A DNA stretch of 64,000 nucleotides from Rhodobacter sp. (GTDB lineage: Bacteria; Pseudomonadota; Alphaproteobacteria; Rhodobacterales; Rhodobacteraceae): the NCBI GenBank assembly GCA_027487575.1, contig JAIYDJ010000039.1, positions 1 to 64,000 on the forward strand, written 5' to 3'. The notes under the pieces were generated by a model. That model saw nothing but the letters and a program-made list of their open reading frames with translations. It had not been told where the DNA came from and made no database searches. This document shows, piece by piece, positions 1-64,000 of the stretch. A program made the translations under genes and the position numbers. The first letter of the stretch is position 1; the number at the start of each line of letters is the position of its first letter.

Positions 1-288
1 AAAACCTATATCCTTGAACGCGCCATCGTGGCCGATCTGTCCATCGTCAAGGCATGGAAGGCGGACCCGTCCGGCAACCTCGTCTTCCGCAAGACCGCCC
101 GCAACTTCAACCCGCCCGCCGCGACCTGCGGCAAGGTCTGCGTGGCGGAGGTCGAGGAAATCGTGGCGCTGGGCGCGCTCGACCCCGACACGATCCACCT
201 GCCGGGCATCTATGTGCACCGCATCGTGCAGGGGAGCCACGAGAAGCGGATCGAACAGCGCACCGTGCGCAAGAAGGAGGCTGTGTGA
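1..288 (+). CDS. scoA: Succinyl-CoA:3-ketoacid CoA-transferase subunit A, C-terminal part
   Basis: The reading frame is open from the first base, so the N-terminus lies outside the window. The visible 95 residues match the end of the alpha subunit of class I (SCOT-type) 3-oxoacid CoA-transferases, including the stretch [15 protein letters not shown] and the ending [12 protein letters not shown]. With subunit B it transfers CoA from succinyl-CoA to acetoacetate or a related 3-oxoacid in ketone-body or polyhydroxybutyrate-derived carbon use in the cytoplasm. The stop TGA (286-288) overlaps the ATG of subunit B (288), indicating translational coupling and stoichiometric synthesis. Family assignment is strong; the exact acid substrate is inferred. 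Confidence 0.93.
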
Positions 289-914
289 TGTGGGACCGCA
301 ACCAGATGGCCGCCCGCGCGGCGCAGGAACTGCAGGATGGCACCTATGTCAACCTTGGCATCGGCATCCCGACGCTGGTGTCGAACTACATCCCCGCTGG
401 CGTCAACGTCACGTTGCAGTCGGAAAACGGCATGCTGGGCATGGGTCCGTTTCCGTTCGAGGGCGAGGAAGATGCCGACCTGATCAACGCGGGCAAGCAG
501 ACCATCACCGAACTGCCACAGACCGCGTTCTTTGATTCGGCGCAAAGCTTTGCGATGATTCGCGGCGGCAAGATCGCGATGGCGATCCTTGGCGCGATGG
601 AAGTGGCGGAAAACGGCGATCTGGCGAACTGGATGATACCGGGCAAGCTGGTCAAGGGCATGGGCGGCGCGATGGATCTTGTCGCGGGCGTGGGCCGCGT
701 GGTGGTCGTGATGGACCACACCAGCAAGCATGGTGAATCCAAGGTCCTGAAATCCTGCACCCTGCCGCTGACGGGCCAGGGCGTTGTCAACCGCATCATC
801 TCGAACCTTGGCGTGCTGGATGTGGTGCCGGGCGGGCTGCGGATCGTCGAACTGGCCGACGGGGTGACCGAAGCCGAACTGAGGGCCGCGACCGAGGCGA
901 CGCTGGTTGACTGA
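288..914 (+). CDS. scoB: Succinyl-CoA:3-ketoacid CoA-transferase subunit B
   Basis: The 208-residue beta subunit of a class I CoA-transferase has the usual length for a stand-alone B subunit. The catalytic glutamate lies in the [10 protein letters not shown] motif (Glu46 from ATG 288), the residue that forms the enzyme-CoA thioester in this family. The N-terminal LGIGIPTLV loop and the later [14 protein letters not shown] segment are also family hallmarks. The start at 288 is chosen because it overlaps the scoA stop; a longer open frame upstream is only the shadow of scoA. The 3' end overlaps the next gene's possible TTG start at 907, so the three genes may form one transcript. Confidence 0.95.
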
Positions 915-1203
915 ACCGGTGATCACCCGCGAGGTGCGCGCCGATGGCGCCAAGGGCCGCTATGTGCTGCGAGCAGACGGGCACGAGGCGGAATTGACCT
1001 ATTCGGTGACCTCGCCGGACCTGATCATCGCCGACCACACCGGCGTGCCGGACGCCCTGCGCGGAACCGGGGCGGGTCTTGCCCTGGTCACCCGGATGGT
1101 TGCAGACGCCCGCGCCGAAGGGTTCCGGATCATGCCGCTTTGCCCGTTCGTGAACGCCACGCGCAAGAAGCATCCCGATTGGGCCGACGCCTTTGCGGTC
1201 TGA
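907..1203 (+). CDS. Small GNAT-family N-acetyltransferase (YjdJ/COG2388 type)
   Basis: This is a short (98 aa) acetyltransferase-fold protein. The [10 protein letters not shown] segment is the acetyl-CoA pyrophosphate-binding loop (R-x-x-G-x-G/A), and the C-terminal [14 protein letters not shown] stretch is the characteristic end of the YjdJ-like mini-GNAT family, which lacks the N-terminal part of full-size GNAT enzymes. Substrate is unknown; relatives may acetylate small amines or protein N-termini. The start is uncertain: TTG at 907 overlaps the scoB stop, while GTG at 919 would give a protein four residues shorter. The overlap suggests coupling to the CoA-transferase operon but implies no metabolic link by itself. 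Confidence 0.8.
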
Positions 1204-1215
1204 CCTGGCCTCCTG

Positions 1216-2088
1216 TCAACCACCCGCCGCGTTCACCTTGAACACGCAAGGGTCGGTCACCAGTTCGGGCGGCGTCAGGCAAAGCCCCTGCGCCACCTGC
1301 CACGCTGCAAGCACCTTGGGCACATAGTCCCGCGTCTCGGCATAGGGTGGCACGCCCGCATTGGCGCGCACGGCCCCCTCGCCCGCGTTGTAGGCCGCAA
1401 GCACCATCAGGGGATCGCGGTCGAACTCGGTCATCAGCCAGTCGAGATAGGCCACCCCGCCCTTGATGTTCTGCGCGGGGTCGGTCGAATCGGTCACGCC
1501 AAAACGTTCTGCGGTGGCGGGGATCAATTGCATCAGCCCCTCTGCCCCGGCGGAACTGACCGCATCGGTGCGACCCGCGCTTTCGATGCCGATCACCGCC
1601 AGCACCAGCGCGGGCGAAACCTGCGTGCCGATCGTCGCCTTCAGGATATCGGTGCCATGCGTCGTGGCGATGTCCTGCAAGTGTTGCAGGCGTGGCGCAC
1701 GGACCGCCGCCCCCGCCGGTCCATTCGAAAGCGTGGCCATGGCCAGCGGATAGCGGCCATCCACCGCGTCCTGCGCCACTGGCACGGCGTCCCAGAACCA
1801 GCCGTAGGCCGCAGTCGGGGGCGTCACCGGTGACAGCGCGGCGGGTTCTGCACCCGGGTCCGGCGTCGTAGGGGCAACGCCATCCGGATCGACTTTCGGC
1901 AGGGCCGCCAGCAGACGGGCCTGTTCGGCGGGGTCGATCTGCACCGTGATCCGCTTGCCGGACGGACCCTGCCCGACCTTCACGCGCTTGAAGGTGAAAT
2001 TGTCTGCGCCGGAAAGAATCTCTGCCGAAACCATCGCCGGTGCGGCGGCCAGAATTGCGGATATCAGAAGCCTGCCCAGAAATCGCAT
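1216..2088 (-). CDS. Periplasmic lytic transglycosylase (SLT domain)
   Basis: This 290-residue secreted protein has a clear Sec signal peptide (residues 1-22, ending AMVSA). After a Pro/Ala-rich linker (about 65-95) comes an SLT domain from about 147 to 250. The catalytic glutamate is Glu169 in IGIESAG, followed by the GLMQLIPATAERFGV motif and AYNAGEGAV near the end. It should cleave MurNAc-GlcNAc bonds to form 1,6-anhydro-muropeptides. It is transcribed away from the Flp pilin genes across a 281-bp gap; peptidoglycan-opening enzymes often accompany envelope-spanning machines, so a role in Tad assembly is plausible but inferred. The C-terminus carries a Cys pair (LCLTPPELVTDPC). Confidence 0.9.
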   Translation of the reverse strand: MRFLGRLLISAILAAAPAMVSAEILSGADNFTFKRVKVGQGPSGKRITVQIDPAEQARLLAALPKVDPDGVAPTTPDPGAEPAALSPVTPPTAAYGWFWDAVPVAQDAVDGRYPLAMATLSNGPAGAAVRAPRLQHLQDIATTHGTDILKATIGTQVSPALVLAVIGIESAGRTDAVSSAGAEGLMQLIPATAERFGVTDSTDPAQNIKGGVAYLDWLMTEFDRDPLMVLAAYNAGEGAVRANAGVPPYAETRDYVPKVLAAWQVAQGLCLTPPELVTDPCVFKVNAAGG

Positions 2089-2369
2089 GGCCGGAATGCC
2101 TGCTTTTGTTGTTTTTATTTAATAAAACTTGCCAGACAAACGCCCGTTTGACCATCGCCCACGGAAAGAAGCTGCGATCTGTGGCCCGCATGTCGCAAGA
2201 ACAACGCCGAAGGACCCCCAAAAGACCCTTTCTCTGCCCCAATCGGGCCACGATTGGCAGGCAAAACTCCTCTCATGCCGAAACGAAGATCGGACCGGAA
2301 CAGAGGCCGGAAAGAGTTAACGCGGTGCGGCAGGCAACCAGAGCAACTCCTAGATAGGGACAGAATACC
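2089..2369. promoter_or_regulatory. Divergent intergenic region between lytic transglycosylase and pilin gene
   Basis: This 281-bp gap separates the minus-strand transglycosylase from the plus-strand pilin gene and must carry promoters for both. It is richer in A+T than its flanks close to the transglycosylase start (around 2100-2130, a TTTTGTTGTTTTTATTTAAT run). I can see no convincing -35/-10 pair that I would assign with certainty, and no open frame with a ribosome-binding site apart from the pilin itself. Confidence 0.5.
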
Positions 2370-2558
2370 ATGAACATCCTGAACATCTTCAAATCCTTCA
2401 AGAACGACGAAGCCGGCGCAGTGACCGTTGACTGGGTCGTTCTGACCGCAGCCATCGTTGGCCTCGGCCTGGTCGTGATGACCTCGGTTGGCGGCGGCAT
2501 CGAGTCGCTGGGCAGCACCGTTGCCACCGACCTGTCGGCGACGACCACGGGCTACTGA
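2370..2558 (+). CDS. flp: Flp-type major pilin, first copy
   Basis: This 62-residue Flp pilin has a short basic leader (MNILNIFKSFKNDEAG), then the mature hydrophobic alpha-helix starting at AVTVDWVVLTAAIVG. Cleavage by the TadV/CpaA-type peptidase is expected after the Gly preceding AVTVDW. The canonical Flp motif has Glu-Tyr at mature positions 5-6; here Asp-Trp occupies these positions, as in many Rhodobacterales pilins. The mature subunit would be about 46 residues, polar and Thr-rich at the C-terminus (ATTTGY). A strong terminator follows immediately, separating it from the rest of the pilus operon and suggesting high-level monocistronic expression with partial read-through. Confidence 0.93.
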   Translation: MNILNIFKSFKNDEAGAVTVDWVVLTAAIVGLGLVVMTSVGGGIESLGSTVATDLSATTTGY

Positions 2559-2583
2559 TCCTTTCGAACCTGACACCGGATCA

Positions 2584-2617
2584 GGCCGCGCATCACCGAT
2601 GCGCGGCCTTTTCTTTT
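2584..2617 (+). terminator. Rho-independent terminator between the two pilin genes
   Basis: A perfect 11-bp stem, GGCCGCGCATC pairing with GATGCGCGGCC around a 3-nt ACC loop, is followed at once by TTTTCTTTT. It lies 25 bp after the stop of the first pilin gene. It should terminate most transcripts from the first pilin promoter and so make pilin mRNA far more abundant than the assembly-machine mRNA. Confidence 0.9.
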
Positions 2618-2793
2618 CGCAAAGCGGGTTGGCCCGCCTTTCTTTCCGCCATCGTCCGGGCCGTCGCCGTCCGACACGATGACACCACGCACCTGCCCCA
2701 ATTCAGTCAAGATTTCCCTGCACCGTGTCAAAAGTGATCGAGTGCGGCCAGCGTGGGGGCATCTGCAATCCGTCCAGTCAAAAGGGACAAAAG

Positions 2794-2988
2794 ATGAGTG
2801 CAAAGTTTCACGTCAAGGCCCTTCTGGAAAAGGAAGACGGCGCTGTGACCGTCGACTGGGTGGTGCTGAGTGCGGCGATCATCGGCATTGGCCTGTTGGT
2901 CCTGATGCCGATCGCCTTCAGCACGACCAACGCCACCAACGACGTGTCCGCCTACGTCGGCGGTGTCCCGGTGGGCTACGGCAACTGA
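2794..2988 (+). CDS. Flp-type pilin, second copy
   Basis: This second Flp pilin (64 aa) starts at ATG 2794, preceded by an AAAGGGA ribosome-binding site; a GTG at 2725 in the same frame is rejected because it would prepend 23 non-pilin residues. The sequence MSAKFHVKALLEKEDG is the leader, then AVTVDWVVLSAAIIGIGLLV is the mature helix. It keeps the Asp-Trp variant of the Flp motif. The mature tail (NDVSAYVGGVPVGYGN) differs from copy one and is Gly/Val-rich rather than Thr-rich, so it may be a minor pilin, a tip or base subunit, or one used under other conditions. It lies 42 bp upstream of cpaB. Confidence 0.9.
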   Translation: MSAKFHVKALLEKEDGAVTVDWVVLSAAIIGIGLLVLMPIAFSTTNATNDVSAYVGGVPVGYGN

Positions 2989-3030
2989 TGCAATGCGGGT
3001 GGGGCTACCTGCAGTCAAAGAGGTAAAGCA

Positions 3031-3888
3031 ATGCGTATGATGTTCGGTTTGGTCCTGATTGTCGGCCTCGCTCTTGCGGGGCTCGCGGTCTATATGGCGC
3101 AGGGCTATATCAGCCAGACGCAGACCGCCTTGCAGCGCGAGAAGGAAATGCGCGCCAAGACCGGCCCCCTGGTCGAAGTGTTTGTCGTCAACAAGCCAAG
3201 AGCCTATGGCGATCTCTTGACCAAGGACGATGTCGAAAAGATCTACTGGCCCGAAAAATCGCTGCCCGAGGGGATTTTCCGCGACGAGGCCCTGCTGTTC
3301 CCCGAGGACGGCAAGGAACCGCGTTATGTACTGCGCCAGATGGAAAAGTATGACCCGATCCTGCCGGTCAAGATCACCGAACCCGGCCAGTCCGCCGGTC
3401 TGACGGGCCAGCTGGCCAAGGGGATGCGTGCCTTCGCGATCAAGGTCGACGTGTCCACCGGCGTTTCGGGTTTCGTCCAGCCGGGCGACCGGGTCGACAT
3501 CTACTGGACCGGATCCGGGCCCGGCAGCGTTGCCGGTGCCACGGTCGAATTCACCCGGCTGATTGAAAGCGGTGTGAACATCATCGCGGTCGACCAGACC
3601 GCCGACAACGGCAACGGGGGCGCCATGGTGGCGCGCACGGTCACCGTTGCGGCATCGCCCGAAGAGGTTGCGCGTCTGGCACAGGCGCAGGCCACCGGGC
3701 GGCTTGCCCTGTCTCTGGTCGGAATGGGCGACGAGACGGTGAACGGCCGGATCGAAGTGGACCAGATGGGACTTCTCGGCATCGAGGCGACGGCCGAAGT
3801 CGCGGCCCCCGAGGCTGAAAAGGTCTGTTCGGTCCGCACGCGCAAAGGGTCCGATATCGTCGAGATGCCCATTCCCTGCACGAATTGA
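3031..3888 (+). CDS. cpaB: Flp pilus assembly protein CpaB/RcpC
   Basis: The 285-residue inner-membrane-anchored periplasmic protein has a single N-terminal membrane segment (about residues 2-25) and then an SAF-like domain beginning at VEVFVVNKPRAYGDLLTKDD. The GMRAFAIKVDVSTGVSGFVQPGDRVDIYWTG segment is the conserved RcpC core (positions about 132-162). It is thought to bridge the inner-membrane platform and the RcpA/CpaC secretin and may bind peptidoglycan. The C-terminal part has two cysteines (KVCSVRTRKG and MPIPCTN) that could form a disulfide. It follows the second pilin closely and is separated from cpaC by about 200 bp containing a hairpin. Confidence 0.92.
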   Translation: MRMMFGLVLIVGLALAGLAVYMAQGYISQTQTALQREKEMRAKTGPLVEVFVVNKPRAYGDLLTKDDVEKIYWPEKSLPEGIFRDEALLFPEDGKEPRYVLRQMEKYDPILPVKITEPGQSAGLTGQLAKGMRAFAIKVDVSTGVSGFVQPGDRVDIYWTGSGPGSVAGATVEFTRLIESGVNIIAVDQTADNGNGGAMVARTVTVAASPEEVARLAQAQATGRLALSLVGMGDETVNGRIEVDQMGLLGIEATAEVAAPEAEKVCSVRTRKGSDIVEMPIPCTN

Positions 3889-3901
3889 GCGACGCCCAAG
3901 G

Positions 3902-3931
3902 CCCACCCTCACATGATCTGGGGGTGGGTTT
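3902..3931 (+). terminator. Hairpin with short T-tract downstream of cpaB
   Basis: CCCACCC at 3902-3908 can pair with GGGTGGG at 3922-3928, followed by TTT. The stem is only about seven pairs and the loop is long, so this is a weak terminator or an attenuator. The following 150 bp up to cpaC are A/T-richer (for example AACCAATTGATTCTTGCTTAAAAAG near 3990-4015), which would suit a separate promoter for the cpaC-onward part of the locus. Confidence 0.5.
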
Positions 3932-4089
3932 CCGCGCATCGCCAACGGGTGGGTGGCTGTTGCAGGTTATCCACATAAGAAACCTGCTTTAACCAATTGA
4001 TTCTTGCTTAAAAAGCGGAACTCGGGCACTTTAGGGATGGATCGGGCGTCCAAGACCCGACCAGAGGCGAGAAAAGAAGGGCAGGACAC

Positions 4090-5484
4090 ATGAAACTGCG
4101 CAGCCTATTGATGGCCGGTGTGGTGGGCTTCGCCCTCGCGCTCGGAACCGCGCCATCCGTCTTTGCTCAGACCCTGCGGGTGATGACCGGCTCTGCCTCG
4201 ACCCCCCTGCAGGTGCCGATGAACCGCGCCGTCGTTGTGGAAAGCGACGAACCCTTTGCGGAACTGTCGATTGCCAACCCCGGAATCGCCGACATCTCGA
4301 CCCTCTCGGACCGGTCGATCTACGTCTTGGGCAAAACCCCGGGTCGCACAACGTTGACGCTCTTGTCGCCGGACGGCCGTCTGATCGCGAACGTCGAAGT
4401 CCACGTCACCCCCGACATTGCCGAATTCAAGGAGCGCCTGCAGCAGATCCTGCCGGGCGAGAACATCGAAGTCCGCACCGCCAACGATGGCATCGTGCTG
4501 TCGGGAACCGTGTCTTCCACTGCCAAGCTGGACCGCGCGCTGGACCTTGCCAACCGTTATGCCCCCGAACGCGTGTCCAATCTGATGAGCGTCGGCGGAA
4601 CCCAGCAGGTCATGCTGAAAGTCCGCTTCGCCGAAATGAACAGGTCCGTGTCCAAAAGCCTGTCGTCCTCGCTGGCCATTCAGGGTGGCACGGATGTGGG
4701 CGTAAACGGCGAGACCGGCACCTGGCTTGCGCCCGGCAACGGCATCGACACCGGGGTTACCGCCAAGGCCGGGTCCGAAGGGGCCTTTGCGCTTGGCTTC
4801 TCGGCCGGATCGCTAGAATTCGCCGTTCTGCTCGAGGCGCTGGAATCGAAAGGTGTCGTGCGCACGCTCGCGGAACCCAACCTGACCGCCCTGTCCGGCC
4901 AAGAGGCCAAGTTCCTTGCCGGTGGCGAATATCCGATTCCGGTCGCGTCCGGCGACGGCACGATCACCGTCGAATACAAACCCTTCGGCGTCGAACTGAA
5001 TTTCACGCCAGTGGTGGTCGATGGCGACATCATCAACCTGACGATCAACGCCGCCGTGTCATCGATCGACACATCGACCACGCTGTCCACGACCTCGGGC
5101 TTTTCGATCAACGCGTTCAAACGGCGCGAAACATCGACCACGGTGGAAATGCGCGATGGGGAAAGCTTTGCCATCGCCGGTCTGCTGCAGGATGATTTCA
5201 CCGACCTGACCGGGCAGGTGCCATGGCTGGGCGACATTCCCATCCTTGGCGCGCTGTTCCGCAGCGCCGAGTATCAGCGCAACCAGTCCGAACTGGTGAT
5301 CATAGTCACCCCGCATCTGGTGACCCCGACGCGCGGCGAGGCGCTGGCGCTGCCGACCGACCGGATCAAGATCCCGACCGAGAAAGACCTGTTCCTGTTC
5401 GGCAAGGTGGCCGGCCAGAAGGGCCCTGCGGGCGAGGTGGCCCGGCAGGATTTCAGCGGTTCCTATGGCTATGTGATGGAGTGA
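4090..5484 (+). CDS. cpaC: Tad/Flp pilus outer-membrane secretin CpaC/RcpA
   Basis: This 464-residue secretin forms the outer-membrane pore of the Tad pilus. A signal peptide ends at APSVFAQ (about residue 29). Next come a pilus/N0-like domain (TLRVMTGSASTPLQVPMNRAVVVE), a BON-like segment with GENIEVRTANDGIVLSGTVSS, and the C-terminal secretin beta-domain from about residue 170 (QQVMLKVRFAEMNRS) to EYQRNQSELVIIVTPHLV. The ending VPWLGDIPILGALFRS is the canonical secretin signature. Length is normal for the family. The downstream OmpA-like lipoprotein starts 5 bp after the stop, implying co-translation. Confidence 0.95.
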   Translation: MKLRSLLMAGVVGFALALGTAPSVFAQTLRVMTGSASTPLQVPMNRAVVVESDEPFAELSIANPGIADISTLSDRSIYVLGKTPGRTTLTLLSPDGRLIANVEVHVTPDIAEFKERLQQILPGENIEVRTANDGIVLSGTVSSTAKLDRALDLANRYAPERVSNLMSVGGTQQVMLKVRFAEMNRSVSKSLSSSLAIQGGTDVGVNGETGTWLAPGNGIDTGVTAKAGSEGAFALGFSAGSLEFAVLLEALESKGVVRTLAEPNLTALSGQEAKFLAGGEYPIPVASGDGTITVEYKPFGVELNFTPVVVDGDIINLTINAAVSSIDTSTTLSTTSGFSINAFKRRETSTTVEMRDGESFAIAGLLQDDFTDLTGQVPWLGDIPILGALFRSAEYQRNQSELVIIVTPHLVTPTRGEALALPTDRIKIPTEKDLFLFGKVAGQKGPAGEVARQDFSGSYGYVME

Positions 5485-5489
5485 GGACG

Positions 5490-6140
5490 ATGCGCGGCAC
5501 TTCCGGTCTGGTCTTCGTTCTGACTGCGGCACTGGCCCTATCGGGTTGCGCCAACGATTTCCTGCGCGAAGCGGGCGCAGAGGTTGACGAGGGCGGGTTC
5601 GGCAACCCGAACATGAACAACACCCTGCTGATGACAGGTCAAGCGAGCTATACCGTTGCCCTTGCAGAACGATTCGCCCGCGAGGTTCCCTCGACGATCA
5701 CCTTCCCGTTCAACTCGGCCGCGCTGACGCCTGAGGCGCAGACCACGCTGCGCCGACAGGCCGACTGGATCCGCCAGTTCCCCGAAGTCCGCTTCCGGGT
5801 TTACGGTCATACCGACCTTGTCGGATCGAACGGCTACAACAAGGCGCTGGGACTGCGTCGGGCCAAGGCGACCGTGGCCTATCTATCGACATTGGGCATC
5901 TCGACCAGCCGTCTGGAAGCCGTCGCATCCTTTGGAAAGACGCAGCCCGTTGTGCAGACGTCGGGCCCGGAAGAGCGCAACCGCCGCACGGTGACCGAGG
6001 TGACCGGCTTCGTCAAAGGCCATCCGATGCTGCTGAACGGCAAATATGCCGCCGTGATCTTCCGCGAATACGTCGAAGGCGCGACACGTCAGCACCCCGA
6101 AGTGGCTCAGACCGCGTCCGAGGTCGATCCTGGCCAGTAA
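5490..6140 (+). CDS. OmpA-family lipoprotein of the Tad locus
   Basis: This 216-residue outer-membrane lipoprotein has a lipobox at ALSGC (Cys19), so the mature protein is anchored by lipid. From about residue 65 it carries an OmpA C-terminal peptidoglycan-binding domain: ITFPFNSAALTPEAQ, then VRFRVYGHTDLVGSNGYNKALGLRRAKATV and a final RNRRTVTEV. The start at 5490 is chosen over the long upstream open frame because it gives a proper lipoprotein signal and sits just after the cpaC stop. It occupies the slot where Caulobacter-type loci have cpaD; a role in anchoring the secretin to the cell wall is inferred from position. Confidence 0.88.
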   Translation: MRGTSGLVFVLTAALALSGCANDFLREAGAEVDEGGFGNPNMNNTLLMTGQASYTVALAERFAREVPSTITFPFNSAALTPEAQTTLRRQADWIRQFPEVRFRVYGHTDLVGSNGYNKALGLRRAKATVAYLSTLGISTSRLEAVASFGKTQPVVQTSGPEERNRRTVTEVTGFVKGHPMLLNGKYAAVIFREYVEGATRQHPEVAQTASEVDPGQ

Positions 6141-6356
6141 AGTGCGACGGCGCGAGCCCTTTGGTCGCGTGCAGTCACCTCTTTGTTTCGCATTCGCGTA
6201 AAAATCAAAGATTAACGGTTTTTTAGCCCCATTCTCGCCACCATCAGGCAGCAGTTTCTCTCCAACGGGAACAGTCGCATCGGCCATTTGGCCATGCACA
6301 GCGCATTGTGCGATCTTCGGGCCGCAGGGTGTCTGTCTTTGGAAGGACGTGAGGCG

Positions 6357-7628
6357 ATGACGAGCGTGGCAAATCTGGCGCCGGAACCGGCCCCCATCGT
6401 AGCGTGCACCATCTCGCGCGACGTGCAGAACTTCGATCTCCTGATCGACGATATGGAACTGGAACTCGGCGAAAGCTGGGGCGATCTGTCGTTCGAGGAT
6501 GCGGCGGTGTTCCTTGGACAGCCGGATGCCGCGACGCTGGAATTCGTGGCCATCGCCGTCAACGGCGAAGACGAAGCCGATCTGACCCGAATCACCGACA
6601 TCATCCGGCAGGCCAAGGCGCGCTCGATCAAGGTGATCCTGATCGCCGATCAGGTCAGCCCGATTGCCCTGCATCAGCTCTTGCGCCTTGGCGCAGATGA
6701 TTTCGTGCCCTATCCCCTGCCCGAAGGCGCGCTGCACGAGGCGATCGAGCGGATGCGTAAACCCGCCGTTGTCGCCGCGCCACCTGCGGCCGCGGCTGCC
6801 GCCCCCCCCGAACAGGACGAGGCGCGCCCGGTGTTCAAGGCCAAGGGTGACCGAGACGCCGTGGTTCTGCCGGTCCATGGTTTGGCGGGCGGGTCCGGCG
6901 CTTCGACCTTTGCCACCAATCTGGCCTGGGAACTGGCGACCATCGACAAGAACCCGCCCCGCGTCTGCCTGATCGACCTGGATTTCCAATATGGCTCTGC
7001 CGCGACCTACCTTGACCTGCCGCGCAAGGAAGCGGTGTTCGAACTGCTGTCCGACACCGGCAATGCCGACAGCGATCAGTTGCTGCAGGCCATGCTGACC
7101 TTCAACGACAAGCTGCATGTGCTGACCGCACCTGCCGACATGCTGCCGCTGGACATCGTCACACCCGAAGATATCGGCCGCATCATCGACATGGCACGCG
7201 CGAATTTCGATTTCGTCGTCGTCGACATGCCGAAAACCATCGTGTCCTGGACCGAAACCGTGCTGTCGCGCGCGCATGTCTATTTCGCGCTGCTGGAACT
7301 TGACCTGCGGTCGGCCCAGAACGTGCTGCGGCTGGTCCGCGCGTTGAAGGCCGAAGGGCTGCCGCACGAAAAGCTGCGCTATGTGCTGAACCGCGCGCCG
7401 AAGTTCACCGATCTGTCGGCGAAATCCCGGGTCAAGCGGATGGCCGAAAGCCTGGACATCGCGATCGAGGTGCAACTGCCCGACGGCGGGTCGCAGGTCA
7501 CACAGGCCAACGATCACGGGCTGCCGTTGTCGGAGTCGGCGGCCAAGAACGTGTTGCGGCGAGAAATCCAGAAACTCGCCAAGTCGCTGTTTGATCTGAA
7601 CAAGGCAGTCGAGTCCGGCAAACGCTGA
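6357..7628 (+). CDS. cpaE: Tad pilus polar-localisation ATPase-like protein CpaE/TadZ
   Basis: The 423-residue protein has an N-terminal atypical receiver-like domain (about 15-135), an Ala/Pro linker and a C-terminal MinD/ParA-type domain. The P-loop region at about 175-185 reads GLAGGSGAST: it lacks both lysines of the KGGVGKT deviant Walker A motif, although a Walker-type IDLDFQYGSAA follows. TadZ proteins place the Tad machine, usually at a pole. Start ATG 6357 is preferred to an in-frame ATG at 6288 because GGAAGGA lies at the right distance and the receiver fold begins soon after. A 216-bp gap upstream may contain an own promoter. Confidence 0.9.
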   Translation: MTSVANLAPEPAPIVACTISRDVQNFDLLIDDMELELGESWGDLSFEDAAVFLGQPDAATLEFVAIAVNGEDEADLTRITDIIRQAKARSIKVILIADQVSPIALHQLLRLGADDFVPYPLPEGALHEAIERMRKPAVVAAPPAAAAAAPPEQDEARPVFKAKGDRDAVVLPVHGLAGGSGASTFATNLAWELATIDKNPPRVCLIDLDFQYGSAATYLDLPRKEAVFELLSDTGNADSDQLLQAMLTFNDKLHVLTAPADMLPLDIVTPEDIGRIIDMARANFDFVVVDMPKTIVSWTETVLSRAHVYFALLELDLRSAQNVLRLVRALKAEGLPHEKLRYVLNRAPKFTDLSAKSRVKRMAESLDIAIEVQLPDGGSQVTQANDHGLPLSESAAKNVLRREIQKLAKSLFDLNKAVESGKR

Positions 7629-7649
7629 GATCGGCGAAGGGGTTGAAGT

Positions 7650-9110
7650 ATGTTTTCGCGTTTCAAGAAATCTGACGGGCCGGTCAAGCCCACTGCCTTG
7701 GGTCAGGTCGGTTCGGGCAACGCAGCGGCGCGCGCGCCTGCCGCCGCGGTCAAACCCGTCGCCACGACCCGGCCCCTGCCCACCGCTGCAGCCCCTGTGC
7801 GCCCCGCCGCCGAAGTGGCTGCGATGGACAAAGAGAAAAAGCGCAAGGAACGCCTGTCCGACCTCAAGGTCGAACTGCACAAGCGTTTGCTCGACAACCT
7901 GAACCTTGCGGCGCTGGAACACGCGACCGAAGCGAACCTCAAAGTCGAAATCGCCACCATCGTGTCCGAAGGCCTGGAAGAAATGGCCGTCTCCCTGAAC
8001 AAGGAAGACCGCGGCATCCTCAATCAGGAGCTTTACGACGAGGTGATGGGCCTTGGCCCGCTGGAACCCCTGCTGAAGGACGACACGGTCAACGACATTC
8101 TGGTGAACGGCCCGAACCGCATCTTCATCGAACGCGGCGGCAAGCTGGTGCTGACCGACATCACCTTCAAGGACGAACGCCACCTCTTGCGGATCATCGA
8201 CAAGATCGTGTCCGCCGTGGGCCGCCGTGTCGATGAAAGCAACCCCTATGTCGACGCCCGCCTTGCCGACGGATCGCGCTTCAACGCGATGGTGCCGCCG
8301 GTAGCGGTGGACGGCAGCCTCGTCTCCATCCGGAAGTTCAAGAAAGACAAGCTCGCCATCGGCGATCTGGTGAAATTCGGCGCATTCACCGAGGAAATGG
8401 CCGCTTATCTGCAGGCGGCGGTGTCCTGTCGGCTGAACATCATCGTGTCGGGCGGTACGGGTTCGGGCAAGACGACGACGCTAAATGCCCTGTCCAGCTT
8501 CATCGACAACACCGAACGTGTGCTGACGATCGAGGATACCGCAGAACTTCAGTTGCAACAGGTTCATGTGGGCCGGATGGAAAGCCGCCCCGCCAACGTC
8601 GAAGGCAAGGGCGCCGTCACCCAGCGCGACTGTCTGCGCAACGCGCTGCGGATGCGCCCCGACCGGATCATCGTGGGCGAAACCCGTGGCGAGGAAGTCA
8701 TCGACATGCTGCAGGCGATGAACACCGGCCACGACGGATCAATGACCACGATTCACGCGAACTCTGCCCGCGACGGAATCAGCCGCCTTGAAAACATGGT
8801 CGCGATGGCCGGAATCGAGATGCCGCTGAAGGCCGTGCGCGCGCAGATCGCAAGCGCCGTCAACCTGATCGTGCAGGCAAGCCGCCTGCAGGACGGATCG
8901 CGCCGCATGGTCTCGGTCACCGAAATCACCGGGATGGAGGGCGAGGTGATCTCGATGCAGGAGGTGTTCCGCTATGAACGTCTGGGCGTCGAACCCAATG
9001 GCAAGATCATCGGCCGGTTCAATGCCACGGGCGTGCGCAGCCACTATTCCGAACGCTTCCGCCAGTGGGGCTACGATCTGCCCGCCTCGATCTATGAACC
9101 CATCATCTGA
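7650..9110 (+). CDS. cpaF: Tad pilus assembly ATPase CpaF/TadA
   Basis: This 486-residue secretion ATPase of the GspE/VirB11 superfamily powers Flp pilus extension, and probably retraction. A low-complexity Ala/Pro N-terminus (15-55) precedes the conserved N-domain ([24 protein letters not shown]-like). Walker A is [11 protein letters not shown] at about 267-277; the Asp box, Walker B and [17 protein letters not shown] follow in normal order. It lies 21 bp after cpaE and 9 bp before tadB. Length is typical; all hydrolysis motifs appear intact. Confidence 0.96.
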
Positions 9111-9119
9111 GGACATGAC

Positions 9120-10088
9120 ATGCAGATTTCAGCCGCGCCGCTGATCTACATCCTGATCTTTGTCGCCGTCGTCCTGCTGGTCGAAGGCCTGTATCTGACG
9201 GTGTTCGGAAAATCCATCAGTCTGAACAACCGGATGAGCCGCAGGCTGGCCCTGCTGGAAAAGAACCAGAACCGCGAACAGGTGCTGGCGCAACTGCGCA
9301 AGGAGATGTCGCAGCACCTGAATTCGCGCGGTATCCCGATCTATTCGATTCTGGCGACCAAGGCGCAGAAGGCCAACATCGCCTTCACTCCGAAACAGTT
9401 GATCGGAATCATGGCGGGGCTCGCGGTGTTTTCCTACATCGGCCTGACCATCGGCACCGAAGCGGCCCTGCCGATCCGTATCCTTGTCGCGATCTGCATG
9501 GGCATCGGCGGCGTCTATACCTGGGTCAACAACAAGGCCAAGAAACGCATGGCCCTGCTGGAAGAACAGCTTCCCGATGCGGTCGAACTGATGGTGCGGT
9601 CGCTGCGTGTCGGGCATCCGTTCTCGAATGCGATCGGCGTCGTGTCGAAAGAGGTGGCCGATCCGCTCGGCACCGAGTTCGGCGTGATCGCCGACGAGGC
9701 CGCCTATGGCCGCGACATCGCCGAAAGCCTGAAGGCCTTTGCCGAGCGGATGGACAGTCAGGATCTGCGCTTCCTTGCCGTCGCCGTGACGATCCAGCAG
9801 CAGTCAGGCGGCAACCTTGCCGAGATTCTCGACGGTTTGGCCAAGGTGATCCGCGCACGATTCAAGCTGTTTCGCCGCGTCAAGGCGATCACCGCAGAGG
9901 CCAAATGGTCGGGGATGTTCCTGTCGGCCTTCCCGATCGGCGCCCTGATCATGATCAACGTGATCCAGCCGAACTACTATGACGATGTCTACGATACACC
10001 CGAATTCATCCCGGCGGCGCTCGCGGTGGCAGTGTTTCTGGTGGTCAACGTCATCTTCATGAAGATCATGGTCAATATCAAGGTTTAA
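9120..10088 (+). CDS. tadB: Tad inner-membrane platform protein TadB
   Basis: A 322-residue T2SSF-family polytopic protein. It has an N-terminal membrane helix (ISAAPLIYILIFVAVVLLV), two helices at about 95-140, and C-terminal helices (MFLSAFPIGALIMINVIQP and AALAVAVFLVVNVIFM). The cytoplasmic T2SF core reads LPDAVELMVRSLRVGHPFSNAI and QSGGNLAEILDGLAKVIRAR, the hallmark of the platform proteins that contact the CpaF ATPase. It is followed almost directly by its paralogue TadC, with which it presumably forms the platform. Confidence 0.94.
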   Translation: MQISAAPLIYILIFVAVVLLVEGLYLTVFGKSISLNNRMSRRLALLEKNQNREQVLAQLRKEMSQHLNSRGIPIYSILATKAQKANIAFTPKQLIGIMAGLAVFSYIGLTIGTEAALPIRILVAICMGIGGVYTWVNNKAKKRMALLEEQLPDAVELMVRSLRVGHPFSNAIGVVSKEVADPLGTEFGVIADEAAYGRDIAESLKAFAERMDSQDLRFLAVAVTIQQQSGGNLAEILDGLAKVIRARFKLFRRVKAITAEAKWSGMFLSAFPIGALIMINVIQPNYYDDVYDTPEFIPAALAVAVFLVVNVIFMKIMVNIKV

Positions 10089-10094
10089 CGCGTG

Positions 10095-11084
10095 ATGGAA
10101 TTCCTGTCTGAAATCAACACGATGCTGACCGATACGCTGGGCCCTCTGGGCCCGCTGCTGGTGCTGGGGGGCCTGGGTCTGCTGCTGACCCTGATCGCGC
10201 TGCCGACCATGCTGAAAAAACAGCCCGACGCCTTTGGCAAGCTGAAGGCGCAGCGCAGTTCGGCCGTGGCCGCAGCCGCGGCCCGCCCGGGCCAGGACCT
10301 GCGTCGCGGCGAAAAGGTCGACAAGCTTGAAAAGTTCTCGGCCTTCCTCGAACCGCAGGATGTCGAGACGATGACTGCCGCGCGGCTGAAAATGCTGCGT
10401 GCGGGGTATCGCGCCAAGAATTCGGTGCGGATGTTCCATTTTGCCCAGTTGGTTCTGGGTCTGGGCTTTCTGGGATGCGGGGTGATCTACGCGCTGGTGA
10501 TTTCGGCTCAACAAGAGGTCGGCACGCAGTTCATGATCTTTTCGACCATCGGGCCGGGTGCGGCCGGGTACTATCTGCCGCAATACTGGGTCACCCGCCG
10601 CGCGGAAACCCGCAAGCAGGAAATCATCTCGGGCTTTCCCGATGCCCTGGACATGATGCTGGTCTGCGTCGAGGCCGGACAATCGCTGGATCAGTCGATC
10701 AACCGCGTGGCCCGCGAAAGCCGCGCCGGCTATCCGGCGCTTGCCGACGAGTTCGACCTTGTCGCGCATGAGGTGAAGGCTGGCAAGGAACGGGTAATGG
10801 TGCTGAAAGACATGTCCGAACGCGTCGGCATTCCCGATGTGTCGTCCTTTGTGACGACTCTGGTGCAGTCGGCCACGTTCGGCACCTCGATCGCCGAGGC
10901 CCTGCGCGTCTATTCGGCCGAAATGCGCGATAAACGCGTGATGCGCGCCGAAGAGAAGGCAAACACCTTGCCGACCAAGCTGACGCTGGGCACAATGATG
11001 TTCACGGTGCCGCCGTTGATGATCATTCTGATCGGGCCGTCGGTGCACGGGATTTCGACGATGCTGGGTGGTGGCGGGGGCTGA
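10095..11084 (+). CDS. tadC: Tad inner-membrane platform protein TadC
   Basis: The second T2SSF platform protein (329 aa from ATG 10095; a GTG immediately upstream at 10092 is an alternative). N-terminal helix at about 15-35, then helices around 120-165, and a final helix near the C-terminus (MMFTVPPLMIILIGPSV). The core motif FPDALDMMLVCVEAGQSLDQSINRVARE corresponds to the TadB segment and is characteristic of TadC. The gene ends in a Gly-rich tail (MLGGGGG) six bases before the next start, so tadB, tadC and the TPR lipoprotein genes appear to be one transcript. Confidence 0.94.
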   Translation: MEFLSEINTMLTDTLGPLGPLLVLGGLGLLLTLIALPTMLKKQPDAFGKLKAQRSSAVAAAAARPGQDLRRGEKVDKLEKFSAFLEPQDVETMTAARLKMLRAGYRAKNSVRMFHFAQLVLGLGFLGCGVIYALVISAQQEVGTQFMIFSTIGPGAAGYYLPQYWVTRRAETRKQEIISGFPDALDMMLVCVEAGQSLDQSINRVARESRAGYPALADEFDLVAHEVKAGKERVMVLKDMSERVGIPDVSSFVTTLVQSATFGTSIAEALRVYSAEMRDKRVMRAEEKANTLPTKLTLGTMMFTVPPLMIILIGPSVHGISTMLGGGGG

Positions 11085-11090
11085 CCCTTT

Positions 11091-11651
11091 GTGAAGAGAA
11101 CGGCCATTGCCGCACTGTGTTTTCTGGCTGCCTGTGGCAACACTGGCGGCCTTGGCCCGTCCGAGGCCTCCCGCAACGTGCCACCCGGTGCGGACCGGCG
11201 GGGCGAGGGGGTGGACGGGTTGCTGGTCGGCCACCGCCTTCTCGAGGCGAACGAACCCGATCTGGCGCTGAAGGCCTATCTGCGCGCCGCGTCTGAACAG
11301 GGCATCAATGCCGATGTGCTGTCGGCGCTGGGGTCTGCCAATCTGGCGCTGGGGCGGTTGGGCCAGTCGGAACAACTGCTGCGCCGCGCGTTGGAACTGG
11401 ACCCGGTCTTTGTGCCTGCGCTGAACAATCTGGGCGTGGTGCTGATGGAACGCGGCAAGGCGGGCGAGGCGCGGGTGGTGTTCCAGCAGGCATTTGCACT
11501 GGACAGTGGCCAATCGGACTCGATCCGGCAAAATCTGCAGTCCGCAATAGAAAAGACCGAGGTTTCTGTTTATGATCCAACCGTGGAAGAGCCGAAATTT
11601 TCGCTCGTCAGGCGGGGTCAGGGCAGCTACGTCCTGTTGTCGCAGCTTTAA
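11091..11651 (+). CDS. tadD: TPR lipoprotein of the Tad locus, first copy (TadD-like)
   Basis: The 186-residue protein starts with GTG 11091 just after tadC. It has a lipoprotein signal (ALCFLAACG, Cys at about residue 15) and then tetratricopeptide repeats, with clear helices in SALGSANLALGRLGQSEQLLRRALELDPVF and ALNNLGVVLMERGKAGEARVVFQQAFALD. TadD proteins are outer-membrane TPR pilotins or scaffolds required for pilus biogenesis. The C-terminus (SLVRRGQGSYVLLSQL) is unusual in being hydrophobic and non-TPR. It is followed by a second, longer TPR lipoprotein, so the TadD function may be divided. Confidence 0.87.
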   Translation: MKRTAIAALCFLAACGNTGGLGPSEASRNVPPGADRRGEGVDGLLVGHRLLEANEPDLALKAYLRAASEQGINADVLSALGSANLALGRLGQSEQLLRRALELDPVFVPALNNLGVVLMERGKAGEARVVFQQAFALDSGQSDSIRQNLQSAIEKTEVSVYDPTVEEPKFSLVRRGQGSYVLLSQL

Positions 11652-11694
11652 GTTGACGGGCCGTTTCAAGACCGAGCAGTAAAAAGGACGCAAA

Positions 11695-12540
11695 ATGCGC
11701 CACCCTGTCGTTGTTGCCCTGTGCCTGGCCGGCACGGTGGCCTTGGCCGCGTGCCAGAAACAGACCGATGCCGATGTGGCCCGCGCCATCGAATCCGTCA
11801 ACGTGATCGACGAAAGCAATCTGAACGACATCATGCTGACGGTGGGCGACCCGGACGAGGCGGTGGCCTATTTCAAGAAATCCTCTGACCAGAACCCGGA
11901 CCGGATCGACCTGAAGCGGGGTCTGGCGAAATCGCTGATCCGTGCCAACAGGCCGACCGAGGCGATCGGCATCTGGGCGGCGATCGTCGCCTCGCCCGAA
12001 GGCACGAACGACGACCGGGTCGACCTGGCCGATGCGCTGATCCGCACCAATGACTGGAGCCGCGCCGAAGAGACGCTGAACACGATCCCCCCCACGCATG
12101 AAACCTTTGCGCGTTACCGGCTGGAGGCGATGGTCGCCGACAGCAAGAAGGATTGGAAGAAGGCCGACAGTTTCTATGAAATCGCGGCAGGACTGACCAC
12201 GAAACCGGCCGGAGTTCTGAACAACTGGGGCTTTTCGAAGCTGACGCGCGGCGATGCGCCCGGCGCGGAAAAGCTGTTCATCGAGGCGATCACCTATGAC
12301 CCTGCCCTGTTCACCGCCAAGAACAACCTGATTTTGGCCCGGTCGGCGCAACGCAAGTATGACATGCCGGTCGTATCGATGAGCCAGACCGAACGCGCCG
12401 AACTGATGTACACGCTGGCGCTGGCGGCGGTCAAACAGGGCGACACGAATGTTGGCAAGGGGTTGCTTCAGCAGGCCATCGAAACCCATCCGCAGTTCTT
12501 CGAGGCCGCAACCCGGTCTTTGGCCGCATTGGAAGGCTGA
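11695..12540 (+). CDS. TPR lipoprotein of the Tad locus, second copy
   Basis: This 281-residue TPR protein has a lipoprotein signal ending VALAACQ (Cys at about residue 20). Repeats cover nearly all of the mature chain: AVAYFKKSSDQNPDRIDLKRG, the RANRPTEAIGIWAAIV helix pair, DWSRAEETLNTIPP, DWKKADSFYEIAAG, GDAPGAEKLFIEAITYDPALF and GDTNVGKGLLQQAIETHP. It belongs to the same functional class as TadD. It ends one base before the prepilin peptidase ATG, indicating tight coupling. Which of the two TPR proteins is the true TadD equivalent cannot be decided from sequence alone. Confidence 0.87.
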   Translation: MRHPVVVALCLAGTVALAACQKQTDADVARAIESVNVIDESNLNDIMLTVGDPDEAVAYFKKSSDQNPDRIDLKRGLAKSLIRANRPTEAIGIWAAIVASPEGTNDDRVDLADALIRTNDWSRAEETLNTIPPTHETFARYRLEAMVADSKKDWKKADSFYEIAAGLTTKPAGVLNNWGFSKLTRGDAPGAEKLFIEAITYDPALFTAKNNLILARSAQRKYDMPVVSMSQTERAELMYTLALAAVKQGDTNVGKGLLQQAIETHPQFFEAATRSLAALEG

Positions 12541-12541
12541 C

Positions 12542-13036
12542 ATGGCGAGCATGGCCTTCCTGCCCTTCGTCCTTGCCATCGGCATCTGGGTGTCGTGGAG
12601 CGACATGAAATTCATGAAGATTCCCAACAAGGCCGTCATGGCGCTGGCCGCGGTCTGGCTGGTCGTCGGGCTTGTGCTGGTGATCTTTCAGCAACTTCCG
12701 CTGCAAACCTGGCTCTGGGGTTGGGTGCTGGGCGCGGGCGTGCTGGTGATCACCTTCCTTGCCACCGTGGCGGGCCTGATCGGTGCGGGCGATGCCAAGT
12801 TCGCCGCCGCCATGGCCCCGTTCTTCATTTCGGCGGACATTCGCTTTGTCTGCGCCTTGTTCGCCGCCTGCCTGCTGGGGGCTTTCGTCGGCCATCGCGG
12901 GATGCGTTTGGTCACGCCGTTCCGCAGGGCGACGGCGGACTGGGCGAGTTGGACCAACAAGGATTTCCCGATGGGCCTCGCGCTGTCGGGCACGCTGATC
13001 CTTTATCTTCTGGCCACGATGCTGCTGCAATTCTGA
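12542..13036 (+). CDS. cpaA: Prepilin peptidase CpaA/TadV
   Basis: The 164-residue polytopic aspartic protease (peptidase A24) processes Flp pilins. The two catalytic aspartates are visible: Asp21 in WSDMKFMKIPN after the first helix and the Asp of GAGDAKF (about residue 83), the GxGD motif. About five membrane helices are predicted. ATG 12542 is chosen because it gives the catalytic first loop at the usual distance and abuts the upstream stop; longer open frames upstream belong to the TPR gene. No N-methyltransferase domain is present, which is normal for TadV-type enzymes. Confidence 0.93.
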   Translation: MASMAFLPFVLAIGIWVSWSDMKFMKIPNKAVMALAAVWLVVGLVLVIFQQLPLQTWLWGWVLGAGVLVITFLATVAGLIGAGDAKFAAAMAPFFISADIRFVCALFAACLLGAFVGHRGMRLVTPFRRATADWASWTNKDFPMGLALSGTLILYLLATMLLQF

Positions 13037-13096
13037 CCGGTTTCATCGAATATTGACGTCCCTGCGCGCAGACTGCCTCAACAGAAAGGTGCTGCA

Positions 13097-14410
13097 ATGA
13101 ACATACAGACGACCCCGGCCGTTCAGGCACCGCCCCCCGCCCGCAATCTTGCGGAAACCGGTCTCACCAGCGTCATGATGCGCGACATCCTGCTGAAGAC
13201 GATGTTCCGGATGAACATCGATCTGGTCAGCGACATCTCGCGGGTGATCTGCCTGCCCGTCCCGGTGACGCAGGAACTGGTCGATCTTGCCCGCAGTCAG
13301 AAACTGCTGGAGGCGATGGGCACCCTGCACGCCACCTCCGGCACCGAAATGGGCTATCAACTGACCGATGGCGGGAAAAGCCGCGCTCTGGATGCGCTCA
13401 GCCAGTCGGAATACTATGGGGCGATGCCGGTTCCGCTGGCGTCTTATGCCGAACAGATGAAACGCCAGTCGGTGCGCAACATCCGCCTGACGCGCCCCGA
13501 GCTGATGCAGGGCATGGGCCATCTGATCCTCCCGCCCGACCTGATCGACAACCTTGGGCCCGCCGTGACTTCGGGAAGGTCGATCCTGATGTACGGCCCG
13601 CCCGGAAACGGAAAGTCGAGCATTTCCAACGGCATCCGCGCCGCCTTGGGTGACAAGATCTATGTCCCCCGCGCCATCGAGTATTCGGGGCAGGTTATCA
13701 CCGTCTACGACCCCATCGTGCACTCCAAAGCCGAAGAGAACGTCGACGACCCGACGCAACTGCGCCGCACCTCAAACCGGTTCGACAACCGCTATGTCTA
13801 CTGTGAACGGCCCAGCGTCATCACAGGCGGTGAACTGACGCTCGACATGCTCGACCTGAAATACAACCCCACCGCGCGCACCTATCAGGCCCCGCTGCAG
13901 TTGAAGTCGAGCGGGGGCATCTTCATCGTCGACGACCTTGGCCGGCAGTCCGAACCGCCGCAGAAACTGGTCAACCGCTGGATCGTGCCGCTGGAGGAAG
14001 CCAAGGACATTCTGGCCCTGCAATCGGGCGAAAAGTTCACCGTGCCCTTCGACACACTGGTGATCTTTTCGACCAACTTCCATCCGAACGAGATTTTCGA
14101 CGGCGCGGCGTTGCGGCGGATCTTCTTCAAGATCAAGATCGACGGACCCAATCAGGAAAACTTCCTGAAAATCTTCGCGATGGTGGCCCGGAAAAAGAAG
14201 ATGCCGCTGGACGAGGCGGCTCTAGTGCATCTTCTGAAGGTCAAGTACCCGACCATCAACAACAATTACGCGAACTACCAGCCGGTGTTCCTGATCGACC
14301 AGATGATTTCCATCTGCAACTTCGAAGGTATTCCCTATCAGATGACCCCCGATCTGATCGACCGCGCCTGGGGCAACATGTTCGTGCGCGACGAAAAGAT
14401 CGCGAAGTAG
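13097..14410 (+). CDS. AAA+ ATPase at the 3' end of the Tad locus
   Basis: The 437-residue protein has a Pro-rich N-tip, an uncharacterised helical N-domain (about 18-150) and one AAA+ module. Walker A is GPPGNGKS at 167-174, Walker B GIFIVDD at 274-280, sensor 1 IFSTN at 323-327, and Arg340-Arg341 is positioned like an arginine finger. No membrane segment or signal is visible, so it should be cytoplasmic. It is 60 bp downstream of the prepilin peptidase with an AGAAAGG ribosome-binding site. It is not one of the named Tad components; location suggests a role in regulating or remodelling the pilus machine, but this is inference. Confidence 0.85.
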   Translation: MNIQTTPAVQAPPPARNLAETGLTSVMMRDILLKTMFRMNIDLVSDISRVICLPVPVTQELVDLARSQKLLEAMGTLHATSGTEMGYQLTDGGKSRALDALSQSEYYGAMPVPLASYAEQMKRQSVRNIRLTRPELMQGMGHLILPPDLIDNLGPAVTSGRSILMYGPPGNGKSSISNGIRAALGDKIYVPRAIEYSGQVITVYDPIVHSKAEENVDDPTQLRRTSNRFDNRYVYCERPSVITGGELTLDMLDLKYNPTARTYQAPLQLKSSGGIFIVDDLGRQSEPPQKLVNRWIVPLEEAKDILALQSGEKFTVPFDTLVIFSTNFHPNEIFDGAALRRIFFKIKIDGPNQENFLKIFAMVARKKKMPLDEAALVHLLKVKYPTINNNYANYQPVFLIDQMISICNFEGIPYQMTPDLIDRAWGNMFVRDEKIAK

Positions 14411-14417
14411 GCGGCAA

Positions 14418-14452
14418 GCCCCCACCCCCTCCCCACCAGGGGGGTGGGGGGC
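14418..14452. terminator. GC-rich hairpin between convergent genes
   Basis: GCCCCCACCCCCT at the left and AGGGGGGTGGGGGGC at the right form a long imperfect GC stem around a short CCCCACC loop. It lies between the plus-strand AAA+ gene and the minus-strand folate gene, where a bidirectional terminator is expected. No T-tract follows on either strand, so termination efficiency is uncertain. Confidence 0.5.
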
Positions 14453-14486
14453 GCCTTCCGTACAAGAAGGCTGCGGCTCCCGGAGG

Positions 14487-15062
14487 TCAGAAACGGATGA
14501 AATCCCGCACGCCGGTTTCCGTCACCACCATGTCAAGCCGCTGATCCGTGTCGTCGATCGGCACCAGCGTCACTTCCTGCGCCGCGAAGGCAAACCCGAT
14601 GGCCAGCCTTGGCCCCTTGGCGCGCAGCATCTGCAACGTCCGGTCATAGAACCCGCCCCCATAGCCCAGCCGGTAGCTGCGCGCGTCAAATGCCAGCAGC
14701 GGCACGATCAGCACCTCCGGCTCGATCCATGCGCCTTCGGCTGGAATCAGCGCTCCGAACTCGCCCGCCACCATCGCACACCCCGGCGTCCATTCCCGAA
14801 ACCGCAGCGCCTGACCCTTGCCGATGATCACCGGCACCGCCACCGGGCCGTCATGTGCAGCCATCGCGGGCAGCGGGTCGATCTCTGTCCGCATCGGCAT
14901 ATACCCGGCCAGCGCCCGCCCCCGATGCCCTGCCAGCACATCGGCCAAAAGGCCTGCCGCCTGCCCCTGCCCCGCCGCGAAGGCCGCCTTGCGCACTGCG
15001 AACGCCACCTTGCGGGCCTCGGCCTTGATTTCGGACAGGCTTTGCAATGGCGCGCCGCTCAT
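14487..15062 (-). CDS. 5-formyltetrahydrofolate cyclo-ligase
   Basis: The 191-residue enzyme converts 5-formyl-THF to 5,10-methenyl-THF with ATP. The start at 15062 is fixed by the ATGA overlap with mgtE and gives the typical length; a larger open frame upstream is antisense or shadow sequence within mgtE. Family motifs are present: YMPMRTEIDPLP near residue 55, GYGGGFYDRTL (the nucleotide/folate loop) around 142, and the C-terminal D-x-R-LDMVVTETG ending. Acts in the cytoplasm in one-carbon metabolism. The coupling to a magnesium transporter is shared transcription only; the enzyme does need Mg-ATP. Confidence 0.93.
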   Translation of the reverse strand: MSGAPLQSLSEIKAEARKVAFAVRKAAFAAGQGQAAGLLADVLAGHRGRALAGYMPMRTEIDPLPAMAAHDGPVAVPVIIGKGQALRFREWTPGCAMVAGEFGALIPAEGAWIEPEVLIVPLLAFDARSYRLGYGGGFYDRTLQMLRAKGPRLAIGFAFAAQEVTLVPIDDTDQRLDMVVTETGVRDFIRF

Positions 15063-16429
15063 ATCAGCACCAGCGTCGCAAGGCCCAGAAAGGCGAAGAA
15101 GCCCATCACGTCGGTCAGCGTGGTCACAAAGGTCCCCGAGGCCAGCGCCGGGTCCAGACCGACCCGGCTCATCGTCAGCGGCACCAGCACACCCCCCAAC
15201 GCCGCCACCACCTGATTGACGATCATCGCCATCCCCAGCACCGCCCCCAGTTTCCAGTCCCCGAACACCACGAACCCCGCCACCCCCAGAATCACCGCCA
15301 GCCCGATCCCGTTCAGCAGCCCCGCCCCGAGTTCGCGCAACACCACCCGCCGCGCGTTGGCCGAGGTCAGGCTGCGCGTCGCCAACGCCCGCACCGCCAC
15401 GGCCAGCGACTGCGTCCCCGCGATCCCGCCGGTCGACGCGACAATCGGCATCAGGGCGGCCAGCGCCACCAGCGTCAAAATCGTGCCTTCGAACGCGGTG
15501 ATCACAAGCGCCGAAAGCGAGGCCGTGAAAAGGTTCACCACCAGCCAAGGCAAGCGCAGCCTTGCCGTTTCGAATGGCCCGTCCGACAGGCTGCTGTCGT
15601 CACCCACCCCGGCCAGGCGCAGCATGTCCTCCTCGTGCTCTTCATCCAGAACGTTCATCGCATCGTCGATGGTGATCACCCCCACCAGCCGCCCCGCCGC
15701 ATCGACCACCGGGGCCGAGATCAGGTGGTACTGGTTGAATTGATAGGCCACGTCGGCCTCGGGCTCCACCGCGTCGATCACGCGGAAACTGTCTTCGACA
15801 ATCGCGTCCAGCCGAACGCCGCGCGCCGAGGACAAGATCCGCCCCAGCGTCACATAGCCTACGGGCTTGATCCGGGGGTCCACCAGAATCACGTGGTAGA
15901 ATTGATCAGGCAGGCTTTCGGCAGCGCGCAGATAGTCGATGGCCTCGCCCACCGTCCAGTGCGAGGGGGCCACCACCACCTCGCGCTGCATCAGACGCCC
16001 TGCCGATCCTTCGGTAAAGGCCAATGCCGCCTCGACCGCCACCCGATCCGCGACGTCCAGACCGTCCAGGATGACGCCCTGTTTGGGTCCATCCAGATCT
16101 TCAAGGATGTCGACGATATCGTCGCTGTCCAGCTCGCGCATCGCGTCGCGCACCACCGATGCAGGCAGCGCCTCTATCACCTCTTCGCGGATCGCATCGT
16201 CGATTTCCGACAGCACCTCGCCGTCGATCCCCACCGACCACAGCGCCAGCAGCGCCCGGCGATCCGCCCCGCCGATCTGTTCCAGCAGGTCGGCAATGTC
16301 GGCGGCGTGCAGGGGTTCCATCAGCGTGGCGATCCGCGCCACGTCGCCCGCATCCACGGCGTCCACAATCGCCGCCACCCGCCGGACGTCCAGCCCGTCC
16401 TCGTCCAATATGGTCAGATCCTGCGGCAT
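15059..16429 (-). CDS. mgtE: Magnesium transporter MgtE
   Basis: The 456-residue protein has the full MgtE plan: an N-terminal superhelical domain (about 15-135, with HAADIADLLEQIGGADRRALL), two CBS domains (about 140-265, VAPSHWTVGEAIDYLR and SAPVVDAAGRLVGVITIDDAM), a connecting helix, and five membrane helices carrying the conserved STGGIAGTQSLAVAVRALA pore segment. Start ATG 16429 is chosen because GAGAGG precedes it by six bases; the in-frame extension to 16507 adds residues without homology. CBS domains close the channel when cytosolic Mg is sufficient. It overlaps the downstream gene by four bases. Confidence 0.95.
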   Translation of the reverse strand: MPQDLTILDEDGLDVRRVAAIVDAVDAGDVARIATLMEPLHAADIADLLEQIGGADRRALLALWSVGIDGEVLSEIDDAIREEVIEALPASVVRDAMRELDSDDIVDILEDLDGPKQGVILDGLDVADRVAVEAALAFTEGSAGRLMQREVVVAPSHWTVGEAIDYLRAAESLPDQFYHVILVDPRIKPVGYVTLGRILSSARGVRLDAIVEDSFRVIDAVEPEADVAYQFNQYHLISAPVVDAAGRLVGVITIDDAMNVLDEEHEEDMLRLAGVGDDSSLSDGPFETARLRLPWLVVNLFTASLSALVITAFEGTILTLVALAALMPIVASTGGIAGTQSLAVAVRALATRSLTSANARRVVLRELGAGLLNGIGLAVILGVAGFVVFGDWKLGAVLGMAMIVNQVVAALGGVLVPLTMSRVGLDPALASGTFVTTLTDVMGFFAFLGLATLVLI

Positions 16430-16463
16430 CGGGCACCTCTCGTTTCCCCGACCATACCCGAGG

Positions 16464-16480
16464 CTGTTTCGCTGAAACAG
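16464..16480. repeat. Inverted repeat in the mgtE/guaD divergent promoter region
   Basis: CTGTTTC and GAAACAG form perfect 7-bp arms around a GCT spacer, in the 116-bp gap between divergent mgtE and guaD. It could be an operator or a leader hairpin for mgtE. No known Mg riboswitch architecture was recognised here. Confidence 0.5.
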
Positions 16481-16545
16481 AGACGATGGCCGCATTCTCT
16501 CGGCCACGCAAACCGGCTAACCTGTGGCCAACCAAGGAGCGCATG

Positions 16546-17844
16546 ATGGCCGATCTTCTTCTGGGGCAGGTTTTGTCCTTCACCGGCAACCCTTTCCATG
16601 CCGGGCCGGGGGCAGCCCTGCACCTGACCCATGGCGGTGTGCTGATCGATCAGGGACGGATCGTTGCGGTTGGGGACGGCCGCGATCTGCGCGCGGCGCA
16701 TCCGCAGGCGGTGGTAGCGGATTACGGCCGCGCGCTGATCTCGGCGGGCTTCATCGACGCGCATGTGCACTATCCGCAGACGGCGATCATCGCAAGTTGG
16801 GGCAAGCGGCTGATCGACTGGCTGAACAGCTACACCTTTCCAGAAGAGATGCGGTTTGCCGACCCCGCCTATGCGGCAGAGATTGCCGACCGCTATCTTG
16901 ATCTGGCGCTTGCACACGGCACCACCAGCATGTGCAGCTATGCCACGATCCACCCCGCCTCGGTCGACGCCTTCTTTGCCGCCGCCCGCGCGCGGGGCCT
17001 GCGCGCCTGGGCTGGCAAGACCTGCATGGACCGCAATGCGCCCGACGGCCTGCGCGATACGGCGCAATCTGCCTATGACAATTCGAAGCGCCTGCTACAG
17101 CATTGGCATGGGGTGGACCGGCTGTCCTATGTCATAACCCCCCGGTTTTCGCCCACCTCGACGCCCGAACAACTGGCAGCCCTTGGTGCGCTTTGGGGCG
17201 AATATCCCGACTGCCTGATGCAGACGCATCTGTCTGAACAGACAGACGAAATTGCATGGGTGAAGGACCTTTTCCCCCAATCGCGCGACTATCTTGACAC
17301 CTACGAGGCGCAGGGCCTGCTGCGCGCCGGAGCCGTTTATGGTCATGCCATCCACCTCACCCCGCGTGAGAAGGACCGACTTCACGAAGCGGGTGCTTCA
17401 CTTGTGCATTGCCCGACCTCGAACACCTTCATCGGTTCGGGCCTGTTCGACAGTACGCTTGCCCGCACCCTGCGCACCGGGCTTGCAACCGACACCGGCG
17501 GCGGCTCCAGCTTTTCGATGCTGCGCACGATGGCCGCAGCCTATGAAGTGGCGCAACTGCGCGGCGAGGCCCTGCATCCCAGTCAGTTGTGGTGGCTGGC
17601 CACCGTGGGTTCGGCCCGCGCCCTGCATGCCGAGACGCGGATCGGAAACATCGCACCGGGGCTCGAGGCCGATCTGGTGATCGTGGACCTTGCCTCCACC
17701 CCCGCCATCGATCAGGCGACGCGCCGGGCAGAGGACATCTGGCAGGCGCTGTTCCCCACCATCATGCTGGGCGACGATCGCGCGATCACCGCAGTCTGGA
17801 TCGGGGGGCGACTTCACATGGCGGCTGCAACAGACCGGGCATGA
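16546..17844 (+). CDS. guaD: Guanine deaminase
   Basis: This 432-residue amidohydrolase converts guanine to xanthine and ammonia. The zinc site starts with HVHYPQ (His73, His75), exactly the guanine-deaminase version of the motif, and continues with QTHLSEQ, GHAIHL, and HCPTSNTFIGSG and TDTGGGSSFSML in the order expected. Two in-frame ATGs are adjacent (16543, 16546); the second has better spacing from AAGGAG. It is coupled by ATGA to a small downstream gene. A second purine deaminase, for 8-oxoguanine, lies about 3.4 kb away on the other strand. Confidence 0.95.
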   Translation: MADLLLGQVLSFTGNPFHAGPGAALHLTHGGVLIDQGRIVAVGDGRDLRAAHPQAVVADYGRALISAGFIDAHVHYPQTAIIASWGKRLIDWLNSYTFPEEMRFADPAYAAEIADRYLDLALAHGTTSMCSYATIHPASVDAFFAAARARGLRAWAGKTCMDRNAPDGLRDTAQSAYDNSKRLLQHWHGVDRLSYVITPRFSPTSTPEQLAALGALWGEYPDCLMQTHLSEQTDEIAWVKDLFPQSRDYLDTYEAQGLLRAGAVYGHAIHLTPREKDRLHEAGASLVHCPTSNTFIGSGLFDSTLARTLRTGLATDTGGGSSFSMLRTMAAAYEVAQLRGEALHPSQLWWLATVGSARALHAETRIGNIAPGLEADLVIVDLASTPAIDQATRRAEDIWQALFPTIMLGDDRAITAVWIGGRLHMAAATDRA

Positions 17845-18116
17845 AACAGCCCGATTCCGGTCAGCAGGCAGCGTCAGAAGAACCCCAAACGCGGCCCGCG
17901 CTCGGGGGCGATGCCCTGCATGATGACGCAACCATCGGGGAAATCATCGAAATGGCGCTGAGCGACCATGTCAGCTTTGCCCAGATCCGATCGCTGCATG
18001 GCTTGGGTCCAGATCAGGTCAAGGCTTTGATGCGTGGCCATCTGGCCCCCGGAAGCTATCGCGCGTGGCGCCGCCGCCTGCGCCGCTTTGCAGACCGGCG
18101 CGCGGTCTACAAGTAA
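17841..18116 (+). CDS. TIGR03643/DUF2805 family small protein
   Basis: The 91-residue protein is translationally coupled to guaD. Its conserved part begins at ATIGEIIEMALSDHVSFAQIRSLHGL and ends RAWRRRLRRFADRRAVYK, matching the TIGR03643 pattern of a helix-turn-helix-like core followed by a basic W-R-x-R tail. The first 30 residues are polar and probably disordered. Members are widely distributed but have no established function; the basic tail and compact helical core suggest nucleic-acid binding, which is inference only. Confidence 0.8.
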   Translation: MKQPDSGQQAASEEPQTRPALGGDALHDDATIGEIIEMALSDHVSFAQIRSLHGLGPDQVKALMRGHLAPGSYRAWRRRLRRFADRRAVYK

Positions 18117-18143
18117 TTCTGCCGGGGCCGACCGCCGATAGCC

Positions 18144-19601
18144 CTAGCCTGCCACGAACAAGGGAAAGCTGACACCCAGCGCCCAGGCCAGAATGACCCC
18201 CAGCCCCAGCCCCGCCGCCCCCGCCCCGCTTTGCCGGGCAACCCAGCGGCCCAGTGGCCCCAGCACCAGAAAGAACAGCACGATCACCGGCAGGATGATC
18301 AGGACAAACAGCAACCGCTCCATATCCATGAACGCCGCCGCCGTCAGTGACGCGATGAACCCCAGCCGCGCAACCCCGCGCCGCCAACCGCCCCGCGCCA
18401 CCGTTGCATCGGCCAGCATGAACGGCACCGTTCCCACCGCCAACGCCGCGATGATCCCCAGCCGTTCCACCGTCGGTACGAAGGACGCGGCATAGCGGTC
18501 GATCGCCAGCCCGAACACGGCCAGCCCCCAGACCACAAGCGCCCCCGCCGCCACCCAGACCACGCGCGGCAGCGGCCAGACCCGCAGGATCGCAAGTTGC
18601 AGCACACCGAACAGCGCCAGATGGATCATCAGATAGTCCGCTACCAGCACCGGCAGAAACGGCCGATAGACCACCACGGCCAGAACCGGCACAGCCAACG
18701 CGGGAATCAGCACCGCCGCCAGAAACCGCCGGAGCGGCACGTCGGGCCCTGCGTCCGTCACGGGCAAAAGCCGCGCCACAGGCCGGAACAGCGCCACGAT
18801 GCCCGCCAGCAACAGCAGGATCCACAGCCCCGGCTGGACCACCGGCCCCGTGCTGGTCCGCCCGAAGGTCGCATCCAGCCAGTCCCGCGCCTCGCGAAGC
18901 CCCGTTCCGCTGTAAAGGACGCCGACATGCTCGACGCCGGGGGCGACCACCGCCCGCCGCGTGGTGCCGTCGGTGCCGACCGTTTCGCCCTCGACAGCCG
19001 CCGGATCGACCAGTCGGGCCATTTCCAGTGCCGCTGCCCGCAGAATCCCTTCATACTGACCCGAAATCACCAGCAACCGCGCCGGTTGATCTGCCGTGAC
19101 CGCCTGCGAGAACATCGAGATACCGACCACCGCATCGACATTGCCATCCGCGATGGCCGCCCGCGCAATGATGTCGGTCGCCATCGAATGACCCAGCAGG
19201 GCCACGCCCGGGCCCGCGCCGGGCAGGGTCCGCCCCACCTCCAGCACACGGCGCGTTTCGTCGACCAGCCGCATCGTCGTGCCTTCGATGGCGTCCACGT
19301 CACCCGACATGGGCACCGGATTGCGGCCATGGCCTTCGAAATCGAAGGCGAGAACGGTGTAGCCCGACTGCGCCAGCGTCAGCGAATAGGCCCGCATCAA
19401 CTGCCGCGATCCGGCAAAGCCGTGCGCCACCACCACCAGCGGCCCCGCCTGCCCCGGCAACTGGTAAAGCGTCGCCGGCGTGGTGCCGATGGTCATCGCC
19501 TGCTGGACAAGCCCCGACCGCCCGCGCTCCAGCATCCAGACCGACAGGGCGATCATGCAAATGGCCACCGCGCCAGAAACCCACCGCAACCGACGCGTCA
19601 T
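18144..19601 (-). CDS. Membrane-anchored alpha/beta hydrolase
   Basis: The 485-residue protein has an N-terminal signal anchor (WVSGAVAICMIALSVWML), an alpha/beta hydrolase domain from about 40 to 255, and roughly six to seven C-terminal membrane helices (265-485). The oxyanion segment is VVVAHGFAGSRQ and the nucleophile elbow GHSMA (Ser139). A His near GVEHVGVLYS may complete the triad. The start at MTRRLRW (19601) puts the signal anchor at the N-terminus; an in-frame ATG at 19682 is less likely because it buries it. Substrate unknown; the topology places the catalytic domain in the periplasm. Relatives are annotated only as hydrolases. Confidence 0.78.
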   Translation of the reverse strand: MTRRLRWVSGAVAICMIALSVWMLERGRSGLVQQAMTIGTTPATLYQLPGQAGPLVVVAHGFAGSRQLMRAYSLTLAQSGYTVLAFDFEGHGRNPVPMSGDVDAIEGTTMRLVDETRRVLEVGRTLPGAGPGVALLGHSMATDIIARAAIADGNVDAVVGISMFSQAVTADQPARLLVISGQYEGILRAAALEMARLVDPAAVEGETVGTDGTTRRAVVAPGVEHVGVLYSGTGLREARDWLDATFGRTSTGPVVQPGLWILLLLAGIVALFRPVARLLPVTDAGPDVPLRRFLAAVLIPALAVPVLAVVVYRPFLPVLVADYLMIHLALFGVLQLAILRVWPLPRVVWVAAGALVVWGLAVFGLAIDRYAASFVPTVERLGIIAALAVGTVPFMLADATVARGGWRRGVARLGFIASLTAAAFMDMERLLFVLIILPVIVLFFLVLGPLGRWVARQSGAGAAGLGLGVILAWALGVSFPLFVAG

Positions 19602-20149
19602 GTCGCCGATCCCGGCAAGGCTCGAGGGTTGTATGCCGATGTCATGGATCGATCCCTTCCAGAAGCCACGCATTGACAGCAAACCGGTCTCGGCCGGTCA
19701 ACGCAAGACCCAGCCTGACGCGCCGCGCACTCGACCAGACAATCGCTCTGGTTTTCCGGGATCACCCGCGGCTTTGCGCCGACACGACCCGCCGCAACTG
19801 ATGCGTTTGACAGCATTGAAGAATTGGTTCCATCACAAGACCTTGATGCGCCTAAAAAATTTATCACACACGATGGCTTCCCGGCCCATCGGGGCTCCGC
19901 ACGAGCGGCACAACGGTTTTCGACGCCAATCTTCAGTCCGTCCGCCCGACCGAAATCGCTTGTGGCATTGGCCGGAACCGCGCTTTTCCACAGCCCTGAA
20001 CCATCGTGCTGGCGTGCGCCCCGGCCGATTCAACTCAGACGTTATCAGTATCCCATATGCCACAACCCATGGCGCAGGCTCCTGCAGCGGTTGCGGTCCG
20101 TCCTCACATCCGGCAACCCCTCGATCCTCACCACAACTGGAGCCAGATC
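19602..20149. other. 548-bp divergent intergenic region
   Basis: This stretch separates the minus-strand hydrolase and the plus-strand beta-barrel gene and should hold both promoters. It contains A/T-richer patches (for example AAAAAATTTATCACAC near 19853-19868) and a TTGACA hexamer at 19807-19812, but no matching -10 box that I trust. Open frames across it lack ribosome-binding sites and family features. I see no RNA gene or mobile element in it; a long 5' leader of the porin-like mRNA is possible. Confidence 0.45.
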
Positions 20150-20755
20150 ATGAAGTTGCTTGCATTCACCCTCGGTACGATTGTCCTGTCCACGTCGGCC
20201 TTCGCGGGCGGCTATGCCGAACCCGTCATGGAGCCGACCCCGGCAGCGCCTGTCATGCAGGCAGCGCCCTCCAACGACTGGACCGGCTTTTACGCCGGCC
20301 TGCAATACGGCCAGGGTTCGTCGGACATCTCCGGTATGGGAGAGTCGGCCCAACTGACCGATTTCGATGCCTACGGCGTGCACGCCGGGTACCTTCGTGA
20401 CCTCGGACAGTTCATCCTTGGCGGCGAATTCGACTACAACATGATCGACACGGATGCGGAAGACATCGATGGCGACCTGATGCGTCTGCGCGCCCGTGCC
20501 GGTTATGACATGGGCAAGTTCCAGCCTTACCTGACTGCAGGCGTCGCGCGGGTGTCGCTGGACAGCGGCGACGAAAGCCGGTCGGAAACAGGCTTCACCT
20601 ACGGGATCGGCGCGGACTATCTGGTTACCAGCAATATCTCGCTCGGCCTCGAATACTCGCGCAGCGATTTCTCGGACGTTCTCGAGGATGAAATCGGCGC
20701 CGGGATCGACCTTGAGACAGACATGATCCAGGTTCGCGCCACCTACCGGTTCTGA
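20150..20755 (+). CDS. Outer-membrane beta-barrel protein (OmpA-like/porin family)
   Basis: The 201-residue protein has a signal peptide (MKLLAFTLGTIVLSTSAFA), a short Pro/Met-rich mature N-terminus, then an eight-stranded beta-barrel of the Omp25/Hbp type, starting at DWTGFYAGLQYGQGSSD. Alternating strands such as ARAGYDMGKFQPYLTAGVARVSL and NISLGLEYSRSDFSD are visible, and the chain ends with aromatic Phe (VRATYRF), the outer-membrane insertion signal. Acidic and Gly-rich loops dominate. It probably acts as a structural or small-solute barrel. A strong terminator follows 45 bp later; the gene stands alone. Start 20150 follows AGCCAG, a weak ribosome-binding site. Confidence 0.9.
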   Translation: MKLLAFTLGTIVLSTSAFAGGYAEPVMEPTPAAPVMQAAPSNDWTGFYAGLQYGQGSSDISGMGESAQLTDFDAYGVHAGYLRDLGQFILGGEFDYNMIDTDAEDIDGDLMRLRARAGYDMGKFQPYLTAGVARVSLDSGDESRSETGFTYGIGADYLVTSNISLGLEYSRSDFSDVLEDEIGAGIDLETDMIQVRATYRF

Positions 20756-20800
20756 TCCGACCGCGCGGCGTCAGAAGCGCCCCGCACTCGACCTCAAGCC

Positions 20801-20832
20801 AAAGGGCGCACCGGTGAACGGTGCGCCCTTTT
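20801..20832 (+). terminator. Rho-independent terminator of the beta-barrel gene
   Basis: A 12-bp stem, AAGGGCGCACCG pairing with CGGTGCGCCCTT around GTGAA, followed by TT. The symmetry means it could also terminate the minus-strand operon that ends at 20899. Confidence 0.9.
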
Positions 20833-20898
20833 CTGGTTCACCCGCAAGGGCACCCCGAACCGGAACTCACCACCCCGGCCTGCAACAGTGCCCAGGCG

Positions 20899-21216
20899 TC
20901 ACTCTGCCAGTTCCCACCCATCGGGATAGAAGTCGTGCTTCAGGGCAATCGTCGTCGCGGCACGCTCTTGCAACCAGATCGCCTCGGGCGTCACTGGCAT
21001 CGGGCCGTAGCTTGCCACCAGCGTCTCGCCATCCTCCAGCCGCCGCGTCTTGAAGCCTTCGGCCCGCAGCGCCTTTTCCAGCGCGGCCCAGTCGGCATCC
21101 AGTTCCTCGATGAAGAACAGGAAATCCACCACCGCCTCTTTCGGCAGTTTCACACCCTTCGACTGCGCGAAGGTCGCGTAGGTGTCCTTCCGCTGCGTTT
21201 CGTAATTGTGCGACAT
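20899..21216 (-). CDS. RraB-family ribonuclease E inhibitor-like protein
   Basis: The 105-residue acidic protein resembles the RraB (DUF695-related) family: KGVKLPKEAVVDFLFFIEELDADWAALEKALRAEGF in the N-terminal half, then ETLVASYGPMPVTPEAIWLQERAA and the terminal DGWELAE. In Escherichia coli RraB binds RNase E and modulates mRNA decay. Whether this alphaproteobacterial member does the same is not established. It lies four bases downstream of the 8-oxoguanine deaminase gene on the same strand, so it is presumably co-transcribed. Confidence 0.72.
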   Translation of the reverse strand: MSHNYETQRKDTYATFAQSKGVKLPKEAVVDFLFFIEELDADWAALEKALRAEGFKTRRLEDGETLVASYGPMPVTPEAIWLQERAATTIALKHDFYPDGWELAE

Positions 21217-21219
21217 GCT

Positions 21220-22554
21220 CTACTCCCTCAACGTCTGCGCCAGCCGGTTCTGCCGTTCCACCACCCGGACCAGGTCGATCGTCACGATCTGCCCCCGGTC
21301 CACGACCTGCCGCCCCTCGACAAACAGGTCGCGCACCCGCGCAGGCCCCGCCAGCAGCAGCGCCACCGGGTCCCAGGACCCGGCAGCCTCCACCCCGCTC
21401 ACATCCCACACCGCGACGTCCCCGCGCAACCCCACCTCGATCGCGCCGCAGTCGTGCCGACCCAGTACCCGCGCCCCGCCCAGCGTGGCAATCTCCAGCG
21501 CCTCGCGCGCGCTCATCGCGTCCGCGCCCCGGCTGACCCGCGCCAGCAGCATCGCCATCCGCGCCTCGCCGATCAGGGACCCTGCGTCATTGCTGGCCGA
21601 CCCGTCCACACCCAGCCCCACCTTCACCCCGCGGTCCCGCATCAGGCGCAGCGGCGCGATTCCCGACCCCAATCGGCAGTTGGAACAGGGGCAATGCGCC
21701 ACCCCGGTGCCCGACCGCGCGAACATGTCGATCTCGGCCCGGGTCAGCTTGACGCAATGGGCGTGCCAGACATCCGGCCCGGTCCAGCCCAACCCTTCGG
21801 CATATTCCCCCGGCAGACAGCCGAAGCGGTTCAGAGAATAGGCCACATCCTCGTCATTCTCGGCCAGATGGGTGTGCAGCATCACCCCCTTGTCGCGCGC
21901 CAGCAATGCCGTCTCGCGCATCAGGTCGCGGCTGACCGAGAAGGGCGAACAGGGGGCCAGCCCCACACGGCACATCGACCCTTCGCTTGCGTCATGAAAC
22001 CCGTCAACCACCCGGATCATGTCTTCCAGAATGGCTGCCTCCTGCTCCACCAGACTGTCGGGCGGCAAGCCGCCAGCGGACTCGCCAATGCTCATCGCCC
22101 CCCGCGTCGGGTGAAACCGCAAACCCACCTCGGCAGCGGCATGGATGGTATCCTCCAGCCTCGCCCCGTTCGGATAAAGGTAAAGATGGTCGGATGTCAG
22201 GGTGCACCCGGTCAGCGCCAGTTCCGCCAGCCCCACCTGCGCCGAAACGAACATCTCGTCCGGGCCAAAGCGTGACCAGATCGGGTAGAGCGTTTTCAGC
22301 CAGCCGAACAGCAGCGCATCCTGCCCCCCCGGCACGGCGCGGGTCAGGGTCTGGTACAGATGGTGATGCGTGTTCACCAACCCGGGCGTCACGACGCAAC
22401 CCGCCGCCTCGACGATCCGTCCCGACGTGGCAAGCCCGGTGCCGACCCCGGCGATCACGCCATCGCGCAGCAAGACATCGCCACCCGCAATCTCCGCGCG
22501 CCTCTGGTTCATCGTGACGACCGCTACCGCCCCGCGGATCAGAATTTCGGCCAT
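21220..22554 (-). CDS. 8-oxoguanine deaminase (amidohydrolase)
   Basis: A 444-residue amidohydrolase of the subtype-III deaminase group. The metal motif NTHHHLYQTLTRAVPG (His63, His65) together with the later LHTHLAEN, AHCVKL and GVDGSASND elements matches bacterial 8-oxoguanine deaminases rather than guanine deaminase. The likely reaction is 8-oxoguanine to urate plus ammonia, clearing oxidised guanine in the cytoplasm. ATG 22554 is preferred over an upstream in-frame start (22611) because the upstream residues are unrelated. It is the first gene of a pair with the RraB-like gene. Related s-triazine deaminases are the main alternative. Confidence 0.85.
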   Translation of the reverse strand: MAEILIRGAVAVVTMNQRRAEIAGGDVLLRDGVIAGVGTGLATSGRIVEAAGCVVTPGLVNTHHHLYQTLTRAVPGGQDALLFGWLKTLYPIWSRFGPDEMFVSAQVGLAELALTGCTLTSDHLYLYPNGARLEDTIHAAAEVGLRFHPTRGAMSIGESAGGLPPDSLVEQEAAILEDMIRVVDGFHDASEGSMCRVGLAPCSPFSVSRDLMRETALLARDKGVMLHTHLAENDEDVAYSLNRFGCLPGEYAEGLGWTGPDVWHAHCVKLTRAEIDMFARSGTGVAHCPCSNCRLGSGIAPLRLMRDRGVKVGLGVDGSASNDAGSLIGEARMAMLLARVSRGADAMSAREALEIATLGGARVLGRHDCGAIEVGLRGDVAVWDVSGVEAAGSWDPVALLLAGPARVRDLFVEGRQVVDRGQIVTIDLVRVVERQNRLAQTLRE

Positions 22555-22613
22555 CACACCCCCGGACCCATGCCCCAGCCCGCAGCCTACCCCGACAGCG
22601 GGCCTGCACAATC

Positions 22614-22690
22614 CTCATTTTCTGTCCAGAAACATCCTCGGGGGGTGAGGCCGCAGGCCGAGGGGGGCAGACAGCCCCCCTTGCCCCGCT
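22614..22690. repeat. Dispersed intergenic element, copy A
   Basis: Begins CATTTTCTGTCCAGAAACATCC (split here as CATTTTCTGTC, then AAACATCC) and continues with a G-run, GAGGCCGCAGGCCGAGG and a GGGGGG/CCCCCC pair. It shares the 5' box with copies B and D. It lies between the histidinol-phosphatase-like gene and the 8-oxoguanine deaminase gene. Confidence 0.65.
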
Positions 22691-22700
22691 GGCAAAGGGC

Positions 22701-23495
22701 TCATCCGCCGTTCAGCAGCGCCATCGCCTCGGCATGGATCTGCGGGTTCGCCGCCGCCAGAACCTGCCCGCCCTCCGGGCAGGGGCGGCCCTGCCAATCG
22801 GTCACAACGCCGCCCGCCGCCTCGATCACCGCGATCGGCGCCTGAACGTCATAGGCCTGCAAACCCGCCTCGATCACCAGATCGATCTGCCCGGCCGCGA
22901 TCAGGGCGTAGGCGTAGCAGTCCATCCCATAACGCACCAACCGCGCCTTGGAGGCCACACGTTGGAAGGCAGCACCTTCTGCGGCGGTTCCGACTTCGGG
23001 GAAAGTCGTCATCACGATGGTCTCGGACAACGGCCGGGCCGCACGGCAGCGCAACGCACGTGCGCCCAGCGGGCCGGTCATCTGCGCCCGGCCAAGCCCG
23101 CCCTCGAACCTTTCACCGATATAGGGCTGGTCGATCAGGCCATAGACCGGGCCTTGCGCGTCGCGGACCGAGATCAGAACCCCCCACGTCGGCGTTCCGG
23201 CCAGATAGCCCCGCGTTCCGTCGATCGGGTCCAGCACCCAGGTCAGGCCGGACGTCCCGTCAAGCTTGCCGAATTCCTCGCCCAGTATTCCGTCATCGGG
23301 GCGCCTGCGCGCCAGAATGTCGCGCATCCGCTGTTCCGACAACCGGTCGGCGACCGTGACCGGATCGAACCGCAAGGTTTCCTTCGTCTCGGCCGTCAGG
23401 CCCGCGCTGCGGAAATGCAGCAGCGTCGCGGCCCGCGCGGCGTCGGCAAGTTCGGCCGCCGTCGCAAAGATGTCTTCCGAATCCGTCCGCACCAT
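22701..23495 (-). CDS. hisN: Inositol-monophosphatase family phosphatase, probable histidinol-phosphatase HisN
   Basis: This 264-residue protein has the Mg-dependent IMPase-fold motifs: GEEFG (metal ligand Glu73) and WVLDPIDGTRGYLAG (Asp89, Asp92). The Thr-Arg-Gly-Tyr variant of the second motif is typical of HisN-type histidinol phosphatases. The third motif is YDVQAPIAVIEAAGG, where most relatives have W-D at the first two positions; the metal-binding Asp is kept. Likely role: dephosphorylating histidinol phosphate in histidine synthesis. Other inositol or PAP phosphatases are alternatives. Downstream is repeat copy A. Confidence 0.85.
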   Translation of the reverse strand: MVRTDSEDIFATAAELADAARAATLLHFRSAGLTAETKETLRFDPVTVADRLSEQRMRDILARRRPDDGILGEEFGKLDGTSGLTWVLDPIDGTRGYLAGTPTWGVLISVRDAQGPVYGLIDQPYIGERFEGGLGRAQMTGPLGARALRCRAARPLSETIVMTTFPEVGTAAEGAAFQRVASKARLVRYGMDCYAYALIAAGQIDLVIEAGLQAYDVQAPIAVIEAAGGVVTDWQGRPCPEGGQVLAAANPQIHAEAMALLNGG

Positions 23496-23581
23496 CGGTC
23501 CCGCCCTGCCTGAAGGGGCGTGCCGCCCCTGATGTCCCGGCGTTAATCGCGCAGGGCCACCCGGTCAAGCAGGCTGTCCCC

Positions 23582-23941
23582 TCAGGCCGCGTCCGACAGC
23601 ACCCGGGCCAGATCGAACAACCGGCGGCGCTGCGCCTCGGGGATTGCGTAGTAGGACCGGACCAGGTCCAGCGCTTCCTTGTCGGCAAGGATGTCTCCGC
23701 CCGACGGAAGGGTATTGGCGGCCTCGTTCAGGCCTTCGAAGAAGAAACTGATCGTGACGCCAAGCGCCTCGGCCACGTCCCACAGACGCGATGCGCTGAC
23801 CCGGTTCATGCCGGTTTCGTACTTCTGGATCTGCTGGAACTTGATTCCGACCTTGTCGGCCAATTGTTGCTGGGTCATCCCCACCATCCAGCGCCGGTGC
23901 CGGATGCGCTTGCCAACATGGGCGTCTACAGGGTGCTTCAT
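23582..23941 (-). CDS. XRE-family transcriptional regulator
   Basis: The 119-residue protein has a Cro/CI-type helix-turn-helix (about residues 10-65, GMTQQQLADKVGIKFQQIQKYETGMNRV) and a C-terminal helical extension (DKEALDLVRSYYAIPEAQRRRLFDLARVL) of the type found in short Rhodobacterales regulators. ATG 23941 has GGAG six bases upstream; the TTG three bases earlier is less good. It is transcribed away from the A/T-rich 341-bp gap before the quinone oxidoreductase gene, so it could regulate that region. Target unknown. Confidence 0.88.
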   Translation of the reverse strand: MKHPVDAHVGKRIRHRRWMVGMTQQQLADKVGIKFQQIQKYETGMNRVSASRLWDVAEALGVTISFFFEGLNEAANTLPSGGDILADKEALDLVRSYYAIPEAQRRRLFDLARVLSDAA

Positions 23942-24282
23942 CAAATTCTCCGATTTCGTGATGCTGTTACCGCTATAAAAGCAAGAACCGTGCCAAGTCT
24001 CGGCCTGACGATGTGTTTTGTGGCCTTAGATGTGTGCATAGGCGAAACCTGTCTTTTTGGATATGTCCAATTATACAGGTGAACAAGAAAACTGCCTATG
24101 GTTGTCAAAATTAGACAAATTGTTTTCCTGCGTTGTGCCACTCGCCTTCCGGGACTATTTCGAATTGCATTGCATTTTGCAATGAATCTGAGATTTTCTT
24201 TGCAAATACAAAAAAAGGAACCGGTGGATACGGCGTCTGGCAGACGCTAGAATGCTGCAGACTTTACAGCAAAGGATGTCCG
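23942..24282. other. A/T-rich divergent intergenic region
   Basis: This 341-bp gap between the XRE regulator and the quinone oxidoreductase is clearly lower in G+C than its surroundings (e.g. TTATACAGGTGAACAAGAAAAC near 24070). It holds a perfect inverted repeat, CATTGCA-TTT-TGCAATG, at 24168-24184. Short open frames here lack ribosome-binding sites or family features. It is the best candidate for an operator region of the XRE regulator, though no binding site is proven. Confidence 0.5.
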
Positions 24283-25257
24283 ATGCGGGAATGGCGCGTG
24301 AACGGAACGGGACTTCCACCGGTCCTGACCGAGACCGATCTGCCTGTTCCTGAAAGGGGACAGGTCCGCATCCGCGTCGCCGCCTGCGGGTTGAATTTCG
24401 CCGATCTGCTGATGATCGAAGGCCGCTATCAGGAAGCCCGAACGCCACCCTTCACTCTTGGCCTCGAATGTTCGGGGGTGATCGATGCGATTGGGCCCGA
24501 CACCTCCGGCCCCGCGTTGGGCACACGGGTTGTTGCCTTCGCCCCGGGGGCACTGACAGGGGCCCTGTGTCTGCCCGCCGCCCGCGTCCTGCCGATTCCG
24601 GGCAACATGACCTTCGCACAGGCTGCGGGGTTTCCGGTGGCCTATGGCACCAGCCATCTGGCCCTGGACCACCGCGCGCATCTGCTTGCGGGGGAAACCC
24701 TGCTCGTCACCGGCGCATCCGGAGGTGTCGGACTGACCGCGGTCGAACTCGGGGCGCGGATGGGCGCGCGGGTGATCGCAATAGCGCGCGGGCCTGACAA
24801 GCTGGCCGTGGCAAAAGCGGTCGGCGCGCATGACCTGATCGACAGCGACACGCCCGACCTGAAATCCGCACTGAAGGCGATGGGCGGCTGCAACGTCGTG
24901 TATGACACCGTCGGCGGGGCGGTGTTCGACCCGGCCCTGCGCAGCCTGCACCCCGAAGGCCGCTATCTGGCCATCGGATTTGCCAGCGGCACCGTGCCGC
25001 AAATTCCGGCCAACCTGTTGCTGGTCAAGAATCTTTCGGTGATAGGCCTCTACTGGGGCGGCTATCTGGCGTTCCGGCCAAAGACGCTGACCGACAGTCT
25101 GGCAACCCTGCTGCAATGGTTCGGCGAAGGGGGCCTGACCCCCCACATCAGCCATGTCCTGCCGTTCGACGCCCTGCCCGAAGGACTGGACCTGCTGCGC
25201 ACCCGCGCGGCCACCGGCAAGGTCGTGCTTACCCTGCCTGCCGTTCCGGAACCGTGA
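24283..25257 (+). CDS. NADPH:quinone oxidoreductase family protein (zinc-free MDR)
   Basis: The 324-residue protein is a medium-chain dehydrogenase/reductase of the QOR group. The N-terminal GroES-like fold contains CGLNFADLLMIEGRYQ, the characteristic zinc-less substrate loop; the Rossmann domain starts with VTGASGGVGLTAVELGARMGA around residue 142. The DTVGG and GRYLAIGFASG motifs follow. ATG 24283 has AAAGGA seven bases upstream and fits the family start; the longer frame upstream crosses low-GC sequence. It should reduce quinones or enals with NADPH in the cytoplasm. It converges on, and overlaps by 29 bp, the lysR gene. Confidence 0.92.
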   Translation: MREWRVNGTGLPPVLTETDLPVPERGQVRIRVAACGLNFADLLMIEGRYQEARTPPFTLGLECSGVIDAIGPDTSGPALGTRVVAFAPGALTGALCLPAARVLPIPGNMTFAQAAGFPVAYGTSHLALDHRAHLLAGETLLVTGASGGVGLTAVELGARMGARVIAIARGPDKLAVAKAVGAHDLIDSDTPDLKSALKAMGGCNVVYDTVGGAVFDPALRSLHPEGRYLAIGFASGTVPQIPANLLLVKNLSVIGLYWGGYLAFRPKTLTDSLATLLQWFGEGGLTPHISHVLPFDALPEGLDLLRTRAATGKVVLTLPAVPEP

Positions 25258-26131
25258 CCTCCACTGGGCCGCGCACGGCCCGAACCGCATAGGCCCGCCG
25301 GATCAGGGTCGCCAACGCCTCGACCGCTTGCGAATGCACAGGGTCGGCCACATACAGATTGACCTTGATCCGTCCCAGATCGGGCAGCAGGCCGTGATGC
25401 GCGATCTGTTCCATATAGGGGGGTTCCGATCCCGCCAGCACGGTGTGGACCGCCAGATCGGCGCTGACCGTCGCCTCGACCGCGCGTGTGCTGTCGCTTT
25501 CCACCGCCATTTCCCATGCGATCCCCGCATCGTCCAGCGCCGCCTGCACGCCTTGCCGGAAGATGCAGTTCGTCTCGTGCGCCAACCGCAACGGGCGCTG
25601 CCGCCACGCCTGCCCGCCCGGCGCCCCGATCCACACCAGCGGCACATCGGCCAGCGTTTCGCCCCCCGGCTCCACCGTGTCTTCGGTCGTCAGGATGATG
25701 TCGCATTCCCCCCGTGCGAATTGCGCCTTCAGCGTGCGCGTGAAGGCTGAGATCAGTTGTATCCGCATCTTGGGATAATCCTTGGCGAACCGCTGCATCA
25801 CCTGCGGGATCGCCGGATAGACCAGATCGTGCGGCACCCCCAGTACAACCTCGCCGTGATGCGCGGCTTCGGTCATCCGCCCGAACACCTCGTCGTTCAG
25901 GGTCAGCATCCGCCGCGCATATCCCAGCAACTGCTCACCGGCCGCCGTCAGGGCCACCTTGCGCCCCGACCGGTCGAGCAGGTCAACGTCTAGCATCTCT
26001 TCCAGACGCTTGATCTGCATCGACACCGCCGATTGCGTCAGGTTCAGAAACCCGGCCGCCCGCGTCACCCCGCCGGCATCGGCGATGGCCACAAAGGACC
26101 GCAGCGATGTCATGTCCAGATTTCGAACCAT
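25229..26131 (-). CDS. LysR-family transcriptional regulator
   Basis: The 300-residue regulator has an N-terminal winged helix-turn-helix (about 5-65: LRSFVAIADAGGVTRAAGFLNLTQSAVSMQIKRLEEML) and a periplasmic-binding-like effector domain from about 90. The start MVRNLDMTSLR (26131) puts the helix-turn-helix at the usual distance. LysR proteins commonly regulate a divergent neighbour; here that is the DUF1127 gene at 26266, across a 134-bp gap. Effector not predictable. Its 3' end overlaps the quinone oxidoreductase gene convergently. Confidence 0.93.
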   Translation of the reverse strand: MVRNLDMTSLRSFVAIADAGGVTRAAGFLNLTQSAVSMQIKRLEEMLDVDLLDRSGRKVALTAAGEQLLGYARRMLTLNDEVFGRMTEAAHHGEVVLGVPHDLVYPAIPQVMQRFAKDYPKMRIQLISAFTRTLKAQFARGECDIILTTEDTVEPGGETLADVPLVWIGAPGGQAWRQRPLRLAHETNCIFRQGVQAALDDAGIAWEMAVESDSTRAVEATVSADLAVHTVLAGSEPPYMEQIAHHGLLPDLGRIKVNLYVADPVHSQAVEALATLIRRAYAVRAVRGPVEVTVPERQAG

Positions 26132-26265
26132 ATCACAAATCCTGATGCGAGCAGTCAAAAGCATTCATTTCAAGAATGTCACTGATTCGGGTATTGAAAG
26201 CAAGTGATCCGATGGTGCCACGGCCCCGATCACCGACGACGATGAAACCCTGAAAGGATAAGACC

Positions 26266-26496
26266 ATGTTCGCCTCGCTCCACACCTCCACGCTGACGGT
26301 TCGTCGCGTGCAGTCGCGCGGCATTTTCGACGGCCTGTTCGCCAACCTGCGGCTTGCCCTCACCGTCCATGACCAGCGCCGGAAACTCGCCGTGCTGAAC
26401 GATGCGGCACTGGCCGACATCGGTCTGACCCGCGCTCAGGCCGAAGCCGAGGCCAACCGTCCCCTGTGGGACATCCCGGCCGACGGACGCCACTGA
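26266..26496 (+). CDS. DUF1127 small basic protein
   Basis: The 76-residue protein carries the DUF1127 (YjiS-like) motif near its C-terminus: RRKLAVLNDAALADIGLTRAQAEAEANRPLWD, with the D-x-x-L-x-D-I-G-L-T/S pattern. DUF1127 proteins in alphaproteobacteria affect sRNA/RNA turnover and phosphate or carbon responses in some species; the role here is unassigned. An AAAGGA-type ribosome-binding site precedes the start. It is divergent from lysR and is followed by an inverted repeat. Confidence 0.85.
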   Translation: MFASLHTSTLTVRRVQSRGIFDGLFANLRLALTVHDQRRKLAVLNDAALADIGLTRAQAEAEANRPLWDIPADGRH

Positions 26497-26530
26497 CCCA
26501 TCCTGCACAGAATGTCGCGGCCCCCGGTCC

Positions 26531-26558
26531 GGTTTTCATGCAGATATGCTTGAAAACC
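26531..26558 (+). repeat. Inverted repeat between the DUF1127 and BI-1 genes
   Basis: GGTTTTCA (26531-26538) pairs with TGAAAACC (26551-26558). Inside, GCA-GATA-TGC continues the stem after a T-T mismatch. No T-tract follows, so an operator or mRNA-stability hairpin is as likely as a terminator. Confidence 0.55.
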
Positions 26559-26636
26559 TGACAGGGGTTCCCAATATTGCGTGCATACGGCAGCGCGGGC
26601 CCCCGCGCTGACCTTTGGTCAAACTGGAGGCTCACA

Positions 26637-27377
26637 ATGGCTCAATACCAATCCGCCCGCCCGATCGGGGTAGGCACCCGCTCTGCCACGATCGACGCCG
26701 GCCTGCGCGCGCACATGAACAAGGTCTACGGCCTGATGTCGGTCGCCATGGTGCTGACTGGCGCCGTGGCCTGGGCCGTCGGCTCCAGCGACGCGCTGAT
26801 CGCCATCTTCCGCGACCCGATCACGATGCGCCCGAACATTCTCGGCTGGGTGGTCATGTTCGCCCCGCTGATCATGGTGTTCGCGTTCGGCGCAATGATC
26901 AACCGCCTGTCCGCCGCTGCGGCCCAACTGTTCTTCTACGCCTTTGCGGCTGTGATGGGCCTGTCGCTCGCCTGGATCTTCCAGGTCTTCACCGGCGTCT
27001 CGATCGCGCAGACCTTCTTCGTGACCGCCATCGCCTTCGCGGGCCTGTCGCTGTACGGCTACACCACGAAGAAAGACCTGTCGGGCTGGGGCACCTTCCT
27101 GATGATGGGCGTGATCGGTCTGCTGGTTGCCTCGCTGGTGAACATCTTCCTGCAGTCGCCGGCCCTGATGTTCGCGATCTCGGCCATCGGTGTGCTGGTG
27201 TTCGCAGGCCTGACCGCGTTCGACACGCAGAACATCAAGAACACCTATCTTGAGCATGCGCAGTCGATGGACGACGAATGGCTGGCAAAATCGGCGATCA
27301 TGGGCGCGCTGAACCTGTACATGAACTTCATCAACCTGTTCATGTTCCTGCTGCAGTTCCTCGGCAACCGCGAATAA
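26637..27377 (+). CDS. Bax inhibitor-1/YccA family membrane protein
   Basis: A 246-residue inner-membrane protein with seven predicted helices, from GLMSVAMVLTGAVAWAVG to LYMNFINLFMFLLQFLG. Conserved BI-1 features are the ALNLYMNFINLFMFLLQ C-terminal helix and the two acidic residues FDTQNIKNTYL that act in pH-dependent Ca leak in structurally studied relatives. The start at 26637 is preceded by CTGGAGG at correct spacing. Function in bacteria is linked to Ca or membrane-stress homeostasis and FtsH control in some species. It ends 19 bp before a terminator and appears monocistronic. Confidence 0.92.
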   Translation: MAQYQSARPIGVGTRSATIDAGLRAHMNKVYGLMSVAMVLTGAVAWAVGSSDALIAIFRDPITMRPNILGWVVMFAPLIMVFAFGAMINRLSAAAAQLFFYAFAAVMGLSLAWIFQVFTGVSIAQTFFVTAIAFAGLSLYGYTTKKDLSGWGTFLMMGVIGLLVASLVNIFLQSPALMFAISAIGVLVFAGLTAFDTQNIKNTYLEHAQSMDDEWLAKSAIMGALNLYMNFINLFMFLLQFLGNRE

Positions 27378-27395
27378 CCGCACCGCCTGAGATGC

Positions 27396-27425
27396 AAAGG
27401 GCCGGGGGAAACCCCGGCCCTTTTG
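27396..27425 (+). terminator. Rho-independent terminator of the BI-1 gene
   Basis: AAAGGGCCGGGG and CCCCGGCCCTTTT form a 12-bp stem with a GAAA loop, ending in a T-run. Confidence 0.93.
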
Positions 27426-27562
27426 CTATGGAACGTCGCCGTCCACGCACATCTGCTTCAGACAATCCGAAAAACAGCTTGCCGAAAGCCCGGAATAGCC
27501 GTCAGGAAAAGGCCGGTCCCGACACCTGCAACTGCCGTCAGACCGAAACCAATTCCGAATGC

Positions 27563-27590
27563 AAAAGGCCGCGCACGGGGCGCGGCCTTT
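27563..27590 (-). terminator. Rho-independent terminator of rpmG
   Basis: An 11-bp stem, AAAGGCCGCGC pairing with GCGCGGCCTTT around a 5-nt loop, lies 23 bp beyond the rpmG stop on the minus strand. A short T-run (TTTT) follows on the minus strand. Confidence 0.85.
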
Positions 27591-27612
27591 GTCTGCAGAC
27601 CGGGCAGGATCC

Positions 27613-27780
27613 TTACTTGATCTTGCCTTCCTTGTATTCCACGTGCTGCCGCTTGACCGGATCATACTTGTTCACGGTCATCTTCTCGGTCATCGTCCGC
27701 GCGTTCTTCTTGGTCACATAGAAGTGCCCGGTGCCTGCCGTCGAGTTCAGACGGATCTTGATCGTCGCCGGTTTGGCCAT
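27613..27780 (-). CDS. rpmG: 50S ribosomal protein L33
   Basis: The 55-residue protein reads [20 protein letters not shown] then [20 protein letters not shown] and ends EYKEGKIK, an unmistakable bacterial L33. It contains no cysteines, so it is the zinc-independent (C-minus) form. It joins the E-site region of the large ribosomal subunit. The gene is below the usual length cut-off of an automatic scan but is complete, with start at 27780 and a strong terminator after it. It stands alone on the minus strand. Confidence 0.96.
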
Positions 27781-27882
27781 AGTCCCAGTCTCCTGCCGCC
27801 CGGATGCCCACGGCCCCGGTGAAATGGTGAAGCCCGCGTTTTACGCAGGCGACCGGCAGAGTCAACAGCAAAACCGCCCACC

Positions 27883-27931
27883 GCATTTTCTGTCCTCAAA
27901 TATCCCTGCCAGAGGCGTCTGCGCCTCTGGC
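27883..27931. repeat. Dispersed intergenic element, copy B
   Basis: GCATTTTCTGTCC then TCAAATATCCCTG, followed by a perfect 10-bp hairpin GCCAGAGGCG/CGCCTCTGGC with TCTG loop (27908-27931). Shares its 5' box with copies A and D; the hairpin differs in sequence. It lies between rpmG and the RNase P RNA gene. Confidence 0.7.
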
Positions 27932-28006
27932 GCAGACCGGTCCTCGCGCGATGCGCGGACCCAACCAGATCTTGTCGCCCCTGGGCGGCGCCTTTTGATA
28001 GGCGTA

Positions 28007-28434
28007 GATTGCGCGGATGGCCTGTAAGCCGGATTCTGTCCCGGGTGCCTCGCCTTGCGACGACGCCCCCATGGATGACCATTCCTCTGCCGCACCTGTT
28101 GCCAGGGCGGTCAAGCTGCCAACCCGGGCCTCTGGGCTGAAGCGTCCCTGTGGCGGTATCCTGTCGGACCGGTCCCACGCAAGGCCCCTATTCGGCATTG
28201 CTCCGGGTGGGGCTTGCCGTGCCGTCCCGGTTGCCCGGTCCGCGGTGGGCTCTTACCCCACCGTTTCACCATCACCATGGACCCACCGGCCGAAACCGGC
28301 ACCATGGCAGTCTCTTCTCTGTGGCGCTTTCCCTGGGGTTGCCCCCGCCGGGGGTTACCCGGCACCCTTGCTTCATGGAGTCCGGACTTTCCTCGAAGGT
28401 TTCCCCCCGCGGTCATCCAGCCATCCGCGCAAGC
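28007..28434 (-). ncRNA. rnpB: RNase P RNA (class A)
   Basis: The catalytic RNA of RNase P, about 428 nt, on the minus strand. The 5' and 3' ends form a perfect 13-bp P1 helix: TTGCGCGGATGGC at the 5' end (plus-strand 28420-28432) with GCCATCCGCGCAA at the 3' end (28009-28021). The P4 core elements are present: GAGGAAAGTCCGGACTCC (28377-28394) and ACAGAATCCGGCTTA (28025-28039). The exact ends are estimated to a few bases. Open frames read across this region are spurious. The 5' end lies only a few bases after the stop codon of the upstream amidase gene, so its promoter must overlap that gene or it is processed from a read-through transcript. Confidence 0.95.
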
Positions 28435-28439
28435 GGGGC

Positions 28440-29123
28440 TTACGCGCCGCCCGCGCCTGCGTCAAGCAGACCCGCCGCCAGTGCCCGGTCGATCTCGTCC
28501 AGCGGTCCCGAGGACCAGGGACGGAACCGAAGCCGGAAGGCTTTCAGCAGGACCTCCGGCGCGGCGGGTGGATAGCCGAACGCGGCCAGATCGGCGGCGA
28601 AATCGCCCGGCGCGCCCGGCACCGGCCAGACCGACAGCCCCACCCGCGCCAGCCTGCGCCAGTCGAACCGCCCGCCGGGATCGGCCTTGCGCCCCGGTGC
28701 CATGTCGGAATGCGCGATGATGCCCGCAGGCCCGATGTCCCACCGCGCCATCACCCCGGTCAGCAGGGTTTCAAGCGCGGCCATCTGCGGCTCTGGAAAA
28801 GGCTGCGCGCCGGTGTTGGCCAGTTCGATCCCGATGGACCGCGAGTTGATGTCGTCGACGCCGCCCCATGCCCCGGCACCGGCATGCCAGGCCCGCATCT
28901 CTTCGTCCACCAGCGCCTCGACCCCGCCCGTCTCGGAAATCAGCCAATGGCATGAAACTTCGGCCTGAGGGTCGCACAGCCGCGTGCGGGCAGCCTCGCA
29001 ACTGTCCATGCCGGTGTAATGAAGCACGACCAGAGACGGCCGCAACCCGCCGCGCCGCTCGCCAAAGTTCGGCGACGCAGGCAACTCTACTGCAACGCGG
29101 TGCGGAACGGGCTGGGGTCCCAC
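28440..29123 (-). CDS. N-acetylmuramoyl-L-alanine amidase (Amidase_2)
   Basis: A 227-residue protein with the zinc-dependent Amidase_2/AmpD-type domain: VVLHYTGMDSCEAA (first zinc His), the catalytic-site IGIELANTG, and IIAHSDMAPGRKADPGGRFDW carrying the second zinc His and the Asp. It cleaves the amide bond between MurNAc (or anhydroMurNAc) and L-Ala, in peptidoglycan recycling or remodelling. No signal peptide is seen, which suits a cytoplasmic AmpD role. The start is uncertain: GTG 29123 overlaps the upstream gene by 37 bp, while a TTG at 29084 would avoid overlap and still keep the domain. rnpB starts directly downstream. Confidence 0.88.
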   Translation of the reverse strand: MGPQPVPHRVAVELPASPNFGERRGGLRPSLVVLHYTGMDSCEAARTRLCDPQAEVSCHWLISETGGVEALVDEEMRAWHAGAGAWGGVDDINSRSIGIELANTGAQPFPEPQMAALETLLTGVMARWDIGPAGIIAHSDMAPGRKADPGGRFDWRRLARVGLSVWPVPGAPGDFAADLAAFGYPPAAPEVLLKAFRLRFRPWSSGPLDEIDRALAAGLLDAGAGGA

Positions 29124-29824
29124 GAGCAGGCAAACCCGTCGCCATCGGGGTCCAGCCCCTTGCGGTCACGGTCCGGCCCGCCTGCGGCCAGGAAGGCTTC
29201 CTGCGCCAGGTCGGGCGATCCATAGCGCGCACAGGCCGCCTGCGGATTGCCTGTCCGCAGCCGGGACCGCGGGTAAAGCGCCACGCCAAGCGCGTTGTTG
29301 GTCGCCAGCGCATAGGCCACGATGTTCGGCCCGGTGTCACCCGGCCTGACCGGCAGCGCGCCGGGCTGGATCACCGTGTACTGCGCGCGGTTGCGCTCGA
29401 TCCGGGCGCGGTCGCTTTCGATGGTCTCGCGGGCCGACACGGCCTCGAAATCCTGTTCATCCGACACGGTGCCGGGACGCGGGTTCACCTCGCCCGATTC
29501 GACCCGAATCCCGGCCGGGGCGTCTCCACGCGGCCGGTCATCTTCGAAACCACCAGAGGCGACCGGCGCAGGCGCGGCCGGCAGCGGTGCCGTGCCCACA
29601 CCTTCGGCACGGTCGATCGCCGCAGCGGCGCTGTCGGTCGAAAACCCCGGCGATGCGTTCGCGGCGGGCGGGAACAGCGGCGTGGGCGTCACCGGCGCCG
29701 TCGCCTGCGCCTCGCGGTTGCGCAGATACGAGTTGTAGTCCTGAAACCCGACACCGGATTCGGGTACAGGTGGCGTGCAGGCCACAGCCGTTGCCAGCAC
29801 CGATATCAGCAAGACTGCGCGCAT
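29087..29824 (-). CDS. Excalibur-domain lipoprotein
   Basis: The 245-residue lipoprotein has a signal (MRAVLLISVLATAVAC, Cys16), a long Ala/Pro-rich linker (about 35-105), a central region of unknown fold and a C-terminal excalibur calcium-binding motif: DRDRKGLDPDGDGFACSWDP. The excalibur core D-x-D-x-D-G-x-x-C is intact, with two cysteines (AACARYG and FACSW). The start at 29824 is chosen for the lipobox; longer in-frame starts exist upstream. It would be periplasmic or outer-membrane attached. Function unknown; such proteins occur at the cell envelope and near nucleases. It lies 39 bp downstream of gatA. Confidence 0.8.
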   Translation of the reverse strand: MRAVLLISVLATAVACTPPVPESGVGFQDYNSYLRNREAQATAPVTPTPLFPPAANASPGFSTDSAAAAIDRAEGVGTAPLPAAPAPVASGGFEDDRPRGDAPAGIRVESGEVNPRPGTVSDEQDFEAVSARETIESDRARIERNRAQYTVIQPGALPVRPGDTGPNIVAYALATNNALGVALYPRSRLRTGNPQAACARYGSPDLAQEAFLAAGGPDRDRKGLDPDGDGFACSWDPSPFRTALQ

Positions 29825-29862
29825 GTTGTTCCGACCCAAGGACATCCCCGATTTTCCGCCGC

Positions 29863-31341
29863 CTACCACCATTTGTCGGCTTTCGCCACGAATCCCGCGG
29901 CCGTCTCAAGCACATGGGCGTGATTGAGAAGATCGCCCTCGGCCCAGGGCCGCCCGATCAACTGCAACCCCAGCGGCAGGCCGCGCCGGTCCAGCCCGAC
30001 CGGAACGGCAATGCCGGGCAGCCCGGCCAGGTTGACCGTTACGGTGAACACGTCGTTCAGATACATCTCGACCGGATCGGCGCTGGCCATCTCGCCCAGC
30101 CCAAAGGCGCTGGACGGGGTGGCGGGCGTCAGGATCGCGTCGATCCCCTCGGCAAAGGCCAGTTCGAAGTCGCGCTTGATCAGCGCCCGCACCCGCCGCG
30201 CGCGGTTGTAGTAGGCGTCATAGAAGCCTGCCGACAGCACATAGGTGCCCACCATGATCCGGCGCTGAACTTCCGGCCCGAACCCTTCGGCGCGGGTCTT
30301 TTCGTACATCTCGGTGATGCCATCCCCCGCCGTCAGTTTGGCCCGGTGGCCATAGCGCACCCCGTCATAGCGCGCGAGGTTGGACGATGCCTCGGCAGGC
30401 GCGATCACGTAGTAGGCGGGCAGAGCATATTTCGTGTGCGGAAGGCTGATGTCGACGATGCGCGCCCCGGCATCCTTCATCATCGCGATGCCCCTGGCCC
30501 ACAGCGCCTCGATCTCGTCGGGCATCCCGTCCATCCGGTATTCTTTTGGAATCCCGATGGTCGTGCCACGGATGTCGCCGGTCAGCGCCGCCTCGAAGTC
30601 GGGCACCGCAAGGTTTGCCGATGTGCTGTCCTTCGGATCATGCCCCGCCATCGCCTGAAGGAAAATCGCCGCATCGCGCACGGTCTTGGTCATCGGCCCG
30701 GCCTGATCAAGGCTGGACGCAAAGGCCACGATCCCCCAGCGGCTGACCCTTCCATAGGTCGGCTTGATTCCGACGATCCCGGTAAACGCCGCCGGCTGGC
30801 GGATCGACCCGCCGGTGTCGGTCCCCGTCGCCGCCAGACACAGATCCGCCGCCACCGCCGCCGCCGATCCGCCCGAAGACCCGCCTGGGGTCAGCTGCCG
30901 GTCATCGACCTTCCACGGGTTGACCGCCGGTCCATAGCAGGACGTCTCGTTGCTGGACCCCATGGCGAATTCGTCCATGTTCAGCTTGCCCAGCATGACC
31001 GCGCCCGCCTCGAACAGCCTGGTCGTCACGGTGGATTCGTACTCGGGCCGGAAGCCTTTCAGGATGTTCGACCCCGCCTGCGACGGAACCCCCTTGGTGC
31101 AGAACAGGTCCTTGATGCCCAGCGGAATGCCGCACATCGCAGGCGCATCGCCCTGTGCAAGCCGCGCATCCGCCGCCCGCGCCTGATCCAGCGCGATTTC
31201 GGGCGTCTTGTGAACAAAGGCGTTCAACCCGTCGCCCGCATCCATCGCCGTCAGGCAGGACATCGTCAGATCGACCGCCGTCAGATCGCCCTTGCGCAGC
31301 GCATCCCGCGCCGCCGCGATGGTCAGTTCGTTCGCGTTCAT
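29863..31341 (-). CDS. gatA: Aspartyl/glutamyl-tRNA amidotransferase subunit A
   Basis: The 492-residue amidase-signature enzyme is the glutaminase subunit of the GatCAB complex, making Gln-tRNA(Gln) and/or Asn-tRNA(Asn) from the misacylated forms. The Ser-cis-Ser-Lys triad is visible: Lys77 in [10 protein letters not shown], Ser155 in [13 protein letters not shown], and Ser179 in [16 protein letters not shown]. Length and domain order are normal. It overlaps gatC by four bases (ATGA), so the two are co-translated; gatB is not in this window. The rest of the chain includes the [16 protein letters not shown] segment. Confidence 0.97.
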
Positions 31342-31625
31342 TCCACCACCTTCGGCACGGCAAAGAAGCCCTCGCGCGCATCGGGCGCATTGGCCAGCAC
31401 CCGGCCGGCCTGACCGCCGTCCGTCACCACATCCGCCCGCCGCGCCAGACGCATCGGCGTGACCGACGTCATCGGTTCAACGCCGGTCACATCGACTTCG
31501 TTCAACTGTTCCATGAAGCCCAGAATGCCCGACAACTGCCCGGCCAGCGCGGGCAGATCGGCCTCCTCGACACGGATCCGGGCCAGTTTTGCCACCTTGC
31601 GGGCGGTATCGGTATCAATCGACAT
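31338..31625 (-). CDS. gatC: Aspartyl/glutamyl-tRNA amidotransferase subunit C
   Basis: The 95-residue protein is the small stabilising subunit of GatCAB. Conserved features are [20 protein letters not shown], the helix ending [12 protein letters not shown], and [14 protein letters not shown] at the C-terminus. The start at 31625 (ATGTCG) follows GAGG; an in-frame TTG two codons earlier is discarded. Its stop overlaps the gatA start. The neighbouring upstream gene (ceramidase-like) is on the same strand but separated by a 27-bp gap. Confidence 0.95.
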
Positions 31626-31652
31626 GGGCAACCTCGTAAAGATCGATCCCGT

Positions 31653-32300
31653 TTAGCCCCGCGCCCCAGACGCTGCAAGCCTGTGACGGCGGTAAACCTC
31701 GATCATCCAGCCCAGCATGACGGCGTTCAGCACATGCCACAGGAAATGCGTGCCCATCGGCACATTCCCGCAAAGGGGTTCATCCAGCGTGCGGAACGTC
31801 AGCGAGACCACCAGAATCCCCGCGCCCAGCGCCAGCCCCCGCGCGGTGTCCGGCTGCCTGCGCATCAGCCAGGCATAGAACAGGATCAGAACCGGCACCG
31901 GCGCATAGCCCGCAGACGACCCCAGCCCGGGCACCATCCCCCACAGCGGAACGGTCGCCGCCGCATAGGGAAAGAAAGCCAGCACGCACAAGGCAGCCTG
32001 CCACCCCTTCAGCCCCAGCATGTCGCGGCTTGCGGCAAAGACATAAAGCAGGATGAACACCAGAATCGGCAGGACATCCATCAGCCCGGTCAGCCGGTTG
32101 GCATGGGTGTGAAACAGCCAGCTTCCCACCCCGATCACCGCCAGCACGACGCACATCGCCCGACCCAGCCCGGCAGACCGCGGCCACATCACCGCGGCCG
32201 CGATCACGAAGGCCAGATTGGTCACCGCATTCCACGGCTCTGCCCAATACTCCGGCCCCAACCGCTCGCAATACCCGTCCACTGCCGCCAGCCAGTCCAT
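31653..32300 (-). CDS. Ceramidase-family membrane protein (CREST superfamily)
   Basis: The 215-residue polytopic protein has about seven membrane helices. The CREST hydrolase motif is present: Ser60 and His64 in GSWLFHTH, Asp75 in GLMDVLPI, and His185/His189 in GTHFLWHVLNA, the same zinc-site arrangement as alkaline ceramidases and PAQR receptors. Many bacterial members act on unknown lipid amides; no bacterial ceramide is implied. ATG 32300 is chosen from the AAGGGAGG upstream and fits the first helix. It is upstream of gatC on the same strand. The real substrate cannot be inferred from sequence. Confidence 0.85.
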   Translation of the reverse strand: MDWLAAVDGYCERLGPEYWAEPWNAVTNLAFVIAAAVMWPRSAGLGRAMCVVLAVIGVGSWLFHTHANRLTGLMDVLPILVFILLYVFAASRDMLGLKGWQAALCVLAFFPYAAATVPLWGMVPGLGSSAGYAPVPVLILFYAWLMRRQPDTARGLALGAGILVVSLTFRTLDEPLCGNVPMGTHFLWHVLNAVMLGWMIEVYRRHRLAASGARG

Positions 32301-32549
32301 CCATCCTCCCTTGCAGCGCCGCCCAAGGCGGGGTCGACGCGCCTGCATTCGTTTTCCTCAGACTGCACAGATAGGCGCGAAACAGACATGAAAAGTATGC
32401 CTCGCGACGACAAAGTCTGTACATCGCCGCGCTGGCCCGCCGTCACGAGATGCCCTGATCCGCCGATCCGGCTTGCCTTGGTGCCGGGACCTTCCCTTCC
32501 GGCGCAACCGCCTTAAAGTCCCCCGCACAGACGCAACTGGAGAACCATC

Positions 32550-33245
32550 ATGCAGATCACCTGGCTCGGCCATTCCGGCTTTCGCATCGAGGTTGAAACG
32601 GCCATCCTTCTGGTCGATCCCTGGCTGACCGGCAATCCAATGTTTCCGGCAGACCGCCGAGCCGAGGCTATTGCGGGTGCCACGCATATCCTGCTGACCC
32701 ACGCCCATGGCGACCACGCTAGCGACGCGGCGGGCCTTGCAACCGAACTGGGGATTCCGATCCTGTGCATTCACGAGTTGTCGGAATGGTACAAGGCCAA
32801 CACCGACGCGCAGACCACCGGGATGGGCAAGGGCGGCACGGTCGATCTGGCAGGGGCGCGGGTGACGATGGTGAACGCCTGCCATTCCAGCACGATCGAC
32901 TTTCTGGGCGGACCGCCGGTCCCCGCCGGTGACGCGGCAGGTTTCATGATCGCGGGCAACGGGCACACGATCTATGTGTCCGGCGATACCGACGTGATGG
33001 CCGACATGGGCTGGATGGGCGAGTTGCACCAGCCCGACATCGGCCTGCTGGCCACGGGCGGGCACTACACCATGGACATGAAACGCGCAGCCTTCGCGGC
33101 GCGGCGGTATTTCAACTTCAAGACCGTCATCCCCTGCCACTACCGGACTTTCCCGCTTCTGGCGCAGGAAGCCTCGGATCTGGTGCTGGGCCTGCCCGGC
33201 GTCGAGGTGATCGAGCCGCAGGTGATGGAGCCGATGGTCTTTTGA
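32550..33245 (+). CDS. UPF0173-type metallo-beta-lactamase-fold hydrolase
   Basis: The 231-residue protein has the metallo-beta-lactamase motif THAHGDHASDA (His51, His53, Asp55, His56) plus the UPF0173-type elements HSGFRIEVETAILLVDPWLTGNP at the N-terminus, GDTDVMADMGWM in the middle and VIPCHYRTFPLLAQ near the end. Such proteins are annotated as metal-dependent hydrolases with unspecified substrates; some related proteins hydrolyse lactones or nucleotides. Good TGGAGAA ribosome-binding site. Stands alone, followed by a hairpin. Confidence 0.92.
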   Translation: MQITWLGHSGFRIEVETAILLVDPWLTGNPMFPADRRAEAIAGATHILLTHAHGDHASDAAGLATELGIPILCIHELSEWYKANTDAQTTGMGKGGTVDLAGARVTMVNACHSSTIDFLGGPPVPAGDAAGFMIAGNGHTIYVSGDTDVMADMGWMGELHQPDIGLLATGGHYTMDMKRAAFAARRYFNFKTVIPCHYRTFPLLAQEASDLVLGLPGVEVIEPQVMEPMVF

Positions 33246-33257
33246 TCGGCTTTGCCA

Positions 33258-33274
33258 GGGCGGGCCTCCCGCCC
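33258..33274 (+). terminator. GC hairpin downstream of the UPF0173 gene
   Basis: GGGCGGG pairs with CCCGCCC around CCT, a 7-bp stem. The following CGGTATTTT gives a short A/T tail, so it is a plausible weak terminator. Confidence 0.6.
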
Positions 33275-33375
33275 CGGTATTTTCGCTGCGCTTGTTCAAA
33301 AGAACGCCACGCTACAATACATCGATGACGGACAGACACCACGACGAAAACCACTTCTGCAAACCGTGAGGGCAA

Positions 33376-33735
33376 TCACTTTGCCGGTTTGCACTCGGGG
33401 TTCCCGTACTTCTGTTGACAGGCGTTAGCCGAGCAGGCGCGAACCTGAACATCTCTTTGTGACTGATAGATGTCCACGGTTTCTACAGCCGTGTACGGGA
33501 TCGCCACTGTTGTCATAACCTGATTGCAGTTTGTGGTAATGCCGAAGGTCGTACACGTAACCTGACCGGTGGGCTGCTGTTCGTATCGGGTTCTCGTTAC
33601 GAGTTGCTGCTTATAAACAGGTGGGATCTTTTGGTTCCAGATGGTTTGACAGGACGCTCTTTCCGCCTGAAATTCTGGAGTACCGCAGGATACAACGACG
33701 CTGGTTGCGACCAGCACCCTAAAAATACGATTCAT
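33376..33735 (-). CDS. Hypothetical Cys-rich lipoprotein
   Basis: The 119-residue lipoprotein has a signal (MNRIFRVLVATSVVVSC, Cys17) and a mature chain with polar Thr/Gln segments and several cysteines (QTIWNQ, then TCTTFGITTNCNQVMTT, and CSANACQQKYGNPEC). Pairs of cysteines suggest disulfides in the periplasm. No family was recognised. Codon use is noticeably A/T-richer than that of neighbours, and the gene is preceded by AAAGGAG at ideal spacing, so it looks real. It could be a recent acquisition. It lies on the minus strand downstream of tRNA deaminase tadA. Confidence 0.72.
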   Translation of the reverse strand: MNRIFRVLVATSVVVSCGTPEFQAERASCQTIWNQKIPPVYKQQLVTRTRYEQQPTGQVTCTTFGITTNCNQVMTTVAIPYTAVETVDIYQSQRDVQVRACSANACQQKYGNPECKPAK

Positions 33736-33835
33736 ATCTGCTCCTTTGCCCCTCAGAATCCGATATTGACTGAAGCGGTATCCAGTCTTTTTCAAGCAGT
33801 GACCTAACGGGCTTGCCAAGGCAACACTGCCGACT

Positions 33836-34279
33836 TCATCTACGCTCCACAAAGAAGGCCTTCAGCATCGCCTCGGCCTCTGCCGCGCCGATTCCGTCGT
33901 ACACTTCGGGGACGTGGTGGCATTGCGGATGCGCAAAGACGCGGGCACCCACTGCCACGCCGCCGGATTTCGGGTCCGCCGCCCCGTAGTACAGCCGGTC
34001 CACCCGGGCCGCCGCGATGGCCGCCGCGCACATGGCACAGGGCTCAAGCGTCACGTAAAGGTCTGCCCCCGCCAGCCGTTCCGACCCTGCCTGCCCGCAG
34101 GCCGCGCGGATCACCAGCATTTCGGCATGGGCCGTCGGGTCGCGCCATTCGCGCACCCGGTTGCCGGCCCGCGCCACGACAACCCCGGTCTGCACCAGAA
34201 CCGCGCCGACCGGCACCTCGCCCCGCGCACCCGCCGCCCGCGCCTCGTCCAGCGCCATGTCCATGAACGACCGGAACAC
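33836..34279 (-). CDS. tadA: tRNA-specific adenosine-34 deaminase TadA
   Basis: The 147-residue cytidine-deaminase-fold enzyme converts A34 to inosine in tRNA(Arg-ACG) (family knowledge). Zinc ligands: His51 with Glu53 in HAEMLVIRAA, and Cys81/Cys84 in EPCAMCAAAI. The N-terminus FMDMALDEARAAGARGE fits the family start; a GTG at 34279 is taken as initiation, with ATG 34264 the alternative. Both preserve the fold. It is the only functional tadA in this window; the pilus tadA-type ATPase is listed as cpaF to avoid confusion. Confidence 0.95.
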   Translation of the reverse strand: MFRSFMDMALDEARAAGARGEVPVGAVLVQTGVVVARAGNRVREWRDPTAHAEMLVIRAACGQAGSERLAGADLYVTLEPCAMCAAAIAAARVDRLYYGAADPKSGGVAVGARVFAHPQCHHVPEVYDGIGAAEAEAMLKAFFVERR

Positions 34280-34304
34280 CCTACGTTGCCCTTTCAGCCC
34301 GGCT

Positions 34305-34345
34305 CAAATATCCTGTCGCGGTCCGGGGGTGCAAAATCCCCGGCG
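34305..34345. repeat. Dispersed intergenic element, copy C
   Basis: CAAATATCCTGTCGCGGTCC followed by GGGGGTGCAAAATCCCCGG. The core GTCCGGGGGTG-N-AAA-CCCCGG matches copies D and E closely. It lies between tadA and rluB. Confidence 0.72.
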
Positions 34346-34389
34346 GTCGCCCCCGGTGCGCCCGCAGACAGTAAACGCGAGGAAGCCCG

Positions 34390-35517
34390 ATGACCACCAG
34401 TGAAACCCCGAAGAAACCCGCCGCAAAAGCCCCGCCTGCGGGCGAGCGTATTGCCAAGGTGTTAAGCCGCGCCGGAGTGGCGTCCCGGCGCGAGGCGGAA
34501 CGGATGATCGAACTGGGCGAGGTTGCGGTCAATGGCAAGACCATCGACAGCCCCGCGCTGAACGTCACCGCCGCCGACCGCATCACCGTGCGGGGCGAGC
34601 CCCTGGCCGAGGCGGAACCGGCCCGCCTTTGGCTTTACTACAAACCCGAAGGTCTGGTGACCTCGGCCTCGGATGAAAAGGGTCGCGCCACGGTGTTCGA
34701 CAACCTGCCGCCCGAACTGCCGCGGGTGATGTCGGTCGGGCGGCTCGACCTCAATTCCGAAGGGCTGCTGCTGTTGACCAATGACGGCGAGTTGAAGCGG
34801 CGGCTCGAACTGCCTTCGACCGGCTGGCTGCGCAAATACCGCGTGCGGATCAACGGCAATCCGACGGACGATGCGCTGGAACCCCTGCGCAAGGGCATCA
34901 CGGTGGATGGCGAACGGTTTCAGCCGATGGCGGTCGCGCTGGACCGCATTCAGGGGGCCAATGCCTGGCTGACGGTCGGCCTGCGCGAGGGCAAGAACCG
35001 TGAAATCCGCCGTGCGCTGTCGGCCATCAACCTGACGGTGAACCGGCTGATCCGGGTCAGCTATGGCCCGTTCCGGCTGGGCGATCTGGAACCGGGGCAG
35101 GTCGAAGAGATCAAGACCAAGACGCTGCGCGAACAGTTGGGCGAGGACCCGATGGAAAAACCGGTGGGCACCGCCCTGCGCAAGACCCGCGCGCCGCGTC
35201 CCGGCGCGCCCTCGCCCGCCCCGCGCAGTGGCAAGGGGGAACCCGCCCCGCGCCGCAGTGCGCCACAGGGCACGGTCGACAAACCCGCAGGTGGCAAACC
35301 GGCCGCAAAGCCCGCATCGCCCAAGACAACCGCCGCCAAACCGGCTGCAAAGACCCCGGCACGGCGCAACGCGGCACCGGTTTCGGGCGCTTCTGCTCTC
35401 AAACAGTTGTCGGACACCTTCACCAAGGCAACCACCCCGCGACGGACGCCGGCCCGGCCGAAACCAGCGCCCGGCAGCGACGGGGCCCCGCCACGCAAAC
35501 CCAGACCGCGCGGCTAA
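34390..35517 (+). CDS. rluB: 23S rRNA pseudouridine synthase B (RluB-like)
   Basis: The 375-residue enzyme has an N-terminal S4 RNA-binding domain (ERIAKVLSRAGVASRREAERMIELGEVAVNG, residues about 19-65) and an RsuA-type catalytic domain with VGRLDLNSEGLLLLTND (catalytic Asp120). The catalytic part ends near 255; beyond it lies a roughly 120-residue Ala/Pro/Lys/Arg-rich tail (KPAGGKPAAKPASPK and similar) that is probably disordered and rRNA-binding. Standard RluB is shorter, so the tail is lineage-specific. Expected target is uridine 2605 (E. coli numbering) of 23S rRNA. Related RsuA/RluE enzymes are the alternatives. Confidence 0.9.
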   Translation: MTTSETPKKPAAKAPPAGERIAKVLSRAGVASRREAERMIELGEVAVNGKTIDSPALNVTAADRITVRGEPLAEAEPARLWLYYKPEGLVTSASDEKGRATVFDNLPPELPRVMSVGRLDLNSEGLLLLTNDGELKRRLELPSTGWLRKYRVRINGNPTDDALEPLRKGITVDGERFQPMAVALDRIQGANAWLTVGLREGKNREIRRALSAINLTVNRLIRVSYGPFRLGDLEPGQVEEIKTKTLREQLGEDPMEKPVGTALRKTRAPRPGAPSPAPRSGKGEPAPRRSAPQGTVDKPAGGKPAAKPASPKTTAAKPAAKTPARRNAAPVSGASALKQLSDTFTKATTPRRTPARPKPAPGSDGAPPRKPRPRG

Positions 35518-35625
35518 ACGCACAGCGTCCGCAAGAAACCGGCGGTTTGCCGCCGCCGCCTCTGGCACGGCCCGCAGTCATCACCTATTATCAGTCGGCA
35601 ACGGATGCGGACGCGAGGGCGGCAG

Positions 35626-35709
35626 ATGACGGGCAAGGCACTACAGCGTCTGGCCTTTGCGGGCCTTCTGGCGCTGACGCTTTACGCCGCCATCGGCGGG
35701 AGCGTCTGA
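35626..35709 (+). CDS. Small hydrophobic ORF (27 aa) coupled to xpaC
   Basis: This reading frame, ATG 35626 to TGA 35707-35709, encodes MTGKALQRLAFAGLLALTLY followed by AAIGGSV. It would form one membrane helix with a positive N-terminus. A GAGGGCGGC ribosome-binding site precedes it, and its stop overlaps the xpaC ATG in a TGATG arrangement, so translation is coupled. It is too short for a normal gene scan. Function unknown; candidate small membrane regulator of the XpaC-TelA system. It could instead be a leader whose translation simply serves coupling. Confidence 0.6.
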   Translation: MTGKALQRLAFAGLLALTLYAAIGGSV

Positions 35710-36578
35710 TGGCGCAGCGGTACGGCGGCAAGTACAGCCCCAACGGCGCCGGTCCGGGCAAGGCCGATGCGGCTCCTTTCGTCCGGGAACCGCGCATCCG
35801 GGCCGGATTCGGCTCGTTCATGCTGTTTGTCACGCCCTTCCTGTTCCTGATCCCGGCCTTCTTCAGTTCGACCACGAACCTGTTTGTCGGCCTCGCCGCC
35901 GGGGTGGTTCTGATCCTGTCCGCCTGGCTGACGCGCGAGGGCATCCTTGCGCAGGGGGCCTTCGACGCGCGCCGCATCGCCCGCCGCCCCGCCTTTCCGC
36001 GCAAGATCGCGGGGGCCCTTTTCAATGGCGTCGGGCTTGGCATCGGCACGTCGATGTGGGCCACGGGCTACACCTATCCAGTCCTGTTCGGCGTGGTGGG
36101 GGCTGCGCTGCATCTTGCCTCGTTCGGCCCCGACCCGCTGTCCGACAAGGGGATGGAGGGCGTCGACCAGTTCCAGACCGACCGTGTGGCCCGCGCGATT
36201 GCCGAGGCCGAGGCCCATGTTACGGCGATGAAGGACGCGATCCTGCGCGCAGGCGACCGGCAGCTTGCGGCGCGGGTGGACCGCTTTGCCACCACCGCGC
36301 GCACCATGTTCCGCACCGTCGAAAGCGACCCGCGCGACCTGACGGCGGCGCGAAAGTACCTGTCGGTCTACCTGATGGGCGCCCGCGACGCGACGGTGAA
36401 ATTCGCCGATGTCTACGCCCGCAACCGCAACCCGCAGGCCCGCGCCGATTATGACGCCCTGCTGACCGATCTGGAAACCAATTTTGCCAGCCGTACGCAG
36501 GCTTTGCTGACAGATTCGCATGCCGATCTCGATGTTGAGATCGCCGTGTTACGTGACCGATTGAAGCTGGAAGGGTAG
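35709..36578 (+). CDS. xpaC: XpaC-family membrane protein (5-bromo-4-chloroindolyl phosphate hydrolysis family)
   Basis: A 289-residue protein with a basic N-terminus, four hydrophobic helices (about 32-52, 56-76, 103-123, 125-142) and a long soluble C-terminal helical domain (about 150-289; DRVARAIAEAEAHVTAMKDAI, DARKYLSVYLMGARDATVKFADV). Paired with TelA downstream, as in the Bacillus xpaC-yaaN operon. The name reflects an old enzymatic assay; a real hydrolase activity is doubtful because no catalytic motif is visible. The start ATG 35709 overlaps the stop of a small upstream ORF. Likely a membrane-stress partner of TelA. Confidence 0.82.
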   Translation: MAQRYGGKYSPNGAGPGKADAAPFVREPRIRAGFGSFMLFVTPFLFLIPAFFSSTTNLFVGLAAGVVLILSAWLTREGILAQGAFDARRIARRPAFPRKIAGALFNGVGLGIGTSMWATGYTYPVLFGVVGAALHLASFGPDPLSDKGMEGVDQFQTDRVARAIAEAEAHVTAMKDAILRAGDRQLAARVDRFATTARTMFRTVESDPRDLTAARKYLSVYLMGARDATVKFADVYARNRNPQARADYDALLTDLETNFASRTQALLTDSHADLDVEIAVLRDRLKLEG

Positions 36579-36633
36579 CCCTGCCCGACCCCACCCACGT
36601 CCCCGCGAAGGGGCCCGTACAAGTGAGACAGCA

Positions 36634-37824
36634 ATGACCAATTCCATTCGTGCCCAAGCCGCCACCGCCCTTGCCGACGTCGAGGCGGTCACGGCGACCA
36701 TCCTTCCGGAACCCGGCACCGCCATTGTGGCTCTGGAAGCCGCCCCCGCCCCGGTCGCCGATGACATCCGCAAGCGGATGGCCGAGCTTGACATGACCAA
36801 CACCCAGTCGATCATCTCGTTCGGGTCCGCCGCCCAGGCCGAACTGCAGGTGATCAGCCAGGAAATGCTGTCGGACGTGAAGAACAAGGATGTGGGCCCG
36901 GCGGGCGACAGCCTGCGCCAGATCGTCACCACCATCCGCGGATTTTCGATCACCGAACTGGACGTTCGGCGCGAACGGTCGTGGTGGGAAAAGCTGATCG
37001 GCCGTGCTGCGCCCTTTGCCAACTTCGTCGCGCGGTTCGAAACGGTGCAGGGCCAGATCGACAAGGTCACCGAAAACCTGCTGAAACACGAGCACACGCT
37101 GCTGAAGGACATCAAGTCCCTCGACATGCTCTATGAAAAGACCCTGCGGTTCTATGACGAATTGGCGCTGTACATCTCGGCCGGCGAGGCAAAGCTGAAG
37201 GAAGTCGACAGCGTCGACATCCCGCGCAAGGAAGCCGAAGTCGCCGCCGCGCCCGAGAACGATCAGGTCAAGATCGCCCAGCAACTGCGCGACATGCGCG
37301 CCGCGCGCGACGATCTGGAACGCCGGGTGCATGACCTGAAACTGACGCGTCAGGTCACCATGCAGTCGCTGCCCTCGATCCGTCTGGTGCAGGAAAACGA
37401 CAAGTCGCTGGTCACCAAGATCAACTCCACCCTCGTCAACACCGTGCCGCTGTGGGAAACCCAGTTGGCGCAGGCCGTGACGATCCAGCGCAGCAAGGAA
37501 GCCGCCGAGGCGGTGCGCTCGGCCAACGACCTGACGAACGAGTTGCTGACCGCGAATGCCGAGAACCTGCAACAGGCCAACCGCGTTGTGCGCACCGAGA
37601 TGGAACGCGGCGTGTTCGACATCGAGGCGGTCAAGAAGGCCAACGCCACGCTGATCGCCACCATCAACGAAAGCCTGGCCATCGCGGACGAAGGCAAGGC
37701 CCGCCGGGCGGCCGCCGAATCCGAGTTGACGAAGATGGAACACGAACTGCGCGATACTCTGGCGTCGGCATCGGCCCGCAAGACCGGACTCGGCGCCGCG
37801 ACCGGGGAAGCATTGCAAGGCTGA
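36634..37824 (+). CDS. telA: TelA-family toxic-anion-resistance protein
   Basis: The 396-residue protein shows the TelA (PF05816) pattern: QSIISFGSAAQAELQVISQEML near the start, a long coiled helical region (about 100-250), and LPSIRLVQENDKSLVTKINSTLVNTVPLWETQLAQAV at about 245-285, the most conserved family segment. No signal or membrane helix, so it is soluble, cytoplasmic or peripheral. TelA proteins were first linked to tellurite resistance and are found with XpaC, Ter-type and PspA-type stress modules. Overlap ATGA with the DUF2927 gene shows coupling. Confidence 0.93.
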   Translation: MTNSIRAQAATALADVEAVTATILPEPGTAIVALEAAPAPVADDIRKRMAELDMTNTQSIISFGSAAQAELQVISQEMLSDVKNKDVGPAGDSLRQIVTTIRGFSITELDVRRERSWWEKLIGRAAPFANFVARFETVQGQIDKVTENLLKHEHTLLKDIKSLDMLYEKTLRFYDELALYISAGEAKLKEVDSVDIPRKEAEVAAAPENDQVKIAQQLRDMRAARDDLERRVHDLKLTRQVTMQSLPSIRLVQENDKSLVTKINSTLVNTVPLWETQLAQAVTIQRSKEAAEAVRSANDLTNELLTANAENLQQANRVVRTEMERGVFDIEAVKKANATLIATINESLAIADEGKARRAAAESELTKMEHELRDTLASASARKTGLGAATGEALQG

Positions 37825-38786
37825 TGTCGCGTCACGCTCCCCATCTGCAACGATACACCGTCGCGGTCCTGTTGGTCGCGGCGTTCGGCCTTTTGGGTTG
37901 CGACACCTCTGCCCCCAGCGGCTCTGGCCAGCCGCCGCCCCCCGCCGTGGCGGCTCCCGCGGCTCCGGTGCCGCAAACCGCGCAAAGCGCCGCCGCGCAG
38001 GGTTACTATGCGCAGGTCCAGCAGGCGCTGCTGTCGCAGGGCCTGCTGCGGACGGATGGCGGGGGTGAGGATACGCCCTTTACCGACCGGATGCTGGCCG
38101 AAAACTTTGTGCGCATCGCCCTGTTCGATGAATATGGCCGCGATTCCGGTGGCGCGTCGGTGCAGCGCCAGACCGTCAGCCATCTGCGCCGCTGGGCTGC
38201 CCCGGTGCGTGTCGGCCTGCGTTTCGGGGCCTCGGTCCCCGCCTCGCAACAGGCGACGGACCGCGCCCGCGTGGCGTCCTATCTGGCGCGTCTGCAGGGG
38301 ATCACCGGCCACCCGATCCGGCTGGACGACGGCAACCCGAATTTCTTCGTCCACATCGTCAACGAGGAAGAACGCCAGGCCCTTGGCCCCGCCTTGCGCG
38401 CAGCCTTGCCCGGCGTTGCTGCGGCGGATGTGGCGGGCATGACCAACATGGCGCGGTCCACCTACTGTCTGGTCTATGCGCAGTCCGAAGGGATGAATTC
38501 AACCTATGTCGGCGCCTTCGCCGTCATCCGGGCCGAACACCCCGATCTTCTGCGCCTGTCCTGCCTGCACGAGGAAATCGCCCAAGGGCTGGGCCTGCCC
38601 AACGACAGCCCCGCCGCAAGGCCCTCGATCTTCAACGATGACGAGGAATTTGCCTTGCTCACCCGTCAGGACGAGCTGTTGTTGCGCATGCTTTACGACC
38701 CCGCCCTCCGCCCCGGCATGACCGAGGACGAAGCCCGCCCGATCATCACAACCCTTGCCAGCCGGCTGACCGGTGGCGAAAGCTAG
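37824..38786 (+). CDS. DUF2927 lipoprotein with HEE motif
   Basis: The 320-residue lipoprotein has a signal ending FGLLGC (Cys at about residue 26), a Pro/Ala-rich linker and a DUF2927 domain (about 85-300) ending LLLRMLYDPALRPGMTEDEARPIITTLA. CLHEEIAQGLGLPNDSP contains an H-E-E-x-x-x-G-L-G-L pattern that resembles extended metalloprotease zinc sites, but the third ligand is not certain. The family is common in alphaproteobacteria and unassigned. Starting with ATGA overlap after telA, it ties an outer-envelope component to the XpaC-TelA block. Confidence 0.85.
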   Translation: MSRHAPHLQRYTVAVLLVAAFGLLGCDTSAPSGSGQPPPPAVAAPAAPVPQTAQSAAAQGYYAQVQQALLSQGLLRTDGGGEDTPFTDRMLAENFVRIALFDEYGRDSGGASVQRQTVSHLRRWAAPVRVGLRFGASVPASQQATDRARVASYLARLQGITGHPIRLDDGNPNFFVHIVNEEERQALGPALRAALPGVAAADVAGMTNMARSTYCLVYAQSEGMNSTYVGAFAVIRAEHPDLLRLSCLHEEIAQGLGLPNDSPAARPSIFNDDEEFALLTRQDELLLRMLYDPALRPGMTEDEARPIITTLASRLTGGES

Positions 38787-38816
38787 GCCCGACAGATTCG
38801 GGCAAAGGAGCGCACC

Positions 38817-39917
38817 ATGGTATTCGGCTTTCTCTCCGGCGAATTCGTCGATGTCATCACCTGGCTCGACGACACGCGCGACACGATGGTCTGGCGCTTT
38901 GAACGGCGCGGCAATGCGATCAAGATGGGGGCCAAGCTGACCGTCCGCGAAGGACAGGCGGCGGTCTTCGTGCATGAAGGGGTGATGGCCGACGTGTTCG
39001 GCCCCGGCATGTACGAGCTTGAAACCAACAACATGCCGATCATGACGACGCTGCAGCACTGGGATCACGGGTTTGACAGCCCGTTCAAGTCCGAGATCTA
39101 TTTCGTCAACACCACCCGGTTCAACGACCTTAAATGGGGCACGAAAAACCCGATCATGTGCCGCGACCCCGAATTCGGCCCGGTGCGCATCCGTGCTTTC
39201 GGCACCTATTCGATGCGCGTCGCCGATCCGGCCAAGTTCATGCAGGAAATCGTCGGCACCGACGGCGAATTCACCGCCGACGAGATCAGCCTGCAGATTC
39301 GCAACATCATCGTGCAGGAGTTTTCCGTCACCATCGCCAGATCGGGCATCCCGGTGCTGGACATGGCTGCCAACACGCAGGACCTCGGCCGCCTGATCGC
39401 GACCGCCATCGCACCCAAGATCGCAGACTACGGCCTGTCGATCCCGGAATTCTACATCGAGAACGTCAGCCTGCCCGAAGAAGTCGAAAAGGTGCTCGAC
39501 AAGCGCACGAGCGTGGGCGTCGCGGGCGACCTGAACAAGTACATGCAGTTCAACGCGGCCGAGGCGATGGCCAATCCGCAGTCGGGTGCCGGGGGCGCGA
39601 TGACGGCCGGTATGGGGGCTGCCATGGGCATGAACATGGCCAACCAGATGGCGCAGCCCGGCCCGTGGGGTGCCACCGCCGCCGCACCGCCGCCACCCCC
39701 GCCGCCGCCGCCCGCCGCACGGGCCTGGCATGTGGCCGAAAATGGCGCGACCACGGGTCCGTTCAGCGAGGCCGACCTTGCCAAGATGGCCGCTTCGGGC
39801 AGCCTGACGCGCACCAGCCAGGTCTGGACCGCCGGGCAGGACGGCTGGAAACCCGCCGCCGACACCGAATTGTCCCGGCTTTTCGCCATGGTCCCGCCGC
39901 CGCTGCCGGGCATCTGA
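38817..39917 (+). CDS. SPFH-domain protein with poly-Pro linker and GYF_2 domain
   Basis: The 366-residue protein begins with VDVITWLDDTRDTMVWRFERR and has an SPFH/band-7 domain of the YdjI (virion-core-like) type, containing LTVREGQAAVFVHEGVMADVFGPGMYELET and later QEIVGTDGEFTADEISLQIR and NVSLPEEVEKVLDKRTS. A Met/Gly/Ala-rich linker, a nine-proline run, and a C-terminal GYF_2 (DUF4339) domain (RAWHVAENGATTGPFSEADL through DGWKPAADTELSRLF) follow. It would oligomerise at the membrane; the GYF_2 domain probably binds a peptide partner. It precedes the zinc-ribbon gene by one base. Confidence 0.9.
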   Translation: MVFGFLSGEFVDVITWLDDTRDTMVWRFERRGNAIKMGAKLTVREGQAAVFVHEGVMADVFGPGMYELETNNMPIMTTLQHWDHGFDSPFKSEIYFVNTTRFNDLKWGTKNPIMCRDPEFGPVRIRAFGTYSMRVADPAKFMQEIVGTDGEFTADEISLQIRNIIVQEFSVTIARSGIPVLDMAANTQDLGRLIATAIAPKIADYGLSIPEFYIENVSLPEEVEKVLDKRTSVGVAGDLNKYMQFNAAEAMANPQSGAGGAMTAGMGAAMGMNMANQMAQPGPWGATAAAPPPPPPPPPAARAWHVAENGATTGPFSEADLAKMAASGSLTRTSQVWTAGQDGWKPAADTELSRLFAMVPPPLPGI

Positions 39918-39918
39918 C

Positions 39919-41064
39919 ATGGCCATTGCGCAAGAACACCGCTGGCCTTGCGCACAATGCGGGGCCGCCCTGCGCTTTGCGCCGGGCCAGACCGTGCTGA
40001 CCTGCGAAAACTGCGGCCATGAACAGACGATCGGCGAAGCCCCCGAGGATGTCCGCGTCAAGGCACTGGGCGAGTTGGACCTGCGCCGCGGCCTGCAGGA
40101 CGATCTGCCCGGCACCGCGACGACCGAAGTCAGATCAACCTCCTGCCCGTCCTGTGGTGCCGTGATCGAGTTTCAGGGGGCCAGTCACGCCACCGAATGC
40201 CCGTTCTGCGCCAGTCCGGTCGTTGTCGATACAGGCGCGCATCGGGTCATCAAGCCTCAGGCGCTGATCCCTTTTGCCCTTGCCGAAGGGCAGGCCCGCG
40301 ACCAGTTGACGACATGGCTGGGCCGGTTGTGGTTCGCGCCGTCCCGACTGCTGGAATACACCCGCAAGAACCGCGCGATGACCGGCATCTATGTGCCCTA
40401 CTGGACCTTCGACGCCGCCACCCGCAGCCGCTATCGCGGCCAGCGCGGCGAGCATTACTATGAAACGCGCACCGTGACCGTCACGGTGAACGGCAAGCGC
40501 GAACAGCGGCAGGAACAGGTGCGCAAGACCCGCTGGTATCCGGCCTCGGGCCATGTCGCGCGCAATTTCGATGATGTCGTGGTGATCGCCTCCACCTCGC
40601 TGCCCCCCGCGCTGGCCAACGGCCTTGAACCCTGGAACCTTGCCGCATTGACCGCCTACAGCCCCGATTATCTTGCCGGATTTCAGGCTGAAAGCTACAC
40701 GGTGCCCCTGCGCGACGGGCATCAGGGTGCCCGCATCAAGATGGATCAGGTCATCCACATGGACGTCCGGCGTGACATCGGCGGCGACGAACAGCAGGTC
40801 GACAGCATCAGCACCGACTACGCGCAGGAAACGTTCAAGCATGTCCTGCTGCCGGTCTGGATGGCGGCCTACAAGTACAACGGCAAAAGCTATCGCTTCC
40901 TTGTGAACGGCCAGACCGGCGAAGTGCAGGGCGAACGTCCCTATTCTGCATGGAAGATCGCCTTCGCAGTCGTCCTGGTGATCGTGCTGATTGCGGGGGC
41001 CGTCTACCTGACCGACCCCGAGGCGCTGGGCCTGTCCCATCCCGACTGGCTGAGCGGCTCCTGA
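39919..41064 (+). CDS. Double zinc-ribbon membrane protein (YdjG-like)
   Basis: The 381-residue protein has two zinc ribbons at the N-terminus: CAQC with CENC (residues about 11-33), and CPSC with CPFC (about 75-95), all eight cysteines present. A long beta-rich middle domain follows (TGIYVPYWTFDAATRSRYRGQRG, and GEVQGERPYSAWKIAFAV) and one C-terminal membrane helix (FAVVLVIVLIAGAVYL) before a short tail. It is a relative of Bacillus YdjG, often mis-annotated as a helicase-related protein. Location directly after the SPFH gene supports a complex. In Bacillus, YdjG and YdjI link PspA to the membrane. Confidence 0.83.
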   Translation: MAIAQEHRWPCAQCGAALRFAPGQTVLTCENCGHEQTIGEAPEDVRVKALGELDLRRGLQDDLPGTATTEVRSTSCPSCGAVIEFQGASHATECPFCASPVVVDTGAHRVIKPQALIPFALAEGQARDQLTTWLGRLWFAPSRLLEYTRKNRAMTGIYVPYWTFDAATRSRYRGQRGEHYYETRTVTVTVNGKREQRQEQVRKTRWYPASGHVARNFDDVVVIASTSLPPALANGLEPWNLAALTAYSPDYLAGFQAESYTVPLRDGHQGARIKMDQVIHMDVRRDIGGDEQQVDSISTDYAQETFKHVLLPVWMAAYKYNGKSYRFLVNGQTGEVQGERPYSAWKIAFAVVLVIVLIAGAVYLTDPEALGLSHPDWLSGS

Positions 41065-41088
41065 ACCGGGCGGCGCGCCCGCCTATCT

Positions 41089-41143
41089 CATTTTCTGTCT
41101 ACAAATATCCCACGGGGGTCCGGGGGTGTGAAACCCCCGGCTT
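41089..41143. repeat. Dispersed intergenic element, copy D
   Basis: CATTTTCTGTCTACAAATATCC, split as CATTTTCTGTC and ACAAATATCC, then GGGGGTCCGGGGGTGTG and AAACCCCCGGC. Most complete copy, carrying both the 5' box of A and B and the G-run/C-run hairpin of C and E. It is positioned between two convergent genes. Confidence 0.8.
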
Positions 41144-41146
41144 TCC

Positions 41147-43213
41147 TCAGGCCAGCCGACGCCGCCGCCCCTCGATCAGCCAGGCCGCCACGGCAAACCC
41201 GGCCGCCAGCAGCAGATACAGCCACCCCGGCATCAGCGATGCCACCCGGATGTCCTCGGTCAGATAGGCCCCGCGCGGCGTGATCCCGATCCAGCCGCGC
41301 CCATAGGCCTGCCGGTCGGTGCGCACCGCGCGGATGTCCGGGTTGCCCGCCTCCAGCCGCAGCACGCCGCCATTGGTCGGCGCGGCCAGCGGTGCCAGCG
41401 TGTCGCCGGTGGCAATGGTTTCCTCGAACTCCTTCGGCGCTTGCGGCCCGACAGCCACCACGCGGGTCAGGTCCCCCTGTTCCAGCCGGTAAAGGCCCAG
41501 CAGCGACGCCGCCCAGTCGGTCTGATAGCGTCCGGGACTGACCTCGGGCAGCACAAGTGTCACCTCGGCACCGTCAGGCCCGGTGACCGTCAGATCGCCG
41601 GGCGGCACATCCTGCACCGACCGCCGCGTGATCGTCAGAACCGGCCCCTTCGCCGTCGCGGTCAGGCTTTCCTCCTCAAGCTCTGGCTCTTTCAGCATCC
41701 AGTGCGCCAGCCGCCGCAACAGCTCCAACTGTGGGCCGCCACCTTCATAGCCGCGACCCCACAGCCAGATCTGGTCCGACGCCAGCACCGCGATGCGCCC
41801 CTGTTCCACCCGGTCCAGCACCAGCAGCGGCCGGTCGCCCGGCCCCGACATCACGATCTGCCCGCGCAGGGGATTGACCTCGATCAGCCGGTGCCACCGG
41901 CCCCAGCCGCCTTCGGGCGCAAGCGCCTCCAGCCCTTCGGTCACCGGATGCCGCCGCCCCAGATCGGTCAGCGCGGGCTGAAAGCCTTCCTCGACGACCC
42001 GCGCGGTCGGTTCCACCGGCAGAATCTCGGCCAGAGGCGACCGCCACAGGCTGTCGACCGCGCCATATTCAGGCCCGGCCGACACCAGCACCGTCCCGCC
42101 GTTCTTGACGTACTGCACCACGTTGTCGATGTAACTCATCGGCAGGATGCCCCGCATCCGGTAGCGGTCGAAGATGATCAGGTCGAACTCGTCGATCTTC
42201 TCGACAAACAACTCGCGCGTCGGAAAGGCGATCAGGCTCAGTTCCGTCACCGGAATTCCGTCCTGCTTTTCGGGCGGGCGCAGGATGGTGAAGTGCACCA
42301 GATCGACCGACGCATCGGATTTCAGCAGGTTGCGCCAGACCCGCTCGCCCGCATGCGGTTCGCCCGACACCAGCAAGACCCGCAGCCGGTCGCGCACCCC
42401 GTTGATCTGCACGATGGCGGCGTTGTTGCGGTCGGTCAACTCGCCCGCGCCCACCGCTACCGAAAACTGCAGCACGTTCATCCCGCCATGCGGTAGGGTT
42501 ACGGGAAGTTCCAGATCTTCGCCGACCGGCACGTCGTAGGTCGCGGGCGGGTCGGCATCGACGGCGATGGTCAGTTGCGCAAAGCCGCCCGGACTGTCGG
42601 GTACCGCCCCCTGATCCTCGATCCGCAGCTTCAGCATCACTTCTTCGCCGAGGATCGCAAAGGCCGGCGCGTCGACGACCACCAACCGGCGGTCCCAGTC
42701 GGTCTCGAGCCCGGTCAGCAGAACCTGCAGCGGCGCGGGCAGCGCGGGGACCAGACCAAGATCATGCACCTGCCCGTCCGTGATCAGGATCGCCCCGGCC
42801 ACCCGCGCACGGGGTTCTTCGGCCAAAGCCTCGGCCAGGGCCGTCATGGCCAGCGATCCGGCATCGTCTGCCCCGTCGGCAAAGGTCACGATCCGCAATT
42901 CGGTGTTGGGCAGTGCGGCCACCTCGGCCTGTACAGAATCGACGGCCGACGCGATCTGATCGGCACGGTCGCCGAGGCTTTGAGAGGCACTTTCATCCAC
43001 CACCAGCAGCACGATGTCGGTCAGCGGCTTGCGGTCCTCCTGCTGCAGCGACGGCCCGGTCAAGGCCAGCACCAGAACCCCCGCCGCCAGACTGCGCAGC
43101 GCCCATCCCGCCAGACCCCGCCACAGCGCAAAGGCCAGCAGCAGACCGGCAAACCCCGCCAGACCCCAGATCACCGGCCACGGCAGCAGCGGCGCAAAGA
43201 TGACGGCACTCAT
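41147..43213 (-). CDS. Membrane VWA/glutamine-amidotransferase-like protein
   Basis: The 688-residue protein has two N-terminal helices (about 11-30, 38-50), a von Willebrand A domain with an intact MIDAS DxSxS (DESAS in LLVVDESASQSLG, about residue 70), an Ig-like middle segment and a GATase_1-like region (FDLIIFDRYRMRGILPMSYIDNVVQYVKNGGTVLVSAG), then a terminal helix (MPGWLYLLLAAGFAVAAWLIEG). No catalytic cysteine of a true amidotransferase is seen in that fold. It is the last gene of a MoxR-type operon. The organisation matches the BatB-like or uncharacterised membrane partner of MoxR systems, with function in protein folding or metal-dependent interaction inferred. Confidence 0.8.
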   Translation of the reverse strand: MSAVIFAPLLPWPVIWGLAGFAGLLLAFALWRGLAGWALRSLAAGVLVLALTGPSLQQEDRKPLTDIVLLVVDESASQSLGDRADQIASAVDSVQAEVAALPNTELRIVTFADGADDAGSLAMTALAEALAEEPRARVAGAILITDGQVHDLGLVPALPAPLQVLLTGLETDWDRRLVVVDAPAFAILGEEVMLKLRIEDQGAVPDSPGGFAQLTIAVDADPPATYDVPVGEDLELPVTLPHGGMNVLQFSVAVGAGELTDRNNAAIVQINGVRDRLRVLLVSGEPHAGERVWRNLLKSDASVDLVHFTILRPPEKQDGIPVTELSLIAFPTRELFVEKIDEFDLIIFDRYRMRGILPMSYIDNVVQYVKNGGTVLVSAGPEYGAVDSLWRSPLAEILPVEPTARVVEEGFQPALTDLGRRHPVTEGLEALAPEGGWGRWHRLIEVNPLRGQIVMSGPGDRPLLVLDRVEQGRIAVLASDQIWLWGRGYEGGGPQLELLRRLAHWMLKEPELEEESLTATAKGPVLTITRRSVQDVPPGDLTVTGPDGAEVTLVLPEVSPGRYQTDWAASLLGLYRLEQGDLTRVVAVGPQAPKEFEETIATGDTLAPLAAPTNGGVLRLEAGNPDIRAVRTDRQAYGRGWIGITPRGAYLTEDIRVASLMPGWLYLLLAAGFAVAAWLIEGRRRRLA

Positions 43214-45960
43214 TGCCCCAGCCTTTCCAGCAGGGCCGGCACATGGACCTGATCGGATTTGTAGTTGCCGGTCAGCACATGCATGACCACGTTGATCCCG
43301 AACCGGTAGGCCAGTTCGCGCTGCTGTTCGCCCGCAAAACCGCGTCCCACCGGATAGACCGGCATGCCGTCAAGATCGACGGCCCAAGCCGAAGCCCAGT
43401 CATTGCCGCCAAAGATCACCGGCGTCACGCCGTCGTTCAGGTTGCGAAACGGCATACCCTCGATCTGTTCCGCGTCGGGTGGCGCGGCTTCGACCCACAG
43501 GGTCCGGCCGGTGTAACGACCCGGAAAGTCCTGCAGCAGATAGAAGGTCCGGCTCAACACATGGTCGGGTGGCATCGGCTCCAGCGGCGGAATGTCGAGG
43601 CCCGACGCCAGACGCTGCAGCGCCTGCGCCTCGGGGGTAGACCCGCCCGCCCCGGCCACGTCGCCATCCCGCGTGTCGAACAGGATCATCCCGCCGGTGC
43701 GCAGATACTTGTTCAGACTTGCATAGGCTTCGGGCGATGGCAGCGGCTGGCTGGTGGTCACCGGCCAGTACAGGAACGGATAGAAGGCCAACTCGTCCGC
43801 CTCGATGTCCACGCCCAGCGGCTGGTCCGGTTCCACCGAGGTGCGCAGCCACAACTGGTCGCCCAATCCCCGCAAGCCCGCCTCTGCCGCCTCGTCCACC
43901 TGCGCATCCCCGGTCAGCACATGCGCCAGCACCACGGCCTGCGTCGCCAGATTGGCCCGCGTGTCGTCGGGTTCCTGCGCACGCGCCTCGCCTGTCACGA
44001 ACACGCCCAGCACCAGCACAGCCGCGCGCGCCAGCCCTGCCAGCTTGCCCGACAGCCACAGCGCAGCCAGGATATCGACCGTCAGCAGCACCAGCGCCCC
44101 GGCCAGAAACGCCCCCTTCAGCGCCTGTTCCCGCGCACCTTCCAGACCTTCGATCACGGTTCCGACCGGCCACGCCGCAGGCTCCAGCACCGTCTCGACC
44201 CCAACCGCGTTCAGCGCCACCTGCCGTTCGGTGCCGGCATAAAGCCCCGGCGGCACGGTCTGCCCCGGCCCGCTAGCAAATGCCGCCGCCAGCGCATCCC
44301 CGGCGATGCCCGCCACCTCGCCCGCGTCGCGCTCCACGCCATAGCCGTCCAGAAGCGTCTGCGGCACCCAGGTCTGGCCCGCCAGATCGCTGCCGTCCCC
44401 CGCCGCGACCCGCGTCGATACCGCCAGCCGTTCCAGCATCTGCACGAACAGACCCGACAGCGGCAGGGTGGACCATTCGGCGTTGGCCGTCACATGCACC
44501 AGCACCACCTGCCCGTGCCCGACCGCCTTGCGCGTGACCAAAGGCGTGCCATCTGCCAGTGCGGCAATGGTGCGGGCCGAAAGGTCGGGGTCGGGTTGCG
44601 CCAGCACCTGCGCACTTACCGTCACATCATCCGGCACGACCAGCCCGTGGAACGGACTGCCCGGCGGGAAATCGGCAAGCGCCTTCGGCTCGCCCCAGGA
44701 CATGGCCCCGCCCACCTCGCGCCCGCCTTCGCGCAGCCGCACCGGCATCAGCGGGTCTTCGTCGATCCGGCTGACATCGCTTGCCGCCAGCCGCGGCCCG
44801 GCAAAGCGCAACAGCAACCCGCCCTCTTCCAGCCACGCCAGCACGCCTTCGGTTTCCGTCTGCGTCAGCCGCGCCACATCGGCCAGAACGATCACATCCG
44901 GGTTGGCCAGCAGCACGTCGGCAAGTCCGCCCTCGACCAGCTCCGCCACCGGCTCCAGCGCCTGCCGCAGAAAGTGGGTGGGCGACAGCAGTTGCAGCCC
45001 CTCGCGGTCCGCCCCGCCGCCGATCAGCGCGATCTTGCGCCGTTTCAGACTGTCGTCGGTCAGGCTGACGGCCCCGGCACTGCGCTGCCCCAGAATCTCG
45101 AACCGCTTGATCCGGTTGCGCAATTCGGGCGGAAGGGTCAGCGCCGCCTCGGCACGGTCCGCACCGGCCGCAAAGTCCACACTGACCCGCGCCAGTTCGC
45201 GGTCGATCCCCGAAGGGTCCGGTCCACGCGCGGCGACATCGACCGTGACCGGGGCCCCGGCGGGCACGCGCGTGACCGCCACCTGCACCGCGCCGTCGGC
45301 AAATGCGGGCGGACGCAGCGCCAGCACCGGGCGCGGCGAAGAAACGACCGTCAACTGCCCCCGCGCCTGCAGCGCCGCCGCCAGATCGGACGCGCCCGGA
45401 TGCGACAGCCCGTCCGACAGCCAAACGCTGTCAAAGTTCCCGTCCGGCAGGGCACCCGCCAAGGCCGCAAGGTCCGAAGGCGCCCAGGGCGCAGGCTGCA
45501 TCGCCGCCACCCGGCCCGCCCAGGCTTCTGCCGCCTGAAACACCACCGGCTGCACGGCCTCGGTCAATTGAACCACGGCAACCGTGCGCCCGTCGCGCCC
45601 GGCCTCTTCGACCTCGGCCACGGCCCGGTCAACCCGGCGCGGCCAGTCGCGCGCATCGGCCCAGCCGCCATCCACCAGCACCAGAACCGGCCCCGTGCCC
45701 CCCGCATCCTGCCTCGGGTTCAGAACCGGACCGGCAAAGGCCACGATTGCCGCCGCCACCGCCGCCATCCGCAGCACCAGCAGCCACCACGGCGTCTTGT
45801 CGGCCTCGCGGTCCTCGTCCACCAGCCCCAGCAGCAGCGCCACCCCCGGAAACCTCCGCCGGATCGGGGCGGGCGGCACGGCGCGCAGCAACAGCCACAG
45901 CACCGGCAGCGCGATCAGCCCCAGCAGCAGCCACGGCGTGGTGAAGGCCAGCGCGATCAT
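43210..45960 (-). CDS. BatA-N/DUF4159 membrane protein
   Basis: The 916-residue protein starts MIALAFTTPWLLLGLIALPV, an Aerotolerance-regulator (BatA) N-terminal domain with two helices (6-27, about 58-77). A VWA-like region follows but the MIDAS is degenerate (DGGWA where DxSxS is expected). The middle contains a glutamine-amidotransferase-like segment (VLLANPDVIVLADVARL). Near residue 640 are further helices, then a DUF4159 domain (AFYPFLYWPVTTSQPLPSPEAYASLNKYLRTGGMILFDTRDG). ATGA overlaps couple it to the DUF58 gene upstream and the VWA gene downstream. Envelope function inferred. Confidence 0.85.
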   Translation of the reverse strand: MIALAFTTPWLLLGLIALPVLWLLLRAVPPAPIRRRFPGVALLLGLVDEDREADKTPWWLLVLRMAAVAAAIVAFAGPVLNPRQDAGGTGPVLVLVDGGWADARDWPRRVDRAVAEVEEAGRDGRTVAVVQLTEAVQPVVFQAAEAWAGRVAAMQPAPWAPSDLAALAGALPDGNFDSVWLSDGLSHPGASDLAAALQARGQLTVVSSPRPVLALRPPAFADGAVQVAVTRVPAGAPVTVDVAARGPDPSGIDRELARVSVDFAAGADRAEAALTLPPELRNRIKRFEILGQRSAGAVSLTDDSLKRRKIALIGGGADREGLQLLSPTHFLRQALEPVAELVEGGLADVLLANPDVIVLADVARLTQTETEGVLAWLEEGGLLLRFAGPRLAASDVSRIDEDPLMPVRLREGGREVGGAMSWGEPKALADFPPGSPFHGLVVPDDVTVSAQVLAQPDPDLSARTIAALADGTPLVTRKAVGHGQVVLVHVTANAEWSTLPLSGLFVQMLERLAVSTRVAAGDGSDLAGQTWVPQTLLDGYGVERDAGEVAGIAGDALAAAFASGPGQTVPPGLYAGTERQVALNAVGVETVLEPAAWPVGTVIEGLEGAREQALKGAFLAGALVLLTVDILAALWLSGKLAGLARAAVLVLGVFVTGEARAQEPDDTRANLATQAVVLAHVLTGDAQVDEAAEAGLRGLGDQLWLRTSVEPDQPLGVDIEADELAFYPFLYWPVTTSQPLPSPEAYASLNKYLRTGGMILFDTRDGDVAGAGGSTPEAQALQRLASGLDIPPLEPMPPDHVLSRTFYLLQDFPGRYTGRTLWVEAAPPDAEQIEGMPFRNLNDGVTPVIFGGNDWASAWAVDLDGMPVYPVGRGFAGEQQRELAYRFGINVVMHVLTGNYKSDQVHVPALLERLGQ

Positions 45961-46817
45961 CGCCCGCCCTCCAGCGCGCGGTAAGCCCACAGCAACGCCG
46001 GCTGCGCGCCCGATCCGGTGTGAAAACAGCCGTACTGCCAGCCAACGGCGCGCGCCAGTTGCGCCAGACGGTCCTTGCGTTCGGCAAGCCGCGCCAGATA
46101 CCGCGCCCGCAGATCGCCTGCGCGCTGGGTTTCATACCGCATGCCGCCGCCCATCGATTCAAAGATCGTTCGCCCGTCAAAGGGAAAATCTTCCTCCGCC
46201 GGGTCCAGCACCTGCATCAGCACACCCCGCACCCCGCGATCGGCCGCATAGGCGAGCGCGCTTTCCACCATGGCCAGATCGCCCAGAAAGTCCGAGACGA
46301 ACACCGCTCGCCCATGGGAAACCATGCCGCCCACTTCGGGTGCCCCGAAATCCGCCGCCGTATCGGCCAGATCCCGTGCCAGCCGCATCAGCTGCGTCCG
46401 CCCGGCGCGCGGCGTTTCCGCCATACCCACCCGCTCGCCTCCCCGCAGCAGCAGCACGGCCAGCGCCAGCCCCAGCAACCGCGCCCGTTCCGCCTTCGGT
46501 CCCCGGGCCTTGTCGCCCGAAAAGCTCATCGACTTTGCCCCGTCGACCCACAGCGTCACCGATTGCGCCGCCTGCCATTCGCGTTCGCGCACATAGTGAC
46601 TGTCGGACCGGGCCGACCGCCGCCAATCCACCATCCGCACCGGGTCGCCCGGATGCGCCGGGCGGTACTGCCAGAATTCGTCGCCCAAACCGGCCCGCCT
46701 GCGTCCATGCTCGCCCAGCATCACAGTCGCCGCCAGATGCTCGGCCTGCGCCAACAGCGCCGGAAGCGATTGTCCCAGCGCCTCGGCCCTTGCCCTCAGA
46801 TCGGCGGAAACGCTCAC
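45957..46817 (-). CDS. DUF58 protein
   Basis: The 286-residue DUF58 protein has the family core DPVRMVDWRRSARSDSHYVREREWQAAQSVTLWVDGAKSMSF, where the sequence DGAKS resembles a MIDAS-like DxSxS variant. Such proteins are VWA-like partners in MoxR operons. No membrane helix is apparent. The start overlaps the moxR stop by four bases and its stop overlaps the next gene, consistent with co-translation. Likely adaptor between the AAA+ ATPase and the membrane VWA proteins. Confidence 0.92.
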   Translation of the reverse strand: MSVSADLRARAEALGQSLPALLAQAEHLAATVMLGEHGRRRAGLGDEFWQYRPAHPGDPVRMVDWRRSARSDSHYVREREWQAAQSVTLWVDGAKSMSFSGDKARGPKAERARLLGLALAVLLLRGGERVGMAETPRAGRTQLMRLARDLADTAADFGAPEVGGMVSHGRAVFVSDFLGDLAMVESALAYAADRGVRGVLMQVLDPAEEDFPFDGRTIFESMGGGMRYETQRAGDLRARYLARLAERKDRLAQLARAVGWQYGCFHTGSGAQPALLWAYRALEGGR

Positions 46818-47818
46818 GCAGCCGCCTCAAGCCGCAGGGTCTGCGCCACGACGCGGTCGATCAACCCGCCCAGCGTCTCGCCCCGTGCCCGTGCGGCGAA
46901 CGACAGCGCCATCCGGTGCGACAGCACGGGCCGCGCCAGCGCCGCCACGTCGGCCAGACCCGGCACCAGCCGCCCGTCCAGCAAAGCCCGCGCGCGCACC
47001 GTCAGCATCAGCGCCTGCGCCGCACGCGGCCCCGGCCCCCACGACAGGCTGCCCTCCAGCGCGCGCCCCTCGGGTTCGCCCGGACGGCAAGCGCGCACCA
47101 GATCAAGTATCGCCTCGACCACCGCCTCGCCCACCGGCATCCGCCGGATGATGGACTGCGCCGCAATCAGTTCTTCCGCCGAAAAAACCGCCACAGCCTT
47201 CGCCTCGACCGCCCCGGTTGTCGCCATCAGGATGTCACGCTCGGTCGCGCGCGTCGGATACTCGACGTCCACCTGCACCAGAAACCGGTCCAGTTGCGCC
47301 TCGGGCAGGGGGTAGGTCCCCTCCTGTTCGATCGGGTTCTGCGTCGCCAGCACATGGAACGGTCGGCCCAGCGGGCGATGCACGCCTGCCACCGTCACCT
47401 CTTTTTCCTGCATTGCCTGCAACAGCGCCGACTGCGTGCGCGGGCTGGCGCGGTTGATCTCGTCCGCCATCAGCAACTGGCAGAACACCGGACCTTCGAT
47501 GAACCGGAACGCGCGGGTGCCGTCCGCGCCGCTGTCCAGCACTTCCGACCCCAGAATATCGGCCGGCATCAGATCGGGCGTGAACTGGATGCGGCTGCCC
47601 TTCAGCCCCATCACCGTCGACAGCGTATCGACCAGCAGCGTCTTGCCCAAGCCCGGCAGGCCCACCAGCAGCGCATGACCGCCGCACAGCATCGCCGCCA
47701 GCACCAGATCCACCACCTTGTCCTGCCCGATGAACCGCTGGTTCACCTGCGCCTTCGCCACCCCCAACCGCGCACCGAGGGCTTCGATTTCGGCAACAAG
47801 GTTGGCAGGATCGGTCAT
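46814..47818 (-). CDS. MoxR-family AAA+ ATPase
   Basis: This 334-residue ATPase belongs to the MoxR family. Walker A is GLPGLGKT (about residues 54-61), Walker B with sensor LLMADEINRASPRTQSALLQAMQE, followed by LATQNPIEQEGTYPLPEAQLDRF, the MoxR diagnostic segment. MoxR ATPases act as chaperones inserting metal or activating VWA proteins. It is the first gene of a four-gene operon with DUF58, BatA/DUF4159 and VWA proteins. It is divergent from a DUF1285 gene across a 58-bp gap. Confidence 0.95.
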   Translation of the reverse strand: MTDPANLVAEIEALGARLGVAKAQVNQRFIGQDKVVDLVLAAMLCGGHALLVGLPGLGKTLLVDTLSTVMGLKGSRIQFTPDLMPADILGSEVLDSGADGTRAFRFIEGPVFCQLLMADEINRASPRTQSALLQAMQEKEVTVAGVHRPLGRPFHVLATQNPIEQEGTYPLPEAQLDRFLVQVDVEYPTRATERDILMATTGAVEAKAVAVFSAEELIAAQSIIRRMPVGEAVVEAILDLVRACRPGEPEGRALEGSLSWGPGPRAAQALMLTVRARALLDGRLVPGLADVAALARPVLSHRMALSFAARARGETLGGLIDRVVAQTLRLEAAA

Positions 47819-47876
47819 GACATTGCTCCGGGCGTTGTTATGTGCGCATTAGACCCAAGTAAGACGGCAGGCACAA

Positions 47877-48476
47877 ATGGCAAAAACCGAAACGGGACAA
47901 ATGATCGTGAAACCTTCGGCCGAAGGGCTGGCCGCGTCCGTTCAGGCGGCAACCCAGAAAGGCCCGCCCCCGGTGCACCTGTGGAACCCACCGTTCTGCG
48001 GCGAACTGGATATCCGCATCGCGCGCGACGGGACGTGGTTCTACCTTGGCACGCCGATCAACCGCGCACCGCTGGTCAAACTGTTCGCCTCGATCCTGCG
48101 GGCCGAGGATGGCCGGTATGTTCTGGTCACCCCCGTCGAGAAGGTAGGCATCCAGGTCGATGACCTGCCGCTTCACGCCATCGACTTCACCGCCACCGGC
48201 ACGGGCCGCGACCAGACGCTGACCTTCCTGACCCTGACCGGCGACGAGGCTGCGGCGGGCCCGGAGCTGCCGCTGCGCGTGGTTCGGGATGCGGTGACCG
48301 GCGAACCCGCACCGTCCGTCCTGATCCGCAAGGGGCTGGAGGCGCGGATCGACCGCAAATCCTTTTATCGGCTCGTCGACCTTGGCACCCACGAACCGCT
48401 TGACGGGTCAAGCTGGTTCGGCGTCTGGTCGCAGGGCGAATTCTTTCCGATGATCCCGTCAAGCGAATTGCCCTGA
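47877..48476 (+). CDS. DUF1285 protein
   Basis: The 199-residue protein fits DUF1285: PPFCGELDIRIARDGTWFYLGTPINRAPLVKLFASILRAEDG is the conserved N-terminal signature and FRRLVDLGT-like SFYRLVDLGTHEPLDGSSWFGVWSQGEFFPMI the C-terminal one. Structures of the family are known from structural genomics, without function. No signal peptide. It is directly followed by the hydroxypyruvate isomerase gene, with the stop and next ATG adjacent. Confidence 0.9.
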   Translation: MAKTETGQMIVKPSAEGLAASVQAATQKGPPPVHLWNPPFCGELDIRIARDGTWFYLGTPINRAPLVKLFASILRAEDGRYVLVTPVEKVGIQVDDLPLHAIDFTATGTGRDQTLTFLTLTGDEAAAGPELPLRVVRDAVTGEPAPSVLIRKGLEARIDRKSFYRLVDLGTHEPLDGSSWFGVWSQGEFFPMIPSSELP

Positions 48477-49253
48477 ATGCCGCGTTTTGCCGCCAACCTG
48501 ACCATGCTGTTCACCGAAGTGGCTGCCCTTGACCGGCCCGGCCTTGCCGCACAGGCCGGGTTCGACGGGGTCGAGATGCTGTTCCCCTACGACCATCCGG
48601 CCAAGGACTGGATCACCGCGCTGGCCGGGATACCGGTCGCACTGATCAACACGCCCCCGGGCAACTGGATGACCGGGGACCGGGGCCATGCCGCCGTGCC
48701 GGGGGATGAAACCGCGTTCCGTGACAGCTTTCTGCGGGGGGCCGACATGGCGGCGCGGTTGGGGGCTGCGCGGCTGCATGTGATGGCCGGTGTGGCGCGC
48801 GGGCCGCTGGCCGAGCAGACCTTCGCCGAAAATCTGGCTTGGGCCGCCGCACAGGCCCCGGGTCAGCGGCTGTGCATCGAACCGCTGAACACCGACGACA
48901 TGCCGGGCTATTTTCTGAATGACTTCGATCAGGCGGGCCGCATCCTCGATGACCTTGCCCTGCCGCAGATCGGGTTGCAGTTCGACCTGTGGCACGCGGC
49001 GCGCATCCACGGCGACGCGGGCGCTGTCTGGGCGCGGCACCGCGACCGGATCAGCCACATCCAGATCGCGGGCTTTCCGACCCGCGCCGAACCCGGCGGC
49101 GGCGGATTTGATCTGACCGGACTGTGCGCCGAACTTGACGGCGGCGGATATGACGGATGGATCGCGGCCGAATACCGCCCGGCGCGCGCCACGGTGCACG
49201 GCCTTGCCTGGCTGACGGCGCTGAAGGGCCGCAGCCGGATGATGGGCGCCTGA
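48477..49253 (+). CDS. hyi: Hydroxypyruvate isomerase family protein (TIM barrel)
   Basis: This 258-residue AP-endonuclease-2-type TIM-barrel protein matches hydroxypyruvate isomerase: FAANLTMLFTEVAALDRPGLAAQAGFDGVEMLFPYD at the N-terminus, then CIEPLNTDDMPGYFLNDFDQA (metal Glu), LQFDLWHAARIHGD (Asp and His ligands), and IAAEYRPARAT carrying the last Glu. It interconverts hydroxypyruvate and tartronate semialdehyde in glyoxylate-related metabolism. OtnI (2-oxo-tetronate isomerase) is an alternative. It begins one base after the DUF1285 stop. Confidence 0.85.
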   Translation: MPRFAANLTMLFTEVAALDRPGLAAQAGFDGVEMLFPYDHPAKDWITALAGIPVALINTPPGNWMTGDRGHAAVPGDETAFRDSFLRGADMAARLGAARLHVMAGVARGPLAEQTFAENLAWAAAQAPGQRLCIEPLNTDDMPGYFLNDFDQAGRILDDLALPQIGLQFDLWHAARIHGDAGAVWARHRDRISHIQIAGFPTRAEPGGGGFDLTGLCAELDGGGYDGWIAAEYRPARATVHGLAWLTALKGRSRMMGA

Positions 49254-49257
49254 CCGG

Positions 49258-49311
49258 GGGCTTGCAGGCAGGGCGGCGGCAAAGGCCCGCCCGCCTGCCC
49301 ACAGCAAGCCC
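49258..49311 (+). terminator. Large bulged hairpin downstream of hyi
   Basis: GGGCTTGC (49258-49265) pairs with GCAAGCCC (49304-49311); inside, GCAGGCAGGGCGG and CCCGCCCGCCTGC extend the stem with a one-base bulge. No T-tract follows, so it may be a processed or Rho-associated 3' structure. Confidence 0.5.
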
Positions 49312-49506
49312 GGTCGGAACAGGCCCGCGACGTGATTCGCCGACCATGTCATCCTGCCCGGCGCGCGGTTCTGTCGGGACGCGGACCCGACAGATGCCTA
49401 ATGCGTGTTCCTGATGAAAATCAGGGATTTATCCCAGAGAGCGCCCAAATCCCTTGCCCCGTCCGCCCCACCCGCTAGACTGGCCTCCGACCCGAAAGGA
49501 ACCGCC

Positions 49507-49692
49507 ATGCCCACCGCCGCCCCGGAAACCGTGATCGTCACCCACTGGAAAGTCGCCTGCGACGGCGGCGAAGGCGCGCTCGGCCACCCCCGCGTCTGGC
49601 TGACCATCCCTGACGACACCGGTTTCGTCGAATGCGGTTACTGCGACAAGCGGTTTGAAATCGACCGCGCGCACGCCCACGACGACCATTGA
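49507..49692 (+). CDS. CHCC zinc-finger protein (NDUFS6-like)
   Basis: The 61-residue protein ends with a zf-CHCC signature: a Cys in VACDGGEG, His in LGHPRVWL, and [15 protein letters not shown]. In alphaproteobacteria this is the homologue of mitochondrial complex I subunit NDUFS6. Start ATG 49507 has AAAGGAA upstream; earlier in-frame codons lack support. Small, cytoplasmic, probably associated with NADH dehydrogenase. It lies four bases before the DUF2459 gene. Confidence 0.88.
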
Positions 49693-49695
49693 CCT

Positions 49696-50376
49696 GTGCG
49701 GCGACTGCGCTGGCTCGGCCTGCTGCCGCTGCTGCCAGTCCTGTATCTTGCCGCGGCGCTGATCGGCGCGCTGGTCCCCGGTTCACACGTGCCCTTGACC
49801 GGGGTTGCGCGGCAACCGGTCGGCTTTGCTGCAGGCCCCATCCACTATGACCTGCTGTTGCCCCTGACGCCCGACCTTCGCAACCGCCTTGCCTTTGCCG
49901 CTGCGGCAGGCGTCCTGATTAACCATCCGGAGGCCGAGTGGCTGGTGGTAGGGTGGGGCGGCGAGGCGTTCTACACCACGGTCGGCACCTATGCGGACCT
50001 GTCCGCGCAGGCGGTCTGGCGCGCCGTGACCGGCGATGCGTCGGTCCTGCGGCTGGATGTGGCGGGGCGGGTGACCACCCATCCGGGGCTGGACTGGCAT
50101 CTTCTGGCAGACGGCCAACTGGCCGCGCTGATCACCCGGATCGAGGATGAGTTCCTGCGCGACAGCAATGGAAGGCCCATCCCGCTTGCGCACCCCGGCC
50201 AGACCGGAACCGACGCCTTTTTCAGCGCGCAAAGCCGGTTTCATCTGTTTCGCACCTGCAACGTCTGGCTGGGGCAGGTCCTGCGCGCGGCGGGCGTGCC
50301 GTTCGGGGCCTGGACGCCGACCACCCGGTCCGTGCGGTTGTCCCTGTGGTGGAACGCTATCCCCGCAAGCCCCTGA
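49696..50376 (+). CDS. TIGR02117/DUF2459 family protein
   Basis: The 226-residue protein starts with GTG 49696 and has an N-terminal membrane anchor (LGLLPLLPVLYLAAALIGALV). The rest matches DUF2459: IHYDLLLPLTPDLRNR, the WLVVGWGGEAFYTTVGTYADLS segment, and TCNVWLGQVLRAAGVPFGAW near the end, where the Cys and His could be catalytic. Related proteins are linked to polyhydroxyalkanoate loci as urease-like or protease-like factors of unknown function. The 3' end overlaps a small minus-strand gene by 20 bp. Confidence 0.85.
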   Translation: MRRLRWLGLLPLLPVLYLAAALIGALVPGSHVPLTGVARQPVGFAAGPIHYDLLLPLTPDLRNRLAFAAAAGVLINHPEAEWLVVGWGGEAFYTTVGTYADLSAQAVWRAVTGDASVLRLDVAGRVTTHPGLDWHLLADGQLAALITRIEDEFLRDSNGRPIPLAHPGQTGTDAFFSAQSRFHLFRTCNVWLGQVLRAAGVPFGAWTPTTRSVRLSLWWNAIPASP

Positions 50377-50554
50377 TCACCCCAGCCACCAAGCCCAGAA
50401 CCGCGCCAAGCGGCACCCAGAAGAACGCGACGCCCATCGCATAGGCCCCCTCGGCCTGCGAGATGGGTACAACCGCAGGCAGGGCAAACCCCGCCACCCC
50501 GGCCAGCAATCCCCCCGCCAGAAACCCGCCCAAACCCCACAAGACCGCCTTCAT
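50357..50554 (-). CDS. Small two-helix membrane protein
   Basis: The 65-residue protein reads MKAVLWGLGGFLAGGLLAGV and continues with a second hydrophobic helix (GVAFFWVPLGAVLGLVAGVI). It has Gly-rich membrane segments and a short loop (ISQAEGAYAM). It is transcribed toward, and overlaps 20 bp with, the convergent DUF2459 gene. A GGGGGGGCGG tract precedes its ATG at 50554. No family assigned. It sits back-to-back with polA. Likely real because of its clear two-helix pattern and start. Confidence 0.65.
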   Translation of the reverse strand: MKAVLWGLGGFLAGGLLAGVAGFALPAVVPISQAEGAYAMGVAFFWVPLGAVLGLVAGVIRGLRG

Positions 50555-50623
50555 CGCCCGCCCCCCCGCTGGAACCGCCGCGCCATCCGTGGCAATACTG
50601 CGCCAGCAACCAAGGGGCGCACC

Positions 50624-53446
50624 ATGGATTCCGGCACGAAAAGTTTTGGCGCGGGTCATCACCTGCACCTGATCGACGGCTCGGCCTATATCTTCCGCGC
50701 CTATCACGCGCTGCCGCCGCTGACGCGCAAGTCCGACGGCATTCCGGTCGGCGCGGTGGCGGGCTTCTGCAATCTTTTGTGGGGCGAGTTGAACACCACC
50801 CGCAAGGCCGAAGCCGCGACGCACATCGCCGTGGTGTTCGACCATTCCGCCAAAACCTTCCGCAACGATCTTTATGCCGACTACAAGGCCAACCGCCCGC
50901 CCCTGCCCGAGGACCTGCGCCCGCAATTTCCGCTGACCCGCGACGCGACGCGCGCCTTCAACATCGCCTGCATCGAGATGGAGGGGTACGAGGCCGACGA
51001 CATCATCGGCACGCTGGCCTGCATGGCGCGCCGCGCCGGGGGCACCGCCACCATCATCTCGTCCGACAAGGACATGATGCAACTTGTGGGCGACGGGGTG
51101 AACATGTTCGACCCGATGAAGGCCCGCGCCATCGGCCCGGATGAGGTGGTCGAAAAATTCGGCGTCGGGCCGGACCGGGTCGTGGACGTGCAGTCGCTTG
51201 CGGGCGACAGCGTCGACAACGTGCCGGGCGCGCCGGGCATCGGATTGAAGACGGCGGCGCTGCTGATCAACGAATACGGCGATCTTGACACCCTGCTGGC
51301 CCGCGCGGGCGAGATCAAGCAACCTGCCCGCCGCGCGGCGCTGGTGGATCATGCCGACCGCATCCGCCTGTCGCGCGATCTGGTCCGGCTGAAACTCGAC
51401 ACGCCGGTGACCGTCGGGCTGGACGATCTGGCCGTGACCGCGCCGGACCCCGAGGCGCTGATGGGTTTCCTGAACCTGATGGAATTCCGCACCCTGACCA
51501 AACGGGTGGCCGACAAGCTGAACATCGCGGTGCCCGAAGCACCGGCCGCAGCGCCGCTTGTTCTGGACAACACGCCCGACCTTAAAATGCAGCCCGACCG
51601 CCTGCCCTTCGACACGGCCGCCTATGTGCGCATCAGTGATGCCGCAACCCTGTCGCAATGGATTTCGCGCATCCACGAACGCGGATACGTCGCGATCGAC
51701 ACAGAAACGACTGCGCTGGACGAAATGCGCGCCGAACTGGTGGGGATTTCGCTTTGCGTCGATCCCGGAAAAGCCGCCTACATCCCGCTGGGCCACCGGC
51801 AAGGCGGGGGCGATCTGTTCGGATCAACGGACCTGACCGCAGGCCAGATGCCGATGGCCGAGGCGCTGGCGATGCTGAAGCCGGTGCTGGAAGACCCGTC
51901 GATCCTGAAGATCGGCCAGAACATGAAGTATGACGCGAAAATACTCGCGCTGCGGGGAATCGCCGTCGCCCCGATCGATGACACCATGCTGATGTCCTAC
52001 GCGATGCAGGCGGGGCTGAACGGGCACGGCATGGATGCGCTGTGCGAAAAGTATCTTGGCCATACCGGCATCCCGATCAAGCAACTGATCGGCTCGGGCA
52101 AGGCGCAGGTTACCTTCGACCGCGTGGCCATCGACGACGCGGTGAAATACGGGGCCGAGGATGCCGACATCACCCTGCGCCTGTGGCAGTTGTTCAAGCC
52201 GCAACTGCACCGCGCCCGCGTGACGACGGTCTATGAAACCCTGGAACGCCCGCTGGTGGCAGTTCTGGCCGACATGGAGATGACCGGCATTCAGGTCGAC
52301 CGCGACACCCTCAGCCGCATGTCGAACGCCTTTTCGCAAAAGATGGCAGGGCTGGAGGCCGAGATTCACGAACTGGCGGGGGTCACCTTCAACGTGGGTT
52401 CGCCCAAGCAACTGGGCGAGATCCTGTTCGACAAGATGGGCCTGCCGGGCGGCGAGAAGGGCAAGACCGGGGCCTATGCCACGGGGGCCGACGTTCTGGA
52501 GGACCTTGCCACCGAACACGAACTGCCCGGCCGCATCCTTGACTGGCGGCAGTTGTCGAAGCTGAAATCCACCTACACCGACGCGCTGCAGGACCACATC
52601 AACCGCGACACAGGGCGGGTCCACACGTCCTATTCGCTGACCGGGGCCGTCACCGGGCGGCTGTCGTCCACCGACCCCAACCTGCAGAACATCCCGATCC
52701 GCACTGAAGAAGGCCGCCGCATCCGCGAGGCGTTTGTCGCCCCGGCGGGCAAGCTGCTGGTGTCGCTGGACTATTCCCAGATCGAACTGCGCATCCTTGC
52801 CCATGTCGCGGGCATCCCCAGCCTGCGGCAGGCATTCGCCAACGGAATCGACATCCACGCGATGACCGCGTCCGAGATGTTCAATGTACCGCTGGCCGAA
52901 ATGACCTCGGACATCCGTCGCCGCGCCAAGGCGATCAACTTCGGCGTCATCTACGGCATTTCGGGCTTTGGCCTTGCCCGCAACCTGCGCATCCCGCGGG
53001 CCGAGGCGCAGGGCTTCATCGACCGGTACTTCGAACGGTTTCCCGGCATCAAGGAATACATGGCGCAGACCGTCGCCTTCGCGCAGTCCAAGGGCTATGT
53101 GCAGACCCTGTTCGGCCGCCGCATCCACACGCCGGAAATCAACGCGCGCGGTCCCGCGGCGGGCTTTGCCAAACGCGCCGCCATCAACGCGCCGATTCAG
53201 GGCACCGCCGCCGATGTGATCCGCCGGGCGATGATCCGGATGCCGCAGGCCATCGCGCATCTGCCCGCGAAGATACTGCTGCAGGTGCATGACGAATTGC
53301 TGTTCGAGGTCGACGAAGACGCCGCCGACTCCCTGATCGCCATCGCGAAGGACATCATGGAAGGCGCTGCACACCCCGCCGTGACGCTGACCGTGCCCCT
53401 AACGGTCGAGGCGGGGCGCGGGGTGAACTGGGCGGCAGCGCATTGA
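50624..53446 (+). CDS. polA: DNA polymerase I
   Basis: The 940-residue enzyme is a full-length Pol I. The 5'-3' exonuclease domain starts HHLHLIDGSAYIFRAYHALP (residues 13 onward) and contains KDMMQLVGDGVNMFDP and SVDNVPGAPGIGLKTA. The 3'-5' proofreading site is intact: YVAIDTETTALDE at about 355 and QNMKYDAKIL. Polymerase motifs are SLDYSQIELRILAHVAG (about 715), RRAKAINFGVIYGISGFG (about 768) and QVHDELLFEV (about 887). ATG 50624 has AAGGGG upstream. Its last base overlaps the next gene. Confidence 0.97.
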   Translation: MDSGTKSFGAGHHLHLIDGSAYIFRAYHALPPLTRKSDGIPVGAVAGFCNLLWGELNTTRKAEAATHIAVVFDHSAKTFRNDLYADYKANRPPLPEDLRPQFPLTRDATRAFNIACIEMEGYEADDIIGTLACMARRAGGTATIISSDKDMMQLVGDGVNMFDPMKARAIGPDEVVEKFGVGPDRVVDVQSLAGDSVDNVPGAPGIGLKTAALLINEYGDLDTLLARAGEIKQPARRAALVDHADRIRLSRDLVRLKLDTPVTVGLDDLAVTAPDPEALMGFLNLMEFRTLTKRVADKLNIAVPEAPAAAPLVLDNTPDLKMQPDRLPFDTAAYVRISDAATLSQWISRIHERGYVAIDTETTALDEMRAELVGISLCVDPGKAAYIPLGHRQGGGDLFGSTDLTAGQMPMAEALAMLKPVLEDPSILKIGQNMKYDAKILALRGIAVAPIDDTMLMSYAMQAGLNGHGMDALCEKYLGHTGIPIKQLIGSGKAQVTFDRVAIDDAVKYGAEDADITLRLWQLFKPQLHRARVTTVYETLERPLVAVLADMEMTGIQVDRDTLSRMSNAFSQKMAGLEAEIHELAGVTFNVGSPKQLGEILFDKMGLPGGEKGKTGAYATGADVLEDLATEHELPGRILDWRQLSKLKSTYTDALQDHINRDTGRVHTSYSLTGAVTGRLSSTDPNLQNIPIRTEEGRRIREAFVAPAGKLLVSLDYSQIELRILAHVAGIPSLRQAFANGIDIHAMTASEMFNVPLAEMTSDIRRRAKAINFGVIYGISGFGLARNLRIPRAEAQGFIDRYFERFPGIKEYMAQTVAFAQSKGYVQTLFGRRIHTPEINARGPAAGFAKRAAINAPIQGTAADVIRRAMIRMPQAIAHLPAKILLQVHDELLFEVDEDAADSLIAIAKDIMEGAAHPAVTLTVPLTVEAGRGVNWAAAH

Positions 53447-53793
53447 TGATACAGGATTATCCGCAACTTCGGACACTCGCGCTTTCCCTCGGCCTGCCGG
53501 AGGTGACCGAGGCTGCGCCCTGGGGTAACCCCTGCCTCAAGGCGCATGGCAAGATGTGGTGCTGGTGGTCGCCCTACGTCGATGCCGCCGTCTTTCGCGC
53601 GACCCGCGACGAACGCGAGATGCTGATGGCCGCCGACCCTGACACCTTCACCCTGCACCCGCATTACGCCGCCCACAACCTGATGCTGGTGCGCGCGGGC
53701 CGGATCGACCCCGACTGGGCCCGTGCCCGCCTGCTGCGCGACTGGCGCGAGGCGGCACCCAAGCGGTGGCTCAAGGCCTGGGATGCCCGCTGA
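53446..53793 (+). CDS. MmcQ/YjbR family DNA-binding protein
   Basis: The 115-residue protein has the YjbR (CyaY-like) fold signature: ALSLGLPEVTEAAPWGNPCLKAHGKMW followed by HNLMLVRAGRIDPDWARARLL and WREAAPKRWLKAWDAR at the end. The ATG at 53446 shares its first base with the polA stop; the TTG at 53443 is rejected. Family members were shown to bind DNA but the biological role is unclear. Coupling to polA and to a YdeI gene by ATGA forms a three-gene unit. Confidence 0.9.
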   Translation: MIQDYPQLRTLALSLGLPEVTEAAPWGNPCLKAHGKMWCWWSPYVDAAVFRATRDEREMLMAADPDTFTLHPHYAAHNLMLVRAGRIDPDWARARLLRDWREAAPKRWLKAWDAR

Positions 53794-54386
53794 TGGCCCG
53801 CGCCGCGCAGGATTACCCGATGGTGACCGTGCGCAACCGCCGCGACCTGCGCGACTGGCTTTCGCTCCATCACGCAACCGCTTCGGGCCACTGGCTTGCC
53901 ACCTACAAGCGCGCGCATCCCGACTATCTGGCCTATGAAGCGGTGGTCGAAGAACTTCTGTGCTGGGGCTGGATCGACTCGGTCACCCGCGCGCTGGATG
54001 CCGACCGCAGCATGATCCTGATCGCCCCGCGCAAGGTCACTTCGGGCTGGTCGGCGATCAACAAGGCGCATGTCGAACGGGCGCGGGCGTCAGGCGCCAT
54101 GACCCCGGCGGGCGAAGCGAAGGTCGCGGCGGCCATTGCCAACGGCATGTGGGATTTCCTGAACGATGTCGATGCCTTGCAGGCCCCCGACGATCTGCTG
54201 GCGGCCTTGGTCGAGGCGGGCGGGACGCAGGGGTGGGACAGTTATCCAAAGTCGGTGAAGCGCGGCACGCTGGAATGGATCAAGACCGCCCGCACGGCTA
54301 CGACGCGGGCGGCGCGGATTGCCGATGTGGCGCAAAGCGTGGGCTTGGGGCAGCGCCCCAAGCCGTTCCGTCAGGGAAAGCCCTGA
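53793..54386 (+). CDS. YdeI/OmpD-associated family protein
   Basis: The 197-residue protein fits the YdeI (bacteriocin-protection, OmdA) family: RRDLRDWLSLHHATASGHWLATYK, then YLAYEAVVEELLCWGWIDSVTRALDADRSM, and the ending GTLEWIKTARTATTRAARIADVAQSV. No signal peptide is visible, so it is cytoplasmic. Relatives affect antimicrobial-peptide resistance in Salmonella, but orthology is not certain. It overlaps the YjbR stop by four bases (ATGA). Confidence 0.9.
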   Translation: MARAAQDYPMVTVRNRRDLRDWLSLHHATASGHWLATYKRAHPDYLAYEAVVEELLCWGWIDSVTRALDADRSMILIAPRKVTSGWSAINKAHVERARASGAMTPAGEAKVAAAIANGMWDFLNDVDALQAPDDLLAALVEAGGTQGWDSYPKSVKRGTLEWIKTARTATTRAARIADVAQSVGLGQRPKPFRQGKP

Positions 54387-54396
54387 CGGCGCTCGA

Positions 54397-54861
54397 CTAA
54401 CCCCGGTCGATCCGCACCTGATAGCAGTTGTTGCGCGCTGACCGCACATGCACATAGGCCACGCGATCATCCGCCAGACGTGCCGCCGCCTGCGCCGGAA
54501 TGTCGGCGGTCGAAATCACCGCGCCGGTGCCGTAGACGATCCGGTGATCCGCGCCGTAGCCCCGCAGGATATAGTCGGGTGAGGCGAGCACATCGGGCAG
54601 ACCGGCCCCGCTCCCCGCCGCACAGGGGTCGGCACACAGAAAGATCGGCCCCATCTCGGCATAGGGCTGTGGTGCGGGAAACGGCCGGTGGGCCAGGATC
54701 AGCATCGGCGCGCCTGCGGGAATCATCCGCAGACAATGGCGGCACGGGTTGCCGCCCCCGTCAGAGATGTGGCGTTCCGGTATCTGGCCGTTGGCATCGC
54801 CGCCTCCGGCCTGGTAGGCGCGCACGGTTTCGGTGGGGATGGGCGTAAAGCGGATGGTCAT
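54397..54861 (-). CDS. DUF1203 protein
   Basis: The 154-residue protein starts MTIRFTPIPTETVRAYQAGG and contains NPCRHCLRMIPAGAPMLILAHRPF and PDYILRGYGADHRIVYGTGAVI, the DUF1203 core. Three cysteines (NPCRHC, ADPC) could bind metal. It is small, cytoplasmic and conserved in proteobacteria, without known function. It is in a convergent position to the YdeI gene with a 10-bp gap. Confidence 0.88.
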   Translation of the reverse strand: MTIRFTPIPTETVRAYQAGGGDANGQIPERHISDGGGNPCRHCLRMIPAGAPMLILAHRPFPAPQPYAEMGPIFLCADPCAAGSGAGLPDVLASPDYILRGYGADHRIVYGTGAVISTADIPAQAAARLADDRVAYVHVRSARNNCYQVRIDRG

Positions 54862-54931
54862 GGCAAGGCTCCTTGTTGCCCTGCCCCGATAACCGCCCGC
54901 CGCACCCTGACGCGACCCGATCCTTGCGGGT

Positions 54932-55294
54932 TCAGGCGGGGTCCACCAGACGGCCCAGAACCCGCCCGCCCAGAACGTGCAGATGATAGTGCGGCACCTC
55001 TTGCATCCCGAACGCGCCGGCGTTGGTGATGCCGCGGTATCCCTCTGGCCCGGCCATCGCGCAGACCCGTGCCGCAGCCCGGTGAAAATCCAGCAGCTCC
55101 TCTGCCCCTGCCTCGGCGGCGAAGTGGTCGAAGGTCACATAGGCCCCTTTCGGGATCACCAGCACATGAAATGGAGCCAACGGGCGGATGTCGTGGAAGG
55201 CCAGCGCATGCGCCGTGTCCAGCACCGTCTTGTTCGGGATTTCGCCCCGCAGGATGCGGGCGAAGATGTTGTTCGGGTCATAGGTCCAGGGCAT
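54932..55294 (-). CDS. HIT-family nucleotide-binding protein
   Basis: The 120-residue protein has the histidine triad HYHLHVLGG (His102, His104, His106) and the usual N-terminal NIFARILRGEIPNKTVLD. HIT proteins hydrolyse nucleotide phosphoramidates or bind purine nucleotides. The start at 55294 is chosen because the preceding sequence belongs to the neighbouring gene's termination region. It is co-directional with the glycosyltransferase gene upstream, 13 bp apart. Confidence 0.93.
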   Translation of the reverse strand: MPWTYDPNNIFARILRGEIPNKTVLDTAHALAFHDIRPLAPFHVLVIPKGAYVTFDHFAAEAGAEELLDFHRAAARVCAMAGPEGYRGITNAGAFGMQEVPHYHLHVLGGRVLGRLVDPA

Positions 55295-55307
55295 GTTCGA
55301 TCCAGCT

Positions 55308-56885
55308 TCAATCGACGAAAAGATACTCGGTCGCGGCAATCTCGCGTGCCTGCTCGACAGGGATATCAAGAAACGACGCCAGCGGCACGGTGTTTTCGTC
55401 CACCGAGGCCGTCTCGCGTAGCCGCGACATGTCCTTGAACCCGGCATCCCGGATGCGGTCGGATTCAAATCGGACATCGAACCGGATCGTGGGCAGAAGC
55501 CGGTCGATGGTTTCCTGCGGCGTGCGGTCCCCTGCCAGACCCACCCGCTTGGCGTGGCCGATCAGATAGTCGTCGGTGAAATGGCACTCGATCTCCAGCA
55601 GCCGGACCTGCGCCTTGTCGTTGTAGAAATCCTGCATCAGATCGACGTTGGCCGGGTCGATGCACACGATCAGCTTGTCGGTCTGCCAATAGTCGAACAG
55701 CATCCGCATCAGCGCCCGGCGGTGCCGTGTGCGCTTTTCCAGCGTGGTCTGGATGCCGCCCAGATCGGGCAGCGGGGTTGACGCCTCGTTGAACAGATAG
55801 TCGATCGCGGGCAGGTTGGTGACCTGCCGCACCCGTTCCACCAGACGCTTGGCGACATGCCATTTCTTGCAGGTGACCATCAGCAGCGTCCGTTCGCGGC
55901 CCAGACTGCTTTCGGTTTCCCAGAATCGCGGGGCAAACCGCCGGCCGATCCGGCCCCGTCCGGTCAGGAACCTGAACAGGCTGCGCCCCTCGTTCGAGAT
56001 ACCGAACCGCACGCCCTTGGCCGCGTAGAGCTTGCCGAGCCGGTCCTTCAGGTCCTTTGCATCCGGGCTGATCTTGCGGGCAAACAGGAAATCCTGACTC
56101 AGCAGAAGGTCATAGTGGTCATTGTAGAAGTTTACCGGCATCCCGTAATCTGTGAACATCAGGAATGTCAGGGTACGGGTCCGGATTTCGTGTTCGGGCA
56201 CCAGATGGCGCACGATGGTCTGAAAGAACGTTTCGTCGGGAATCCATGTGGTGCGGAAGAACCGCATGACGTCGCGGCGGTTTTTCGTGAACTCCAGAAC
56301 CCATTCCATCGTGCGCCGCCGCAGACACCACCACTGGCTGCCGATCTGCATCTGGATGTCGGACGGCACCTTGCGCGCCAGATGGAACCGGCGCTGGAAG
56401 TCCATCGAGGCGTAGAACAGCCGCTTGTGCGTGCGTTCGTTGAACCAGTGGCGATAGATCAGCCGCTCTTCCTTGATGCCGGTCTTGATCCAGTCGGAAT
56501 TGAAGAAATCGAAACTTTCGATGTAGTCGACTTCCTCGCGGTCCAGAAACTTGTGCGCGAATTCGGCCGACTTGATCGGCATGCAGTCCCCCGACAGCAT
56601 GTAGAAATGGGTCGCGCGCGGAAACGAGTCGACCGCCGCCTGAACCGCCTGAAGCGTTGCGGCGATCAGGCTCCACGCCCCCCAGCCGCACTTCATCCGC
56701 CGCGCTGCGAACACGACCGACGGGTTGGGGTCCAGCGCGGCCCTGATCCGCTCATAGTCCTTGGCGGGTGCCCGCGCGTCAAAGTGGATGGCGATGAAAT
56801 CGCCCGCCGCCGTCAGCCGCTGCGCCTGGGCGATGATTCCGTCCGAGTCCTTGTGACACAGCAGAATGTAGGCGATCTTTGCCAT
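55308..56885 (-). CDS. GT14-like glycosyltransferase with DUF5928 domain
   Basis: The 525-residue protein starts MAKIAYILLCHKDSDGIIAQ and carries a Core-2/I-branching beta-1,6-GlcNAc-transferase-type domain (residues about 1-270): AIHFDARAPAKDYERI, HFYMLSGDCMPIKSAEF, VDYIESFDFF and GSQWWCLRRRTMEWVLEF, TWIPDETFFQTI. From about 330 a DUF5928-type domain follows (LLMVTCKKWHVAKRLVERV, VDENTVPLASFLDIPVEQARE). No membrane anchor, so it is probably cytoplasmic and modifies a lipid-linked or nascent glycan. Start ATG 56885 discards 60 non-homologous residues of a longer frame. It faces a sulfotransferase gene. Confidence 0.87.
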   Translation of the reverse strand: MAKIAYILLCHKDSDGIIAQAQRLTAAGDFIAIHFDARAPAKDYERIRAALDPNPSVVFAARRMKCGWGAWSLIAATLQAVQAAVDSFPRATHFYMLSGDCMPIKSAEFAHKFLDREEVDYIESFDFFNSDWIKTGIKEERLIYRHWFNERTHKRLFYASMDFQRRFHLARKVPSDIQMQIGSQWWCLRRRTMEWVLEFTKNRRDVMRFFRTTWIPDETFFQTIVRHLVPEHEIRTRTLTFLMFTDYGMPVNFYNDHYDLLLSQDFLFARKISPDAKDLKDRLGKLYAAKGVRFGISNEGRSLFRFLTGRGRIGRRFAPRFWETESSLGRERTLLMVTCKKWHVAKRLVERVRQVTNLPAIDYLFNEASTPLPDLGGIQTTLEKRTRHRRALMRMLFDYWQTDKLIVCIDPANVDLMQDFYNDKAQVRLLEIECHFTDDYLIGHAKRVGLAGDRTPQETIDRLLPTIRFDVRFESDRIRDAGFKDMSRLRETASVDENTVPLASFLDIPVEQAREIAATEYLFVD

Positions 56886-57024
56886 GGGCGAAACACTTGC
56901 ATCCTGAAGGGCAGTCCCTGTTGCCTTAAATAGCTTTATCGCACATTGAAAAGACAGCCTTTCTTTGCTTCTTTGCAAAACAATGATCCCGGCAAGCGAT
57001 CCGGGCACAAGGGAGAGACATCGT

Positions 57025-57843
57025 ATGGGATTTCCGGGCACCTGGATGACGGAAAGCGAAAGCATGGTCTATCGTGTGGTGCCGAAATGTGCGTGCTCGA
57101 CCATCGGACAGATCATGTTCTATGCCGACCACGGCACGTTCTTCGACGGGGACATCCACGACAGCACCACCGGCCTGCACAAATGGGCGCAGGAAGCGAG
57201 CCAGCCTCTGATCGAGCGGAATGTGAAGGGGCACAAGTCCTTCGCTTTCACCTGCGTCCGGAACCCCTACACGCGCATCCTGTCGTCCTATTTCGACAAG
57301 ATCTGCGGCATCCAGCGCAACGGCAAACGCTATCGCGGCAACCTTGTGCCCTTGCTGACGCAAAAGTACGGCGTCGATGTGGGCGGCCCCGAAGGGCGCG
57401 ACGACTTCGACCAGATCGCCAGTTTCCGCCGCTTCCTGCTGTTCGCCCGCGACACCATCCGCTGGAAAAAGCCGATGGAACCCGACATCCACTGGTCGGC
57501 GATGTCGGGACATGTGTCGACCTACATCGTCAACGGCGGGCGCTATGACCACATCTTCTTTACCGAGAAGTTCGACGAAGGCATGGGCGTCGTCCTGAAA
57601 CGGACCAAGCAGAAGCACAAGGTCGACCTCAAGAAGATCCCCAGATTCAACGAAAGCGAAGGCCACGGCCCCAAACGCGCGCATCCGGTCGAGGATTACT
57701 TCGACGATCTGTCGATGCATCTGGTGTGGGAAATCTACAAGCGCGATTTCCAGGTGTTCAAATACGACTTCGAAAACCCCGCCAACAAGATGCCGGTCGA
57801 CGAGATCGACCTGGCCGAGGTGCACGCCAAGCTTGGCGACTGA
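57025..57843 (+). CDS. Carbohydrate sulfotransferase (family 2)
   Basis: The 272-residue sulfotransferase has the two PAPS-binding loops: VPKCACSTIGQIMF (5' phosphosulfate binding, residues about 19-32) and CVRNPYTRILSSYFDK (3' phosphate binding, Arg79 and Ser87/88). These match Sulfotransfer_2, which acts on polysaccharides. ATG 57025 with AAGGGAGAG upstream is preferred over the upstream frame start at 56965. The gene diverges from the GT14-like glycosyltransferase across about 140 bp, implying that both decorate the same surface glycan. Confidence 0.88.
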   Translation: MGFPGTWMTESESMVYRVVPKCACSTIGQIMFYADHGTFFDGDIHDSTTGLHKWAQEASQPLIERNVKGHKSFAFTCVRNPYTRILSSYFDKICGIQRNGKRYRGNLVPLLTQKYGVDVGGPEGRDDFDQIASFRRFLLFARDTIRWKKPMEPDIHWSAMSGHVSTYIVNGGRYDHIFFTEKFDEGMGVVLKRTKQKHKVDLKKIPRFNESEGHGPKRAHPVEDYFDDLSMHLVWEIYKRDFQVFKYDFENPANKMPVDEIDLAEVHAKLGD

Positions 57844-58231
57844 CGGTCCGTCGAGGAAAGGCGGGGGGTTCACACCTCCCGGTCCATTGGTCTCTCGACC
57901 AATAGCAAAACCAACGGACTACCCCGCGGGGTATTCGCTCAGGGACGAGGGAAATCCTTCCTTAACCTTGCCGTGAAAGACATGGACTGCGGTACAGGCG
58001 GGGACGCCGATGACCGCCAGAGGAGAAGGCACCCCCGCGGCTTGACCGGGTCTCCTGCCGGGGGTGCCGGACCCTTTCTCGTTCACCTTCTTCTCTGCAA
58101 AAGTATCCTGCGGGGGTCTGGGGGTGCAAAACCCCCAGTCCGCCGTTACCGCAACAGCCGCCCGCGACCGATCCGGGGCCATGGCGGCGCGCGATGGCCC
58201 CGGCGGGGCCTGAGCAAGCCGCCGCCCCCGG
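57844..58231. other. 388-bp intergenic region with palindrome
   Basis: Between the sulfotransferase and the adenosine kinase genes. At 57886-57903 a perfect inverted repeat ATTGGTC-TCTC-GACCAAT is present; repeat copy E lies at 58090-58142. Other parts show no credible open frame with a ribosome-binding site. The palindrome may be a terminator arm or regulator site; it shares TGGTC/GACCA with the candidate operator upstream of the FadR-like gene. Confidence 0.5.
58090..58142. repeat. Dispersed intergenic element, copy E
   Basis: CTTCTCTGCAAAAGTATCCTG then GGGGGTCTGGGGGTGC and AAAACCCCCAG. The second half matches copies C and D; the first box is degenerate. Confidence 0.72.
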
Positions 58232-59215
58232 TCAGATCAGCCCTTCCCTGCGGAACAGCGCCTTCAGATCGGCCTCGGGCCGCGCGCCGAAATGGCTGAT
58301 GACTTCGGCCGCCGCAACGCAGCCCATCCGCCCGCAGACAGACAGCGCCTGCCCGGTCGCCATCCCATAAAGGAACCCTGCGGCGAACTGGTCGCCGGCG
58401 CCCGTCGCATCCACCGGCACGATCCGCCGTACCGGCACCACCGCCTGCTCGTCCCCGCGCACCACGATCACATCGTGACCCGACCGGGTGCAGACCACCA
58501 GACCCGACTCCGCCGCCGCCTGCTCCAGTGCTGCGGACAGATCGGTCTGGTACAGGGACGACCATTCGTGTTCATTCCCGATCACATAGTCGAGGTCCTT
58601 GACCAGACGGCGGAAGTCGTCGCGGTGACGGTCGACGCAGAACGGGTCTGACAGCGCGATCCCGGCCAGCCCGCCCGCCGCATGGCACAGCGCCACGGCC
58701 CGTTCGAAGGCGTGCTTTCCCTTGGGCTTGTCGTACAGATAGCCTTCCAGAAACAGGATGCCCGCCTGCCCCGCCACATCGTCCGACACATCGTCCGGCC
58801 CAAGCTCCGACGAGATGCCGAGATAGGTGTTCATCGACCGCTCACCGTCCGGCGAGACGAAGATCATCGACCGCGAGGTGGGCAACTCCCCGCCTTGCAC
58901 CGGCGCATTGACGAAATCGGTGCCGTTCTCGGCCATCGTGCGGGCGTAGAACCGCCCCAGCGCATCGTCATGCACCCGGCCGATGAAGGCCGTGGTCAGC
59001 CCCAGATTGCCAAGGCCGGCCAGCGTGTTGGCCACCGACCCGCCCGGCGCCTGCACGCGGTCTTTCATCGCGCCGTACAGCATCTCGCCGCGTTCGCGCT
59101 CGACCAGTTGCATGATGCCCTTCTCGATGCCCATCAACTCGATAAAGCTGTCGTCGGCGCTGGTGAAGACATCGACGATCGCATTGCCGATGCCGACGAC
59201 CTGATACGTTTTCAT
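58232..59215 (-). CDS. Adenosine kinase (PfkB family)
   Basis: The 327-residue sugar-kinase-family protein has GGSVANTLAGLGNLG (substrate loop near residue 58) and the PfkB signature DATGAGDQFAAGFLYG with catalytic Asp275. Sequence features such as NAIVDVFTSADDSFIELMGIEKG match the adenosine-kinase subfamily. It phosphorylates adenosine (or a related ribonucleoside) to AMP in salvage. ATGA overlap with the nth gene couples them. Ribokinase-like kinases are the main alternative. Confidence 0.9.
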   Translation of the reverse strand: MKTYQVVGIGNAIVDVFTSADDSFIELMGIEKGIMQLVERERGEMLYGAMKDRVQAPGGSVANTLAGLGNLGLTTAFIGRVHDDALGRFYARTMAENGTDFVNAPVQGGELPTSRSMIFVSPDGERSMNTYLGISSELGPDDVSDDVAGQAGILFLEGYLYDKPKGKHAFERAVALCHAAGGLAGIALSDPFCVDRHRDDFRRLVKDLDYVIGNEHEWSSLYQTDLSAALEQAAAESGLVVCTRSGHDVIVVRGDEQAVVPVRRIVPVDATGAGDQFAAGFLYGMATGQALSVCGRMGCVAAAEVISHFGARPEADLKALFRREGLI

Positions 59216-59856
59216 GCGGTCTTTTCCTCGTACAGGCACCAGTCCGCGATCAGGCAGGTGGGGCACTTCGGTTTGCGGGCAGTGCAGACATAGCGGCCGT
59301 GCAGGATCAGCCAGTGGTGCGAATGGTGCTGGTATTCGACCGGCACGTTGTCTTCCAGCGCGCGTTCCACCGCCACCTCGTCGCGCCCCGGCGCGATGCC
59401 GGTGCGGTTGCCGACGCGGAACACATGGGTGTCGACGGCATGGGCCGGGTGGCCGAACCACATCTGCAGCACGACATTGGCCGTCTTGCGTCCCACCCCC
59501 GGCAAGGACTGCAGCGCCGCGCGGCTGGACGGCACCTCGCCGCCATAGGCCTCGATCAGCCGCTGCGACAGCCGGATCACGTTCTTCGCCTTGTTGCGGA
59601 ACAGCCCGATGGTCCTGATATGGGCGATCAGGGCCTCTTCCCCCAGCGCAAGCATCTTTTCCGGCGTGTCAGCGACCGCGAACAGCGCCTTGGTGGCGCG
59701 GTTGACCCCGACGTCGGTCGCCTGCGCCGACAGCGCGACGGCCACCAGCAGCGTAAAGGCATTCAGGTGATCCAGTTCGCCCTTCGGTTCGGGCACAAAG
59801 GCCCGGAACCGGGCGAAAACGGCCTGCATCGCAGGATATTCAAGCTGTCTGGTCAT
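59212..59856 (-). CDS. nth: Endonuclease III
   Basis: The 214-residue base-excision-repair glycosylase/AP-lyase has a helix-hairpin-helix with the catalytic Lys (LPGVGRKTANVV), the catalytic Asp in AVDTHVFRV, and a C-terminal [4Fe-4S] cluster motif C-x6-C-x2-C-x5-C (CTARKPKCPTCLIADWC). The start at 59856 is set by homology; a much larger open frame extends upstream but is unrelated. It removes oxidised pyrimidines. Its stop overlaps the adenosine kinase start. Confidence 0.96.
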   Translation of the reverse strand: MTRQLEYPAMQAVFARFRAFVPEPKGELDHLNAFTLLVAVALSAQATDVGVNRATKALFAVADTPEKMLALGEEALIAHIRTIGLFRNKAKNVIRLSQRLIEAYGGEVPSSRAALQSLPGVGRKTANVVLQMWFGHPAHAVDTHVFRVGNRTGIAPGRDEVAVERALEDNVPVEYQHHSHHWLILHGRYVCTARKPKCPTCLIADWCLYEEKTA

Positions 59857-59961
59857 GCGCCCGTTCTGCCAGCCTCCGTGCCGCGCGACAAGCGAAAGCC
59901 GCAGGTTTCGGGTCGCATCCGGCCCGATCCGGCAGTAGCTTTGCTGCATGAGGAGACAGTG

Positions 59962-60804
59962 ATGACCAGCCAGCCCCCGCCTTACCACTACGCCCTGATC
60001 GCGCGCGCGCTGACCCTGATCGACGAGGCCGGTCCCGGCCTGTCGCTGGAAGGGTTGGCCGACCGGATGGCGATGAGCCCATCGCATTTTCAGCGTGTGT
60101 TCTCGCAATGGGTTGGCGTTTCGCCGAAGCGGTATCAGCAGTACCTGACGCTGGACCATGCGCGCCGCCTGCTGGCCGACCGGTTCACCGTTCTGGACAC
60201 CGCACTTTCGACCGGCCTGTCGGGGGGGGGGCGGCTGCATGACCTGTTCCTGACCTGGGAAGCGATGAGTCCGGGCGACTATGCCAAGGGGGGCGCGGGG
60301 CTGACCATCTTCTGGGGCTGGTTCGACAGCCCGTTCGGCCCGGCGCTGGTCATGGGCACCACGAAGGGCATCTGTGGCATCGGCTTTGCCGCCGAAACCG
60401 GGGAAGACGCCACGATGGACGATCTGGCATCGCGGTGGCCGCGCGCCACGCTGGTCCATGATCCCCTTCTGCTGCAGGAATGGGCCATGTCGGCCTTCGG
60501 CATGTCGGCGGACGGGCGCGACACGCCGATCTATCTGATCGGCGCGCCCTTCCAGATCAAGGTGTGGGAGGCGTTGCTGCGCATCCCCACCGGTCATGTC
60601 ACGACCTACGGGGAAATCGCCGGCAGCATCGGCCATCCCGCCGCCGTGCGCGCCGTCGGCACGGCGGTGGGCCGCAACCCGATCAGTTTCGTCATTCCCT
60701 GCCACCGCGCCCTGCGCAAGTCAGGCGGGCTTGGCGGCTATCACTGGGGCCTTCCCGTCAAGCGCGCGATGCTGGCCTGGGAGGCGGCGCGCAGCGAAAC
60801 GTGA
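59962..60804 (+). CDS. AraC-type/methylated-DNA-cysteine methyltransferase fusion
   Basis: The 280-residue protein joins an AraC-like helix-turn-helix (about 8-108; LADRMAMSPSHFQRVFSQWVG) with a C-terminal O6-methylguanine-DNA methyltransferase domain (about 115-275). The acceptor Cys247 sits in FVIPCHRAL, preceded by HPAAVRAVGTAVGRNPI. The N-terminal metal-binding Ada domain is missing, so phosphotriester sensing is not expected. A run of ten G at 60222-60231 encodes Gly-Gly-Gly in the helix-turn-helix domain and could be prone to slippage. AGGAGACAGTG precedes ATG 59962. Confidence 0.92.
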   Translation: MTSQPPPYHYALIARALTLIDEAGPGLSLEGLADRMAMSPSHFQRVFSQWVGVSPKRYQQYLTLDHARRLLADRFTVLDTALSTGLSGGGRLHDLFLTWEAMSPGDYAKGGAGLTIFWGWFDSPFGPALVMGTTKGICGIGFAAETGEDATMDDLASRWPRATLVHDPLLLQEWAMSAFGMSADGRDTPIYLIGAPFQIKVWEALLRIPTGHVTTYGEIAGSIGHPAAVRAVGTAVGRNPISFVIPCHRALRKSGGLGGYHWGLPVKRAMLAWEAARSET

Positions 60805-60911
60805 TGGGCGGAAACCTGCCTTGCGGGTGGCACCCCTGTCGCAGCGACCCGTGGCCTGCTATAATTCCAGCGCAGGGTCCGCAGCGGCCTGATGGAAAAC
60901 GAGGCAGCAGA

Positions 60912-61568
60912 ATGATGACGAAAACCCCGATCCTTCTTGGCCTGTGCGGCGTGATGGCGCTGTCGGCCTGCGAAGTCGATCCGAACGCCTATCCCGACGA
61001 CCCCAACGCCCGCGCCCGCAACGGGGCCCTGATCGGTGCTCTCAGCGGTGCCGTGCTGGGGGCGACCACCGCCGACAACAACAAGACCAAAGGCGCCCTG
61101 ATCGGGGCCGGGGTCGGCGCGCTGACCGGGGCCGCGATCGGCAACGAGTTGGACAAGCAGGCCGCCGAACTGCGCAGTTCGCTGAGCTCCGGCGTCGGTG
61201 TCACGAACTATGGTGACTATCTGGTCGTGAACATGCCGCAGGACGTGCTGTTCGCCGTGGACAGCGCGACCCTGCGCCCCGACCTGACCCGCGACATCAA
61301 GACCGTCGCCTCCAGCCTGATCCGCTATCCCAACAGCCGGATCGAAGTGATCGGGCATACCGACAACACCGGGTCGGCCGCCTACAACCAGGATCTGTCG
61401 CAGCGCCGCGCGGTGTCGGTCGCCAATGTTCTGCGCGAAAGTGGCGTTCCCAACGCCCGGATCGCCGCGTTCGGCCGTGGCGAGGACGCCCCGATCGCGA
61501 CCAACCTGAACCCGCAGGGTCAGGCGCAGAACCGTCGGGTCGAAATCATCATCCGCCCGACCATGTGA
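60912..61568 (+). CDS. OmpA-family outer-membrane lipoprotein (YiaD-like)
   Basis: The 218-residue lipoprotein has a lipobox ALSAC (Cys20), glycine-zipper segments (GALIGALSGAVLGATTADNN and GALIGAGVGALTGAAIG), and an OmpA-type peptidoglycan-binding domain (about 100-217): LFAVDSATLRPDLTRDI, IEVIGHTDNTGSAAYNQDLSQRRA and ending NRRVEIIIRP. A GAGG ribosome-binding site is seven bases before ATG 60912; the next codon is also ATG. It links outer membrane and cell wall. Followed by a strong terminator. Confidence 0.93.
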   Translation: MMTKTPILLGLCGVMALSACEVDPNAYPDDPNARARNGALIGALSGAVLGATTADNNKTKGALIGAGVGALTGAAIGNELDKQAAELRSSLSSGVGVTNYGDYLVVNMPQDVLFAVDSATLRPDLTRDIKTVASSLIRYPNSRIEVIGHTDNTGSAAYNQDLSQRRAVSVANVLRESGVPNARIAAFGRGEDAPIATNLNPQGQAQNRRVEIIIRPTM

Positions 61569-61576
61569 TACGTCTG

Positions 61577-61603
61577 CCGGGGGCCCCTGTGCCCCCGGTT
61601 TTT
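61577..61603 (+). terminator. Rho-independent terminator of the OmpA lipoprotein gene
   Basis: CCGGGGGC pairs with GCCCCCGG around a CCCTGT loop and is followed by TTTTT. Confidence 0.92.
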
Positions 61604-61622
61604 CATTGGCAGCGCCGCGAAG

Positions 61623-61641
61623 TGGTCATATGTTCCGACCA
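61623..61641. promoter_or_regulatory. Candidate GntR/FadR-type operator
   Basis: TGGTC (61623-61627) and GACCA (61637-61641) form inverted half-sites just upstream of the FadR-like gene. FadR/PdhR-family operators are built around TGGTC/GACCA or TTGGT/ACCAA arms, though with shorter spacing. Autoregulation is inferred. Confidence 0.5.
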
Positions 61642-61655
61642 ATCCGGAGCTGCCG

Positions 61656-62423
61656 ATGCCCTTTCAGAAAGTCCATGCCGAAAAGCTGTCGCAATCCGTG
61701 GTTCGGCAGATCGAACTGCTGATCCTGCGCGGCATCCTGCGCCCCGGAGAACGCCTGCCCGCCGAACGCGAACTGTCGGATCGCTTGGGCGTTTCGCGGC
61801 CATCCTTGCGCGATGCCTTCGGAGATCTGCAACAGCGGGGCCTGCTGGTCAGCCGTCCGGGGGCCGGGGTTTATGTGGCCGATGTTCTGGGGTCGGCCTT
61901 TTCGCCTGCCCTGATCGATCTGTTCGCAGCGCATGACGAGGCGGTGTTCGACTACATCTCCTTCCGCCGCGACCTCGAGGCGCTGGCCGCCGAACGCGCG
62001 GCGCGCCTTGGGACCGCCACCGATCTGAAGGTGATCTCGGCGCTGTTCGAAAAGATGGAAGCGGCGCATCAGAAGCGGGACCCAACCGACGAGGCGCAAC
62101 TCGACGCCGAATTTCACATGGCGATCATCGAGGCGAGCCATAACGTCGTGATGCTGCACATGATGCGGTCGATGTTCGATCTTCTGCGTCGCGGCGTATT
62201 CTACAACCGGCAATTGATGTTCAAGAACCGGATGACACGCGACAATCTATTGGACCAGCATCGCGCGATCCACGACGCCATCCAGTCCCGCGACAGTTCG
62301 GCGGCGCGCGCGGCCGTGTCGGCCCATCTGGACTATGTGGAGCAGTCGCTGACCGAACAGCTTCGGCAGGCGCAGCACGAGGAAATCGCGCGCCAGCGGT
62401 TTGAACACGAACAGACCCGATGA
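61656..62423 (+). CDS. FadR/GntR-family transcriptional regulator (FCD domain)
   Basis: The 255-residue regulator has an N-terminal winged helix (AEKLSQSVVRQIELLILRGILRPGERLPAERELSDRLGVSRPSLRDAF, split across residues about 8-55) and a C-terminal FCD effector domain with DAEFHMAIIEASHN and DQHRAIHDAIQSRD (metal-binding residues). The PdhR/LldR subgroup is plausible; those sense pyruvate or lactate-type acids. Target genes are not evident in this window. It ends at a bidirectional terminator before the ATP synthase genes. Confidence 0.93.
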   Translation: MPFQKVHAEKLSQSVVRQIELLILRGILRPGERLPAERELSDRLGVSRPSLRDAFGDLQQRGLLVSRPGAGVYVADVLGSAFSPALIDLFAAHDEAVFDYISFRRDLEALAAERAARLGTATDLKVISALFEKMEAAHQKRDPTDEAQLDAEFHMAIIEASHNVVMLHMMRSMFDLLRRGVFYNRQLMFKNRMTRDNLLDQHRAIHDAIQSRDSSAARAAVSAHLDYVEQSLTEQLRQAQHEEIARQRFEHEQTR

Positions 62424-62426
62424 CAA

Positions 62427-62451
62427 AGGCCGGGCAACGCGCCCGGCCTTG
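62427..62451. terminator. Bidirectional terminator between fadR-like gene and atpF
   Basis: AAGGCCGGGC pairs with GCCCGGCCTT around AACGC, a perfect 10-bp stem. It lies between convergent genes and would serve both; the T-tracts are short. Confidence 0.85.
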
Positions 62452-62474
62452 TCGGAATGGTCTTTGTCCGGCTG

Positions 62475-63026
62475 TCAGTGAAACTTGCCGTCGACCTGAG
62501 CGATTGCCGCATCGATCGATTGCGCTGCCCGCTGCGGCGTCATCTGACTCGACAGCACGTCCCCTGCGGCGGCGACGGCCAGCGTTACGGCCTGCTCGCG
62601 CACCGCGCGCAGGGCTTGCGCCTCTGCCGAGGCGATCTGCTCTTCGGCAGCGATCAGGCGGCGGGCGATGGACTCCTTCAGGTCTTCCCGGGCCTGACGT
62701 GCGGCGGCTTCGGCTTCTGCCTTGGCCTGTGCCACGATCCGCTCGGACTGTTCCTGAACTTCTTTCTGCTTTTTCTCGTAGGACGACAGCAGGGCGCGGG
62801 CTTCCTCGCGCAGGGCCTTGGCCTCTTCCAGATCGGCCTTGATCCCGGCGGCGCGGGCATCGAGCATACCCGTGATCTTGCCGGGGATGCCCATGTAGAC
62901 CAGCACGGCGACAAAACCGATGAAGGCCAGCAGAACGACGAAGTCGGTATTGCGCAACGAAAAGAACGGTCCCGTCGCGGCGAAGGCGGGCGAGGCTGTC
63001 AGCAGAAGTATGACAAGATGTTTCAT
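62475..63026 (-). CDS. atpF: F0F1 ATP synthase subunit b
   Basis: The 183-residue b subunit has an N-terminal signal-like segment (MKHLVILLLTASPAFAATG), a membrane helix (FVVLLAFIGFVAVLVYMGI) and a long charged coiled coil (ARAAGIKADLEEAKALREEARALLSSYEKKQKE and onward) that forms the peripheral stalk. Length is normal for this family. It is the last gene of the minus-strand F0 cluster in the window, four bases after the b' gene. Its start is ATG 63026. Confidence 0.96.
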   Translation of the reverse strand: MKHLVILLLTASPAFAATGPFFSLRNTDFVVLLAFIGFVAVLVYMGIPGKITGMLDARAAGIKADLEEAKALREEARALLSSYEKKQKEVQEQSERIVAQAKAEAEAAARQAREDLKESIARRLIAAEEQIASAEAQALRAVREQAVTLAVAAAGDVLSSQMTPQRAAQSIDAAIAQVDGKFH

Positions 63027-63030
63027 GGCC

Positions 63031-63564
63031 TTACCCTTTCAGCCGCGCCGACAGCGCAGCGGCAACGGCAACTGCATCCGCCGAACCGCCCATCGCCGCG
63101 CCCAGTTCGCCCGCCGTATCCCGTGCAACCGCCGCAACCGCTTCGGCGGCACCGGCCTGAATCTCTCCGATCCGGCGTTCGGAGTCTGCCGACTTGGCTG
63201 CAATCTCGGCGTCCGCCTTCACGATCGCCGCGTTCAGATCCTTCTGGATCGCGACCTTCGCCTCGGCCACGATCTTGGCAGCCTCGGTCCGGGCGCGGGT
63301 CAGCGCGTCGGTATAGGCCTTTTCGGCAGCGACGGCCTTCTGCTTCAGTTCTTCCGCAGCGGTCAGATCATTGGTGATCATGCCCGCCCGTTCGGCAAGA
63401 ACCGCGCCGATCCGGGGCAGCGCGACCCGGCTCAGGATGAGATAGATCACCACGAGCGTCACCAGCAACCAGAAGATCTGGTTGGGGAAAGTCGTGACGT
63501 CCAGTTGCGGCATGCCCACGCTTTCCGCCTGCGCGCCCGCTGCTGTGCCCACTTCGGTGGCCAT
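63031..63564 (-). CDS. F0F1 ATP synthase subunit b'
   Basis: The 177-residue b' subunit, the second peripheral-stalk subunit typical of phototrophs and alphaproteobacteria (often named atpX or atpG). It has a variable N-terminus, a membrane helix ([27 protein letters not shown]) and a long coiled coil ([30 protein letters not shown]). It forms a heterodimer with b. It lies 75 bp after atpE with a hairpin in the gap. Confidence 0.94.
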
Positions 63565-63598
63565 GTCGCCGTCCTTTCACGATCCTGAAATGTTCCGA

Positions 63599-63618
63599 CC
63601 GAAGGGCTTCCCCTTCGG
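63599..63618 (-). repeat. Hairpin between atpE and the b' gene
   Basis: CCGAAGGG and CCCTTCGG form an 8-bp stem around a 4-nt loop. It lies in the gap after atpE, where a processing or attenuation structure would raise subunit c relative to b/b'. No T-tract is present. Confidence 0.6.
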
Positions 63619-63639
63619 CCGACTGCCTTGTGGCAGGGA

Positions 63640-63876
63640 TCAGACTGCGAACATCAGCAGCAGGGCGATCAGGAACGAGAAGATGCCCAGGGCTTCGGCG
63701 AAAGCGATGCCGACGAACAGGTTTGCCATCTGGCCGGGGGCGGCCGACGGGTTGCGCAGGGCACCGGCAAGGAAGTTTGCCACGATGTTACCCACACCGA
63801 TGCCAGCGCCGCCCAGCCCGAAAGCTGCCAGACCTGCACCGATGAACTTGCCCATTTCTGCGATATCGCCAGTCAT
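63640..63876 (-). CDS. atpE: F0F1 ATP synthase subunit c
   Basis: The 78-residue c subunit has two membrane helices: the first with [20 protein letters not shown], the second with the proton-binding Glu in [19 protein letters not shown]. The loop between them is RNPSAAPGQ. It builds the rotating ring of the ATP synthase. Length is normal. The gene is between atpB (partial) and b' on the minus strand; an AAGGAGTA ribosome-binding site precedes its start. Confidence 0.97.
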
Positions 63877-63918
63877 AACCGTACTCCTTCAGAGTGTTGT
63901 AGTCGAGATTTCAGGACC

Positions 63919-64000
63919 TTAGTGGTGCGCTTCGCCGACGGCGTCACGCAGATACACACAGGTCAGAATGGTGAAAACGTAAGCCTGTACCGCTGCGACC
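63919..64000 (-). CDS. atpB: F0F1 ATP synthase subunit a, C-terminal part
   Basis: The frame is open to the window edge. The visible 26 residues, VAAVQAYVFTILTCVYLRDA followed by VGEAHH, match the C-terminal helix and tail of subunit a. The rest lies outside the window. It is the first of the F0 genes seen, in the order a-c-b'-b. Confidence 0.93.
   Translation of the reverse strand, partial: VAAVQAYVFTILTCVYLRDAVGEAHH

Follow-up and report, generated by a model that had tools for sequence, protein, structure and literature searches.

Introduction

Two systems described in Firmicutes come closest to the locus studied here. In Bacillus subtilis, xpaC-yaaN and pspA-ydjGHI are separate loci, both of them sigma-W operons (PMC3498285, PMC8581546). 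The xpaC-yaaN (telA) operon of Firmicutes holds adjacent genes of the PF10112 and PF05816 families (PMC3498285, PMC12791056). A Listeria telA mutant is reported to be 4-fold more sensitive to nisin and 2-fold more sensitive to tellurite (PMC12791056), and a liaR mutant of E. faecium shows up-regulation of xpaC (PMC10269926). In pspA-ydjGHI, YdjI is a soluble Band_7_1 SPFH protein, devoid of a TM segment of its own and encoded beside a double zinc-ribbon membrane protein; it is recruited by YdjG/YdjH (PMC8581546, PMC11237479). Published work relates the core of YdjG to YpeB and gives it an NTF2-like fold (PMC11237479). Inactive metallopeptidase homologues, or pseudopeptidases, that retain the peptidase fold, have lost the metal ligands and are used for protein binding have also been reviewed (PMC11266112). 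In the literature searched, we found no mention of DUF2927, and no expression, interaction or phenotype data on the proteins considered here in Alphaproteobacteria.

Results

The window analysed is a stretch of 64,000 nucleotides from Rhodobacter sp. The six co-directional frames listed in an earlier note (peptide, XpaC, TelA, DUF2927, SPFH/GYF_2 and the zinc-ribbon protein, ZnR) were all recovered with their coordinates by ORF and Pfam analysis (Table 1), as was their close spacing of 55 bp or less, the successive gaps being 0, 55, 0, 30 and 1 nt. The two overlaps, previously read as 4-nt ATGA, are in fact 1-nt TGATG junctions at 35707-35711 and 37822-37826. No family of NCBIfam scored above its cut-off among the five operon proteins scanned, and PADLOC defence families gave no meaningful match.

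Table 1. Features of the Rhodobacter block and its upstream flank
Feature	Position	Strand	Remarks
RluB/RsuA-type pseudouridine synthase	34390..35517	+	conserved upstream neighbour, flanking; outside the module
Candidate sigma70-like promoter CTGGCA-N18-TATTAT	35562..35591	+	ahead of the operon; suggestive only
Micropeptide, 27 aa	35626..35709	+	single TM; TGATG-coupled to XpaC
XpaC	35709..36578	+	PF10112, 5.8e-25; two TM-like segments, then cytosolic domain
TelA/YaaN family	36634..37824	+	PF05816, 2.2e-104; no TM segment
DUF2927 lipoprotein	37824..38786	+	PF11150, 4e-65; predicted metzincin fold, His-less active-site helix CLHEEIAQGLGLPND
SPFH/GYF_2 protein	38817..39917	+	Band_7_1 PF13421 2e-102, poly-Pro linker, GYF_2 PF14237 2.8e-17, Pro-rich tail; no TM
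Double zinc-ribbon (ZnR) protein	39919..41064	+	predicted long beta-strand core; C-terminal TM at about residues 344-365

As in the Firmicutes xpaC-yaaN operon, the XpaC and TelA genes are adjacent, co-directional and in the same order. The Rhodobacter block differs from that operon by the micropeptide in front, by the DUF2927, SPFH and ZnR genes behind and by showing no sign of an ECF-type promoter.

The block forms a single operon that is near-universal in Rhodobacterales. Matches were found in 194 (TelA) and 193 (SPFH protein) of the 196 genomes of the order, and the full gene order is kept in 37/40 genomes sampled at one per genus and at 70 of the 80 named loci. Since this order is conserved across the whole of Rhodobacterales, a chance arrangement is excluded; the proposal that the genes form one block, which adjacency in this genome only would have contradicted, is thus borne out as a single conserved unit. 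Five genomes lack a full SPFH gene, and three of these are without a full TelA as well (p about 8e-6, with counts taken from genome searches). The unit is not strictly compact, because unrelated genes (cytochrome b561-like, DUF6338, DUF4241) are inserted between DUF2927, SPFH and ZnR in some of the relatives; we considered these as further components and rejected them as lineage-specific. DUF2927 is absent from the locus in two sampled genomes (L116, L118).

The block appears to combine two modules, peptide-XpaC-TelA-DUF2927 and SPFH-ZnR. Where it is split in Rhodobacterales, this mostly occurs at the DUF2927/SPFH boundary (loci L109/L110, L139, L142, L179 and probably L148), with a split after TelA in one genome (G110). 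Four alphaproteobacteria outside the order (L104-L107) carry XpaC-TelA-SPFH-ZnR without DUF2927, and SPFH-ZnR pairs outside Alphaproteobacteria have neither XpaC nor TelA within about 7 kb. The two sigma-W operons of Bacillus agree with the separate loci given for that organism in the earlier note. Together with these splits and solitary pairs, they also fit functionally separate modules that share only a promoter, XpaC-TelA-DUF2927 acting against one kind of envelope insult (cationic peptides or oxyanions) and SPFH-ZnR organising the membrane, so that the join would be regulatory and no joint complex would exist. We regard this as a possible but distinctly less probable explanation: nearly all Rhodobacterales, as well as the four genomes outside the order, retain the join, and SPFH and TelA are lost together, which exceeds what a shared promoter alone predicts.

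Ahead of XpaC, a small hydrophobic ORF ends beside the gene in 119/125 loci in a permissive scan, and in 112 with a motif, and its differences by codon position (0.40/0.30/0.58) are coding-like. The micropeptide is conserved as well as apparently coding, judging from sequence, its conservation having been missed when the 27-residue frame was first listed; at 22-31 aa, this conserved membrane peptide would easily be overlooked by gene finders. Further upstream, close relatives keep the candidate promoter as CTGGCA-N17/18-TAT(A)(G)T in the alignment. Sigma70-like sites occur in 28 of 122 upstream regions, where mononucleotide shuffles give 7.7, while RpoE- and ECF-like promoters are not enriched among the same regions. 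Because the candidate promoter is sigma70-like rather than of the stress-ECF type, expression of the operon may be constitutive.

Like YdjI, the Rhodobacter SPFH protein is of the Band_7_1 type, is encoded beside a double zinc-ribbon membrane protein and has no TM-like segment by hydropathy, and by the same measure it differs from flotillin in having no N-terminal membrane anchor or hairpin. It differs from its counterpart in pspA-ydjGHI by carrying GYF_2 in place of a zinc ribbon, and by sharing its operon with XpaC-TelA and DUF2927. Neither XpaC nor TelA has a GYF target motif (PPG-hydrophobic or PPP[GL]), and such motifs are rare in DUF2927 and ZnR; it is mainly SPFH itself that carries Pro-rich tails. 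ZnR has two CxxC...CxxC ribbons; of their eight Cys, six are invariant among 61 homologues and the other two nearly so. ZnR has the ribbons and the TM expected of a YdjG protein, but the structure model predicts very long beta strands for the ZnR core, whereas that of YdjG is NTF2-like in the published description; ZnR is at most a candidate equivalent of YdjG. Compared with the PDB, the ZnR core found no match (Foldseek best probability 0.30; VIA-align Z <=3.5, on the ribbons), which does not in itself prove a new fold.

The block also differs from pspA-ydjGHI in lacking PspA and a YdjH/TPM protein, no TPM domain being found among the operon's proteins in Pfam. PspA (PF04012), already reported missing from the neighbourhood, has no match in the host genome, which is 89% complete. 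In Rhodobacterales, PspA occurs in only 59/196 genomes (57 above the cut-off), and the operon is present in most of those without it. TelA was considered as a PspA homologue and rejected, profile comparison giving no signal (P 0.18, same as controls).

DUF2927 had been described simply as a lipoprotein, and its predicted fold had been missed. For its AF2 model (pLDDT 90.5), the top 50 Foldseek matches listed are MMPs, snapalysin and an archaemetzincin, and VIA-align superposed the model on metzincins with Z 12.0 over 147-152 residues (rmsd 2.6-3.0 A). By sequence, nothing was found among solved structures; the profile-profile match to M10 is weak when taken by itself (for one comparison, E 0.006-0.012; probability 4-6%), yet it extends over 127 columns, controls reaching <=21. 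The predicted fold of DUF2927 is therefore that of a metzincin (MMP-like), an assignment that appears new against the literature searched. Fold and active-site replacement come from two computations. DUF2927 aligns with MMP-7, karilysin and snapalysin at the Gly, the catalytic-Glu position and the C-terminal L..D....LY; it differs from them in being lipid-anchored, in reading EExxQxxGxxN, column by column, for HExxHxxGxxH/D, and in having Phe (F270, invariant in alignment A1) for the Met-turn Met. Side chains with oxygen or amide groups stand in place of all three zinc-His.

DUF2927 is a probable pseudoprotease, or else a protein whose metal site is unusual. It could still be an active periplasmic peptidase, maturing or degrading envelope proteins on behalf of the module, with E250, Q254 and N260 or D261 as ligands and E251 as base: E251 and HEExxQ are kept in 125/125 operon copies, and 13 parsed sequences of the wider family and of paralogues have EExxQxxG, a conservation beyond what decay of the site would require. 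The replacement of every zinc-His and of the Met-turn Met makes this improbable, and we know of no peptidase with such a site. Relative to the pseudopeptidases reviewed (PMC11266112), DUF2927 is a bacterial periplasmic lipoprotein whose replacement residues are themselves conserved.

The lipobox, LLGC in the window protein, is found in 122/125 homologues. In E. coli, Asp at +2 is an inner-membrane retention signal of lipoproteins. The window protein has Asp at this position, and the residue is mixed among the 122 homologues (D in 33, V and A in 20 each, T in 15 and E in 14); the outer-envelope location and the envelope-spanning complex that had been proposed are no more than possible.

Discussion

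We favour, at a probability of about 0.55, an inner-membrane-centred, PspA-independent envelope-integrity complex of two joined modules with a predicted periplasmic pseudoprotease. A conserved neighbourhood does not amount to proof of a physical complex; we infer the complex, the stress role and the sensor role. SPFH, without its own TM, would oligomerise and be held at the membrane by ZnR and XpaC, and GYF_2 would bind the Pro-rich tails of SPFH itself or of a neighbour. TelA might be the cytosolic partner recruited to membrane SPFH in PspA's place, and DUF2927 could serve as the periplasmic sensor or adaptor. That the operon instead confers resistance to tellurite or other toxic anions, as the PF05816 family name and the tellurite sensitivity of the Listeria mutant would suggest, is the least probable explanation, the nisin effect being larger in that same mutant (PMC12791056) and near-universal chromosomal conservation favouring a housekeeping envelope role.

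More tentatively, the complex we favour might be a standing PspA-independent membrane-stress machine of Rhodobacterales, in which the lipid-anchored, His-free metzincin-fold protein would sense or bind periplasmic ligands and be connected, by way of the micropeptide and XpaC, with a TelA-SPFH scaffold in the cytosol; metzincin-like proteins with an EExxQxxGxxN site would then form a new class, defined by DUF2927.

This operon links three kinds of envelope-stress gene, those for TelA, XpaC and YdjI-type SPFH proteins. DUF2927 gains a predicted fold and a biochemical question, that of a pseudoenzyme versus an unusual metal site. As the operon is near-universal, and mostly without PspA, in an order open to genetic work (Rhodobacter/Cereibacter, Ruegeria, Phaeobacter), the mechanism of these genes becomes testable outside a PspA background.

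A conserved operon in Rhodobacterales

The six co-directional genes of the block exist where the earlier note placed them, with successive intergenic gaps of 0, 55, 0, 30 and 1 nt. Both overlaps, given as ATGA in that note, read TGATG and share a single base. In Pfam, XpaC corresponds to PF10112, TelA to PF05816, DUF2927 to PF11150 and the SPFH protein to PF13421 plus PF14237. By hydropathy, TM-like segments occur in the micropeptide (one), XpaC (two) and the C-terminus of the double zinc-ribbon protein ZnR (one), none is seen in TelA or SPFH, and DUF2927 has a signal-peptide region.

The idea that these genes might adjoin one another in this genome only does not hold. Indeed, the order XpaC-TelA-DUF2927-SPFH-ZnR is complete in 37/40 genomes (one per genus) and in 70/80 named loci (Gemmobacter, Cypionkella, Tabrizicola, Sulfitobacter, Roseobacter and others), a sample that is not unbiased because it was picked by SPFH protein similarity; contig ends explain some of the remainder. 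RluB/RsuA and tadA lie upstream in most loci, as in the window. Among 196 genomes of the order, one family throughout by the tool's labels, matches were obtained for SPFH in 193 (192 of them over cut-off) and for TelA in 194. Full SPFH is missing in five genomes, and from three of these a full TelA is absent as well (a counting estimate gives p of about 8e-6). Some loci carry additional genes inside the block (Table); the second XpaC-like frame looks like a duplication.

Coordinates of features in the window and in compared loci
Feature	Locus	Coordinates	Strand	Remark
Six-gene block	window	35626-41064
RNase P RNA class A (RF00010)	window	28009-28428	-
Second DUF2927 paralogue	L222 (host genome G000, contig C39)	63980-64579		same EExxQ site
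Extra XpaC-like frame	L095	3850-4719		between XpaC and TelA
Extra XpaC-like frame	L125	1967-2761		between XpaC and TelA
Extra XpaC-like frame	L129	1595-2560		between XpaC and TelA
DUF4241-like proteins	L117	5035-6808		three in tandem, between DUF2927 and SPFH
DUF4241-like protein	L136	6280-6897		between DUF2927 and SPFH
DUF6338 protein	L135	3448-4101		between DUF2927 and SPFH; also in L075, L100 and L177
Cytochrome b561-like gene (PF01292)	L203	8121-8714		between SPFH and ZnR in some Rhodobacterales; at least 17 loci clustered
SPFH protein with C-terminal helix-turn-helix (PF12728)	L247	6923-8035		replaces GYF_2

DUF2927 has a predicted metzincin fold with a replaced site

The AlphaFold2 model of the window DUF2927 protein is confident (pLDDT 90.5, pTM 0.83), and all 50 Foldseek matches listed are metzincins, including MMPs, snapalysin and archaemetzincin (best E 2.7e-3, probability 0.77-1.0). 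VIA-align gave Z 12.0 with MMP-7 (147-152 residues, rmsd 2.6-3.0 A) and Z 11.8 with karilysin. The DUF2927 profile aligned with 29 Rhodobacterales M10-type domains over 127 columns, a match that is weak by probability, against at most 21 columns for four control families. In this register, E250, Q254 and N260 occupy the positions of the first, second and third His, E251 that of the catalytic Glu, G257 that of the Gly and F270 that of the Met-turn Met, while D283 and L290-Y291 fall on the conserved C-terminal helix.

All 125 of the 125 operon copies carry HEExxQ. EExxQxxG occurs in 13 DUF2927 proteins that were parsed, comprising paralogues of the order, among them that of the host genome, and other alphaproteobacterial members; six weaker family matches are fragments or lack EExxQxxG. 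H249 is limited to part of the family. Since EExxQ is kept in operon copies and in the parsed paralogues and wider-family proteins, the site is conserved in its replaced form. In our view, DUF2927 is most likely a pseudoprotease; an unusual metal site would be the less probable alternative. As for the anchoring of this putative pseudoprotease, a lipobox is found in 122/125 homologues, with Asp at +2 in the window protein and mixed residues elsewhere.

Micropeptide and candidate promoter

In 119/125 loci, a permissive scan without chance control finds a hydrophobic ORF, about 22-31 residues long, that ends beside XpaC; with a motif filter the number is 112 (consensus roughly MSxtGLQKxAyxlLxxLxxyvaxGG). 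In a subset of 44 that have the same length, substitutions per codon position are 0.40, 0.30 and 0.58, the pattern that a coding sequence should show. About 35-60 nt ahead of the peptide, close relatives have CTGGCA-N17/18-TAT(A)(G)T in common, in sequence a sigma70-like arrangement. Sigma70-like sites occur in 28/122 upstream regions versus 7.7 in shuffles, an approximate figure as the shuffles are mononucleotide; ECF-like motifs are not enriched upstream of the operon.

Possible origin and function of the module

In a class-wide survey of 142 genomes, five beyond the order gave strong Band_7_1 matches, and in four of these (L104-L107) XpaC-TelA-SPFH-ZnR are consecutive and DUF2927 is absent. 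In loci from the phylum's other classes, SPFH adjoins ZnR (the ZnR match being strong in about 12 loci and weak in others), and a search of the surrounding DNA, about 7 kb away at most, revealed neither XpaC nor TelA. Within Rhodobacterales, splits mostly part DUF2927 from SPFH (L109/L110, L139, L142, probably L148 and L179); in one genome, G110, the break falls after TelA. Our reading is that two modules, [peptide-XpaC-TelA-DUF2927] and [SPFH-ZnR], were united in Alphaproteobacteria, with DUF2927 a later recruit. The xpaC-yaaN pair of B. subtilis belongs to the core sigma-W operons (PMC3498285), and pspA-ydjGHI is likewise under sigma-W control (PMC8581546). Thus, the two modules are co-regulated in B. 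subtilis and physically joined in the Rhodobacterales block.

GYF_2 is found in SPFH proteins of L107, L240 and L241 and is replaced in L247; the adaptor at the C-terminus can thus be exchanged. Of 137 SPFH proteins, 132 contain poly-Pro runs of at least four residues. ZnR has two CxxC-CxxC ribbons, and among 61 homologues six of the Cys are invariant and two almost invariant. Its model (pLDDT 89.3) has beta strands of at least 30 residues (155-190, 193-223, 291-320) and a TM helix (344-365), and its core had no match in the PDB. The YdjG core, in contrast, is described as YpeB-related and NTF2-like (PMC11237479); equivalence to YdjG is therefore unsupported here.

The earlier note saw no PspA, and indeed the host genome gave no PspA match, which at 89% completeness suggests rather than proves its absence there. 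PspA was matched in only 59 of the 196 order genomes (57 over cut-off), whereas the operon markers occur in about 98% of all 196. Most carriers are thus without PspA, and so the module is independent of it. In Bacillus, by contrast, YdjI, YdjG and YdjH position PspA at the membrane (PMC8581546).

Disruption of telA in Listeria was reported to raise susceptibility to nisin 4-fold and to tellurite 2-fold (PMC12791056), and xpaC is up 7-fold in an E. faecium liaR mutant (PMC10269926). The telA, xpaC and YdjI literature supports a putative envelope-protection role for the block. Its products may form one complex, TelA may stand in for PspA, and DUF2927 could act as a sensor.

Altogether, the operon is real and conserved, a variant arrangement of known modules of which we found no description in the literature searched. 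It brings one new structural claim, on the predicted fold of DUF2927, and one conserved micropeptide.
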